Shown piece by piece: positions 1-38,030 of a DNA stretch of 38,030 nt. Position 1 is the stretch's first letter. Each line of letters starts with the position of its first letter. A program made the position numbers and the translations under genes. The notes below the pieces were generated by a model. The model was not told where the DNA came from. It did no database searches and was given only the letters and a program-made list of their open reading frames with translations. The stretch comes from Gammaproteobacteria bacterium (GTDB lineage Bacteria > Pseudomonadota > Gammaproteobacteria > Steroidobacterales > Steroidobacteraceae). Location of the stretch: contig JAABQQ010000154.1 of the NCBI GenBank assembly GCA_011391405.1, positions 1-38,030 of the forward strand, given 5' to 3'.

Positions 1-2
1 AT

Positions 3-41
3 CATAGCAAACCCATGCTGCTGGAACCGGCACACGCATGA
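3..41 (+). CDS. C-terminal end of an unidentified upstream gene (partial)
   Basis: An open frame enters from the left edge and stops at the TGA at 39-41, giving the tail HSKPMLLEPAHA. The stop overlaps the ATG of the rhombosortase gene in the ATGA arrangement seen at many other junctions in this window. That overlap is the only reason to believe the frame is a gene. The visible tail is too short to identify a family. If real, it would couple translation of the rhombosortase to the upstream gene. Confidence 0.3.
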   Translation, partial: HSKPMLLEPAHA

Positions 42-667
42 ACCTGGGACGTCTTCCGCAACTGCTGCAACTGGCGCAGCTCGGTACACGCGCCTGGCGC
101 GCGCCGCTGGCGCTGGCGCTGGTGCTCATCGCGGTCCAGCTGCTCTGCGCGTCGGCGTGGGAGGCCCTGCCCTACGACCGCGCCGCCATCCTGGCCGGCG
201 GCGACTACGCGCGGCTCGTTACCGCCCATTTCTTCCATTATGACCTGGCACACCTCGCCTGGAACCTCGTTGGCCTTGCGCTCGTCGCCGCGCTTTTCGC
301 CCGCGAATTCGACCTCCGTGGCTGGATCGTCATCCTCGTCGCTGCGACCGTCGCGGTCGACCTGGGGTTCCTCTTACTCGAGCCGCAACTCGAGTGGTAC
401 GTGGGGTTTTCCGGCGTGCTGCACGGCATGATGGCAGCGGGGCTCTGTGCCTGGTTGTGGCGCACGCCCGATGCCATCACGGCGCTGGTGGCGGTCCTGT
501 TTGCGTTCAAGCTCGGCTGGGAGCACCTGGTGGGGCCGCTGCCGTTCACCGCATCGACGCTGGCGGTGCCAGTCATCCACGAGGCCCACACCTATGGTGC
601 AATCGGCGGCGCGGTGGCGGCGCTCTGGATGCTGTGGCGGCAGCGACCTGCGGTTGCATCGCTATAA
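38..667 (+). CDS. rrtA: Rhombosortase, rhomboid-family intramembrane serine protease
   Basis: A 209-residue polytopic membrane protein of the rhombosortase branch of the rhomboid family, which cleaves GlyGly-CTERM tails of exported proteins in the inner membrane. Visible motifs are HLAWN (His72, Asn76), the nucleophile motif GFSGVLHG with Ser125 and His129, and EAHTYGA with His184 as the likely dyad partner. Five or six hydrophobic segments fit the compact rhombosortase size. The ATG at 38 overlaps a possible upstream stop. No GlyGly-CTERM protein is encoded in this window, so the substrate lies elsewhere. It sits just before fabD, where many gammaproteobacteria carry fabH, and its stop codon overlaps a TATAAT box. 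The family call is firm; the substrate is unknown. Confidence 0.85.
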   Translation: MNLGRLPQLLQLAQLGTRAWRAPLALALVLIAVQLLCASAWEALPYDRAAILAGGDYARLVTAHFFHYDLAHLAWNLVGLALVAALFAREFDLRGWIVILVAATVAVDLGFLLLEPQLEWYVGFSGVLHGMMAAGLCAWLWRTPDAITALVAVLFAFKLGWEHLVGPLPFTASTLAVPVIHEAHTYGAIGGAVAALWMLWRQRPAVASL

Positions 668-668
668 T
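663..668 (+). promoter_or_regulatory. Candidate -10 box upstream of fabD
   Basis: A perfect TATAAT overlaps the stop codon of the rhombosortase gene, 53 bases before the fabD ATG. No convincing -35 hexamer lies 16-18 bases upstream, so it may be a weak or activator-dependent promoter. It would let the fab genes be transcribed separately from rrtA. Confidence 0.4.
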
Positions 669-721
669 CGCCCCACCACATCAGGATTGGCCGCCGGATG
701 GCCAACGGGGGAACACTGCCG

Positions 722-1669
722 ATGACACTCGCTTTCGTCTTTCCGGGGCAGGGGTCCCAGTCCGTCGGCATGCTCGCAGAACTCGGCGCGGTGGAACCGG
801 TCGTGCGTGCCACCTTTGCCGAAGCAAGCGAAGTGCTCGGCTACGACCTCTGGGCACTCTGCCAGGACGGGCCGGAGGCCGATCTCGGCTCCACGGAGCG
901 CACGCAGCCGGCGATGCTGGCCGCTGGGGTCGCGACGTGGCGGGTGTGGGTCGGTCGCGGCGGGCCGCGGCCCGTGGCGATGGCGGGACACAGCCTCGGT
1001 GAATACACCGCGCTGGTGTGCTCGGACGCAATCGATTTCAAGACGGCCATCGACGTCGTCCGCTTCCGTGGCCAGGTGATGCAGCAGGCCGTGCCGCTGG
1101 GGCAGGGAGCCATGGCGGCGATCCTCGGGCTCGAGGACGCGGACCTCGATGCGGCCTGCAGGGAAGCGGCGCAGGGTGAGGTGGTCGAACCGGTGAATTT
1201 CAATGCGCCCGGCCAGATCGTCATCGCCGGTAATGCGACGGCTGTAGCACGTGCCATCGATGCCGCGAAGGCCCGCGGTGCCAAGCGTGCGGTGCTGCTG
1301 CCGGTGAGCGTACCCTCGCACAGCAGCCTGATGGTCGGCGCCGCCGAGCGGCTTGCGGCAAAGCTCGCGACCGTGGACGTGCGGCTGCCCAACGTCGCCG
1401 ACGTCTACACCGTGGACGTGCGCAAACACACCTCGCCCGACGGCATCCGCCAGTCGCTCAAGGAACAGTTGTTCAAACCGGTGCGCTGGGCGGACACCAT
1501 TCGCGCCATGCTCGCAGGCGGAGCCACCACGTTCGTCGAATGCGGTCCGGGCAAGGTGCTGACGTCACTCAACCGCCGCATCGAGCGCAGGCCCGACCTC
1601 AAGCTGCTCGCGCTCGAAGACTCGACCTCGATCGCGGCCGTGCTGGCCGCCTGTGGAGACAACGCATGA
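722..1669 (+). CDS. fabD: Malonyl-CoA:ACP transacylase FabD
   Basis: Transfers the malonyl group from malonyl-CoA to acyl carrier protein, supplying the elongation unit for type II fatty acid synthesis in the cytoplasm. The 315-residue product has GQGSQ at residues 9-13, the nucleophilic serine in GHSLG (Ser91) and the catalytic histidine in VPSHSS (His200), all in family positions. I chose the ATG at 722 because MTLAFVFPGQGSQ matches the usual N-terminus; an in-frame ATG at 698 would add eight residues. The stop overlaps the fabG ATG by four bases (ATGA), so the two are translationally coupled. It heads the fabD-fabG-acpP-fabF cluster. Confidence 0.97.
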   Translation: MTLAFVFPGQGSQSVGMLAELGAVEPVVRATFAEASEVLGYDLWALCQDGPEADLGSTERTQPAMLAAGVATWRVWVGRGGPRPVAMAGHSLGEYTALVCSDAIDFKTAIDVVRFRGQVMQQAVPLGQGAMAAILGLEDADLDAACREAAQGEVVEPVNFNAPGQIVIAGNATAVARAIDAAKARGAKRAVLLPVSVPSHSSLMVGAAERLAAKLATVDVRLPNVADVYTVDVRKHTSPDGIRQSLKEQLFKPVRWADTIRAMLAGGATTFVECGPGKVLTSLNRRIERRPDLKLLALEDSTSIAAVLAACGDNA

Positions 1670-2412
1670 GCAGCCTTGCAGGCGAATTTGCCCTGGTCAC
1701 CGGCGCCACGCGTGGCATCGGCCGCGCCATTGCCTTGGAACTCGGCAAGCGCGGTGCGCGCGTCGTGGGCACCGCCACGACCGCAGCCGGTGCCCAGGCG
1801 ATCGATGCGTACCTCAAGCAGGCGGGCGTCACGGGTCGTGGCCTGGTGCTGAACGTCGCCGAGGCGGGTGCCGTCGAGGCGTGCTTCAAGGGCGTGGAGG
1901 CGGCGGAGGGCACCCCGTCCATTCTCGTCAACAACGCCGGCATCACGCGCGACGGCCTGCTCATGCGCATGAGCGCGGACGACTGGCAGGCCGTGCTCGA
2001 TACCGACCTGAGTGCGGTGTACCGTACCTGCAAGGCCGTCATGCGCGGAATGATGAAGGCGCGCAAAGGCCGGATCGTGAACATCGCGTCCGTCGTCGGT
2101 GTGATGGGTAACGCCGGCCAGACCAACTACGCGGCGGCCAAGGCGGGCATGATCGGCTTCAGCAAGAGCCTGGCGCGCGAGGTCGGATCACGCAACATCA
2201 CGGTCAACGTGGTGGCCCCGGGGTTCATCGTCACGGACATGACCGATGCCCTGGGCGAGGCCCAGAAAACGGCGCTGCTGACGCAGGTTCCGCTCGGCCG
2301 TCTGGGTTCGCCGGACGATGTCGCGGCGGCTGTTGCCTTCCTGGCCGGGCCCGCAGCGGCCTACATCACCGGCGAGACCCTGCACGTAAACGGTGGTATG
2401 TACATGATCTGA
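1666..2412 (+). CDS. fabG: 3-oxoacyl-ACP reductase FabG
   Basis: NADPH-dependent reduction of 3-oxoacyl-ACP to 3-hydroxyacyl-ACP, the first reductive step of fatty acid elongation. The 248-residue short-chain dehydrogenase has the nucleotide-binding TGATRGIG at residues 12-19, NNAGITRDGLLMRM after residue 88, and the catalytic Ser142-Tyr155-Lys159 set within SVVG and NYAAAKAG. It ends in GGMYMI, as FabG proteins do. The start overlaps the fabD stop. The 120-base gap after it carries a palindrome and a likely promoter for acpP. Confidence 0.97.
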   Translation: MSSLAGEFALVTGATRGIGRAIALELGKRGARVVGTATTAAGAQAIDAYLKQAGVTGRGLVLNVAEAGAVEACFKGVEAAEGTPSILVNNAGITRDGLLMRMSADDWQAVLDTDLSAVYRTCKAVMRGMMKARKGRIVNIASVVGVMGNAGQTNYAAAKAGMIGFSKSLAREVGSRNITVNVVAPGFIVTDMTDALGEAQKTALLTQVPLGRLGSPDDVAAAVAFLAGPAAAYITGETLHVNGGMYMI

Positions 2413-2422
2413 TGGGATTTTC

Positions 2423-2460
2423 GGTCCAATTGGACCCCCGGCACGGCCTTAACATAGAAT
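2423..2460 (+). promoter_or_regulatory. Candidate acpP promoter with a 14-bp perfect palindrome
   Basis: GGTCCAATTGGACC at 2423-2436 is a perfect palindrome with no spacer, so it is more like a protein-binding site than a hairpin. A -35-like TTGGAC (2430-2435) lies inside it, and TAGAAT at 2455-2460 is a plausible -10 with a long 19-base spacer. The acpP ATG follows at 2533. A separate promoter for acpP is common because ACP is needed in excess. The binding protein is unknown. Confidence 0.45.
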
Positions 2461-2532
2461 ACGCGCCCCATGCCGGTCCCTTGCAGGCCCGGATCGGCAG
2501 ATTTTGTTTCCTTCCAAAGGATCCCTACGACA

Positions 2533-2775
2533 ATGAGCAGTATTGAACAGCGGGTGAAGGCGATCGTCGCCGAGCAACTGGGCGTCAAGGAAGAGGAAGT
2601 CACCAACGAGTCCTCCTTCGTCGACGACCTCGGTGCAGACTCGCTCGACACTGTCGAACTGGTGATGGCGCTCGAAGAGGAATTCGAGACCGAAATTCCC
2701 GACGAGGACGCCGAGAAAATCACGACCGTGCAGCAGGCAATCGACTACATCAACGAGCGCCGCACCCAGGCCTGA
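2533..2775 (+). CDS. acpP: Acyl carrier protein AcpP
   Basis: Carries growing acyl chains on a phosphopantetheine arm for fatty acid, phospholipid and lipid A synthesis. The 80-residue acidic protein has the modification site [10 protein letters not shown] with Ser37, and the family helix [15 protein letters not shown]. The ATG at 2533 follows an AAAGGA ribosome-binding site near 2516-2521. An in-frame start at 2470 would add an unrelated N-terminal extension and is rejected. A short hairpin separates it from fabF. Confidence 0.97.
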
Positions 2776-2793
2776 GCCGCGCCTCGTGCCGGG

Positions 2794-2809
2794 CCGCCAC
2801 GGATGGCGG
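2794..2809 (+). other. Short hairpin between acpP and fabF
   Basis: CCGCCA (2794-2799) and TGGCGG (2804-2809) form a 6-bp GC-rich stem with a 4-base loop in the 75-base gap between acpP and fabF. No T-run follows, so it is not a classic intrinsic terminator. It could protect the acpP 3' end or lower read-through into fabF, giving more AcpP than FabF. The alternative fabF ATG at 2803 would sit in the loop and stem. Confidence 0.35.
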
Positions 2810-2850
2810 TCCTGCCACATCGTTCCAGTGAATCTTTGGGGGGACCCAGC

Positions 2851-4095
2851 TTGTCCAGGCGCAGAGTCGTCGTCACAGGTTTAGGCATCGTCTCCCCGCT
2901 CGGCAGCACCGTCGCAACCGCCTGGGAAGGCATCGTGAACGGTCGCAGCGGCATCGGTCTCATCGACAAGATGGACCTGAGCGCCTTCCCGGTCCGCATC
3001 GGCGGGCAGGTGCAGGGCTTCAATGCCGAGGAGTACATGGCGCCCAAGGACTTGCGGAAATTCGATCCGTTCGTTCCGTTCGGCGTCGCTTCCGCGACTC
3101 AAGCGATCAAGGATTCCGGCTTCGAGGTCAACGAGGGTAATTGCGGACGCATCGGCGTCGCCATGGGCGCCGGCATCGGCGGACTCTCGACCATCGAAGA
3201 GAACACGGCGAAGTGGCTCGAGGCGAAAACGCCGCGCAAGATTTCCCCCTTCTTCATCCCTGGCAGCATCATCAACGCAGCCGCCGGGCAGGTGTCGATC
3301 CAGCACGGCCTGCGCGGACCAAACCTCGCGCTGGTCACGGCTTGCACGACGTCGACGCATTCGATCGGCCTCGCGTGCCGCCTGATCCAGTACGGCGACG
3401 CTGACATCATGGTTGCGGGCGGTTCCGAGATGGCATTCACGCCGCTCGGCGTCGGCAGCTTCTGCCAGGCGCGCGCACTCTCGCTGCGCAATGACGAGCC
3501 CGCACGGGCCAGCCGTCCCTGGGACAAGGACCGCGATGGTTTCGTGATGGCGGAGGGCGGCGGCGCCGTCGTCCTCGAAGAGTACGAGCACGCGAAGGCA
3601 CGCGGCGCGCAGATTTATGCGGAGCTCGTCGGCTTCGGCATGAGCGGCGACGCGCATCACATCACGTCGCCGCCGGAAAACGGCGAGGGCGCGCGGCTGG
3701 CGATGACCGCGGCCATTCGCGATGCAGAGATCGACGTCGAAGCAGTCGACTACATCAACGCACACGCCACGTCGACCGAACTCGGCGATCGCGCCGAAAC
3801 GATCGCGATCAAGCGCGCGCTCGGCGCGCACGCAAGCAAGGTCGCGGTGAGCTCGACCAAGTCGATGACCGGGCACCTGCTCGGTGCCGCGGGTGTCGTT
3901 GAAGCGATCTTCTCGATCCTTGCGATTCGCGACGGCGTGCTACCGCCGACGATCAACCTCGAGAACCCGGATCCCGAGTGCGACCTCGACTACGTCCCGG
4001 GTACCGCGCGCCAGGCGCCGGTCCGCATCGCGCTGTCGAATTCGTTCGGCTTCGGTGGCACGAACGGCAGCCTGATTTTCCGCGCGCTCAGCTGA
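2851..4095 (+). CDS. fabF: 3-oxoacyl-ACP synthase II FabF (TTG start)
   Basis: Condenses malonyl-ACP with acyl-ACP, the chain-elongating step and the one that favours long cis-unsaturated chains. The catalytic Cys165 lies in TACTTST, followed by His305 (YINAHATST), Lys337 (STKSMTG) and His342, the expected Cys-His-His set. I start it at the TTG at 2851: this gives MSRRRVVVTGLG and 414 residues, close to the usual length, and a run of six G followed by A ends six bases before it. The in-frame ATG at 2803 would add 16 unrelated residues and falls in a hairpin. The gene ends 21 bases before pabB. Confidence 0.95.
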   Translation: MSRRRVVVTGLGIVSPLGSTVATAWEGIVNGRSGIGLIDKMDLSAFPVRIGGQVQGFNAEEYMAPKDLRKFDPFVPFGVASATQAIKDSGFEVNEGNCGRIGVAMGAGIGGLSTIEENTAKWLEAKTPRKISPFFIPGSIINAAAGQVSIQHGLRGPNLALVTACTTSTHSIGLACRLIQYGDADIMVAGGSEMAFTPLGVGSFCQARALSLRNDEPARASRPWDKDRDGFVMAEGGGAVVLEEYEHAKARGAQIYAELVGFGMSGDAHHITSPPENGEGARLAMTAAIRDAEIDVEAVDYINAHATSTELGDRAETIAIKRALGAHASKVAVSSTKSMTGHLLGAAGVVEAIFSILAIRDGVLPPTINLENPDPECDLDYVPGTARQAPVRIALSNSFGFGGTNGSLIFRALS

Positions 4096-4116
4096 GCGCG
4101 CGAGCGACCTCCAGCC

Positions 4117-5463
4117 ATGCGCGAAGCCGACCTGCTCGCGCTGCACGAGCGCTTTCCCGCCCGTTATCCCGTCCTGCTCGAAAGCGTGAGCGGCGACGAG
4201 CCGCTTGGGCGTCACGACATCCTGTTTGCTTTGCCCGGCGAGCAGCTCTCGCAGTTGCCTGACGGCAGTCTCGCGGGGGATGTGCGCGAAGCGGCCGCTG
4301 GTGGCCGGTTCCTGGATGCGCTCGACCGCTGGTTCGGCCGGGAACGCGACGCGGGCGACGTCATCCCGAGCGGGGCCGTGTTCGCCGACGGTTGGTTCCT
4401 CTACCTCGGCTACGAACTTGCGGGCGAGATCGAACCGACGCTGCGTTTGCCTGCCTCGCGCCTGCCGCGTGCGGTGGCGTGGCGCATGCGTGGCGCGTTG
4501 CTGCGCGACCGGCGGACCGGCGCGATTCGCGTCGTCGCGCGCGACGCCGGGACCCTGGAGCAACTGCGAGAGCAGGTTCGTGTCGATGTCGCCGTCGCCA
4601 GCGCGGAAAAACGGATTCCGCCAGCCGTATTGGCGACGGCGGTCGAAGAGCAGGAACCGCAGGTGTTCCTCGATGGCATGCGCGAAGTGCTCGAGGCCAT
4701 CGCGCGTGGCGACGTCTACCAGGCCAATCTCTCGCGCTCATGGCGCACCCGCCTGGCGCCTGGCGCCACGGTGCCGGACCTTTACCAGGCTTTGCGGCGC
4801 GCGAACCCGGCGCCCTTCGCTGCGCTGGCACAGTTCGGCGATTTCGCGCTGCTGAGTTCATCGCCCGAGCGCCTGCTGCAGCTGCAGGACGGCATCGCGA
4901 GCACGCGCCCCATCGCCGGCACGCGTCCGCGCGGGCGGGACGATGTCGCCGACGCGGCGCTCAAGAGCGAGCTCAAGCTCAATGAAAAGGAACGCGCCGA
5001 GCACGTCATGCTGGTGGACCTCGAGCGCAACGATCTCGGCCGCATCTGTCGCGGCGGCACCGTCGAGGTCGACGAGTTCATGACCATCGAGACGTACGCG
5101 ACGGTGCACCACATCGTCTCGAACGTACGCGGCATCCTGCGCGATGACGTGACCCCCGGCCAGGCGATCGCTGCCGTATTCCCGGGCGGGACGATCACCG
5201 GCTGCCCCAAAGTGCGGTGCATGGGCCTGCTCGCAGGTCTCGAGGGCGAGCCGCGTGACGCGTATACAGGGTCCCTGGGGTACCTCGACCTGAACGGCGC
5301 GATGGACCTGAACATCCTGATTCGCACGCTGACCGTGCGCGACGGCGAGATTGGATTTCGGACCGGGGCCGGCATCGTGGCAGACTCCGTACCCGAGGCT
5401 GAACTGGCCGAAACCCGCGCGAAGGCGCATGGAATCCTGCGCGCGCTGGGAGAACGACGATGA
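4117..5463 (+). CDS. pabB: Aminodeoxychorismate synthase component I (PabB type)
   Basis: Chorismate-binding enzyme that with ammonia from a PabA subunit makes 4-amino-4-deoxychorismate for folate. The 448-residue protein has the C-terminal chorismate domain: GDVYQANLSR near 198, SSSPERLL near 247, HVMLVDLERNDLGR, FPGGTITGCPKVRCM and DAYTGSLGY. The motif that is PIKGT in E. coli PabB, with a covalent-intermediate lysine, is PIAGT here (Ala267), as in anthranilate synthase TrpE. I keep the PabB call because pabC follows with a four-base overlap and CPKVRCM is, from memory, common in PabB of this lineage. No pabA or trpG is in the window. TrpE-type activity cannot be excluded. Confidence 0.85.
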   Translation: MREADLLALHERFPARYPVLLESVSGDEPLGRHDILFALPGEQLSQLPDGSLAGDVREAAAGGRFLDALDRWFGRERDAGDVIPSGAVFADGWFLYLGYELAGEIEPTLRLPASRLPRAVAWRMRGALLRDRRTGAIRVVARDAGTLEQLREQVRVDVAVASAEKRIPPAVLATAVEEQEPQVFLDGMREVLEAIARGDVYQANLSRSWRTRLAPGATVPDLYQALRRANPAPFAALAQFGDFALLSSSPERLLQLQDGIASTRPIAGTRPRGRDDVADAALKSELKLNEKERAEHVMLVDLERNDLGRICRGGTVEVDEFMTIETYATVHHIVSNVRGILRDDVTPGQAIAAVFPGGTITGCPKVRCMGLLAGLEGEPRDAYTGSLGYLDLNGAMDLNILIRTLTVRDGEIGFRTGAGIVADSVPEAELAETRAKAHGILRALGERR

Positions 5464-6281
5464 TGGGTCGGAAGTTCGTGAATGGCGTGGAAGGCGGCAG
5501 CGTGTCGGTGGACGACCGCGGGCTGCAGTACGGCGATGGCCTGTTCGAGACGATGGGTGCGACGAACGGGCGGGTGCGGCGCTTTCAGAGCCACATGGCG
5601 CGTCTCACCGAGGGCTGTCACCGCCTCGGCATGCCGGCGCCGCCAGTGGACCTCATCGAAACGGACTGCCTGCGCGCCCTCGAAGGCTTCGGCGCCGCCG
5701 TGGTCAAGCTCACGCTGACGCGGGGTCCGGGTCCGCGCGCCTATCCGCCCCCGGCCGAGCCGAGCCCGACGCGCATCGTCGTCTCGACGGCGCAGCAGGT
5801 GTCCGAGTCCGAGGCAGCGCGGCCGCTCAACCTGCGCGTGTGCGAGACGCGGCTGGGCCGCAATCCGCGGCTCGCGGGAATCAAGCACCTCAATCGCCTC
5901 GAGCAGGTGCTCGCCGGAGCCGAGCTGCGTGAGCCCGGAGTCGACGAGGGCCTCATGCGCTCGACCGACGATCGTGTCGTGTGTGCCACGGCGGCCAACG
6001 TGTTCCTGGTGCGCAACGGTCAGCTGCTGACGCCGCAGATCAGCGACTGCGGAGTTGCGGGTGTGATGCGCGAAGTCGTGCTGCACCTGGCGCGGAGGCT
6101 CGGCATGCACGTCGAGACGGGCGACTACACGCTCGACGACCTGGCCAGGGCCGACGAATGCTTCCTGACCAACTCCGTGCGTGGCATCCGACCAGTCGGG
6201 TGCATCGTGGGTGTCAATGACTTCCGACCGGGTGAGATGACGGCACGACTGCGCGACGCGGTCGAGACTGCCGACGAATGA
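5460..6281 (+). CDS. pabC: Aminodeoxychorismate lyase PabC
   Basis: PLP enzyme that removes pyruvate from aminodeoxychorismate to give 4-aminobenzoate. The 273-residue class IV aminotransferase-fold protein has DRGLQYGDGLFE at 19-30, the PLP lysine in GIKHLNRLEQ (Lys142), and NSVRGIRPV near the C-terminus. The start is the ATG at 5460, overlapping the pabB stop; the second Met codon at 5463 is equally possible. The stop overlaps mltG. The coupling pabB-pabC is the main support for the folate role of its neighbour. Confidence 0.93.
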   Translation: MMGRKFVNGVEGGSVSVDDRGLQYGDGLFETMGATNGRVRRFQSHMARLTEGCHRLGMPAPPVDLIETDCLRALEGFGAAVVKLTLTRGPGPRAYPPPAEPSPTRIVVSTAQQVSESEAARPLNLRVCETRLGRNPRLAGIKHLNRLEQVLAGAELREPGVDEGLMRSTDDRVVCATAANVFLVRNGQLLTPQISDCGVAGVMREVVLHLARRLGMHVETGDYTLDDLARADECFLTNSVRGIRPVGCIVGVNDFRPGEMTARLRDAVETADE

Positions 6282-7312
6282 TGCCGGTGCGGCGCACGTT
6301 GCTCGCGCTGCTGGCGATCGCCATGCTCGTCGTCGCAGCCGGCGCGCTGTACGGTCGTCACTGGCTGGCACAGCCGCTGGCGATCGGAGCCGAACCCGTC
6401 ATCGTCGAGGTCCAGCCCGGGCAAACGCTCACGGCTGTCGCGCGTGAACTCGCTGCCAGGGGTTTGCTCACCCACCCGCGGTTGCTCGCGCTCTACGGCC
6501 GGTTCATCGGCGCGGATTCGCGGATGCACGCGGGAGAGTTTTCGATCAAGCCGGGCACGTCGCCCCGAGGCCTGCTGCAGGCCCTGGTGAGCGGGGCCGT
6601 CGTCCAGCATTCGGTCACGATCGTCGAGGGCTGGACGTTTCGGGATTTGCGCAAGGCGCTCGCGGCCGCACCGACGTTGGAGCACACGACGGGCGGCATG
6701 CAGGACGACGCGGTCATGCGTGCGCTGGGCGAGGACGGCAAGCCCCCCGAAGGCCTGTTTTTTCCGGACACGTACCTGTTCGGCAAAGGCACCCGCGACA
6801 TCGACGTGCTGCGCCAGTCGCGCGACCGCATGCGCAAGGAACTGGCAGCGGCCTGGGCGTCGCGGCACGAAAACCTGCCGCTCAAGGATGACTACGAGGC
6901 GCTGATCCTGGCCTCGATCATCGAGCGCGAAACCGGGCACCCGGACGAGCGTGCGCGCGTCGCGGGCGTATTCGTCGAGCGACTGCGGCGAGGCATGCGC
7001 CTGCAGACGGACCCGACCGTCATCTACGGGCTCGGCGAAAAGTTCGACGGCAACCTGCGACGCACTGATCTCGAGCGCGACGGCCCGTACAATACGTACA
7101 CACGGGCGGGTCTGCCGCCGACGCCGATTGCGCTTCCCGGGGCCGCTGCGTTGCGGGCGGCAGTGCAACCCGACGAGCACGGCGAACTTTTCTTCGTCGC
7201 GACGGGCGCAGGCGACGGCAGGCACGCGTTCTCGAGGACGCTGGCGGAGCACGAGGCCGCCGTGCGGCGATACCTGGTGCGTTACCGTCAACAGAACAGC
7301 AAAGGTCGTTGA
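6278..7312 (+). CDS. mltG: Endolytic murein transglycosylase MltG
   Basis: Inner-membrane enzyme (YceG family) that cuts nascent glycan strands in the periplasm and is thought to end glycan polymerisation. The 344-residue product has one N-terminal membrane anchor at about residues 7-25, a LysM-like segment (VEVQPGQTLTAVARELAARG), then the catalytic domain with ASIIERE (Glu216 the likely catalytic acid), LQTDPTVIYG and YNTYTRAGLPPTPI. The ATG at 6278 overlaps the pabC stop; a second ATG follows directly at 6281. The position between pabC and tmk is the standard gammaproteobacterial arrangement. Confidence 0.96.
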   Translation: MMPVRRTLLALLAIAMLVVAAGALYGRHWLAQPLAIGAEPVIVEVQPGQTLTAVARELAARGLLTHPRLLALYGRFIGADSRMHAGEFSIKPGTSPRGLLQALVSGAVVQHSVTIVEGWTFRDLRKALAAAPTLEHTTGGMQDDAVMRALGEDGKPPEGLFFPDTYLFGKGTRDIDVLRQSRDRMRKELAAAWASRHENLPLKDDYEALILASIIERETGHPDERARVAGVFVERLRRGMRLQTDPTVIYGLGEKFDGNLRRTDLERDGPYNTYTRAGLPPTPIALPGAAALRAAVQPDEHGELFFVATGAGDGRHAFSRTLAEHEAAVRRYLVRYRQQNSKGR

Positions 7313-7965
7313 GCAGCGTGCAAGGCAGGTTCATCACGTTCGAAGGCGGCGAGGGCGTCGGCAAGTCGACGCAGATCAGGCGCGCGGCTGCCTGGCTGGA
7401 AGCGGAGGGTGTCGAAGTCGTGCTGACGCGTGAGCCGGGTGGCACGCCGCGGGCCGAACAGTTGCGTCGCATCCTGCTCGAGCGCACCGACGAACCCATG
7501 CCGCAGTCGTGCGAACTGCTGCTGATGTTCGCGGCGCGGGCGAGCCACCTCGCCAACTTGATCGAACCGGCCGTGGCGCGGGGTGCATGGGTGCTGTGTG
7601 ACCGGTTCACCGATGCCACCTACGCCTACCAGGGTGGCGGCCGCGGCTTGCCCGCGGCCGACATCGATGCGCTGGTGCATATCGTGCATCCGCAGCGTCA
7701 GCCAGATCTCACCGTGTTGCTCGACGCGCCCATCGCCGTCGGCATGGCGCGCGCGCACGCACGCAACGGCACGCGTGGGCCTGACCGGTTCGAGTCGGAA
7801 CGCGCCGAATTCTTCGAACGTGTCCGGCAGAATTATCTGCAGCGCGCTGCGCAGGAAGCGACACGGTTCCACGTCGTCGACGCGACCGGCGCGCTCGAGC
7901 ACGTCGAATTGGCCATCCGGACGGCTTTGCAGCCATTGCTCATCACCCGGGCGCCGTCGCGATGA
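7309..7965 (+). CDS. tmk: Thymidylate kinase Tmk (TTG start)
   Basis: Phosphorylates dTMP to dTDP with ATP for DNA synthesis. The 218-residue protein has the P-loop FEGGEGVGKST near residues 11-21, REPGGTPRAEQLR, DRFTDATYAYQGGGRGL and the lid segment GPDRFESE. The TTG at 7309 overlaps the mltG stop and gives MSSVQGRFITFEG; a GTG at 7318 is the alternative and would shorten the protein by three residues. Its stop overlaps the holB ATG by four bases. Confidence 0.96.
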   Translation: MSSVQGRFITFEGGEGVGKSTQIRRAAAWLEAEGVEVVLTREPGGTPRAEQLRRILLERTDEPMPQSCELLLMFAARASHLANLIEPAVARGAWVLCDRFTDATYAYQGGGRGLPAADIDALVHIVHPQRQPDLTVLLDAPIAVGMARAHARNGTRGPDRFESERAEFFERVRQNYLQRAAQEATRFHVVDATGALEHVELAIRTALQPLLITRAPSR

Positions 7966-9005
7966 GCCAGGACGCGGACGACGACGCCACTGGCAGCGCC
8001 GGCGACCAGGATTTCGCGCCGCTGCCGATCGACCTGCTGCCATGGCATGAGTCCGCGTGTGACAAGCTGACGGCGGCGGTGGCCTCCCAGCGCCTGTCGC
8101 ACGGGTTGCTGCTGCAGGGACCGGCAGGCGTCGGCAAGGAGCGCTTTGCCTCCGCGCTCGCAGCAGCCTTGTTCTGCACGGGTCGCGCCGAACGCCTTGA
8201 GGCCTGCGGTGAGTGTGCCGAGTGCCGGCTCAGCAAGGCCGGGACGCATCCGGACCTGCACTGGTTGCGCATTCCTGACGACAAGAAATCGATCGGCGTC
8301 GACCAGGTACGCGAGGTCTGCGAGCAGCTCTCGATGACGAGCATGCGGCGTGGCTACCGGGTGGCGGTGATCGCGCCGGCCGAGAAGATGACGCCGTCGG
8401 CGCAGAACGCTTTGCTCAAGACGCTCGAGGAACCTTCGCCACGCACCGTGCTGGTGCTGGTGACGGCACGGCCGTCTGCATTGCTGCCCACGCTCCGCAG
8501 CCGGTGCCAGCGCATCGAGGTGGCACGTCCCGGGAATTCGCTGGCGCTGCGCTGGCTCACCGAGATGCTCGGAGCCGTGCCGCCACCGCGCTTGCTTGCC
8601 GTGGCCGGAGGTTCGCCGCTCAAGGCACTGGCGCTGGCGCCGCATTTCGCGGGACTCGAGGAACAGATGGCGGGACTGCTCGAAGCGTTTCTGGACCGCC
8701 GGATCGAGGTCACGCGCGCCGCCAACGACATGCAGGGTGCGGGGCTGCAGACGCGCCTCGACTGGCTCGAGGCGTGGCTCGTAGCCACCGTCCAGGTCGC
8801 GACCGGGGTCGCCAATGAGAATCCCCTCACGATTCGGGCCGGTTCACCCTTGCAAAGGGCAGCGGCCGAGTTGAACATAACCGCGGCGTTCCAGGTATTG
8901 GACCGCTTGCGCGAGGCCCGCCGCCTGCTCGAAGGCCCGGCGTCCGCGCCCCTCGTGGTCGAAACCCTGCTGCTCGAATTGCGAGCCGCGGCGTCGGCCC
9001 GCTGA
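7962..9005 (+). CDS. holB: DNA polymerase III subunit delta' HolB
   Basis: Clamp-loader subunit of the replicative polymerase. The 347-residue protein carries a Walker A-like GPAGVGKERFA, a four-cysteine zinc module with CGECAEC, and an SRC motif in TLRSRCQRI, which in delta' supplies the arginine finger to the neighbouring ATPase subunit. The first roughly 25 residues (rich in Asp) are an unconserved extension. It overlaps tmk by four bases and is followed after 21 bases by pilZ, the usual tmk-holB-pilZ order. Confidence 0.93.
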   Translation: MSQDADDDATGSAGDQDFAPLPIDLLPWHESACDKLTAAVASQRLSHGLLLQGPAGVGKERFASALAAALFCTGRAERLEACGECAECRLSKAGTHPDLHWLRIPDDKKSIGVDQVREVCEQLSMTSMRRGYRVAVIAPAEKMTPSAQNALLKTLEEPSPRTVLVLVTARPSALLPTLRSRCQRIEVARPGNSLALRWLTEMLGAVPPPRLLAVAGGSPLKALALAPHFAGLEEQMAGLLEAFLDRRIEVTRAANDMQGAGLQTRLDWLEAWLVATVQVATGVANENPLTIRAGSPLQRAAAELNITAAFQVLDRLREARRLLEGPASAPLVVETLLLELRAAASAR

Positions 9006-9026
9006 TGGAGCAATGAGAACGTCCTG

Positions 9027-9389
9027 ATGAGCCCTGCACCCGTGCGACAACCGAACAAGCCTGGCCTGCTGACGCTCACCATCAAGGACAAGAGCGCGCT
9101 GTACCTTGCTTACATGCCATTCGTGAAGAACGGCGGGCTCTTCATTCCGACGAGCAGCAACTACCGCCTCGGCGACGAGGTGTTCATGCTGCTCAACCTG
9201 ATGGGCGAGGATGAAAAGCTGCCGGTGGCCGGGCGCGTCATCTGGATGACGCCCAAGGGTGCGCAGGGCAAGCGCACTGCCGGCATTGGCGTGCAGTTCA
9301 GCGAACAGGACCGTGGCAACACCCAGCGCAAGATCGAGGCCTATCTCGCCGGCGCGCTAGGCGGCGACAAGCCTACCCACACGATGTAG
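9027..9389 (+). CDS. pilZ: PilZ-domain protein, type IV pilus assembly type
   Basis: A 120-residue single PilZ domain matching the founding PilZ of type IV pilus biogenesis, which acts with the assembly ATPase PilB and FimX-like proteins. The core includes YLAYMPFVKNGGLFIPT, LGDEVFMLL, GRVIWMTPKGAQG and GIGVQFSEQD. The RxxxR and [DN]xSxxG motifs needed for c-di-GMP binding in other PilZ domains are absent, as is known for this subgroup. A tatD gene often follows; here the run ends and convergent genes begin. No other pilus gene is in the window. Confidence 0.9.
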   Translation: MSPAPVRQPNKPGLLTLTIKDKSALYLAYMPFVKNGGLFIPTSSNYRLGDEVFMLLNLMGEDEKLPVAGRVIWMTPKGAQGKRTAGIGVQFSEQDRGNTQRKIEAYLAGALGGDKPTHTM

Positions 9390-9471
9390 CTGCGGACGGG
9401 CCCGAGCCCACCGGGATTCCTTGTTCTGACTGAACACCGGCCACCCGCTGCCAAATAGCGCTTCGTTCCAA

Positions 9472-10542
9472 TCAGCGGATCAGCGTATCAGCGAGACCGG
9501 TGGCGGCAATGCCGCCGCGCAGCACGTGCGTGTCGAAACCCCGTTCGCTGAGGATGTAGGCCGCGGCAGAGCTGCGACGGCCGTTGTCACAGACCGCGAC
9601 GTAGCGGATCGCCGGGTCGAGCGTCTTGATCTTCAGGCGGATGAAATAGAGCGGCACGTTGAGCGATGGCTCGAGGTGCCAGTGCTCGTATTCGCTCGGC
9701 AGGCGCACGTCGAGCCACATGCCACCCTTGGCGACGATCTGCAGGCCCTCTTCGTGGTCGACCCACTGCAGCATCGGCTCGTTCAGCAGGGTGTTGAAGT
9801 CGTCCTTGGCGAGGCGCATCAGCACGCCATCGGTCAGCATCGAGATCGTGGCATTGCGCGCGGCGCCGGAAATCAGCGCTTCCTCGCCGAAGGTCTCGCC
9901 GATGCCCAGCTCCGCGAGCCGGATGCCTTCGCGGTTGAGCGGTGTCTCGCGGCTCACTGAGCAGCGGCCCGAGACGATTACGTAGAAGAAGTCGCCTTCC
10001 TCGCCCTGGCGGATCACCACGTCGCCCGCCGAGTAAGTCATCCGCTGCAGACGCATGAACACGGCCTGCAGGTTGGCCGGCGGAACACGGTGGAAGGCCC
10101 GGCTCTGCAGCAGCATGGTCATCCAGTCGTCCGACGATTCGTTGCTGGCGCCCAGTTCGCCGACTTCGTAGATGCCCGTCTGGTCCCAGGTGATCAGGAC
10201 ATCGAGCAGGTCGCTGTCGATGGACAGGTATTCGATCTTGTCGGAGGCCACCCGCGCCGTGCAGTGGCGGGGCAGGATCGGCGCGATCGGATGGTGTGCA
10301 TCGGTCGTGCCCCCGCGGATGGTGGCAATGACCCGGCCATTTGACAGCAGTTCGACCACCCCGCTCGCGAGGTAGTACGTCCGCTTCTCGGTGTCGCCTT
10401 CCTTGAACAGGAGGCGGCCCTGGGGTAGCTCGCGGATGACGGTCTTGCGCGCGAGCGCCCGGAGGTTCTCGTTCTTGAGCCCGTCGAGCGGTGAAAACGC
10501 ACGCAGGATGCTCAGTTCGACGGTGGTTGGATCGCTGCTCAT
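9472..10542 (-). CDS. Double cyclic-nucleotide-binding-domain protein with C-terminal rhodanese domain
   Basis: A 356-residue cytoplasmic protein in three parts. Residues about 15-130 are a degenerate cyclic-nucleotide-binding (CNB) fold; about 140-255 form a second CNB domain with a recognisable phosphate cassette (GETFGEEALISGAARNATI); about 270-356 are a rhodanese domain with the active-site loop CDNGRRS (Cys318). Thus nucleotide sensing is probably joined to sulfur transfer or redox chemistry, but neither ligand nor substrate is known. The ATG at 10542 was chosen because longer frames run into the fadJ-like gene. No DNA-binding helix-turn-helix is seen, so it is not a CRP-type activator. 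It lies 31 bases downstream of the fadJ-like gene and may be co-transcribed with it. Confidence 0.85.
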   Translation of the reverse strand: MSSDPTTVELSILRAFSPLDGLKNENLRALARKTVIRELPQGRLLFKEGDTEKRTYYLASGVVELLSNGRVIATIRGGTTDAHHPIAPILPRHCTARVASDKIEYLSIDSDLLDVLITWDQTGIYEVGELGASNESSDDWMTMLLQSRAFHRVPPANLQAVFMRLQRMTYSAGDVVIRQGEEGDFFYVIVSGRCSVSRETPLNREGIRLAELGIGETFGEEALISGAARNATISMLTDGVLMRLAKDDFNTLLNEPMLQWVDHEEGLQIVAKGGMWLDVRLPSEYEHWHLEPSLNVPLYFIRLKIKTLDPAIRYVAVCDNGRRSSAAAYILSERGFDTHVLRGGIAATGLADTLIR

Positions 10543-10573
10543 GAAGGCCGGCTGCAAAAGGTGGAGGATGGTA

Positions 10574-12631
10574 TCACGGCGCCCCGCGGCCGCCGAAGTT
10601 CGCCCAGCCCGGATCCGGCCGGAACCTGTCGCCGTGTTTCGAAGCCAGCGCCTCGAGACTTGCCACAACTTCCCCTACGCCACGTTCCCGCGCGTAACGC
10701 AACGGCCCGCCGCGGAATGGGGCGAAGCCTGAACCGAATATCACACCGGCATCGATGAGGTCCTCGTCCGCCACCACGCCTTCCCGCAGTACGGCCATGG
10801 CTTCGTTGACCATTGCCAGCATGAGGCGATCTTCCAGGTCGTCGGGGGCGTGTGCAGAAGGGTCGACGGGCACCTTCACGGCCTTGCCGTCGCGCCATTC
10901 ATAGAGGCCCTGGCCGGTCTTCTTGCCGAGCTTGCCGGCTGCGACCAGCGGAGCCACGGCGTCAGGCGCCGGTCCGCCGCGGGCCACCGACAGGATGCGG
11001 CCGACGTGCAGGCACACGTCGAGGCCGACGATATCTGCGAGTTCGATCGGACCCATCGGCATGCCGAACTTCACGGCCACCTCGTCGATCGTGGCGAGTG
11101 GCACACCTGCGCCGGCAGCGAGCATCGCTTCTGTCATGTACGGCATCAGCACCCTGTTCACGAGGAAACCAGGTGCGCTGCGACACGGCAGCGGCAGCTT
11201 GTCGATGGCTCGCGTGAAGGCGAGGGCGGCGGCGCGAGCCTGCGGCTCGGTCGCGGCCGACTCGACCACCTCGACCAGTGGCATCTGTGCGACCGGGTTG
11301 AAGAAGTGCAGGCCGACGAGCCGGCCCGGTACGGCGAGTTGCTGCGAGAGTGTCTCGAGCATGAGACTTGACGTGTTGGTGGCGAGGAGTGCGCCGGACT
11401 TCAACCGGGGTTCGATGCGCGAGTACAGTTCGCGCTTCGCCTCCGCGTTTTCGTAGATGGCTTCGATCACCACGTCCGCACGTTCGACGCCGTGACCTGC
11501 CACGTCCGCCTGCAATCGCGCGAGCTGCTCGGCGGCCCTGCCGGGAACGCGGCTGCGCTTCTCGAAAAATGCCCGGGCACGATCGAGCGCGGGCTGCACG
11601 AACTCGGCGCCGCGGTCCTGCAGCGTCACGGTGAAGCCGCGGAGCGCGCACCATGCCGCGATGTCGCCGCCCATGACGCCTGCGCCGACGACGTGCACAT
11701 GGCCCCCCGTTGGCAGTTCCTTGCCGCCCAATCCCTTCAACCTTTCCTGCAGGAAGAACACGCGCACGAGGTTGCGTGACGTGGACGTGCAGACGAGCCG
11801 TGCGACCGACTGGGCTTCGGCTTCGTAACCCGTGCGCGGACTTGCGCCGTGGCGGCGCCACAGATCCACGATCGCATACGGCGCGGGGTAGTGTTCCTTG
11901 CGCGCTCGCCGGCGAACCTGGCTCTCGATCCTGCCGGCCACCAGACCGCGCACGATTGGCAGGTTCAGCACGCGCTGACTCAACGGCGCCTGGCGCCGCT
12001 TGCGTGGGCGCAGGGCCAGCATTTTCGCAGCGTCACGCAACTGTCCCGCCGGAACGATCTCGTCGATCAGGCCCGCCTGCAGCGCCTTGTCCGGGCGCAG
12101 GTTCTTGCCGGTCAGCATCAGGTCCATCGCCGGCGCCACACCCACCAGCCGTACAGCGCGAACGGTGCCGCCGAAACCCGGATGAATGCCGAGCATCACT
12201 TCCGGCAGGCCCAGCGTAACCTTCGGATCGTCGGCGCAGACACGATGACGGCAGGCCATGGCCAGTTCGAGCCCGCCGCCAAGGCAGTAGCCGTTGATGG
12301 CAGCGACGGTGGGAAACGGCAGGTCTTCGAGCCGCTGCAGCACGCCGTGAGCCGCGCGGATCGATGGCACTGCGGCGGATGGCTCGCGCACCTGGCCGAA
12401 CTCAGACACGTCGGCGCCCGCGATGAAACCGCTCTTGCCGGAACAGATGACCAGGCCGGCCGGTCGCTGCTGTTCGGTCTGGCGCAGGCGCTCGTCGAGT
12501 TCTTCCATCGCGGCCCGCGAGAGCGAGTTGGCGCTGGCGCCGGGCTTGTCGAAGGTGAGCCAGGCGACGCGATCCGCATCGATCTCGAGCGTCCACTGGC
12601 GTGAGGTTGAGGCAGGCGCGGCAGTGTTCAT
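10574..12631 (-). CDS. Enoyl-CoA hydratase/3-hydroxyacyl-CoA dehydrogenase, FadJ/FadB-like
   Basis: Bifunctional beta-oxidation alpha subunit of 685 residues. The N-terminal crotonase domain has SGFIAGADVSEF, and the two hydratase glutamates Glu122 (GGGLELA) and Glu144 (GLPEVMLGIHPGFGG). The NAD-binding part begins at GAGVMGGDIAAW, followed by ATNTSSLMLETL and GLHFFNPVAQMPLVEVV, which carries the dehydrogenase His and Glu. The ATG at 12631 follows GGAGGA at short spacing. No thiolase (fadA/fadI) gene is next to it, so the partner must be elsewhere. FadJ and FadB cannot be told apart with certainty here, so no symbol is given. Confidence 0.9.
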   Translation of the reverse strand: MNTAAPASTSRQWTLEIDADRVAWLTFDKPGASANSLSRAAMEELDERLRQTEQQRPAGLVICSGKSGFIAGADVSEFGQVREPSAAVPSIRAAHGVLQRLEDLPFPTVAAINGYCLGGGLELAMACRHRVCADDPKVTLGLPEVMLGIHPGFGGTVRAVRLVGVAPAMDLMLTGKNLRPDKALQAGLIDEIVPAGQLRDAAKMLALRPRKRRQAPLSQRVLNLPIVRGLVAGRIESQVRRRARKEHYPAPYAIVDLWRRHGASPRTGYEAEAQSVARLVCTSTSRNLVRVFFLQERLKGLGGKELPTGGHVHVVGAGVMGGDIAAWCALRGFTVTLQDRGAEFVQPALDRARAFFEKRSRVPGRAAEQLARLQADVAGHGVERADVVIEAIYENAEAKRELYSRIEPRLKSGALLATNTSSLMLETLSQQLAVPGRLVGLHFFNPVAQMPLVEVVESAATEPQARAAALAFTRAIDKLPLPCRSAPGFLVNRVLMPYMTEAMLAAGAGVPLATIDEVAVKFGMPMGPIELADIVGLDVCLHVGRILSVARGGPAPDAVAPLVAAGKLGKKTGQGLYEWRDGKAVKVPVDPSAHAPDDLEDRLMLAMVNEAMAVLREGVVADEDLIDAGVIFGSGFAPFRGGPLRYARERGVGEVVASLEALASKHGDRFRPDPGWANFGGRGAP

Positions 12632-12659
12632 CTGTCCTCCATGAACCACGCGGATCGGA

Positions 12660-13397
12660 TCAGCCCGTGAGGTGGAAATCGCAGACCAGCGGCCGGTGGT
12701 CGGAAAAGGTGACGTCGGGGATCACGAAAGAGTCGATCTCGATGCCCTTCGAATACAGGATGAAGTCGAGTTCCATGCGTGGCTTGCGCGCCGGATACGA
12801 CGGCAGGCCCGCGACGTTGGCGCTACGCAGTCCGCTCGCTTCCATGAACAGCGACATCTCGTGCTCGCCCCAGAACGTGTTGAAGTCGCCTGCGACGATC
12901 ACCGGCTTGGCCGAGCGTTTCACGAGTTCGAACACCTGGCGCAGCTGTGCGTGCCGGTGCCGGAACTTGAGCGAGAGGTGGACCAGGAAGACGCAGACGT
13001 CGTCGAGTTCGAGTTCGATGATCAGGCGCTTGATGCCGGTGTCGAAGTAGTGGAAACGCTCCCCCTCGACGCGCGGCGCCGCCAGGAAGGCGTTGGACTG
13101 CTTGTTCAGGATCGGCACGAACGTGTTGAACGAATTCGCGCCGTACTTGCACTGGTAGATCGAGTAATGCCCGAGCGAGTCGGCGATCACCTCGGCCTGG
13201 TTGACGTTGCCGGTGCGGATCGAACCGGTGTCGATTTCGATCAGCCCCACGATATCCGGGTCCTGCCCCTTGATGAAGCGGGTGATTCCGGCCAGCACGC
13301 GTTTGTCGCTGCGGAGGTAGCCGGCACCCGGGACCGGGAGGTGGAAAGCGGCGCCGGTGCCCGTGGCGTAACGGATGTTATAGAGCAGAAAGCGCAT
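12660..13397 (-). CDS. Endonuclease/exonuclease/phosphatase (EEP) family protein
   Basis: A 245-residue EEP-fold metal-dependent phosphoesterase. It shows the N-terminal YNIRYATG (Asn), the metal glutamate in VGLIEID, the catalytic GDFNTF and the terminal SDHRPLVCDF, in family order. Members cut DNA, sphingomyelin, phosphoinositides or nucleotides, and the substrate cannot be read from the sequence. There is no signal peptide, so a cytoplasmic role is likely. GAGG precedes the ATG. The gene is divergent from the TIR-like gene across a 100-base gap and ends 28 bases before the fadJ-like start. Confidence 0.85.
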   Translation of the reverse strand: MRFLLYNIRYATGTGAAFHLPVPGAGYLRSDKRVLAGITRFIKGQDPDIVGLIEIDTGSIRTGNVNQAEVIADSLGHYSIYQCKYGANSFNTFVPILNKQSNAFLAAPRVEGERFHYFDTGIKRLIIELELDDVCVFLVHLSLKFRHRHAQLRQVFELVKRSAKPVIVAGDFNTFWGEHEMSLFMEASGLRSANVAGLPSYPARKPRMELDFILYSKGIEIDSFVIPDVTFSDHRPLVCDFHLTG

Positions 13398-13497
13398 CAG
13401 ACCTCAATTCTACGGGTCTGGACGCTGATCCGGAACCGAATGCGCTAGGCTAGACTATCGACGCTCGTTCGGGAGCAAGGATGTCGACGGAGGCTCC

Positions 13498-13959
13498 GTG
13501 AATAGCATCACCCAACAGAACCCGATCCGGCTGTTCGTCTGCCACGTGTGGGTGGAGGATGACGATTACCACCGGATTTTCGAATACGTCGAAAGCAGCC
13601 CCAACTTCTTCTATCGCAACACCAGCACGCCGGACGCACGTCCGTCGGGCGACAAGGAGGCGTTGCGTGAGTCGTTGCGCAAGCAGATCGCCGAGGCCGA
13701 GGTGATGATCGTGCCGGCGGCGCTATACCGCAGGAACGTGGACTGGATCGAGTTCCAGATGCACTGCGCCAAGGCGTACGACAAGCCGATCATCGTGCTG
13801 GAGCCTTTCGGCAGCACGGACACGATTGCCCCTGCGGTGCAGGAACTGGCGGACGACGTCGTACCCTGGGATCAGCGCCAGCTGATCGACGCGATCAAGC
13901 GCGAGGCGCGCCACGAAGAAACGACTCGTTTCGACATGATCGAATTCAAGCTCGACTGA
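13498..13959 (+). CDS. TIR-like domain protein (MTH538/DUF1863 type)
   Basis: A 153-residue single-domain protein that resembles the TIR-like family including Thoeris ThsB. The first strand is IRLFVCHVW; a variable stretch with a Tyr-Arg pair follows (FFYRNTST); the strand AEVMIVPAALY precedes VDWIEFQMHCAKAYDKPIIVL, which has the W..E arrangement (Trp83, Glu85) expected around the TIR catalytic glutamate. The GTG at 13498 sits seven bases after GGAGG. No ThsA-like NAD hydrolase or other known effector lies beside it, so a defence role is only a possibility; it could act in housekeeping signalling. Its 3' end overlaps the next, convergent gene by 14 bases. Confidence 0.7.
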   Translation: MNSITQQNPIRLFVCHVWVEDDDYHRIFEYVESSPNFFYRNTSTPDARPSGDKEALRESLRKQIAEAEVMIVPAALYRRNVDWIEFQMHCAKAYDKPIIVLEPFGSTDTIAPAVQELADDVVPWDQRQLIDAIKREARHEETTRFDMIEFKLD

Positions 13960-14338
13960 GGAAGGCCGGGACTTCGAACAAGTCATCGGTGAGTGTGTCG
14001 TCGTCGTTCGCGACGATGCGCAGGCGCGGTGCGCTTTCGCTGTCATTCAGCGCCGACAGCACCGTGAACATTTCCAGGATTGCGGCCGCGTGTTCCGCCG
14101 CGTCCTTATCGGACATCTTGCGGGCGGAGGCTTCGGGGGCAGTCATGCCGCCGGCGGCAGGCGCTTCATGCATGGCTGTCCGCAGCCTGGCGAAGCCGTC
14201 ACGGACGGCGTCAGGCAGGTCTTGCTCTCGCAGCGAGGCCAGGTGGCGCCGGTAGGCATCGACCAGGCGCTGCTTCACCGCGCCCGTACCAACGAGCACC
14301 TGCAGTGCCGCGTGAAAGTCGTCCGAATGTGCCGTCAT
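13946..14338 (-). CDS. Small hypothetical protein, convergent with the TIR-like gene
   Basis: I do not recognise this 130-residue soluble protein. It is largely helical in appearance: an N-terminal helical part (DDFHAALQVLVGTGAVKQRLVDAYRR is the first stretch, split here for description), a Met/Ala/Gly-rich middle linker (HEAPAAGGMTAPEA), a second helix (AAEHAAAILEMFTVLSAL) and an acidic tail with NDDDTLTDDLFEVP. No signal peptide or membrane segment. The codon usage matches the neighbours and the start ATG at 14338 is preceded by the AT-rich gap 14339-14531. The 14-base 3' overlap with the TIR-like gene could give antisense effects between them. Confidence 0.6.
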   Translation of the reverse strand: MTAHSDDFHAALQVLVGTGAVKQRLVDAYRRHLASLREQDLPDAVRDGFARLRTAMHEAPAAGGMTAPEASARKMSDKDAAEHAAAILEMFTVLSALNDSESAPRLRIVANDDDTLTDDLFEVPAFLSRA

Positions 14339-14531
14339 TGCACGCCTCTGACATCTGAAAACTGTTGTTTTTCAATTCACTAGACTTGATTCTTAATCCT
14401 CGGTCTACGAATCCGTGCGATAAGTAAAAACCGTGGAGAATCAGCCGTCTACAGCTTGAATATACGCCAATGTATTAGATCCGCAACAGTGGCAAGATTT
14501 TCAGGCTGGGTGCAGCAAGTTGTAGCACCGT
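14339..14531. other. AT-rich intergenic region, probable promoter for the minus-strand hypothetical gene
   Basis: The 193-base gap is clearly AT-richer than the rest of the window. Near its left end TGAAAAC (14357-14362 region) and GTTTTTCA (14367-14374) form an imperfect inverted repeat around TGTT, about 20-35 bases before the ATG at 14338, where an operator or promoter would lie. I cannot assign a clear -35/-10 pair. No ORF of note, RNA gene or T-tailed hairpin is seen. The gap also receives the 3' end of ggt. Confidence 0.35.
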
Positions 14532-16229
14532 TCACGGCAGCAGGCGCACCTCGCCGCGGCCGCGCGGGTCGGACGCCGCATCCCAACCTGTCGGAGTGCG
14601 AACGATGAGCTGCACGTCCCCGAGCGGCCATGCATGCGGTTCCACCATGTAACCCCGCTGCCTCAGGGCCTCCAGGGTGGCGCGAGCGAAGGCGCCGTCA
14701 TAGGTCAGGAGATTGGTCGGCAACCCCTGATGATGGAATCGCGGTGCAGACACTGCCTGCTGTGCCGACATGCGGTAGTCGACGACGTCGACCAGCACCT
14801 GGAACACGCCGGTGATGATGGTCGAGCCACCCATCGAGCCCACGACCAGCGCGACCCGCCCGTCGCGGTCGAGCAGTATCGTCGGCGACATCGACGACAA
14901 CATGCGTTTACCAGGCTGGATCGCGTTCGCGTCGCCGCCAAGCAGCCCATACACATTCGGCACGCCTGCCTTGGCGCTGAAGTCGTCCATCTCGTTGTTG
15001 AGCAGGAAGCCCGCGCCGGCAACGACCACGCCGCTGCCGAAATCCGAGTTCAACGTGTAGGTGTTGGCGACGGCGTTACCCCAGCGATCGACGATCGAGA
15101 AGTGCGTCGTGTGACGAGGTTCGGCGAGCCCTGGCCCGACGCTCTGCGCAGGCGAGATCGCGCTGGGATTGACGCCTGCCGCGCGCTCGCGGACGTAGGT
15201 CGGATCAACCAGCCGGGCGATCGGCACGTCGACGAAATCTGCGTCGCCCGCGTACTCCGCGCGGTCGGCGTACACGCGCTTGGCGATCTCGGCCACCAGG
15301 TGCGCGTACTGTGGCGAATTGTGCGCCACGCCCTCGAAGTCGATGGCTCGTGCGTCCTTCATTCCCAGGAACTGCAGCAGCGCGAAGCCGCCCGAGCTCG
15401 GAGGCGGCGACGACAGCAGCGTCTTTTCGTGCCACGTGCTGCGCAAAGGTTCTCGCCACACGGCGCGGTACGTGCGCAGGTCGTGCGGTGTCAGCAACCC
15501 ACCACCGCGCTGCATCTCGCGGACAATCAGGTCTGCCGTCTCGCCCTCGTAGAAGCCGGCTGGACCGGAGTCCTGAATTCGCTGGAGGGTTGCGGCGAGT
15601 TCGGGCTGCCGCAACCAGGCGCCATGGTGCAGCCCGCCAAAATACTGCGCGAAGTTGGTGCGCTCGAAGCGCGGCTGTTCTGCCGTGGCCCGCTCAGCCA
15701 ACAGGGGTGGAACCTGGAACCCGCGCTGCGCCAGTTGCACGGCGGGCTCGATTACCTCGCGCCACGGCAGCCTGCCGTAGCGCTGATGTGCTTCCCAGAG
15801 TCCCGCCACGGTGCCAGGGACGCCGACGGCGCGGTGTCCCGTCAGGCTCAGGCCTTCGATCACCTCGCCCCTGGCATCGAGGTACATGTCGCGCGTCGCG
15901 GCCGCGGGGGCCGTCTCGCGGTAGTCGAGGAACTGCGCGGCGCCATCGACGCAGGTCAGCATGAAGCCGCCTCCGCCAAGGTTGCCGGCTTCCGGGTAAG
16001 TCACCGCCAGTACGAGGGCGCCGGCCACGGCTGCATCGACGGCGTTGCCCCCGGCTGACAGGATGCGCGCAGCGACGTCGGCGCTGAACGAGTCCGGCAT
16101 CGCGACGGTGCCGCCCAACCCGGTCGACGCGGCCTCGGGTGGGGTAGCCTTTCCCGACATGGGGTTGCCCGCACAGGCGGACAGCAGCGCGATGAAGGCG
16201 AGGAAAAGGGAGCGACGCAGCCGGTTCAT
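14532..16229 (-). CDS. ggt: Gamma-glutamyltranspeptidase (lipoprotein form)
   Basis: Hydrolyses glutathione and other gamma-glutamyl compounds or transfers the glutamyl group. The 565-residue proenzyme has an N-terminal signal with lipobox LLSAC (Cys19), so it is probably anchored to a membrane and faces the periplasm. The large-subunit signature GNLGGGGFM and the autoprocessing site HTTHFS are present, with Thr375 as the predicted nucleophile after self-cleavage; TYTLNSDFGSG and NNEMDDFS follow as in the family. The terminal part has PTGWDAASDPRGRGEV. Soluble periplasmic forms are more usual, so the lipobox is a slight variation. It is transcribed alone, convergent with nothing and divergent from adh. 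Confidence 0.92.
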   Translation of the reverse strand: MNRLRRSLFLAFIALLSACAGNPMSGKATPPEAASTGLGGTVAMPDSFSADVAARILSAGGNAVDAAVAGALVLAVTYPEAGNLGGGGFMLTCVDGAAQFLDYRETAPAAATRDMYLDARGEVIEGLSLTGHRAVGVPGTVAGLWEAHQRYGRLPWREVIEPAVQLAQRGFQVPPLLAERATAEQPRFERTNFAQYFGGLHHGAWLRQPELAATLQRIQDSGPAGFYEGETADLIVREMQRGGGLLTPHDLRTYRAVWREPLRSTWHEKTLLSSPPPSSGGFALLQFLGMKDARAIDFEGVAHNSPQYAHLVAEIAKRVYADRAEYAGDADFVDVPIARLVDPTYVRERAAGVNPSAISPAQSVGPGLAEPRHTTHFSIVDRWGNAVANTYTLNSDFGSGVVVAGAGFLLNNEMDDFSAKAGVPNVYGLLGGDANAIQPGKRMLSSMSPTILLDRDGRVALVVGSMGGSTIITGVFQVLVDVVDYRMSAQQAVSAPRFHHQGLPTNLLTYDGAFARATLEALRQRGYMVEPHAWPLGDVQLIVRTPTGWDAASDPRGRGEVRLLP

Positions 16230-16318
16230 GCGGAATCCATTGAGTTGGACGGAGTCGAGATCCTAACGCAGCAGCGTTGGCCAGTTCCGGCGCTGCGGGT
16301 GTCCGCCGACCACCTGTC

Positions 16319-16324
16319 TATAAT
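16319..16324 (+). promoter_or_regulatory. Candidate -10 box upstream of the alcohol dehydrogenase
   Basis: A perfect TATAAT lies 77 bases before the adh ATG in the 172-base gap divergent from ggt. No good -35 box is found at 16-18 bases. It is the only consensus -10 sequence in the gap, so it is the likely promoter of the adh-glycosyltransferase-GNAT run. Confidence 0.4.
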
Positions 16325-16401
16325 CGAAGACATTGGCCACGGTCCAACGCTCGATCGTGAAGTCTCCGGTTCGAGCTCCGCTTACGTCCGCAGGAACAGA
16401 A

Positions 16402-17466
16402 ATGAGTAACGCTGCCCCTCAACCGACTCCTTGCCGTGGCTATGCCGCAGCCGATGCCCGTAGCCCGCTGGCTCCTCATGCATTTACGCGGCGGGCGCTG
16501 CGCGACAACGACGTGCGGATCGACATCCGCTATTGCGGAGTCTGCCACTCGGACCTGCACCAGGCGCGCAACGACTGGCGCAACACGGTCTATCCCTGTA
16601 TTCCCGGTCACGAAATCGTCGGGCAGGTCGCGGCCGTTGGCTCGTCGGTAAGGCGCTACAAGGCGGGCGACTGGGTCGCGGCCGGCTGCCTGGTGGACAG
16701 CTGCAGGGAATGCGGCGAATGCACAGCGGGCCGCGAAGTGTTCTGTCAGAAGGGCGCCACGCTCACCTACAACGGCAAGGATCGGCAGACGGGTGACATC
16801 ACGTTCGGCGGCTATTCTTCGCACATCGTCGTGCGTGACGAATTCGTACTGCGCATGCCCGACGGTCTCGACCCTGCGCGGGCGGCGCCGCTGCTCTGCG
16901 CCGGCATCACCACCTATTCGCCGCTCAGGCACTGGCAGGTGGGGCCGGGTTCGAAGGTGGCGGTGGCAGGCCTCGGCGGTCTCGGGCACATGGGCGTGAA
17001 ACTTGCGCACGCCATGGGTGCGGAAGTGACGGTGCTCACACGTTCTGCGGCCAAGTCTGACGAGGCGAAGGCGCTTGGCGCGCACCACGTGCTGCTGTCG
17101 TCCGACCCCGACTCGATGAAGCGCGCTACTGGCACGTTCGATTTCGTCCTCGACACGATTCCCGTGGTGCACGAACTCGATCCGTACGTGCGGCTCGTCC
17201 GCACCCACGGGGCACTGGTGCTGGTCGGCGTCATCGACACGATTCCGGCGTTCAGCAGCCGCCTCCTCATCGGCGGACGCAAGACGCTTTCGGGTTCGGC
17301 GATCGGCGGCATTCCCGAGACCCAGGAGCTGCTCGACTTCTGTGCGGCGAAGGGCATCGTCGCCGAGTGCGAGATGACCACGATGCCGCGGATCAACGAA
17401 GCCTTTGAGCGCATGGAAAAGGGCGATGTCCGTTACCGCTTCGTCATCGACATGCAGACGCTGTAA
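16402..17466 (+). CDS. Zinc-dependent NAD(P)-linked alcohol dehydrogenase (YahK/cinnamyl type)
   Basis: A 354-residue medium-chain dehydrogenase that probably reduces aldehydes with NADPH. Catalytic zinc ligands are the Cys in CGVCHSDLH and the His in PGHEIVG; the structural zinc site is CRECGEC followed by a fourth Cys; the cofactor site is GLGGLGHMG. The overall pattern matches YahK and the cinnamyl-alcohol-dehydrogenase group. The ATG at 16402 follows AGGAAC with good spacing; an in-frame upstream ATG at 16333 would add 23 unrelated residues and overlaps the promoter. The glycosyltransferase begins two bases after its stop. Confidence 0.9.
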   Translation: MSNAAPQPTPCRGYAAADARSPLAPHAFTRRALRDNDVRIDIRYCGVCHSDLHQARNDWRNTVYPCIPGHEIVGQVAAVGSSVRRYKAGDWVAAGCLVDSCRECGECTAGREVFCQKGATLTYNGKDRQTGDITFGGYSSHIVVRDEFVLRMPDGLDPARAAPLLCAGITTYSPLRHWQVGPGSKVAVAGLGGLGHMGVKLAHAMGAEVTVLTRSAAKSDEAKALGAHHVLLSSDPDSMKRATGTFDFVLDTIPVVHELDPYVRLVRTHGALVLVGVIDTIPAFSSRLLIGGRKTLSGSAIGGIPETQELLDFCAAKGIVAECEMTTMPRINEAFERMEKGDVRYRFVIDMQTL

Positions 17467-17468
17467 CC

Positions 17469-18527
17469 TTGATCGTCTCCACGACGCTGACGGGCAGCAA
17501 TGCCAAAATCATCGGCGATGCGCTGGCTTCAGTGCTGCAGCAGGTCAACCGTTGCATCGTGATCGACACCGGGGCGCAGGACGACACCATCGACGTTGCA
17601 CGTCGGGTGGCGGGCGACAAACTGCTGCTGCGCGAGTTTCCCTGGAAGAACGATTTCGCCGCGGCAAGAAATTTCGCACTGGATGCCGCGGCAGAAGCAG
17701 GAGCAACCTGGGGTGTCACGCTCGACACGGATGAGCGGCTGCTGTTCGACCGGGAGTTCGACCTGGCTCGTGCCCTGGCTCGCACCGAGGCACAGGTCTG
17801 CATGGTCGACGACGACGTCCGCAGCTATTCGAAAGAACGCATCGTGCGCCTGCCTGCAACCGTGCGCTGGGAAGGCCCGACGCATGAATGCCTCATGGGA
17901 CGCACTACTGCCGGGACGCTGAACCTGCGAGGTGTCCGCTTCCACGAGCTGCCAAAGGATCCTGCAGGCATCCGTCGCAAGTTCGAACGCGACGTCGCGA
18001 TCCTCAAGCGCTACACGAAGCAGCATGCGAAGCAGGCACGGTGGTTCTACTACCTTGGCGCTTCGCACAAACACCTGGGCGAGTTTGCGGCGGCGATCGC
18101 TGCGTTCCAGGCCTGCGCCGAATTGCGCGGCTGGGACGAGGAGGGGGCGTGGGCGTGCTACGGCGCCGCCGAATGTTGTTGCAGCCTGCTGCGCTGGCTC
18201 GACGCGGTGCAGTTCTGTGCGGCGGGCCTTGCCATTCGTCCAGCCACTGCCGAACTCGCCTGGCTCGCGGGATTCGCCGCTTACAAAGCCCAGCGCTACG
18301 ACGACGCCGTGGCCTGGTCGAACATGGCGATCGCCAACGGGCTGTTCAGGGGCCGTGGCGCACAGTTCGAACGCATCGGCTTTCGGCATCTTCCCGGCCT
18401 GTACGAAGGCCCGTTCGACGTGCTGCGCTGGACTTACCAGGCGCTGGGGAACGGCAAGGCCGCTGCCGAAGCGCTGCGCGATTACGAACGCGCGCAGCGT
18501 GCGCGCGCGGCCGCGCAGGCGACCTGA
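17469..18527 (+). CDS. Family 2-like glycosyltransferase with C-terminal helical repeats (TTG start)
   Basis: A 352-residue cytoplasmic protein. The N-terminal third is a GT-A fold: IVSTTLTGSNAKIIGDAL, CIVIDTGAQDDT, then WKNDFAAARNFAL and the acidic motif LDTDERLLF, as in SPBASE-type family 2 glycosyltransferases. The remainder has TPR-like helices (FYYLGASHKHLGEFAAAI, AAYKAQRYDDAVAW). The donor and acceptor sugars are not predictable. The TTG at 17469 lies two bases after the adh stop and starts directly at the first strand, but has no visible ribosome-binding site, so coupling to adh is likely. The pairing with an alcohol dehydrogenase and an acetyltransferase has no obvious pathway. Confidence 0.75.
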   Translation: MIVSTTLTGSNAKIIGDALASVLQQVNRCIVIDTGAQDDTIDVARRVAGDKLLLREFPWKNDFAAARNFALDAAAEAGATWGVTLDTDERLLFDREFDLARALARTEAQVCMVDDDVRSYSKERIVRLPATVRWEGPTHECLMGRTTAGTLNLRGVRFHELPKDPAGIRRKFERDVAILKRYTKQHAKQARWFYYLGASHKHLGEFAAAIAAFQACAELRGWDEEGAWACYGAAECCCSLLRWLDAVQFCAAGLAIRPATAELAWLAGFAAYKAQRYDDAVAWSNMAIANGLFRGRGAQFERIGFRHLPGLYEGPFDVLRWTYQALGNGKAAAEALRDYERAQRARAAAQAT

Positions 18528-18557
18528 CCGCGATTCGACCTGGCTCAGGGGACCCAT

Positions 18558-19154
18558 TTGCCGATTCCAACGGTGCCCAACGCAATGATCCGGCGCGGTG
18601 TGGTCACCGACGCCGCAGGGCTCGCAGCTTTTGCCGCGAGGACGTTCGCCGAAGCCTTCGGCGATGACACTGGCGAGGACGACCTGCAGGCCCACCTGGC
18701 TGCGACCTATCGGGACGACCTGCAAGCGTGTGAACTCGCGGACCCGACGGTGATCACGCTACTGGCGCTGCAAGACACACGGATCGTCGCCTTTGCTCAG
18801 GTCCGTCGGAGTTCAATGGCGCCAGCCTGTGTCACGGTGCCCGATGCGGTCGAACTGCAGCGCTTCTACGCGGATCGCCCGGTGCATGGGACGGGGCTCA
18901 CGCTGCGACTGATGCGACGCGCGCTCGAGGCGGCGCGCGAACTCGGAGGTCGGTATGCATGGCTCGGTGTCTGGGAGCGCAACGCGCGTGCCATGGCCTT
19001 CTATCGCAAGGCCGGGTTCGACGAGATCGGTTTCACTCACTACCTGGTCGGGTCGGATCGACAGATCGATCGCGTGTTCCTTGCGGCGCTGTCGCCAGTC
19101 GGCACGCAGCAGGCGACGCGCTCACATGAGAACCACCGCACAGGGCCAGCATGA
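18558..19154 (+). CDS. GNAT-family N-acetyltransferase
   Basis: A 198-residue acetyl-CoA-dependent acyltransferase. The acetyl-CoA loop is degenerate but recognisable in RPVHGTGLTLRLMRRAL, and the following strand and helix WLGVWERNARAMAFYRKAGF are typical of GNAT motif B. The substrate is unknown. I use the TTG at 18558, which has AGGGGA five bases upstream; the ATG at 18585 would remove nine residues and has no such site. The stop overlaps the next gene by four bases, so the pair is coupled. A C-terminal tail after residue 175 is unconserved. Confidence 0.8.
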   Translation: MPIPTVPNAMIRRGVVTDAAGLAAFAARTFAEAFGDDTGEDDLQAHLAATYRDDLQACELADPTVITLLALQDTRIVAFAQVRRSSMAPACVTVPDAVELQRFYADRPVHGTGLTLRLMRRALEAARELGGRYAWLGVWERNARAMAFYRKAGFDEIGFTHYLVGSDRQIDRVFLAALSPVGTQQATRSHENHRTGPA

Positions 19155-20224
19155 AAAAGTACAAGGTCGTGCAGTGGGCCACCGGCGGCATGGGCAAGAA
19201 CTGCCTGCGCGCAGTGATCGATCACCCGGCAATGGAACTCGTGGGCGTCTACGTCTACGGCGCCGACAAGGAAGGCAAGGACGCGGGGGCCATCGCACGA
19301 CGCGAACCCACCGGCGTCTTCGCGACGCGCAACATTGATGAAATCCTCGCGCTGGACGCGGACGTCGTCATCCACGCCGCGCGGCTCGCGCCGCCTTACG
19401 GCTCGCACGATGCGGACATCCTGCGCCTGCTGGCGGCGGGCAAGAACGTCATCAGCATCAACGGTTACAGCCGGCCGCAGCATTGGGGTGGCGAGCGGGT
19501 TGCGGCGCTGGAGGCTGCGTGTCGTACAGGCGGGACGTCGCTGCTCGGCGCGGGCCTGAATCCCGGCTATGCCGGTGAACAACTGGCGGTCGTGGCGACA
19601 GGGGTTTGCACGGATGTCGATCATATCGAGGTCGTCGAAAGCGTGGATTGCCGACCGGTTCGCAGTCCCGACTACGTCTTCAAGATTCTCGGGTTCGGCG
19701 TGGAACCGAGCGCCGTCGACCCGAACGACCCGGCCTGGGGCCCGTCGTCGTCCCTCAACGGGATGTATGCGGAAGTCCTGTCCACCATGGCTGAGCGATT
19801 GGGCATGCCGCTCGAGCGCGTGGAGACCGAGCACCGGGTTTTTCCGGCGTCGACGGCTCTGCAGATCGGAGCCGGAATGATCCCGCAGGGGCGCGTCAGC
19901 CACTTCAACTGGCGGTGGCGCGCAATCGTGCAGGGCTCGCCGCGTCTCACCCTGTCCATACACTGGTACATGGAGACGGCGCACCTGGACGACCCGCATC
20001 CGCCGTTGTGGCGAATCCACGTGCAAGGGCAGCCCGGCGTGCGTATCTCGCTCGACATGGAAAAGCGGGCAGGGGATACGTCACCGACTTCGGCCGAGCA
20101 GATCGCGGTGGCCGGCGCGGTCATCAACGCAATTCCCATCGTTTGCGCCGCGCCGCCGGGCATCGTGACGCGTCCTCTGGCTACTCCGTTCAATTTTGGT
20201 CTCGCTCACCCGCTTCCCGGTTGA
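19151..20224 (+). CDS. NAD(P)-dependent oxidoreductase, dihydrodipicolinate-reductase/2,4-diaminopentanoate-dehydrogenase-like
   Basis: A 357-residue protein with a Rossmann N-terminus (VQWATGGMGKNCLRAV) and the DapB-like segment ADVVIHAARLAPPYGSHDAD, followed by GAGLNPGYAGEQLA. The C-terminal half resembles the 2,4-diaminopentanoate dehydrogenase family, whose members are widespread and mostly uncharacterised. It is not the lysine-pathway DapB, which is shorter and has a different C-terminal domain. The ATG at 19151 overlaps the GNAT stop. Its 3' end is ten bases from the convergent cupin gene. The substrate is unknown. Confidence 0.75.
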   Translation: MKKYKVVQWATGGMGKNCLRAVIDHPAMELVGVYVYGADKEGKDAGAIARREPTGVFATRNIDEILALDADVVIHAARLAPPYGSHDADILRLLAAGKNVISINGYSRPQHWGGERVAALEAACRTGGTSLLGAGLNPGYAGEQLAVVATGVCTDVDHIEVVESVDCRPVRSPDYVFKILGFGVEPSAVDPNDPAWGPSSSLNGMYAEVLSTMAERLGMPLERVETEHRVFPASTALQIGAGMIPQGRVSHFNWRWRAIVQGSPRLTLSIHWYMETAHLDDPHPPLWRIHVQGQPGVRISLDMEKRAGDTSPTSAEQIAVAGAVINAIPIVCAAPPGIVTRPLATPFNFGLAHPLPG

Positions 20225-20234
20225 CTGGTGCCAC

Positions 20235-20699
20235 TCAGTAAGGACTTCCGTCCTTGTGGAAATAGGCGCCGCCACCGGTGTAGCGACCTGGCTTGAACGC
20301 CATGTCGATGTCCGAATATTCGCCGCCATCCTCGTTGCTGCGGTTGCCGGCGACCAGGAACGTTGCGTCCGCTGGCGACCGGTTCTGCAGGCAATGCCCG
20401 TTGCGAACGCCAGCCGCAAAACCCGCGCTGTCGCCAGCGACCAGCACTTCCTCGGCTTCATCCGTCACCAGGACGAGTTCGCCTGACAGCACGTAGACGA
20501 ACTCGTCCTCGTGCGTGTGCCAGTGCCGTTGGCTCGACCAGGCGCCGGGGGCGAGTCGAACGAGGTTCACACCAAGGTGTGTCAGTCCAGCCGCGACTCC
20601 AAGTCGGTGCCAGCTGCGGCCGCGACAGGGTTCGTCGAACGGTACCGGGTAGCTGGAGCCGGCTCCTGATTGCGCGTTCATGAGATCGACCTTCGGCAT
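20235..20699 (-). CDS. Cupin-domain protein
   Basis: A 154-residue single-cupin protein. Metal-ligand motif 1 is HWHTHEDEFVYVLSGE; motif 2 is GDSAGFAAGVRNGHCLQN with a His in the usual place. The C-terminus (FKPGRYTGGGAYFHKDG) is typical of a subgroup of small conserved cupins with no known activity. AGGAGG lies six bases before the ATG at 20699, a strong start signal. It lies 42 bases downstream of the hyfI-like gene on the same strand, so it could be read as the last gene of that operon, but nothing links it to the complex. Confidence 0.8.
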   Translation of the reverse strand: MPKVDLMNAQSGAGSSYPVPFDEPCRGRSWHRLGVAAGLTHLGVNLVRLAPGAWSSQRHWHTHEDEFVYVLSGELVLVTDEAEEVLVAGDSAGFAAGVRNGHCLQNRSPADATFLVAGNRSNEDGGEYSDIDMAFKPGRYTGGGAYFHKDGSPY

Positions 20700-20741
20700 G
20701 GCTGTCCTCCTGCATCGAATGACTGGCGTAAATTCCCGCGG

Positions 20742-21278
20742 TCACTGGCCCGGGCGGCCAGTCGAATCGGTGGGCGACTTCGAAATCGCGGCCAGTATCC
20801 CCGACAGGATTCGAGTCGGGGACGGCGGGCATCCCGGCACCACGACATCCACCGGAATCACGTTCGAGACGGCGCCGCAGCTGGCATAACCGCTGCCGAA
20901 GATGCCGCCGCAAGCCCCGCAGTCGCCTACTGCAACTACCAGCTTGGGATCGGGCGTGGCGTCGTACGTCCGACGGAGTGCGACCTCCATGTGGCGTGAC
21001 ACCGGGCCCGTGACGAGCAGCAGGTCGGCATGGCGCGGACTTGCGACAAAGCGGATGCCGAGCGACTCGATGCTGTAGACCGGGTTGCCCAGCGCGTGGA
21101 TCTCGAGCTCACAGCCGTTGCAGGAGCCCGCATCGACTTCGCGGATGCACAGCGCACGACCGAGCACTTCGCGGATGCGCGATTCCAGCGCTTCGCGCAC
21201 GCGCAGCTCGTCCGCCGGAGCCGGTGGAGCTGCGGTGACGATGCCGGTCTTCAATATCTGTTGCAGCGTCTTGAGCAT
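20742..21278 (-). CDS. hyfI: HyfI/HycG/NuoB-like iron-sulfur small subunit of an Ehr-type complex
   Basis: A 178-residue soluble subunit carrying one [4Fe-4S] cluster at the junction with the membrane arm. Likely ligands are Cys53 and Cys56 (GSCNGCELE), Cys120 (GDCGACGG) and Cys150 (PGCPPSP), the arrangement of the proximal cluster in HycG/HyfI and the N2 cluster in NuoB. All four are intact, although the partner large subunit has lost its nickel ligands. It is the last of six adjacent minus-strand genes, nine bases after the hyfG-like stop. No clear ribosome-binding site is seen. Since electron entry subunits are missing nearby, the electron source of this cluster is unknown. Confidence 0.85.
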   Translation of the reverse strand: MLKTLQQILKTGIVTAAPPAPADELRVREALESRIREVLGRALCIREVDAGSCNGCELEIHALGNPVYSIESLGIRFVASPRHADLLLVTGPVSRHMEVALRRTYDATPDPKLVVAVGDCGACGGIFGSGYASCGAVSNVIPVDVVVPGCPPSPTRILSGILAAISKSPTDSTGRPGQ

Positions 21279-21287
21279 GTGCGGGGA

Positions 21288-22823
21288 TCAAAGATCGTGG
21301 CCGCTGTACGACAAGTTGAACGACTTGTTGATGAGCGGAAAGTCGGGAACGATGTTGCCGATGACGGCGTGCTCGAGCGCGGGCCAGTTGTGCCATGACG
21401 GGTCCTGCGGATGGCAGCGCAGGATGGTCCCGTCCGGTCCCGCCTCCAGTCCTGTGACGACGGGTCCGCGCCATGCCTCGATGAGCCCTACGCCGACAGC
21501 CCCTGGCTCCGGCACGGGTACGGCAACCGCATGCTCGCCGGACGGCATCGCGCGCAAGATCCGCCGCAACAGCCGCACCGACTCGGCCAGTTCGTCGAAT
21601 CGGAGGGTGACTCGCGCGAGCACGTCGCCGTCCTGCCGGGTGCAGCGGCGCACGGCGAGCTCATCGTAGGGTGCGCACGCCGCATCCACGCGCAGATCGA
21701 GCGTCTGTCCGCTGGCTCGTCCGGCGAGGCCGACGAGCCCGATCCAGGCCGCCAGTTCGGGCAAGACGGCGCCGGCACCTGCGAATCGATCCCGCAGGCC
21801 GGTGTGTTCTTCGTAGATGCCGCGCAGCACGGTCACTTCATCGGTGAGCTGTGCCAGGTACTCGTCCAGCACCGTGGCACCGGCCGGAGCGAGGTCGTTG
21901 CGCGTGCCGCCCGGCACGACCAGGTCGAGCAGGTAGCGTTGTCCGAGCGCCTGCTCCGTTGCGCGCAGCAGGTGCTCCTTCAGGCGTGAAAACTGCGCGA
22001 GCCCGAAGGCGAACCCGGCATCATTGCCAAGCGCGCCGAGGTCGCCGAGGTGGTTGGCGATGCGCTCGAGCTCGAGCGCCAGCGCACGCAGCCACGACGC
22101 TCGCGGTGGCACAGTGGTCCCCGTCATGCGTTCGAGTGCCTGGCAATAAGACCATGCATAGGCCACGCCCGAGTCACCGGACACCCGTGCCGCGAGGCGG
22201 TGTCCGTCGAGGATCGGCAGTTCGGTGAAGCGTCGCTCGATGCCCTTGTGCACGTAGCCCAGGCGTTCCTCGAGCCGCAGCACTTTCTCGCCCACCACGG
22301 AGAAGCGGAAGTGACCGGGTTCGATGATGCCAGCGTGCACGGGGCCGACGGCAATCTCATGGACGCCATCGCCCTCGACCCGTACGAACGCGTAATCGTC
22401 GATCGGCGACGGAAGCGACGAGGGCATCGGGTCGGCGGCCAACGGGAACGCGTCCACGGGCCAGGCCGCATGGCGCAACCACGGGCGCGTGTCCTGCTCG
22501 GTCGAACGCAGGCCGCAGAGATCGAATACCGCTCGCTGCATCCGACTGGCCGACGGGAACACGTCCTCGACGCCGGGGTACTGTTGGGTGCCGTCCGCGA
22601 TCGCAATGCTCATCGAGATTACACGTGGCGGTGCGATGGCCACGGCATGGAGCGTGTCGCACTGCCCGACCCTGTTCGTGCCCCAGAGCGCCAGCAATCG
22701 TCCACCGGCGGCTGCAATGTCCTGTGCCAGGGCACGCCACTCGACCGGGTCGACGACCAGGTGCAAGTCGGCCGCTCCAGCAGGAGTCGACGTTGCCCGA
22801 GTCATCCAGCGCGAGAGGCTCAC
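21288..22823 (-). CDS. hyfG: HyfG/HycE/NuoCD-like large subunit lacking nickel ligands
   Basis: A 511-residue fusion of a NuoC-like domain (about 1-140) and a NuoD/hydrogenase-large-like domain (GPVHAGIIEPGHFRF near 160 to the end). In hydrogenases the first nickel site is RVCGICxxxH; here it is RVSGDSGVAY, with Ser215, Ser218 and Tyr222. The second site, DPCxxC, reads NLSYSG (503-508), and the protein ends at HDL with no C-terminal extension for a maturation protease. It therefore cannot bind a [NiFe] centre in the known way. This is typical of energy-converting-hydrogenase-related (Ehr) proteins. It starts with GTG at 22823, one base after the hyfF-like stop. The chemistry is unknown; a quinone or other carrier site as in NuoD is possible. 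Confidence 0.88.
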   Translation of the reverse strand: MSLSRWMTRATSTPAGAADLHLVVDPVEWRALAQDIAAAGGRLLALWGTNRVGQCDTLHAVAIAPPRVISMSIAIADGTQQYPGVEDVFPSASRMQRAVFDLCGLRSTEQDTRPWLRHAAWPVDAFPLAADPMPSSLPSPIDDYAFVRVEGDGVHEIAVGPVHAGIIEPGHFRFSVVGEKVLRLEERLGYVHKGIERRFTELPILDGHRLAARVSGDSGVAYAWSYCQALERMTGTTVPPRASWLRALALELERIANHLGDLGALGNDAGFAFGLAQFSRLKEHLLRATEQALGQRYLLDLVVPGGTRNDLAPAGATVLDEYLAQLTDEVTVLRGIYEEHTGLRDRFAGAGAVLPELAAWIGLVGLAGRASGQTLDLRVDAACAPYDELAVRRCTRQDGDVLARVTLRFDELAESVRLLRRILRAMPSGEHAVAVPVPEPGAVGVGLIEAWRGPVVTGLEAGPDGTILRCHPQDPSWHNWPALEHAVIGNIVPDFPLINKSFNLSYSGHDL

Positions 22824-22824
22824 G

Positions 22825-24282
22825 TCATTGCCCCACGATCATGCTGGCCGCGGCGCGATACCAATCGGCCAGGTAGGGAGGAATGTACAGGCCGAGGAGC
22901 AGCACCAGTGCCAGGTGCGCGAACACTGGCAGCAGGGCAGGTTGATGTGGCAGCCGCTTCCCCGTCGATTGACCGAGCACCATCGACTGCACGCGGCTGA
23001 AGATCGCCGCAAACGCGACTCCCAGGGCCAGCAGCAGGATGGGCGTGGCCCACGGCTCCTGTTTCATCGCGGTCGTCAGGATCAGGAACTCGCTGGCGAA
23101 CACGCCGAAAGGCGGGAACCCGAGAATCGCGAGCGAACCGAGCATCAGGCCCCAGCCGATCGTTGGATTGAGTGACAGCAGTCCACGGATGTCTTCGATC
23201 CGCTGCGAGCCCGCTTTCTGCGCCGCGTGACCCACCGTGAAGAAGATGGCCGACTTGGTCAGCGAGTGCACGGTCATGTGCAGCAGGGCGGCAAAGTTGG
23301 CGACGGCTCCGCCCATGCCGAAGGCGAAGGCGATGATACCCATGTGCTCGATCGACGAGTACGCGAACAGTCGCTTGATGTCGCGCTGTCGCCAGAGGAA
23401 CAAGGCGGACAACACGACGGAGAGCAGCCCGAAGACCATCAGGATCTTCGACGGCAGGGTCGACTGCAGCGCTCCCTCCACCAGTATCTTGCAGCGAACC
23501 ACGGCGTACATGGCGACGTTGAGCAGCAGTCCCGACAGCACGGCGGACACGGGCGTCGGGCCTTCCGCATGCGCATCCGGCAACCAGTTGTGCAGGGGCG
23601 CAAGCCCGACCTTGGTGCCGTAGCCCACGAGCAGGAAAGCAAAAGCCAGCCCGAGCACCGTGGGCTCGAGTTCGCCTTTCACGGCGGCCAGGTGCGTCCA
23701 CAGCAGTGCGCTGACGCCTTCGGCGCCGAGCACTTTTTCTGCGGCAAAATACAGCAGGATCGTGCCGAACAGTGCCTGCGCGATGCCGACACCGCAGAGA
23801 ATGAAGTACTTCCAGCCCGCCTCCAGGCTGGCAGGTGTCCGGTACAGTGTCACCAGCAACACGGTCGACAGCGTCGCCGCCTCGAGCGCCACCCAGAGCA
23901 GGCCCATGTTGTTCGTCGTCAGCGCCACCAGCATCATCGTCATGAAGAGCTGGTACATCGAGTGGTAAAGCCGCAGCCGCCCCTGGCTCAGGCGTCCGTG
24001 CTCCATCTCGATCCGCATGTAGGGCCGCGAGAAGATCGACGTCGTCAGGCCCACGAAGGCAGTCAGCGTGACGAGGAACACGTTGAACGGGTCCAGGAAG
24101 AACTGCTCGTTCGCTGCCGTCAGGTTGCCCTGGTTGATCACCCGCACGGTGACCGCCACCGCGGCGAGGAAGGTGCCGAAGCTCAGTGCGATGTTGATCT
24201 CGGCAGCACGCGGGCGTGCGCCCCACACGGCGAGCAGCAGTGACCCGAGCAGCGGTGTCAGCAGGAGAACCGCAAATTCCAC
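22825..24282 (-). CDS. hyfF: HyfF/NuoN-like proton-translocating membrane subunit
   Basis: A 485-residue antiporter-type subunit of the membrane arm with about 14 hydrophobic helices. Key charged residues are visible: the Glu in LLWVALEAATL, the Lys in GYGTKVGLAPLHNWLPDAH, and Lys in HSLTKSAIFF. The second helix Lys found in NuoL is replaced (SGLLLNVAMY), as in HyfF proteins. It begins with a GTG at 24282 directly after the TAG stop of the hyfE-like gene, so translation is coupled. It would move protons or sodium ions in response to redox changes in the soluble subunits; the ion cannot be read from the sequence. Confidence 0.88.
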   Translation of the reverse strand: MEFAVLLLTPLLGSLLLAVWGARPRAAEINIALSFGTFLAAVAVTVRVINQGNLTAANEQFFLDPFNVFLVTLTAFVGLTTSIFSRPYMRIEMEHGRLSQGRLRLYHSMYQLFMTMMLVALTTNNMGLLWVALEAATLSTVLLVTLYRTPASLEAGWKYFILCGVGIAQALFGTILLYFAAEKVLGAEGVSALLWTHLAAVKGELEPTVLGLAFAFLLVGYGTKVGLAPLHNWLPDAHAEGPTPVSAVLSGLLLNVAMYAVVRCKILVEGALQSTLPSKILMVFGLLSVVLSALFLWRQRDIKRLFAYSSIEHMGIIAFAFGMGGAVANFAALLHMTVHSLTKSAIFFTVGHAAQKAGSQRIEDIRGLLSLNPTIGWGLMLGSLAILGFPPFGVFASEFLILTTAMKQEPWATPILLLALGVAFAAIFSRVQSMVLGQSTGKRLPHQPALLPVFAHLALVLLLGLYIPPYLADWYRAAASMIVGQ

Positions 24283-24951
24283 CTACTGGTCCTCCTTGAG
24301 CGATTCGAGGTGGTGCAGGTCGAGGCTGTCGAACTGCTCACGAATCTGGAAGAAGAACACCCCGAGCACCAGCATCGCGACCAGCACGTCGAGCGCCACG
24401 CCGAATTCCACGATCATCGGCATGCCGTAGGTGGCGCTCATGGCGCCGAAGAACAGGCCGTTCTCCATCGACAGGAACCCGACCACCTGCGACATGGCCT
24501 TGCGGCGCGTGATCATGGTGATGAACGCAAGCAGGATGACCGCCACCGCGATACCCAGTGAATTGCGGGTCGCGGTGCTGGCGAGTTCGGCGATCGGCTG
24601 GGCGAGGCCAAAGGAAAACACCACGGTGACGAGCCCGATGAGCATCGTGCCCGGCACGTTGAGCAGCGGCTCGCTGTCCCACTGCACGTTCAACCGCTTG
24701 ATGAGCATGTGCAGCAACCACGGCAACGCAATGACCTTGAGCCCGAGCGTCAGCGCAGCCGACACGTACAGGTGGTTCTGTCCCGTGCGCCAGGCCAGCA
24801 GCATCGTGGCGATGAACAGCATGGCGCCTTGCAGCGCGAGCAGATTCACGAGCGCCACGATCCGTCGCTGGGCGAGCATGGCGAACGACAGCAACAACAG
24901 GATCGCGGCGCAGGCGTTGAGCAGTTGCAGGTCGAATGGCGTGTGCTGCAT
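24283..24951 (-). CDS. hyfE: HyfE/NuoK-related small membrane subunit
   Basis: A 222-residue membrane protein with about six or seven helices. The C-terminal half resembles NuoK: FLSMENGLFFGAMSATYG, then DVLVAMLVLGVFFFQIRE, with the conserved Glu in the MEN motif. The N-terminal half is the HyfE-specific part. The protein ends in a soluble acidic tail (DLHHLESLKEDQ). It lies three bases after the hyfC-like stop and abuts hyfF. HyfE is an accessory membrane subunit in hydrogenase 4-like complexes and is absent from the shorter hydrogenase 3, so it points to a Hyf-type rather than Hyc-type membrane arm. Confidence 0.85.
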   Translation of the reverse strand: MQHTPFDLQLLNACAAILLLLSFAMLAQRRIVALVNLLALQGAMLFIATMLLAWRTGQNHLYVSAALTLGLKVIALPWLLHMLIKRLNVQWDSEPLLNVPGTMLIGLVTVVFSFGLAQPIAELASTATRNSLGIAVAVILLAFITMITRRKAMSQVVGFLSMENGLFFGAMSATYGMPMIVEFGVALDVLVAMLVLGVFFFQIREQFDSLDLHHLESLKEDQ

Positions 24952-24954
24952 GCC

Positions 24955-25905
24955 TCAGGCCCCCAGCAACAGGTGCACGAGCAGGCCCAGCACCGCGAAC
25001 ATGAACGCAGTGGCCATGAACTCCGGCGCGCGGAACACGCGCAGCTTGGCGGAAACGGTTTCCAGCAGCGCGAGCCACAGGCCGGCGACGGCAAGCTTCG
25101 CCAGCAGCGCCGGGATCGACAAGGCCAGCGCGCCGATCCCGGTCTCGCCGATGGATGCGCCCCACGGCACGAACAGCGCGAAGCCGATGCAGGCGTAATT
25201 GAACAGCTTCAGGGCGGCTGCCCACTCCATCAGGGCGAGATGCCGCGCCGAGTACTCGAGCAGCATCGCCTCGTGGATCATGGTCAGTTCGAGGTGTGTC
25301 GCCGGATTGTCCACTGGAATGCGCGCGTTCTCTGCGAGCAGCACCATGGTGAAGGCGACCGCCGTGAACGCGAGGCTCGGATACAGGGCGAGGGGCTGGA
25401 CCACGAGCCGTTCCGCGATCAACGGCAGAGCCGTGGTCGCGGACAGCAGCGAGGCAACAAAGATGACCATCAGCAGGGCCGGCTCGGCGAGGAAGCCGAT
25501 CATCATTTCCCGTCGCGCACCGAGCGTGCCGAACGCAGTGCCGATGTCCATTGCCGCGAGCGACATGAAGACGCGCGCTATCGCCAGGAGTCCGACCAGT
25601 GCAATCGCATCGGCCGCGGAACGGAAGGGCAGGCCCGTGCCCATCGAGGGAATGACCGCCGCTGCGGCAACCATCGCGCCGAACACGATATATGGCGCCA
25701 GGCGGAACAGCGGCGACGCGCCCTCTGCGATGACTGCATCCTTGTGGAACAGTTTTCGAATGCCGTGGTACGGGAGCAGGACACTCGGTGCGCGCCGGTT
25801 CTGCAGCCAGGCACGACACGCGTTGACCCAACCCAGGAACAGCGGGGCGAGGACCAGTGCGGCGAGCACTTCCAGGAACTGGGTGAGCCACGCCACCGCG
25901 CTCAC
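24955..25905 (-). CDS. hyfC: HyfC/HycD/NuoH-like membrane subunit
   Basis: A 316-residue membrane subunit that docks the soluble arm. It has about eight helices and the family loop ENARIPVDNPATHLE, then LTMIHEAMLLEYSARHL, nearly the same as in HycD/HyfC. The cytoplasmic N-terminal loop (RAWLQNRRAPSVLLPYHG) with conserved Arg and Lys is also present. The GTG at 25905 overlaps the hyfB-like stop (GTGA). In complex I the equivalent subunit lines the quinone channel; whether quinone is used here is not known. Confidence 0.88.
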   Translation of the reverse strand: MSAVAWLTQFLEVLAALVLAPLFLGWVNACRAWLQNRRAPSVLLPYHGIRKLFHKDAVIAEGASPLFRLAPYIVFGAMVAAAAVIPSMGTGLPFRSAADAIALVGLLAIARVFMSLAAMDIGTAFGTLGARREMMIGFLAEPALLMVIFVASLLSATTALPLIAERLVVQPLALYPSLAFTAVAFTMVLLAENARIPVDNPATHLELTMIHEAMLLEYSARHLALMEWAAALKLFNYACIGFALFVPWGASIGETGIGALALSIPALLAKLAVAGLWLALLETVSAKLRVFRAPEFMATAFMFAVLGLLVHLLLGA

Positions 25906-27905
25906 AGCATCACCGCGAGCAGCAGCACGAGCGTGATGAAACTGTACGTCAGGTAGACCGAGATGCGGCCTTGCTGCAGCCAGGCCACGGAGTTTGCAGC
26001 CCGGGCGAGCAGGGCCGCGATCGGAAGGTAGACGCCTTTCCAGAACCGGTCGCTGACCTTGACGCGATAGCGTGGCGCCTGATCGTGCGGCGAGGGCAGG
26101 TCACGTTCCATTTCGAAGAACGAGACGAAGATGTGCCGGATCGGCTGACCGAACCCCTCGGCCGTGTCCTGCATGCGCGGATCGAGCCGGCCGAAGCCAC
26201 AATCCCAGGTTGGGGCCCGGCGCACCGGTCGACGGTAGACGATGCGCACGATCAGGAAGGTTGCCGCGACCACGGCCACGATCACCGCCAACAGGACCAA
26301 TGGTGCGTACGACACGTCCCGTTCGGTCAACGGCGCCAGCATCCACCATGACTGACCCGCAAGATTCGGTGCGGCTCCCACCAGTTGCTCGGTGGCGGCA
26401 CCAAGCGCGTGAATCACCTGGTTGGGCAGGAGTCCCAGCAGCACGCACCCGATCGCCAGCCAGACGAGACCCGCCTTCTCGAATCCATCCACGTCGTGCG
26501 CAACGGCCAGCGAGGATTCGCGGGGCTGCCCCAGGAAGACGATGCCGAAGAACTTCACCATGACGTAGCCGGCAAGCGCAGCCGCGAGCGCGACGATGGC
26601 TGCGCCCAACGGCAGCAGCATGTTCACGAACGGTTGCGGCACTTCATGCGAGAACAGGAATGTCTGCAGCAGCAGCCACTCGGACACGAACCCGTTCAGC
26701 GGCGGCAGGCCGGCGATTGCGAGGACGCCCACCAGCGTCAGCCAGGCAGCCCATGGCATTCGGTGAATCAGCCCGCCGAGCCGGCCGAGATTCCGTTCGC
26801 CGGTGGCGTGCAGGACCGCCCCGGTGCCGAGGAACAGCAGGCTCTTCATGAACGCGTGATTGATGGAGTGATACAGCACCGCGACCAGCGCGAGCGCCGC
26901 GAGCTCGGTCATGCCTACGCCATGAAAAACGATGGCCAGTCCGATGCCGGTAAACAGCACGCCGATGTTTTCGACCGACGAATAGGCGAGCAGACGCTTC
27001 ATGTCTGTCTGCACCGCGGCGAAGACCACGCCGAAGATTGCCGTGGCCAGACCCAGTGCAAGCGGGATCAGGCCCCACCACCACAGCGGGTCTCCGATCA
27101 GGTCGAACGTCACGCGCAGCACGCCGTAGATGGCGGTCTTCAGCATGACTCCGCTCATGAGCGCCGACACGGGCGAAGGTGCGGCCGGGTGTGCCTCCGG
27201 GAGCCAGACGTGCAGTGGCAGCAGCCCGGCCTTGGCGCCGAATCCGAACAGCGCAAGCAGGAAGGCGGCGGTTGCCCACGGAGTCGACAGCGTGCTTTCG
27301 CGCATGGCGTCGAACGAGAACAACCAGGTGCCGCCCTGGAGGATGCCGAAGCTCAGCAGGATGGCGATGGCACCGACGTGTGCCATGAGCAGGTAGAGGA
27401 ATCCCGCGCTGCGAATTTCCGGGATGCCGTGCTGGGCAGTCACCAGGAAATAGGACGTCAGGGCCATCGTCTCCCACGCGACCATGAATGCGTAGGCATC
27501 GTCGGCGACCAGCACGAATCCCATGCTCGCGAGAAAGAGGTGGTACTGGAGTCCCATCACCCCCGGTGCGGTTCCCTCGCCCTTACGAAAATAACCCGCC
27601 GCGAACAACGACACACCGGCTGATGCGCTGCCGAGGAGTGCCAGGAACACGCGCGAAAGATTGTCCAGCCGCACGTGCATGGGCAAGTCCGGCAAGCCGA
27701 TGTGCAGGGTGGCGTGCTCGACCGGTTCGGTGAGGCTCAGGGCAGCCACGATCGCGAGACCGACGCCAACGATTGCGCCGAGCGGAAACAACACCCGGCC
27801 GACTAACGCGACGCTGTGGGGCCGCAGCAGTCCGGCAGCGCCCACCACCGCCCAGCACGCGAGCAGTGCCAGGGAAAGGGTCAGGGGCGAGTCGATCGGG
27901 GCCAT
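25902..27905 (-). CDS. hyfB: HyfB/NuoL-like proton-translocating membrane subunit
   Basis: A 667-residue antiporter-type subunit and the first gene of the operon. The helix Glu is in MVAWETMAL, and lysines in GFGAKAGLLPLHVWLPEAH and SGVMLKTAIYG match the proton-channel residues of NuoL. The C-terminal part (RAPTWDCGFGRLDPRMQDT, then IRHIF) is diagnostic for HyfB/HycC. The ATG at 27905 has GGAG twelve bases upstream, longer than usual. It is divergent from the ribbon-helix-helix gene across 72 bases that contain a symmetric -10 box and a palindrome. Confidence 0.9.
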   Translation of the reverse strand: MAPIDSPLTLSLALLACWAVVGAAGLLRPHSVALVGRVLFPLGAIVGVGLAIVAALSLTEPVEHATLHIGLPDLPMHVRLDNLSRVFLALLGSASAGVSLFAAGYFRKGEGTAPGVMGLQYHLFLASMGFVLVADDAYAFMVAWETMALTSYFLVTAQHGIPEIRSAGFLYLLMAHVGAIAILLSFGILQGGTWLFSFDAMRESTLSTPWATAAFLLALFGFGAKAGLLPLHVWLPEAHPAAPSPVSALMSGVMLKTAIYGVLRVTFDLIGDPLWWWGLIPLALGLATAIFGVVFAAVQTDMKRLLAYSSVENIGVLFTGIGLAIVFHGVGMTELAALALVAVLYHSINHAFMKSLLFLGTGAVLHATGERNLGRLGGLIHRMPWAAWLTLVGVLAIAGLPPLNGFVSEWLLLQTFLFSHEVPQPFVNMLLPLGAAIVALAAALAGYVMVKFFGIVFLGQPRESSLAVAHDVDGFEKAGLVWLAIGCVLLGLLPNQVIHALGAATEQLVGAAPNLAGQSWWMLAPLTERDVSYAPLVLLAVIVAVVAATFLIVRIVYRRPVRRAPTWDCGFGRLDPRMQDTAEGFGQPIRHIFVSFFEMERDLPSPHDQAPRYRVKVSDRFWKGVYLPIAALLARAANSVAWLQQGRISVYLTYSFITLVLLLAVML

Positions 27906-27921
27906 TTCGCCATTCTACTCC

Positions 27922-27941
27922 AATGCAAATTGCATTATAAT
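27922..27941. promoter_or_regulatory. Shared bidirectional promoter with palindromic operator (hyf operon / RHH gene)
   Basis: AATGCAA-A-TTGCATT at 27922-27936 is a perfect 7+7 inverted repeat with a one-base centre. It runs into ATTATAAT at 27934-27941, itself a perfect palindrome, so TATAAT reads on both strands (plus 27936-27941, minus 27939-27934). Predicted starts would leave leaders of roughly 30 bases for the RHH gene and roughly 22 for hyfB. The palindrome would fill the spacer of the plus promoter and the start-site region of the minus promoter, so a bound repressor would block both. The -35 boxes are weak on both sides. Confidence 0.6.
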
Positions 27942-27977
27942 CACAGGCACATGCCTTGCGCACTGTGAGGAATTCGC

Positions 27978-28184
27978 TTGCCACTCGAGGACCGCACCGC
28001 CCGTCTGACCGTGCTGATCGACCCGCGCAAGAAGGCGTTGCTCGAGCGCATCTGCGCGGAGCAGGACACCACGCCCTCACAGGTCGTCCGACAGTTAATC
28101 CGGCGCTACATCGAAGACCAGACGGGAACGCCGTGGACGCCTGCAGAGTTGGACGCGTTCGAGCGGCCCCGCAAGAGGCGTTGA
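27978..28184 (+). CDS. Ribbon-helix-helix (CopG-like) DNA-binding protein, TTG start
   Basis: A 68-residue protein with the ribbon-helix-helix pattern: strand TARLTVLIDP, helix KKALLERICAEQD, turn TTPSQVVRQLIRRYIED. Such proteins dimerise and bind short palindromes in the major groove. The TTG at 27978 follows GAGGAA at about five bases. A matching palindrome lies 42 bases upstream, across the -10 box of its own promoter and of the divergent hyf operon, so autorepression and control of the operon are the simplest inference. The TGATG overlap with the next gene couples it to the SpeE-like protein. A tail of PRKRR ends the protein. Confidence 0.75.
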   Translation: MPLEDRTARLTVLIDPRKKALLERICAEQDTTPSQVVRQLIRRYIEDQTGTPWTPAELDAFERPRKRR

Positions 28185-29167
28185 TGACCCGTCAATCCGA
28201 CCGCTTGCCGCAGCGAAAGCGCATGACGCGCTTGAGCGTGGCCTCGTCGCAGCAGGATGGTTGGGGATCGACGAGCCAGCGAAATGAGGACCTGCTGTCC
28301 CTGGGCGGTCTCACGATCGACCCTGGCACGCTGGTGCGCGTACTGGAACCGACGGCAGCCGCGTCGGCTGTGCTGTGCCAGCGACTGATGGCGGGCACCT
28401 ATGACAAGCCCTTCCTGGTCGAAGACGGCAAGCATCGCGCGATGTGCTTTACGATCGATGGCAGCGTCCAGAGCGAAATGCGGATCGACGATCCCGACGC
28501 ACTCGTGAACGACTACACGCGCAAGATGATGGCGTTCCTGCTGTTCTGTCCGGAGCCACGACGCGTCCTCATGATTGGACTCGGTGGTGGGTCGCTGGTC
28601 AAATTCTGCAATCGCCACCTGCCGTCGACGCACCTCACGGTCGTCGAGATCGATGCGAACGTCATCGCACTGCGAGCGCATTTCCAGATTCCTCCGGATG
28701 GCACCGACCTGCGCGTCATCCACGGCGACGGTGCCCGCTATGTCGCAGACCTGATCGACTCCGCGGAATTCCCGGACGTGCTGCTCGTCGACGCCTACGA
28801 TCGCGATGGATTACCACGATCGATCGCGGAACCTGAGTTCATCGAGCACTCCCGCCGCATACTCGGCGATGGTGGGGTGTTCGTGATGAACCTCGCCGCC
28901 CATGAGTCGGACAGCACGCTGCAGGTGGAGAGAATTCGCAAGGTATTCGGCGACCCTGTCATTCCGGTGACCGTCGGGTGGGGCGGCAACATGGTCGTTT
29001 TCGCAGGGCCTGCCTTAAGCGATCGGCGGCGGCTGGAGGCCGCTCCAGCGAACGCCCGTCGCGTCGAGCGGACCCTCGATCTCGACTTCCGGATCCTGCC
29101 GGGTCTGGTGCGGAAGCATCTGCAGCAGGCGCAGTACGAGCCAGCGCAGCTTGATCCGGCGCAGTAA
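28184..29167 (+). CDS. SpeE-like (spermidine-synthase fold) protein
   Basis: A 327-residue protein with the Rossmann-type binding core of polyamine aminopropyltransferases: VLMIGLGGGSLVKFC, LTVVEIDANVI, HGDGARYV and DVLLVDAYDRDGLP. The catalytic segment usually seen as a Tyr-His-Glu after the DG motif reads NDYTRKMM here, and the glycine loop is GLGGGS rather than GGGDGG, so real spermidine synthesis is doubtful. A related methyltransferase-like activity is possible. The first about 40 residues are an unconserved, polar extension; the Met at 28223 is an alternative start. It overlaps the RHH stop by one base. Confidence 0.7.
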   Translation: MTRQSDRLPQRKRMTRLSVASSQQDGWGSTSQRNEDLLSLGGLTIDPGTLVRVLEPTAAASAVLCQRLMAGTYDKPFLVEDGKHRAMCFTIDGSVQSEMRIDDPDALVNDYTRKMMAFLLFCPEPRRVLMIGLGGGSLVKFCNRHLPSTHLTVVEIDANVIALRAHFQIPPDGTDLRVIHGDGARYVADLIDSAEFPDVLLVDAYDRDGLPRSIAEPEFIEHSRRILGDGGVFVMNLAAHESDSTLQVERIRKVFGDPVIPVTVGWGGNMVVFAGPALSDRRRLEAAPANARRVERTLDLDFRILPGLVRKHLQQAQYEPAQLDPAQ

Positions 29168-29209
29168 GCTGCTACCGGATCCGCCCGCAGCGCAGGGCGC
29201 CAACCCGTC

Positions 29210-30061
29210 TCATTGAACGGTTCGCGTCTCGATGATCAGGTCGAGTACGAAGTGCTCCGTCGGTGCGTTGCCTGCGGTCCCGGCCTGCTCGAAACGCTTG
29301 ACCCGCACCACGTGCTGCTCGCCTGCGACGGGTGCGTAGCCTTCGATGCCCTCGGGCAGCGCGCGCCACTCGCCCGGCGTCCCGCTCGCGAGGCCTTTCT
29401 CGTCGAAGTGGCGATCGCGCACCATCAGGCACGGGGGTGCTGACGGAGCCGGCGCCACACAGGGTTCCGGCGACACCTCGAGGAACGCGCGCGTGCCGGG
29501 TCCACCGAAACGGGTTTCCGGCGTCGGGGTACCGCTGAAGGTCAAGGTACTGCCATCGGCCGCTGCCAGCCGCAGGTGCGGCGCACCGGCTTCACCCTCG
29601 ACCGCAACCTGCAGAGTGCCCGTCAGGAACTTGGCGAATGCGGCATCGGCGTTTGCCAGCAGCGGTGGGCAGGCCATCATCGTCGACATCCCCTGGCTGA
29701 CCTGCATTTGCGCAGAGTCGAGCAGTTGGTAGCCGGCGTTCATGCGATTGCAGCCGCCGGTCACGCTGAGCCTGCCGTCCGCGAACTGGACACCCATCGG
29801 CTTGTCCGGTGTCGGGAAGAACGCAGCGATCGACTGCCCGGCGCCGTCAGTCGCCGACTGGAGCTGCCACAAGTTGGCGACCAGGGTCGCAGCAGTATCA
29901 GGAGTGGGCGCGGCAGTGGAAGGTTCGGCAGGCGCTGACGCAACGGCCGGCGTCGTCGCAGACTCCGGTCCGGGTGACTCGGGCGGAGTGCTGCGGGCGC
30001 AGCCGGCCACGCACAGCGCGGTGACGACGAGAACAAGACGATAAGGTCGATGCAGTGACAT
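29210..30061 (-). CDS. META-domain (HslJ-like) lipoprotein with C-terminal DUF4377-like part
   Basis: A 283-residue predicted lipoprotein with lipobox VAGC (Cys21), followed by a Pro/Ala/Thr-rich linker of about 40 residues. Residues about 65-170 form a META domain (VTGGCNRMNAGYQL, MACPPLLANADAAF) as in HslJ, which is linked to heat-shock and novobiocin tolerance. The last about 90 residues (FLEVSPEPCVAPAPSAPPCL, WRALPEGIEGYAP, VVRVKRFE) look like DUF4377. The two domains often occur together. Its molecular role is unknown. It is 15 bases downstream of the DUF4105 gene and may be co-transcribed. Confidence 0.8.
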   Translation of the reverse strand: MSLHRPYRLVLVVTALCVAGCARSTPPESPGPESATTPAVASAPAEPSTAAPTPDTAATLVANLWQLQSATDGAGQSIAAFFPTPDKPMGVQFADGRLSVTGGCNRMNAGYQLLDSAQMQVSQGMSTMMACPPLLANADAAFAKFLTGTLQVAVEGEAGAPHLRLAAADGSTLTFSGTPTPETRFGGPGTRAFLEVSPEPCVAPAPSAPPCLMVRDRHFDEKGLASGTPGEWRALPEGIEGYAPVAGEQHVVRVKRFEQAGTAGNAPTEHFVLDLIIETRTVQ

Positions 30062-30076
30062 GGACGTACTCCGCTT

Positions 30077-31117
30077 TTAAAGGTTCATTCCCGGCACGGA
30101 CTCACGGATGTGCTGCGCGAATTCCTCGATTTCTTCGGAAGCCTTCACGGCCGGGTTGACCCGTGACCGTTGCCGCAGTTCGGCGAAGGGGAACTGCGAA
30201 TTCAGCAGTCGCGTGTCGTAGAAATACCGGTCGACCCAGCCGTTGAGATAGTGCCGGAAATCGAAATCGCCTTTGCGGCCGACCAGGTTCGCGTAGCGCA
30301 CGATGTTGATCGTGCAGCTGTTGCTCAGCAGGTGGTAGAACTCCGGCTGGTCCGCCAGCTGGTTGATGCGCTCGAGGTAGACCCGCAACAGTTGGCGCGC
30401 ATTTTCGGCCGGCACCCGCAGGCGGTACAAGTACACGTCTTCGTTGCGGAAATTTGTGCGGACACCCACGAGGTCGCGCTCTTCGCCGACAACGTAGATT
30501 AACTCGTACTTCTTGAAGAGCGACGCGAGCGGGTCGAAACCTTCGTGCAGCTCCGGTCTCGTCTCAATGGAGATGTTGAGCGGGGGCGCGTTGTCGAAGA
30601 TGAAACTGACGAACGTGTGGCCCACGGGCCCCGGCATCCAGTAGGAGATGAAGAAATCCAGTGAGGTCAGGTGCGACAGCGACACTTCGCGTTCTTCGTA
30701 CCGCGCCGTGACATCGTCCCGGCTGCGATACTCGAAATTGCGCACGCCGGTGATGCGTACGCGATCACCTTCGATGGTGGCACGGGGCATGACCGCGACA
30801 TCCTGCCGCCAATCGCGATCGTGCGAGGGCTGGATGAAGCTCCACCCGACCAGAACGGCGAGATAGAGCCCGGCGAATACCCACCGCATGCGCCGCCGGC
30901 GCGTAATCCACAGGGCCCAGATGCCGAACGCTGCAAGCGCGACAGCGAGCCCGATCCGTAGCCCTGGCCAGGGCAGTGGCGAAAAGTAGATTGCGAGGCT
31001 GGCCCACGCGACGACCAAAGCCATGAGCAGGAACTTGAGCCCCTTCAGCAGCCAGCCGGGAATCTTCCGCAGCCAGCCAGCCCGGACCGCGTCCGGGCGC
31101 GATTCAGTCGCTGTCAT
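30077..31117 (-). CDS. DUF4105 (Lnb N-terminal periplasmic domain-like) membrane protein
   Basis: A 346-residue protein. The first about 100 residues have three hydrophobic helices (LLMALVVAWASLAIYFSPL, LRIGLAVALAAFGIWAL, WVFAGLYLAVLVGWSF), after which a large soluble DUF4105 domain follows, probably periplasmic. Conserved features include PVGHTFVSF and the Cys-containing NSCTINIV. The same domain precedes the phospholipid/lipoprotein acyltransferase Lnb of some firmicutes, where it is thought to be catalytic, so a lipid-linked thiol acyltransfer or protease reaction is possible. It overlaps the NodT-type gene by four bases (ATGA), so both are one transcript. Confidence 0.75.
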   Translation of the reverse strand: MTATESRPDAVRAGWLRKIPGWLLKGLKFLLMALVVAWASLAIYFSPLPWPGLRIGLAVALAAFGIWALWITRRRRMRWVFAGLYLAVLVGWSFIQPSHDRDWRQDVAVMPRATIEGDRVRITGVRNFEYRSRDDVTARYEEREVSLSHLTSLDFFISYWMPGPVGHTFVSFIFDNAPPLNISIETRPELHEGFDPLASLFKKYELIYVVGEERDLVGVRTNFRNEDVYLYRLRVPAENARQLLRVYLERINQLADQPEFYHLLSNSCTINIVRYANLVGRKGDFDFRHYLNGWVDRYFYDTRLLNSQFPFAELRQRSRVNPAVKASEEIEEFAQHIRESVPGMNL

Positions 31118-32553
31118 AGGCCGGGGGCGACGGTACTTTGCGGCTTCGGCGCAATCTCGCTGGCGATGTCGACCCAGCCACCACCCATCGCCTGGTACAC
31201 GTTGACGACCTGCGCGTAGCGATCCGCCTGCAGGCGCACCGACGCCAAGTCCGCGGCGAACAGTTCGTTCTCGGCCACCAGCACGTCGAGGTAACCCGCG
31301 ACTCCCTTGTCGAATCGCAGCGTAGACAGCCGGGCGAACTCGCGCAGCGAGTCCACGCGCTTCTGTTGCATTGCGACTTCCTGGACCTTCTTCTGCGAGC
31401 CCGTCAAGGCGTCGTTGGTCTCGCGGAAGGCGTTCAGCACTGTTTGCCGATACGCCAGCTCCGCCTGTCGATTCTGTGCTTCGGCCGCTTTGACCTGGCC
31501 CTTGATGCCGCCGAACGTGAAGATCGGCCCGGTCACACCGGCCCCGATCAGCATCGTGGTCGCCGGGTCGGTGAGCAGGTCGCCCAATGCCGTGCTCACG
31601 CTGCCGAGCGCGCCCGTGATCGAGATGTTCGGGTAATAAAGTGCTTTCGTGGCGCCCACGTTGGCATTGGCGGCCACGAGGTTCTGCTCGGCCTGCAGGA
31701 TGTCCGGCCGGCGCTGCAAAAGCACCGCGGGCAGGTCTGCCGGAATCTGGGGCGCGACGAGTTGCTCGAGGGTCTTGCCGCGCGGGATCGGCCCCGGATT
31801 GCGCCCGAGCAGGATCGAGATCAGGTTTTCTTGTGCGGCGATGGCCTGCTCGAAAGCAGGAATGGCCGCCAGCGCCTGCTGGGCTTGCGAGTTGACCTGC
31901 ATCACCTCGGTCTTCGCGACGACGCCGGCCTTGAAGCGCAGGTCGAAAATGCGTGAGGTCTCGTTGAAGTTACTGGCCGTTGCCTGCGCGATCTCGAGCT
32001 GGCGATCGAGTGCACGCAGCACGATGTAGCTGGTCGTGATACTCGACACCAGCGACAGCACCACGCCGCGTCGGGCTTGCTCGCTGGCATAGACCTGCGC
32101 CTGCGACGCTTCGCTCAAGCGCCGCACGCGACCGAACAGGTCAAGCTGCCAGGCCGCGCCGAGCGATGCCTGATACAACGAGAAGTAGCTGTCGGCACCC
32201 GCGGGAAGCGGCGGTTGGCCGACCCGGCTCGCCTGCACCCGACTCGCGTCCGCACCGTAGCCAATCTGCGGATACAGCTGTGAGCGCGTCGCGGTCAGCG
32301 CGCCGACGAACTGATCGACCCGCGCGGCGGCGATTCGCACGTCGAGGTTCTCGCGCAGCGCGGAGTCGACGAGTTCGTTGAGCACCGGATCGCCGAACTG
32401 CTCCCACCACTTTGTATTGGCCACTTCGGCGGCCTGCGTGTAGTCGATGCGCCACGCCGCCGGTGTCTGTACCTCAGGGCGTACGTAGTCGGGACCGGGC
32501 ATGCAGCCGGTGATGCCGGCGACTGCGAGCGCAAGGATTGCGTATGGCCTCAT
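31114..32553 (-). CDS. NodT-family outer membrane efflux lipoprotein (TolC-like)
   Basis: A 479-residue outer membrane channel of RND-type exporters. It has a signal peptide with lipobox ITGC (Cys17), then MPGPDYVRPEVQTPAAWR, the usual start of mature NodT/OprM proteins; two long coiled-coil repeats of the outer-membrane-efflux type follow, with RRPDILQAEQNL marking the second repeat and DLLTDPAT between. No adaptor or inner-membrane pump gene adjoins it in this window, so partners must be elsewhere. Downstream is DUF4105. The gene is divergent from the TPR-barrel gene across 156 bases. Confidence 0.92.
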   Translation of the reverse strand: MRPYAILALAVAGITGCMPGPDYVRPEVQTPAAWRIDYTQAAEVANTKWWEQFGDPVLNELVDSALRENLDVRIAAARVDQFVGALTATRSQLYPQIGYGADASRVQASRVGQPPLPAGADSYFSLYQASLGAAWQLDLFGRVRRLSEASQAQVYASEQARRGVVLSLVSSITTSYIVLRALDRQLEIAQATASNFNETSRIFDLRFKAGVVAKTEVMQVNSQAQQALAAIPAFEQAIAAQENLISILLGRNPGPIPRGKTLEQLVAPQIPADLPAVLLQRRPDILQAEQNLVAANANVGATKALYYPNISITGALGSVSTALGDLLTDPATTMLIGAGVTGPIFTFGGIKGQVKAAEAQNRQAELAYRQTVLNAFRETNDALTGSQKKVQEVAMQQKRVDSLREFARLSTLRFDKGVAGYLDVLVAENELFAADLASVRLQADRYAQVVNVYQAMGGGWVDIASEIAPKPQSTVAPGL

Positions 32554-32620
32554 TTCAGGGCATTCCTATCGAGCAATGCGGCGGTGAACGACGCCACCGG
32601 GAACCGGGTCGCTCCAAGTT

Positions 32621-32626
32621 TATACT
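32621..32626 (+). promoter_or_regulatory. Candidate -10 box for the TPR-barrel gene
   Basis: TATACT in the 156-base gap, 84 bases before the ATG at 32710. No clear -35 box. It is the best -10-like sequence in the gap on this strand; the start of the divergent NodT-type gene lies about 70 bases away. Confidence 0.3.
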
Positions 32627-32709
32627 GGTTTCGGCTACCCTGTTCAGGCTCGAATAACACCCGCGGACGCACGAACGCGTACAAGACATCCGGCCAGCAA
32701 CGGGGCTTC

Positions 32710-33945
32710 ATGGCATACGCAATCGAAGTTGATTTCGGCAGGCGTCCGATGGCGGGCTGGTGGCGCTCGATCCTGGCCACGGGCAGCCTGCTGCTGGCAG
32801 GCGCGGCCCAGTCCGCCGCACCGGACCTCGCCAAGGCCGAACAATTGCTGCAGGCGGGACAGGCGGCCGAAGCCAAGGCGCTGTTCGAGCAGGCACTCGA
32901 GGCCGACCCGAGTTCGGTCGGTGCGCATTTCGGGCTTGGCCGCGCCTACTACGCGCTCGGGGAGTACGCACGCGCTCAGCTCGAATTCGAGACGGTGCTG
33001 CAGTACGACAACCTGCCGCGCGACCTGCACGGCCAGACCGAAGTCTATGACCAGGCGGCCGCAGACTACGCCGCCGGCCGGCAATGGCGGCCGTTTTATT
33101 ACGCCGAGACCGGGATCGGCAATTACCGGCAAAACACCTCCAGCTCGACGGCCATCTTCGGCGGCGCTGGCAACCACGACACGTTCCTGCCGATTCGGGT
33201 TGGCGGCGGCTGGAACAAGAGCATGACCGAGCGGCATTTGTTCAACGGCACGCTCGACTACCGCTTCCGCGCCTACGATGACAGTAACCGGCGCAACGAT
33301 TCGGACCTGCGCTGGAACGTCAACGTCAGCCGCCCGGTGGACGACGACAACCTGCGCTTCGGCATGCGCGGCCGCGCCAGTTATCGCGGTGACGGCCAGT
33401 ACCGCAACGACTGGGGCGTATTCGCCGACTACCGCGTCAGGCTGGGCGAGAACGACCAGGTCACCCTCGGCGGCGAATTGCGCGAACGCAGATACCCGAG
33501 CGGTCCGTTACGCAGCCGCACGCGCGACATTGCCGAACTCACCGGCAGCTGGACGCACTCGCTGGCGAATGGCCGCACGTCCCTGACGCTCGGCGGGCAA
33601 CTAACGCAGGAATGGGCCACGCAGGATCGTCCGGAAGGGGACGGCTCGTTCTGGGGTGTCAACGGCGAAATCGATCATTCGTTCCGCGAATCACTCGACG
33701 GGTTTTTCTGGTGGTCGTACATCAACGAGTCTTACGACGACGAGCGCCCGGATTTCAGCGTCGATCCCGACCTGCTCAAGATTCGCAACGACGACCTGTG
33801 GAATTTCGGTGGCGGCGTGGTCTGGGGTTTCGCGCCGGGCTGGACGCTGCGGCCCACGTTTGAATACAACTGGGAAGACAGCAGCATCGCCGAGCTGGCC
33901 TACAGCTCGACCGAGCTCTGGCTGACGGTGCGCAAGTCGTTCTAG
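32710..33945 (+). CDS. TPR plus outer membrane beta-barrel protein (Slam-like architecture)
   Basis: A 411-residue secreted protein. After a signal peptide (WWRSILATGSLLLAGAAQSA) there are about two TPR repeats (DLAKAEQLLQAGQAAEAKAL, VGAHFGLGRAYYALGEYARA), then about 290 residues of alternating polar/aromatic strands ending in Phe (LWLTVRKSF), the C-terminal signal of outer membrane barrels. The order TPR then barrel matches surface lipoprotein assembly modifiers (Slam/DUF560), but that similarity is by architecture, not a tested match. The ATG at 32710 gives a normal signal peptide; 32749 is possible. No obvious surface lipoprotein gene is adjacent except the small lipoprotein at 33971-34447. 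Confidence 0.7.
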   Translation: MAYAIEVDFGRRPMAGWWRSILATGSLLLAGAAQSAAPDLAKAEQLLQAGQAAEAKALFEQALEADPSSVGAHFGLGRAYYALGEYARAQLEFETVLQYDNLPRDLHGQTEVYDQAAADYAAGRQWRPFYYAETGIGNYRQNTSSSTAIFGGAGNHDTFLPIRVGGGWNKSMTERHLFNGTLDYRFRAYDDSNRRNDSDLRWNVNVSRPVDDDNLRFGMRGRASYRGDGQYRNDWGVFADYRVRLGENDQVTLGGELRERRYPSGPLRSRTRDIAELTGSWTHSLANGRTSLTLGGQLTQEWATQDRPEGDGSFWGVNGEIDHSFRESLDGFFWWSYINESYDDERPDFSVDPDLLKIRNDDLWNFGGGVVWGFAPGWTLRPTFEYNWEDSSIAELAYSSTELWLTVRKSF

Positions 33946-33948
33946 GGC

Positions 33949-33972
33949 GAGCCCGCTTCCATTACCGGGCTC
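33949..33972. terminator. Hairpin between convergent genes, possible bidirectional terminator
   Basis: GAGCCCG (33949-33955) and CGGGCTC (33966-33972) form a perfect 7-bp GC-rich stem with a 10-base loop, right between the barrel gene stop and the stop of the convergent lipoprotein gene. No T-run follows on either strand, so it would be a weak terminator unless aided by other factors. Confidence 0.45.
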
Positions 33973-34447
33973 ATTGCGGGTCGTCGGGGATCGAGGGATC
34001 GCGTTCTTCCACAGCGACGTCGTGCAGGTCGTGCCTGGATTCCTTGACGACGCGGGTGTTGAGCGGCCGGATCGTGTCGATCCGGCACGTCGTCCGGCTG
34101 CCCTGGACGCCGCCGCGATGGATGACGACGCTGTCGAATCCGGCCGAGACCCGACTGGTGCGAGTGGTGAGCCCGATCGACGACGCGAAGGACAGGTCGG
34201 GACAGCGCTGGGACAGTTCCAGCAGGAACCCCTGGTTGCTGCTGGTCCAGACCGTCAGCGCACTGTCGCCGAGCGCTCGCCAACCCCACAGTCGACTGGG
34301 ACTGTGGAAGCTGCGGACAGGCTCGCCGGCGTTGGCTCGGTAGAACTCCAGTCGCTCGGTGGGTGTCATCCGGGGAGACGTGGCGCATGCGGTCACCAGC
34401 AACAATACGATGAGCAGTGACAACGTTTTGCGCAAATTCAATCCCAT
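33971..34447 (-). CDS. Small lipoprotein, DUF6491-like
   Basis: A 158-residue predicted lipoprotein with a hydrophobic signal (LRKTLSLLIVLLLVTAC) and lipobox VTAC. The mature part begins TSPRMTPTERLEFYRANAGEP and has paired cysteines (QRCPDLSF and RTTCRID), which resemble the DUF6491 family by memory. Function is unknown. The ATG at 34447 places the signal at the N-terminus; the longer start at 34483 would add 12 residues, and neither has ideal ribosome-binding-site spacing. It converges with the TPR-barrel gene and is divergent from the MFS gene. Confidence 0.65.
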   Translation of the reverse strand: MGLNLRKTLSLLIVLLLVTACATSPRMTPTERLEFYRANAGEPVRSFHSPSRLWGWRALGDSALTVWTSSNQGFLLELSQRCPDLSFASSIGLTTRTSRVSAGFDSVVIHRGGVQGSRTTCRIDTIRPLNTRVVKESRHDLHDVAVEERDPSIPDDPQ

Positions 34448-34568
34448 TCTCCATCGATACGGCGCCGCGAAGCAGCTTAACATTCACCTGTTGGCTTGAC
34501 AGCTGACCGCGGGCAGACGCTCCCCCACGTCCCGTGTCGGCGCCTTGCGAATTTCAGGAACCGTTCTC

Positions 34569-36182
34569 ATGACCAGCCGCTCCACCACGGGCGACAAGAC
34601 CGCAGCCCGGAGTTCGTGGTTGCCGATGGCGGCCATCGCGATGGGCCAGGCGCAGATGTCGTGGAACATCAACGCGCTACCGGTCTCGATCGGCGGCATC
34701 AGCGCCGAGTTCGGCACCGCCCCGTCGACCGTGGTCACCGCGATCGTCGCCTACTCGCTCGGCGTCGCCGGCTTCACCATGCTCGGTGCGAGGCTCGGCC
34801 AGCGGGTCGGTCCATTGCGCGTCTTCCGGTGGATGACCACAGTGTTTCTGGCGGCGATGGTGGTCATGACGTTCAGTGCCAGCCCGGCGGTGATGATCGC
34901 AGCGCAGGCCCTGGCCGGGCTGGCATCCGCGGCGATCATCCCGTCGCTCGTCGTGCTGACGGCTCATCACTACAAGGGCAAGCAGCAGGCGACGGCGCTC
35001 GGGGTGCTCGGTGCCGTGCAGGCCATCGCCACGGTCGTCGCCTTTTTCGTGGCCGGGGTCGTGGGGACGTACTACGGGTGGCGTTACTCGTTCGGGCTGC
35101 TGATCCCGTTTTCGATCGGCGTACTGCTGTTGAGCCGGCACCTGAAGCCGGTCGAGAAAGTGCCTGGCGTCGAGATCGACCGGTTGGGTGTCGTGCTGGC
35201 CGCGGCGGCGATCATCCTGCTCAGCGTCGGGTTCAATTACCTCGACCGCTGGGGAGTGCTGCTGGCGAAGGGCGCCGCACCGTTCAGCGTGTACGGCCTG
35301 TCCCCGGCGCTGGTCATGATCGTCGGCGGTGTCCTGGGCGTGCAGCTCTTCATCGCCTGGACGCAGCGCCGGCAAGCCACCGGACAGGCGCCGCTGCTGG
35401 CACTCGTCGTCATCGAATCGACGCAGGACCGGGCGGCCGTGACTTCGATGATGGCGATGACGATGCTCGGCAAGGCCATCACCTTCATGATCCCGCTCTA
35501 CATCCAGATGGTCCAGGGCGGGAACAGCCTGCAGACGGCCGTCGCGATGATTCCGTACCAGCTTGCAGTACTGGTCGCGGCGGTTCTCGTCGTCAGGTTG
35601 TACGGCCGGCTGACGCCACGGCAGATCGCCCGCAACGCATTTGCGATCGTCACGTTCGGTACGCTGATGCTGGCGGTGATCGTCAGGAACGACTGGAGCA
35701 ACGTCTATGTGGTCCTTGGCCTGATGCTGGTCGGCCTCGGCCAGGGCGCGCTCGCCACGCTGCTGTTCAACGTCCTGGTCACGTCCGCGCCGAAGGAGTT
35801 CGCTGGCGACGTCGGGGCCTTGCGTGGAACGGTCAGCAACCTGGCCGCCGCGGTCGGCACGGCGGTCACGGGCGCACTCGTCGTCAGCATCCTCAGTGCA
35901 AACATCGAGCGTGCCCTGGTCGACCACCCGACGATCCCCGCGACGCTCATTTCCAAGGTCGACCTCGACAACGTCAGGTTCGTGAGCAACGACGGGCTGC
36001 TGGACATGATGTCGCGCACGACGGCGACCCCCGAGCAGGTCGACGCGGCCATGGAGATCAATGCATACGCGCGACTGCGCGCGCTGAAACTCACGTTCCT
36101 GCTGTTGACGGCACTCGGCCTGCTGGCCTTAGTCCCCGCGGGGCGGCTGCCCGACTACAAGCCTGACGAGGTGCCGAGCTGA
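34569..36182 (+). CDS. MFS transporter, DHA2-like (EmrB/QacA type)
   Basis: A 537-residue membrane protein with about 14 hydrophobic helices. Features include the cytoplasmic loop GARLGQRVGPLRVFRW, equivalent to MFS motif A, and the long central segment with two extra helices found in DHA2 exporters. The likely role is proton-driven export of drugs or metabolites; the substrate is unknown. I start it at the ATG at 34569, with AGGA 10 bases upstream; the TTG at 34545 would add eight residues. The gene is the only plus-strand reading frame here with conserved sequence; two frame shadows of more than 400 codons overlap it. Confidence 0.85.
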   Translation: MTSRSTTGDKTAARSSWLPMAAIAMGQAQMSWNINALPVSIGGISAEFGTAPSTVVTAIVAYSLGVAGFTMLGARLGQRVGPLRVFRWMTTVFLAAMVVMTFSASPAVMIAAQALAGLASAAIIPSLVVLTAHHYKGKQQATALGVLGAVQAIATVVAFFVAGVVGTYYGWRYSFGLLIPFSIGVLLLSRHLKPVEKVPGVEIDRLGVVLAAAAIILLSVGFNYLDRWGVLLAKGAAPFSVYGLSPALVMIVGGVLGVQLFIAWTQRRQATGQAPLLALVVIESTQDRAAVTSMMAMTMLGKAITFMIPLYIQMVQGGNSLQTAVAMIPYQLAVLVAAVLVVRLYGRLTPRQIARNAFAIVTFGTLMLAVIVRNDWSNVYVVLGLMLVGLGQGALATLLFNVLVTSAPKEFAGDVGALRGTVSNLAAAVGTAVTGALVVSILSANIERALVDHPTIPATLISKVDLDNVRFVSNDGLLDMMSRTTATPEQVDAAMEINAYARLRALKLTFLLLTALGLLALVPAGRLPDYKPDEVPS

Positions 36183-36279
36183 TCCGGGGGCCGCTGCGTC
36201 TTGCGCGGTTCCGCGCCCGGGGGAATCAGCGTTAAGATCAAGGCGCGATTACCGAGTGCAACAACAACAAGGAAACGAC

Positions 36280-36501
36280 ATGCGTTACGTCTACATGGCA
36301 CTGATTGCCGTTTTTGCCGGCATCGTCATCCTGTTCAAGGTCCAGAATCTCGAGTCCGTCACCGTCACGCTGTTCGCGGCAAGCGTCTCGCTCCCGGTGT
36401 CGGTGCTGGTCCTGCTCATCTACGTCCTCGGCATGCTGACCGGCGGCTTCCTGCTGGCGCTGTTGCGTACGTGGGTGCACGGCGCCACGCGCCGCTACTA
36501 G
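36280..36501 (+). CDS. LapA-domain (DUF1049) small membrane protein
   Basis: A 73-residue inner-membrane protein with two helices (ALIAVFAGIVILF and VSVLVLLIYVLGMLTGGF) and, between them, the conserved KVQNLESVTVTLFAASVSLP segment of the LapA/DUF1049 family. In E. coli the relative LapA works with LapB in lipopolysaccharide control; no lapB is present here, so that role is uncertain. AAGGA lies eight bases before the ATG at 36280; a GTG start at 36256 would add eight Gln-rich residues. The CREST gene begins 12 bases after its stop. Confidence 0.75.
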   Translation: MRYVYMALIAVFAGIVILFKVQNLESVTVTLFAASVSLPVSVLVLLIYVLGMLTGGFLLALLRTWVHGATRRY

Positions 36502-36513
36502 GCCCGCCCGGGA

Positions 36514-37308
36514 ATGACGACGCGCACCCGCTACATCGTCGGGTTCACGGTGTTGAGCGTGCTGGCGGCCTTCCTGCTGCCGGCCATGCCCCAGCCCGCG
36601 GCGTACCACGATTTTGCCGACCACCGGCAGATGCTCGGGATTGCCAACTTCTTCGACGTGGCGTCCAATACTGCGTTCGTGCTGGCTGGCCTGGCGGGCT
36701 TTGCTGTCGTCCTGCGGCCGCGCACGGAATTCGCTGAAAATCGTGAACGTTCGCCGTACGCCGTGTTCTTTGCCGGCATGGTGCTTACAGGGTTGGGCTC
36801 CGCCTACTATCACCTCGTGCCCGACAACGAGCGGCTGTTCTGGGACCGCCTGCCGATGACCATCGCCTTCATGTCGCTCATCGCCGCCCAGGTGGTCGAT
36901 CGCATCGACACGAAAACGGGGCTCGCCCTGCTGGTGCCGATGTTGCTGGTCGGTGCAGCCTCGGTCCTCTACTGGATAGCGACGGAGCGTGCGGGCACCG
37001 GCAACGTCATGCCGTACGCCGTATTGCAGGGATACTCGGTGGTGATCCTGTTCCTGCTGGCACGGTTGCAGCCTTCGCGTTACACGCGGGGCAACGACAT
37101 CTACTGGGTGTTCGCGGGTTACGTGCTGGCGAAGCTGCTGGAGACATTCGACAAGCAGCTGTTCGGTCTCGGTCACCTGGCCAGCGGCCACTCGCTCAAG
37201 CACCTCGCCGCAGCCGTTGCCGGCCTGGTGGTCTGCCGGATGCTGTTCCTGCGCAGGTTGCAGTCGGGAACCTCGGCCGTTCAGCCGTTCCCGCGCTTCT
37301 CCTCCTGA
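36514..37308 (+). CDS. CREST-superfamily putative metal hydrolase (alkaline ceramidase-like)
   Basis: A 264-residue seven-helix membrane protein. It carries the full CREST active-site set: Ser96 and His100 (GSAYYH, S-x3-H), Asp111 exactly 11 residues after His100, and His226 and His230 (HSLKH, H-x3-H) near the last helix. In alkaline ceramidases these residues hold a zinc ion and cleave amide bonds of lipids. Thus a membrane lipid amidase or similar hydrolase is a reasonable guess; bacterial members are not characterised. The C-terminus overlaps the convergent DUF1622 gene by 28 bases. Confidence 0.7.
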   Translation: MTTRTRYIVGFTVLSVLAAFLLPAMPQPAAYHDFADHRQMLGIANFFDVASNTAFVLAGLAGFAVVLRPRTEFAENRERSPYAVFFAGMVLTGLGSAYYHLVPDNERLFWDRLPMTIAFMSLIAAQVVDRIDTKTGLALLVPMLLVGAASVLYWIATERAGTGNVMPYAVLQGYSVVILFLLARLQPSRYTRGNDIYWVFAGYVLAKLLETFDKQLFGLGHLASGHSLKHLAAAVAGLVVCRMLFLRRLQSGTSAVQPFPRFSS

Positions 37309-37625
37309 GCCATGTCACGCTCGAGGAAGAAATTGACGAATGCCCGAATTGCGGAGATGGCAGCAAGTTGCCCGATTTCATCCCAGCTCGGCGCGAAGGC
37401 AGTTTCGATGATGTCAGCAGCGAGCTGGAAGGTCAGCCCGGCAACCAGCCAGCGCGCAAATTGAATGTAACCGCTATGAAAATGCTGACCAGTCGCCGAC
37501 GGGTTGACCATCGCGCGCAGGCTGTGGACGAAGGCCTGGGTCGTCCCGAAGGTCACGACCAGCAGCGCCATGATCTGGATGATCGTGACTACATTGAAAG
37601 CGATGACAGTCAGCCAGTCTTTCAT
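37281..37625 (-). CDS. DUF1622 membrane protein
   Basis: A 114-residue protein with two or three hydrophobic helices (VIAFNVVTIIQIMALLVVTFG, RWLVAGLTFQLAADIIETAF and AAISAIRAFVNFFLE). The pattern matches DUF1622, a family of small membrane proteins of unknown function. AGGAGA lies five bases before the ATG at 37625; the preceding TTG is also in frame. It overlaps the convergent CREST gene and is downstream of the broken HAD gene, with which it may once have formed an operon. Confidence 0.75.
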   Translation of the reverse strand: MKDWLTVIAFNVVTIIQIMALLVVTFGTTQAFVHSLRAMVNPSATGQHFHSGYIQFARWLVAGLTFQLAADIIETAFAPSWDEIGQLAAISAIRAFVNFFLERDMAQEEKRGNG

Positions 37626-37683
37626 CAAGTTCTCCTGTGTCGCTCAGGATCGCCGGAGCGGCGAGCAATGGGTGGCCAACGGT

Positions 37684-38030
37684 TCATTCCGCGGTGTCAG
37701 GCTCCAGCAGGATGTTGATGGCGGTGCCTGCGCTCGACTCGAACGGGAACACCTGGTTCCAATCGTCCTTCATGCTGACGACGGTCCAACCTTCTCTCTT
37801 CGCCTGCTCGTAGAGAGCCGGCGTGAAGGCCCCGAGCGGGGGCGTGGGCAGGCCCACTACCGGACCGTAGGCGTATTCGCGTGCCGCGTCATCGTGCAGC
37901 ACGAGCAGTCCGAAGCGCGCACAGTTGCCGCCCGGCGTGTATTCCAGCATGTGCTGGTCACCCACCGAATTGCCGTGTGAAGTACACCTGCACGGGCACA
38001 GGCTGCTCGCACCAGAGCGTCCCGTCGTTG
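37684..38030 (-). pseudogene. HAD-family phosphatase-like gene, broken by an internal deletion (partial at window edge)
   Basis: Two pieces of one HAD-family hydrolase are joined out of frame. From the window edge the strand reads NDGTLWCEQPVPVQVYF, the start of a HAD protein at motif I (the nucleophile Asp lies just outside), and this frame stops at 37958-37960. In the next frame, from about 37974, it reads GNSVGDQHMLEYTPG (HAD motif IV) through to the natural C-terminus SMKDDWNQVFPFE and the stop at 37684. About 200 residues that normally lie between, including motifs II and III, are missing. The junction is at 37972-37979. A real deletion is likely, but an assembly error is possible. Confidence 0.8.

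What the first reader, a model, noticed from the sequence alone, without database searches (positions are those of the whole stretch)
20742..27905. Hyf-type energy-converting complex without nickel ligands (Ehr-type)
Seen: a compact operon of six genes (HyfB, C, E, F, G and I-like) in which the large subunit reads RVSGDSGVAY where hydrogenases have RVCGICxxxH, and NLSYSG where they have DPCxxC. All four nickel cysteines are replaced, and there is no maturation tail. The proton-channel Glu and Lys residues of the membrane arm and the four cluster cysteines of the small subunit are intact. Known: such nickel-less relatives (Ehr complexes) occur in various bacteria and their reaction is unresolved. 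Inferred: this is an ion pump driven by an unidentified redox or binding reaction, not a hydrogenase and not complex I.
Basis: partly seen in the sequence, partly recalled or inferred. Interest (0 to 1): 0.8.

Follow-up and report, generated by a model that had tools for sequence, protein, structure and literature searches.

The report
Nickel-free relative of hydrogenase and complex I
Six neighbouring genes encode a membrane machine built like a hydrogen enzyme or respiratory complex I but without the metal-binding residues of the first or the quinone-binding residues of the second; it belongs to a known but unexplained group, and the comparisons here narrow what it can be doing.

Summary
Window 20742-27905 (- strand) is a tight hyfBCEFGI operon. 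HyfG has Ser, Ser, Ser, Gly at the four nickel-cysteine sites, ends at the mature C-terminus, and keeps the hydrogenase proton donor (Glu168) and canopy Arg452. HyfI keeps four cluster cysteines. HyfA, D, H and J are missing.

It lies in a nickel-less clade (144 sequences aligned; 48 of 299 Pseudomonadota genomes sampled). The closest studied relative is the six-subunit Hyq 'endo-hydrogenase' of Azorhizobium; the window branch lacks the three cysteines reported invariant in HyqG.

Tests made here: 42 of 66 carrier genomes (34 of 54 high-quality) have no hypD, so it is very unlikely to be a [NiFe] hydrogenase. 57 of 66 have no nifH over cut-off, so recycling nitrogenase H2 is not the general role. 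Complex I's His38/Tyr87 are Ile/Gly (143 and 141 of 144). A 0.9-Mb genome with decayed complex I and no oxidase or Hyp found keeps the genes beside FixABCX-like, ferredoxin and fumarate-reductase genes. Some window-type loci share a small ribbon-helix-helix regulator and palindrome.

Best reading: a proton-pumping oxidoreductase between a ferredoxin-like carrier and a proton-taking substrate, probably quinone (0.4, inferred). Known kind, new variant.

The parts
25902..27905 (-). hyfB-like: NuoL/HyfB antiporter-like subunit, 667 aa, with E145, K225, K256, K354, E409
24955..25905 (-). hyfC-like: NuoH/HycD anchor subunit, 316 aa; overlaps the hyfB stop
25240..25308 (-). HyfC residues 200-222 (NPATHLELTMIHEAMLLEYSARH), aligned with the loop that PMC9474812 calls the ND1 loop: 3-residue insertion and His204, His211, His222, not found at these places in E. 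coli HyfC, HycD or NuoH; His in 112, 114 and 110 of the 114 HyfC sequences aligned
24283..24951 (-). hyfE-like: NuoK-containing subunit, 222 aa
22825..24282 (-). hyfF-like: antiporter-like subunit, 485 aa, with E134, K224, K343, E398
21288..22823 (-). hyfG-like: nickel-less large subunit (NuoC-NuoD fusion), 511 aa
22158..22187 (-). HyfG residues 213-222, RVSGDSGVAY: S215/S218 in place of two Ni cysteines; D217 in 144 of 144
21291..21323 (-). HyfG residues 501-511, SFNLSYSGHDL, ends the protein: S505/G508 in place of two Ni cysteines; N503 at the canopy Asp (HycE D529)
22320..22322 (-). HyfG Glu168, aligned with HycE Glu193, the probable proton donor (beta1-beta2 loop); Glu in 143 of 144
   Evidence: role from PMC9474812 passages
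20742..21278 (-). hyfI-like: NuoB/small subunit, 178 aa, one [4Fe-4S] site (C53, C56, C120, C150)
27978..28184 (+). divergent 68-aa ribbon-helix-helix protein (PF19839 RHH_9), TTG start, overlaps the start of the next gene
27922..27936 (.). inverted repeat AATGCAAATTGCATT between hyfB and the RHH gene; overlaps a 3-mismatch match to the palindrome ATGATAA-N5-TTATCAT found at other loci
28184..29167 (+). spermine-synthase-like gene (PF01564), co-transcribed with the RHH gene by position only; occasional neighbour of the operon elsewhere

Best explanation
A nickel-free, ion-translocating oxidoreductase of the Ehr/Hyq kind. SHOWN by sequence: the NiFe ligands are gone, the complex I quinone ligands are absent, one four-cysteine [4Fe-4S] motif remains in HyfI, the proton-path residues Glu168, Arg452, His258, Glu411 and Arg369 are kept, and the four-subunit membrane arm has its charged residues. 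INFERRED: a soluble low-potential one-electron carrier (ferredoxin or flavodoxin) docks where HyfH/HyfA sit in hydrogenase-4 and exchanges electrons with the HyfI cluster. The cluster reduces, or in reverse oxidises, a small substrate that takes up protons in the emptied HyfG pocket, protonated through Glu168. The membrane quinone entering past HyfC is the likeliest substrate. The change of charge moves the beta1-beta2 loop and the His-rich HyfC loop and drives H+ through HyfE, HyfF and HyfB. In diazotrophs and in genome G259 it would work with FixABCX, so that Fix plus ferredoxin plus this complex equals a split complex I. In the window's organism the donor is not identified.
For: Ni-cysteine sites over 144 sequences: S 123/C 11/A 10; S 124/T 10/C 5/A 4/M 1; S 118/A 16/N 8/C 1 and a gap; G 142/A 1 and a gap. 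hypD not found in 42 of 66 carrier genomes, 34 of 54 of high quality, including single-contig G330, G282 and G231. The HycE proton path R478/D529/H284/E437/R395 and donor E193 (PMC9474812 passages) align with R452 (144 of 144), N503 (143), H258 (144), E411 (144), R369 (144) and E168 (143). D268, shared with complex I NuoD but Phe in HycE: 143 of 144. CxxC and all four cluster Cys in the small subunit. Charged antiporter residues. None of five neighbour families counted lies beside the operon in more than 7 of 99 loci upstream, and the largest non-core ORF cluster within the flanks spans 16 of 81 loci, so a general soluble carrier fits better than a dedicated subunit. G259 (0.9 Mb): no nuoF-family, COX1 or hypD match; best nifH match 23 bits; no tblastn hit for cyo, cyd or NDH-2; nuoB and nuoC/D only as fragments; but Hyq-type genes, a FixABCX-like cluster (ETF domains for FixA/B), a 2[4Fe-4S] ferredoxin, FrdB with a fumarate-reductase flavoprotein, GlpC and ATP synthase. 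Only four ORFs there carry the ferredoxin motif searched: FixX-like, ferredoxin, FrdB, GlpC.
Against: FixX occurs in only 14 of 299 genomes, 7 of them among the 48 clade genomes; 5 of those 7 carry nifH over cut-off and G334 a split partial nifH. The window genome has none, so the Fix link is not general. His38 and Tyr87 of complex I, the known quinone ligands, are Ile and Gly here. G259 is a Hyq-type, not window-type, sequence from an unnamed draft; its FixX, FixC and ferredoxin names rest on NCBIfam matches below the curated cut-offs; no ubiA homologue was found there, though ubiE was. Published Azorhizobium data attribute H2 uptake and H2 evolution to Hyq: a nifK delta-hupSL strain, without nitrogenase, still evolved 56,600 pmol H2 per 10^9 cells per min at under 1 uM O2, and a nifA strain 1,100 (PMC3357923), which a ferredoxin:quinone enzyme does not explain by itself. 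No electron donor, substrate or pumping has been measured.
Confidence: 0.4

Rival explanations
1. Hyq-type endo-hydrogenase: the complex really oxidises and evolves H2, coupled to quinone and the proton gradient, with a non-NiFe site.
For: In Azorhizobium, deletion of hyqRBCEFGI slows diazotrophic growth, raises H2 loss at 20 uM O2 (175 against 12 in the paper's table; the text says tenfold) and lowers H2 evolution under 1 uM O2 (61,000 to 14,000 in the delta-hupSL background); the operon is under NifA control (PMC2650096, PMC3357923). Same six genes and, by the cysteine pattern reported for HyqG, same clade.
Against: No Ni ligands; hypD not found in 42 of 66 carriers; nifH over cut-off in only 9 of 66. 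The authors themselves write that a binuclear Ni,Fe site in HyqG seems uncertain, if not unlikely, and that a cell-free H2 uptake assay was not at hand. The window type lacks the three HyqG cysteines. The 20 uM O2 data can also be read as ferredoxin drainage away from nitrogenase.
Confidence: 0.12
2. MBS-like enzyme: the HyfI cluster itself reduces sulfane sulfur or polysulfide with ferredoxin as donor.
For: MBS is a solved nickel-less relative that also lacks Nqo4 His38/Tyr87 equivalents (PMC7684303 passages); MbsL (6u8y_L) matches the profile at 2.8e-32; several carriers are sulfur oxidisers such as Thiobacillus.
Against: MBS works through a shortened Cys motif that leaves one Fe open, and lacks the MbhL E21 equivalent. 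Here CxxC spacing is intact (140 of 140) and Glu168 is kept (143 of 144). No Mrp-type module and no NuoI/HycF-like subunit in the operon.
Confidence: 0.1
3. Reverse mode as main role: proton-motive force drives electrons from quinol up to ferredoxin/flavodoxin, for nitrogenase or other reductive steps.
For: Same parts list; hyq belongs to the nif regulon in Azorhizobium (PMC2650096).
Against: 57 of 66 carriers have no nifH over cut-off; in delta-hyq cells H2 loss rises rather than falls at 20 uM O2; no shared low-potential consumer among the five neighbour families counted.
Confidence: 0.13
4. Redox-inactive ion transporter or regulator: a fossil complex without catalysis, used as an antiporter or energised uptake system, for example for inorganic carbon.
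For: SulP transporter gene directly upstream in 6 of 99 loci (one of them, L137, a weak match) and a hexapeptide protein, which I take from recall to resemble gamma carbonic anhydrase, in 3 of 99 (Pfam says only Hexapep); RuBisCO gene near in Thiomonas L104.
Against: Cluster cysteines and pocket residues are as conserved as in an enzyme; the SulP link is limited to a few lineages.
Confidence: 0.15

Closest known systems
Hyq 'endo-hydrogenase' of Azorhizobium caulinodans (HyqBCEFGI)
   Same: Six structural subunits B, C, E, F, G, I; HyqG lacks both CxxC motifs; HyqI four cysteines. Sequences with the reported HyqG cysteines fall in the same clade
   Different: Window HyfG has Gly266, Ile498 and Leu504 where HyqG has Cys258, Cys491 and Cys497 (by position from the C-terminus and alignment; HyqG itself not fetched); no NifA or sigma-54 pattern found upstream; an RHH gene lies beside it instead of hyqR
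Ehr complexes (energy-converting hydrogenase-related), e.g. Nitrospira, Sulfobacillus, Margulisbacteria
   Same: Group-4-like operon whose large subunit lacks the Ni/Fe cysteines; function unknown (passages read)
   Different: No formate dehydrogenase or NuoE/F-like gene among the window proteins searched, unlike the proposed FDH-Ehr; no HyfH in the operon
E. coli hydrogenase-4 (hyfABCDEFGHIJR) and formate hydrogenlyase Hyd-3 (hyc)
   Same: Order and kind of B, C, E, F, G, I; best structural match HycE, 7z0s_E, Z 43.0; proton-path residues
   Different: No A, D, H, J in the operon; no Ni cysteines; no C-terminal tail; canopy Asp529 is Asn503
Respiratory complex I (NuoB/CD/H/K/L/M/N core)
   Same: Fold of NuoCD; Asp268 shared with NuoD; antiporter-like arm
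   Different: No NADH module and no NuoI in the operon; His38/Tyr87 absent; CxxC, not CC, in the small subunit
MBS sulfane reductase of Pyrococcus furiosus
   Same: Nickel-less member of the superfamily without quinone ligands
   Different: Intact CxxC and kept Glu168; no Mrp module

Membership tests
Ehr (energy-converting hydrogenase-related) | Group-4-like large subunit without the Ni/Fe cysteines | tested here: met
   definition from passages in PMC6349859, PMC10284858, PMC4378227
Ehr (energy-converting hydrogenase-related) | Antiporter-like membrane subunits in the same operon | tested here: met
Ehr (energy-converting hydrogenase-related) | Position among previously published Ehr sequences in a tree | not tested
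   Those reference sequences were not fetched; the tree holds only sequences fetched here
Hyq endo-hydrogenase | Six structural genes B, C, E, F, G, I | tested here: met
Hyq endo-hydrogenase | Three conserved HyqG cysteines (258, 491, 497) | tested here: not met
   window G266, I498, L504; equivalence by alignment, HyqG itself was not fetched
Hyq endo-hydrogenase | H2 uptake/evolution in vivo | not testable with these tools
   needs cultures
Group 4 [NiFe] hydrogenase | RxCGxC and DPCxxC ligands | tested here: not met
   S215, S218, S505, G508 against HycE C241, C244, C531, C534
Group 4 [NiFe] hydrogenase | Depends on Hyp maturation (HypD present in carrier genomes) | tested here: not met
   hypD not found in 42 of 66 carrier genomes; the window's own genome has it, beside nickel-competent hydrogenases of other groups
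Respiratory complex I | Quinone ligands His38/Tyr87 of Nqo4 | tested here: not met
   I167 (Ile in 143 of 144), G216 (Gly in 141 of 144); ligand names from PMC7684303
Respiratory complex I | NADH-oxidising subunit NuoF in the operon | tested here: not met
   the four nuoF-family matches of the genome lie on contigs C215, C84, C283 and C230, not on C154
MBS sulfane reductase | Shortened small-subunit Cys motif leaving one Fe open | tested here: not met
   C53 and C56 intact, 140 of 140; feature from PMC7684303
MBS sulfane reductase | Polysulfide reduction | not testable with these tools
   needs enzyme

The most novel reading that the evidence does not exclude
[quoted passage not shown] Together with the bifurcating FixABCX and a ferredoxin it forms a split complex I, which in the reduced genome G259 has replaced the decayed complex I. 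The 'endo-hydrogenase' phenotype of Hyq would then be mostly drainage of reduced ferredoxin away from nitrogenase rather than H2 chemistry.
Probability: 0.25. Interest if true: 0.82.

Novelty: new variant of a known kind. Interest (0 to 1): 0.58.

Why it matters
This clade is common (48 of 299 Pseudomonadota genomes sampled), and the window's B and F subunits score above the cut-offs for 'hydrogenase 4' subunits, so genome surveys may credit H2 metabolism to bacteria that cannot make a NiFe site. Its pocket mixes hydrogenase and complex I features, so its substrate bears on how quinone reduction evolved from H2 chemistry. The hypD result and genome G259 turn a vague 'function unknown' into specific tests.

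Tried and rejected
Considered and set aside. (1) Pseudogene or decaying hydrogenase: rejected, pocket and C-terminus are conserved over 144 sequences. (2) A nickel-competent Hyf partner in the same genome: PF00374 and HyfG searches found only three large subunits of other groups and NuoD; the genome is 78% complete, so absence is not final. (3) FixABCX as the general donor system: 7 of 48 clade genomes against 7 of 251 others in the same sample, and 5 of the 7 are nifH carriers over cut-off; not general. (4) A conserved neighbour that names the donor: spermine-synthase-like 7 of 99 upstream and 1 of 116 downstream, SulP 6 of 99 and 1 of 116, YoaK-like 5 of 99 and 1 of 116, MetG 2 of 99 and 4 of 116, hexapeptide 3 of 99 and 0 of 116 (distances use stop-to-stop frames and are approximate); too rare. 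(5) FNR, NifA and sigma-54 patterns upstream of hyfB: none found (a loose GG-N10-GC pattern matched 4 times, as expected of GC-rich DNA). (6) Sigma-70-type promoter: 0 found, 0.8 expected by chance; the 8 terminator-like matches (4.1 expected) lie inside the genes. (8) Ten literature searches, open-access PMC text only and read as listings beyond the papers opened; none was aimed at RHH regulators, so I make no claim that the regulator is unpublished. Only named FixABCX, and its listing showed no paper that I recognised as linking it to Ehr. The founding Ehr papers (e.g. Marreiros et al.) were seen only as citations.

Rows dropped: matches under 60 bits or spanning under 230 profile positions were left out before the alignment of 169 rows. 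144 of the 169 form the clade counted; the cut is at 35.5% identity to the window and the nickel-competent L086 copy was taken out by hand. One search used a wrong column for the HyqG Cys497 equivalent; one search corrects it. 86 of the 144, after removing sequences over 72% identical or short, went into the tree with 25 others. The tree is a quick one with 40 of 108 inner branches under 80% support; L176 is a very long branch that falls inside the clade's 87 rows and is not trusted. Structure prediction used 59 sequences. In one search the subtype was taken from position 258 alone, and two of the 20 RHH neighbours (L055, L083) sit in long frames whose boundaries are unsure. The palindrome was chosen after seeing the same sequences, so its shuffle comparison overstates significance; five loci match it perfectly at 14 set positions.

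Full report
1. What is in the window. B and F score above the NCBIfam cut-offs for hydrogenase-4 subunits B and F; C, G and I match the expected Pfam families; E matches the hydrogenase-4 membrane subunit model below its cut-off. Compared with E. coli hyfABCDEFGHIJR, A, D, H and J are missing from the operon, so the only iron-sulfur motif in it is that of HyfI.

2. The large subunit. HyfG is a NuoC-NuoD fusion whose best solved relative is E. coli HycE (phmmer 4.8e-52; Foldseek E 1.8e-34; VIA-align Z 43.0, rmsd 2.3 over 465 residues), ahead of complex I chains (Z 40.3 and below, over 327-359 residues for most and 463-464 for E. coli). At HycE C241, C244, C531 and C534 the window has S215, S218, S505 and G508. 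The protein stops at the aligned DL with 0 residues after it, against 32 in HycE and HyfG; this held for 142 of 142 sequences above 38% identity. The nickel-competent L086 copy described below also has no tail, so lack of a tail alone does not diagnose nickel loss.

3. What the pocket keeps. In 144 clade sequences: Glu168 143, Asp217 144, Asp268 143, Glu449 144, Arg452 144, Lys500 143, Asn503 143, Tyr506 142, Gly508 142, Asp510 143. PMC9474812 (passages read) gives HycE Glu193 as the probable proton donor at the site where complex I has its quinone-protonating His, a proton path R478/D529/H284/E437/R395, and calls D529 strictly conserved. In my alignment HycE numbers fall exactly on E168, R452, N503, H258, E411 and R369; the last three and R452 are 144 of 144. 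So the clade keeps the donor and the path, changes the 'strictly conserved' Asp to Asn in 143 of 144, and gains Asp217 (Ile in HycE, Leu in NuoCD). The complex I quinone ligands His38/Tyr87 (named in PMC7684303, passages read) are Ile167 (143 of 144 Ile) and Gly216 (141 of 144 Gly).

4. The rest of the complex. HyfI has C53, C56, C120 and C150, conserved in 140, 140, 137 and 135 of 140 loci, the remainder being gaps, with the CxxC spacing of hydrogenases, unlike the tandem CC of NuoB and unlike the shortened motif of MBS. HyfB and HyfF keep the antiporter Glu and Lys residues. HyfC, found in 114 of 143 loci, carries a loop with a 3-residue insertion and His204, His211 and His222 (112, 114 and 110 of 114) that E. 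coli HyfC, HycD and NuoH lack at these places. PMC9474812 counts the matching 'ND1 loop' among those proposed to couple turnover to proton movement.

5. Distribution and tree. A profile found the clade in 48 of 299 sampled Pseudomonadota genomes, the own genome included (my count of the strong matches), and the window protein in 19 of 98 near relatives, own genome included, at E 1e-40. A quick ML tree of 111 sequences puts the clade together (SH-aLRT 95) and splits it into a 26-row group (94) that holds the Hyq-type sequences and a 61-row window group (98). Outside lie other nickel-less types in relatives of the window genome (L028-L033) and one nickel-competent, tail-less sequence, L086 1617-3527, which stands in tandem with a nickel-less operon.

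6. Relation to Hyq. The six-gene hyq operon (with hyqR) of Azorhizobium caulinodans is the best studied relative I found (PMC2650096: passages; PMC3357923: abstract, passages and most of the discussion). Its authors report that HyqG lacks both CxxC motifs but has three conserved cysteines: 258, 491 and 497. By position from the C-terminus and by alignment these correspond to G266, I498 and L504 in the window. C258 and C497 equivalents occur together in 37 of 144 sequences; 102 have Gly or Ala with Leu; the other 5 differ. The window type therefore lacks what is reported conserved in HyqG. HyqG itself was not fetched, so the numbering match is inferred.

7. Is it a hydrogenase? HypD is needed to build the Fe(CN)2CO part of [NiFe] sites (established knowledge). 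42 of 66 carrier genomes have no hypD match at E 0.001, 34 of the 54 high-quality ones, among them the single-contig genomes G330, G282 and G231. By subtype, of 63 typed genomes, hypD is missing in 21 of 37 Hyq-type, 17 of 24 window-type and 1 of 2 mixed. The window's own genome has hypD and three nickel-competent large subunits of other groups. nifH over cut-off occurs in 9 of 66, so recycling of nitrogenase H2 cannot be the general function. Against this stands the published phenotype, including high H2 evolution without nitrogenase in a nifK delta-hupSL strain, which I cannot explain away.

8. A natural experiment. 65 of 66 carriers have a nuoF-family match at E 1e-60 (62 over cut-off); the one without is G259, about 0.9 Mb, listed as 100% complete. 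In 845 kb of it tblastn with E. coli proteins found no cyo, cyd, citrate synthase, sucABCD, NDH-2, PFOR, pflB or PDH, but ATP synthase. A COX1 search was negative. nuoB and nuoC/D survive only as fragments. The Hyq-type genes are present (B and the start of C at one contig end, the rest of C to I at another). Beside them the genome has a four-gene FixABCX-like cluster (ETF domains in the first two, FAD-dependent FixC-like and FixX-like proteins; the FixC and FixX names score below NCBIfam cut-offs), a YfhL-type 2[4Fe-4S] ferredoxin (80.4 bits, cut-off 86), an FrdB over its cut-off with a fumarate-reductase flavoprotein next to it, and GlpC over its cut-off. Four ORFs carry the ferredoxin motif searched: the ferredoxin, FixX-like, FrdB and GlpC. 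This suggests, but does not prove, that the complex takes electrons from ferredoxin and passes them to quinone. FixX is otherwise rare and mostly tied to nifH.

9. Regulation and neighbours. Between hyfB and the divergent gene lies a 68-codon RHH_9 gene (27978-28184, PF19839, 84 bits, cut-off 23), below the 80-aa limit of the ORF list. Relatives lie next to hyfB in 20 of 105 loci with enough upstream sequence, all 20 among the 73 window-type and none among the 32 Hyq-type loci. A palindrome ATGATAA-N5-TTATCAT lies upstream of hyfB with at most 2 mismatches in 11 of 72 window-type and 1 of 29 Hyq-type loci (pattern chosen after the fact). The window has a 3-mismatch version, overlapping an exact 7-base inverted repeat at 27922-27936. 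That the protein binds there is inferred.

10. Verdict. The object is an Ehr-type complex, close in kind to Hyq but without its reported cysteines: a new variant of a known kind. It is very unlikely to be a [NiFe] hydrogenase and is not a complex I. The best mechanism is a ferredoxin-linked, proton-pumping oxidoreductase with quinone as the likeliest partner; the steps beyond the sequence features are inferred.

Noticed in passing
L086 1617-3527 (+) and the operon after it: A betaproteobacterial MAG has a nickel-competent Hyf-type large subunit (ICGVC...ELCYSC, no C-terminal tail) in tandem with a nickel-less operon: a possible intermediate or partner arrangement.
   Followed up: partly
G259 (L183-L242), nuo fragments at L187 5306-6328, FixABCX-like cluster at L209 10394-13906: A 0.9-Mb, GC 33% genome with only fragments of complex I and no oxidase, Hyp or nitrogenase found keeps the Hyq-type genes with FixABCX-like, ferredoxin and fumarate-reductase genes.
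   Followed up: partly
L078, L087, L088, L110, L118, L137 (SulP next to hyfB); L092, L101: SulP transporter genes sit directly upstream of the operon (L137 a weak match), and in L092 and L101 a hexapeptide-repeat protein lies between SulP and hyfB: a possible inorganic-carbon link in autotrophs.
   Followed up: partly
L028-L033 (relatives of the window genome): Two further nickel-less large-subunit types, ending ..SFGLTIAGCDR and ..SFGLSVAENDR (with small variations), occur in the same family; G033 and G049 have both besides the window type.
   Followed up: no
L071 3-2933 and L077 18542-20335: A second nickel-less paralogue (IAGDTSIAHAW or IVGDSVVAYSW, SFDLSYCGNDL) beside or near the main one in Piscinibacter and Rhodoferax.
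   Followed up: no
window 28184-29167 (+): Spermine-synthase-like gene overlapping the RHH gene; relatives lie next to the operon upstream in 7 of 99 and downstream in 1 of 116 loci, on either strand.
   Followed up: partly
window 9472-10668 (-): Protein with two cyclic-nucleotide-binding stretches and a C-terminal rhodanese domain.
   Followed up: no
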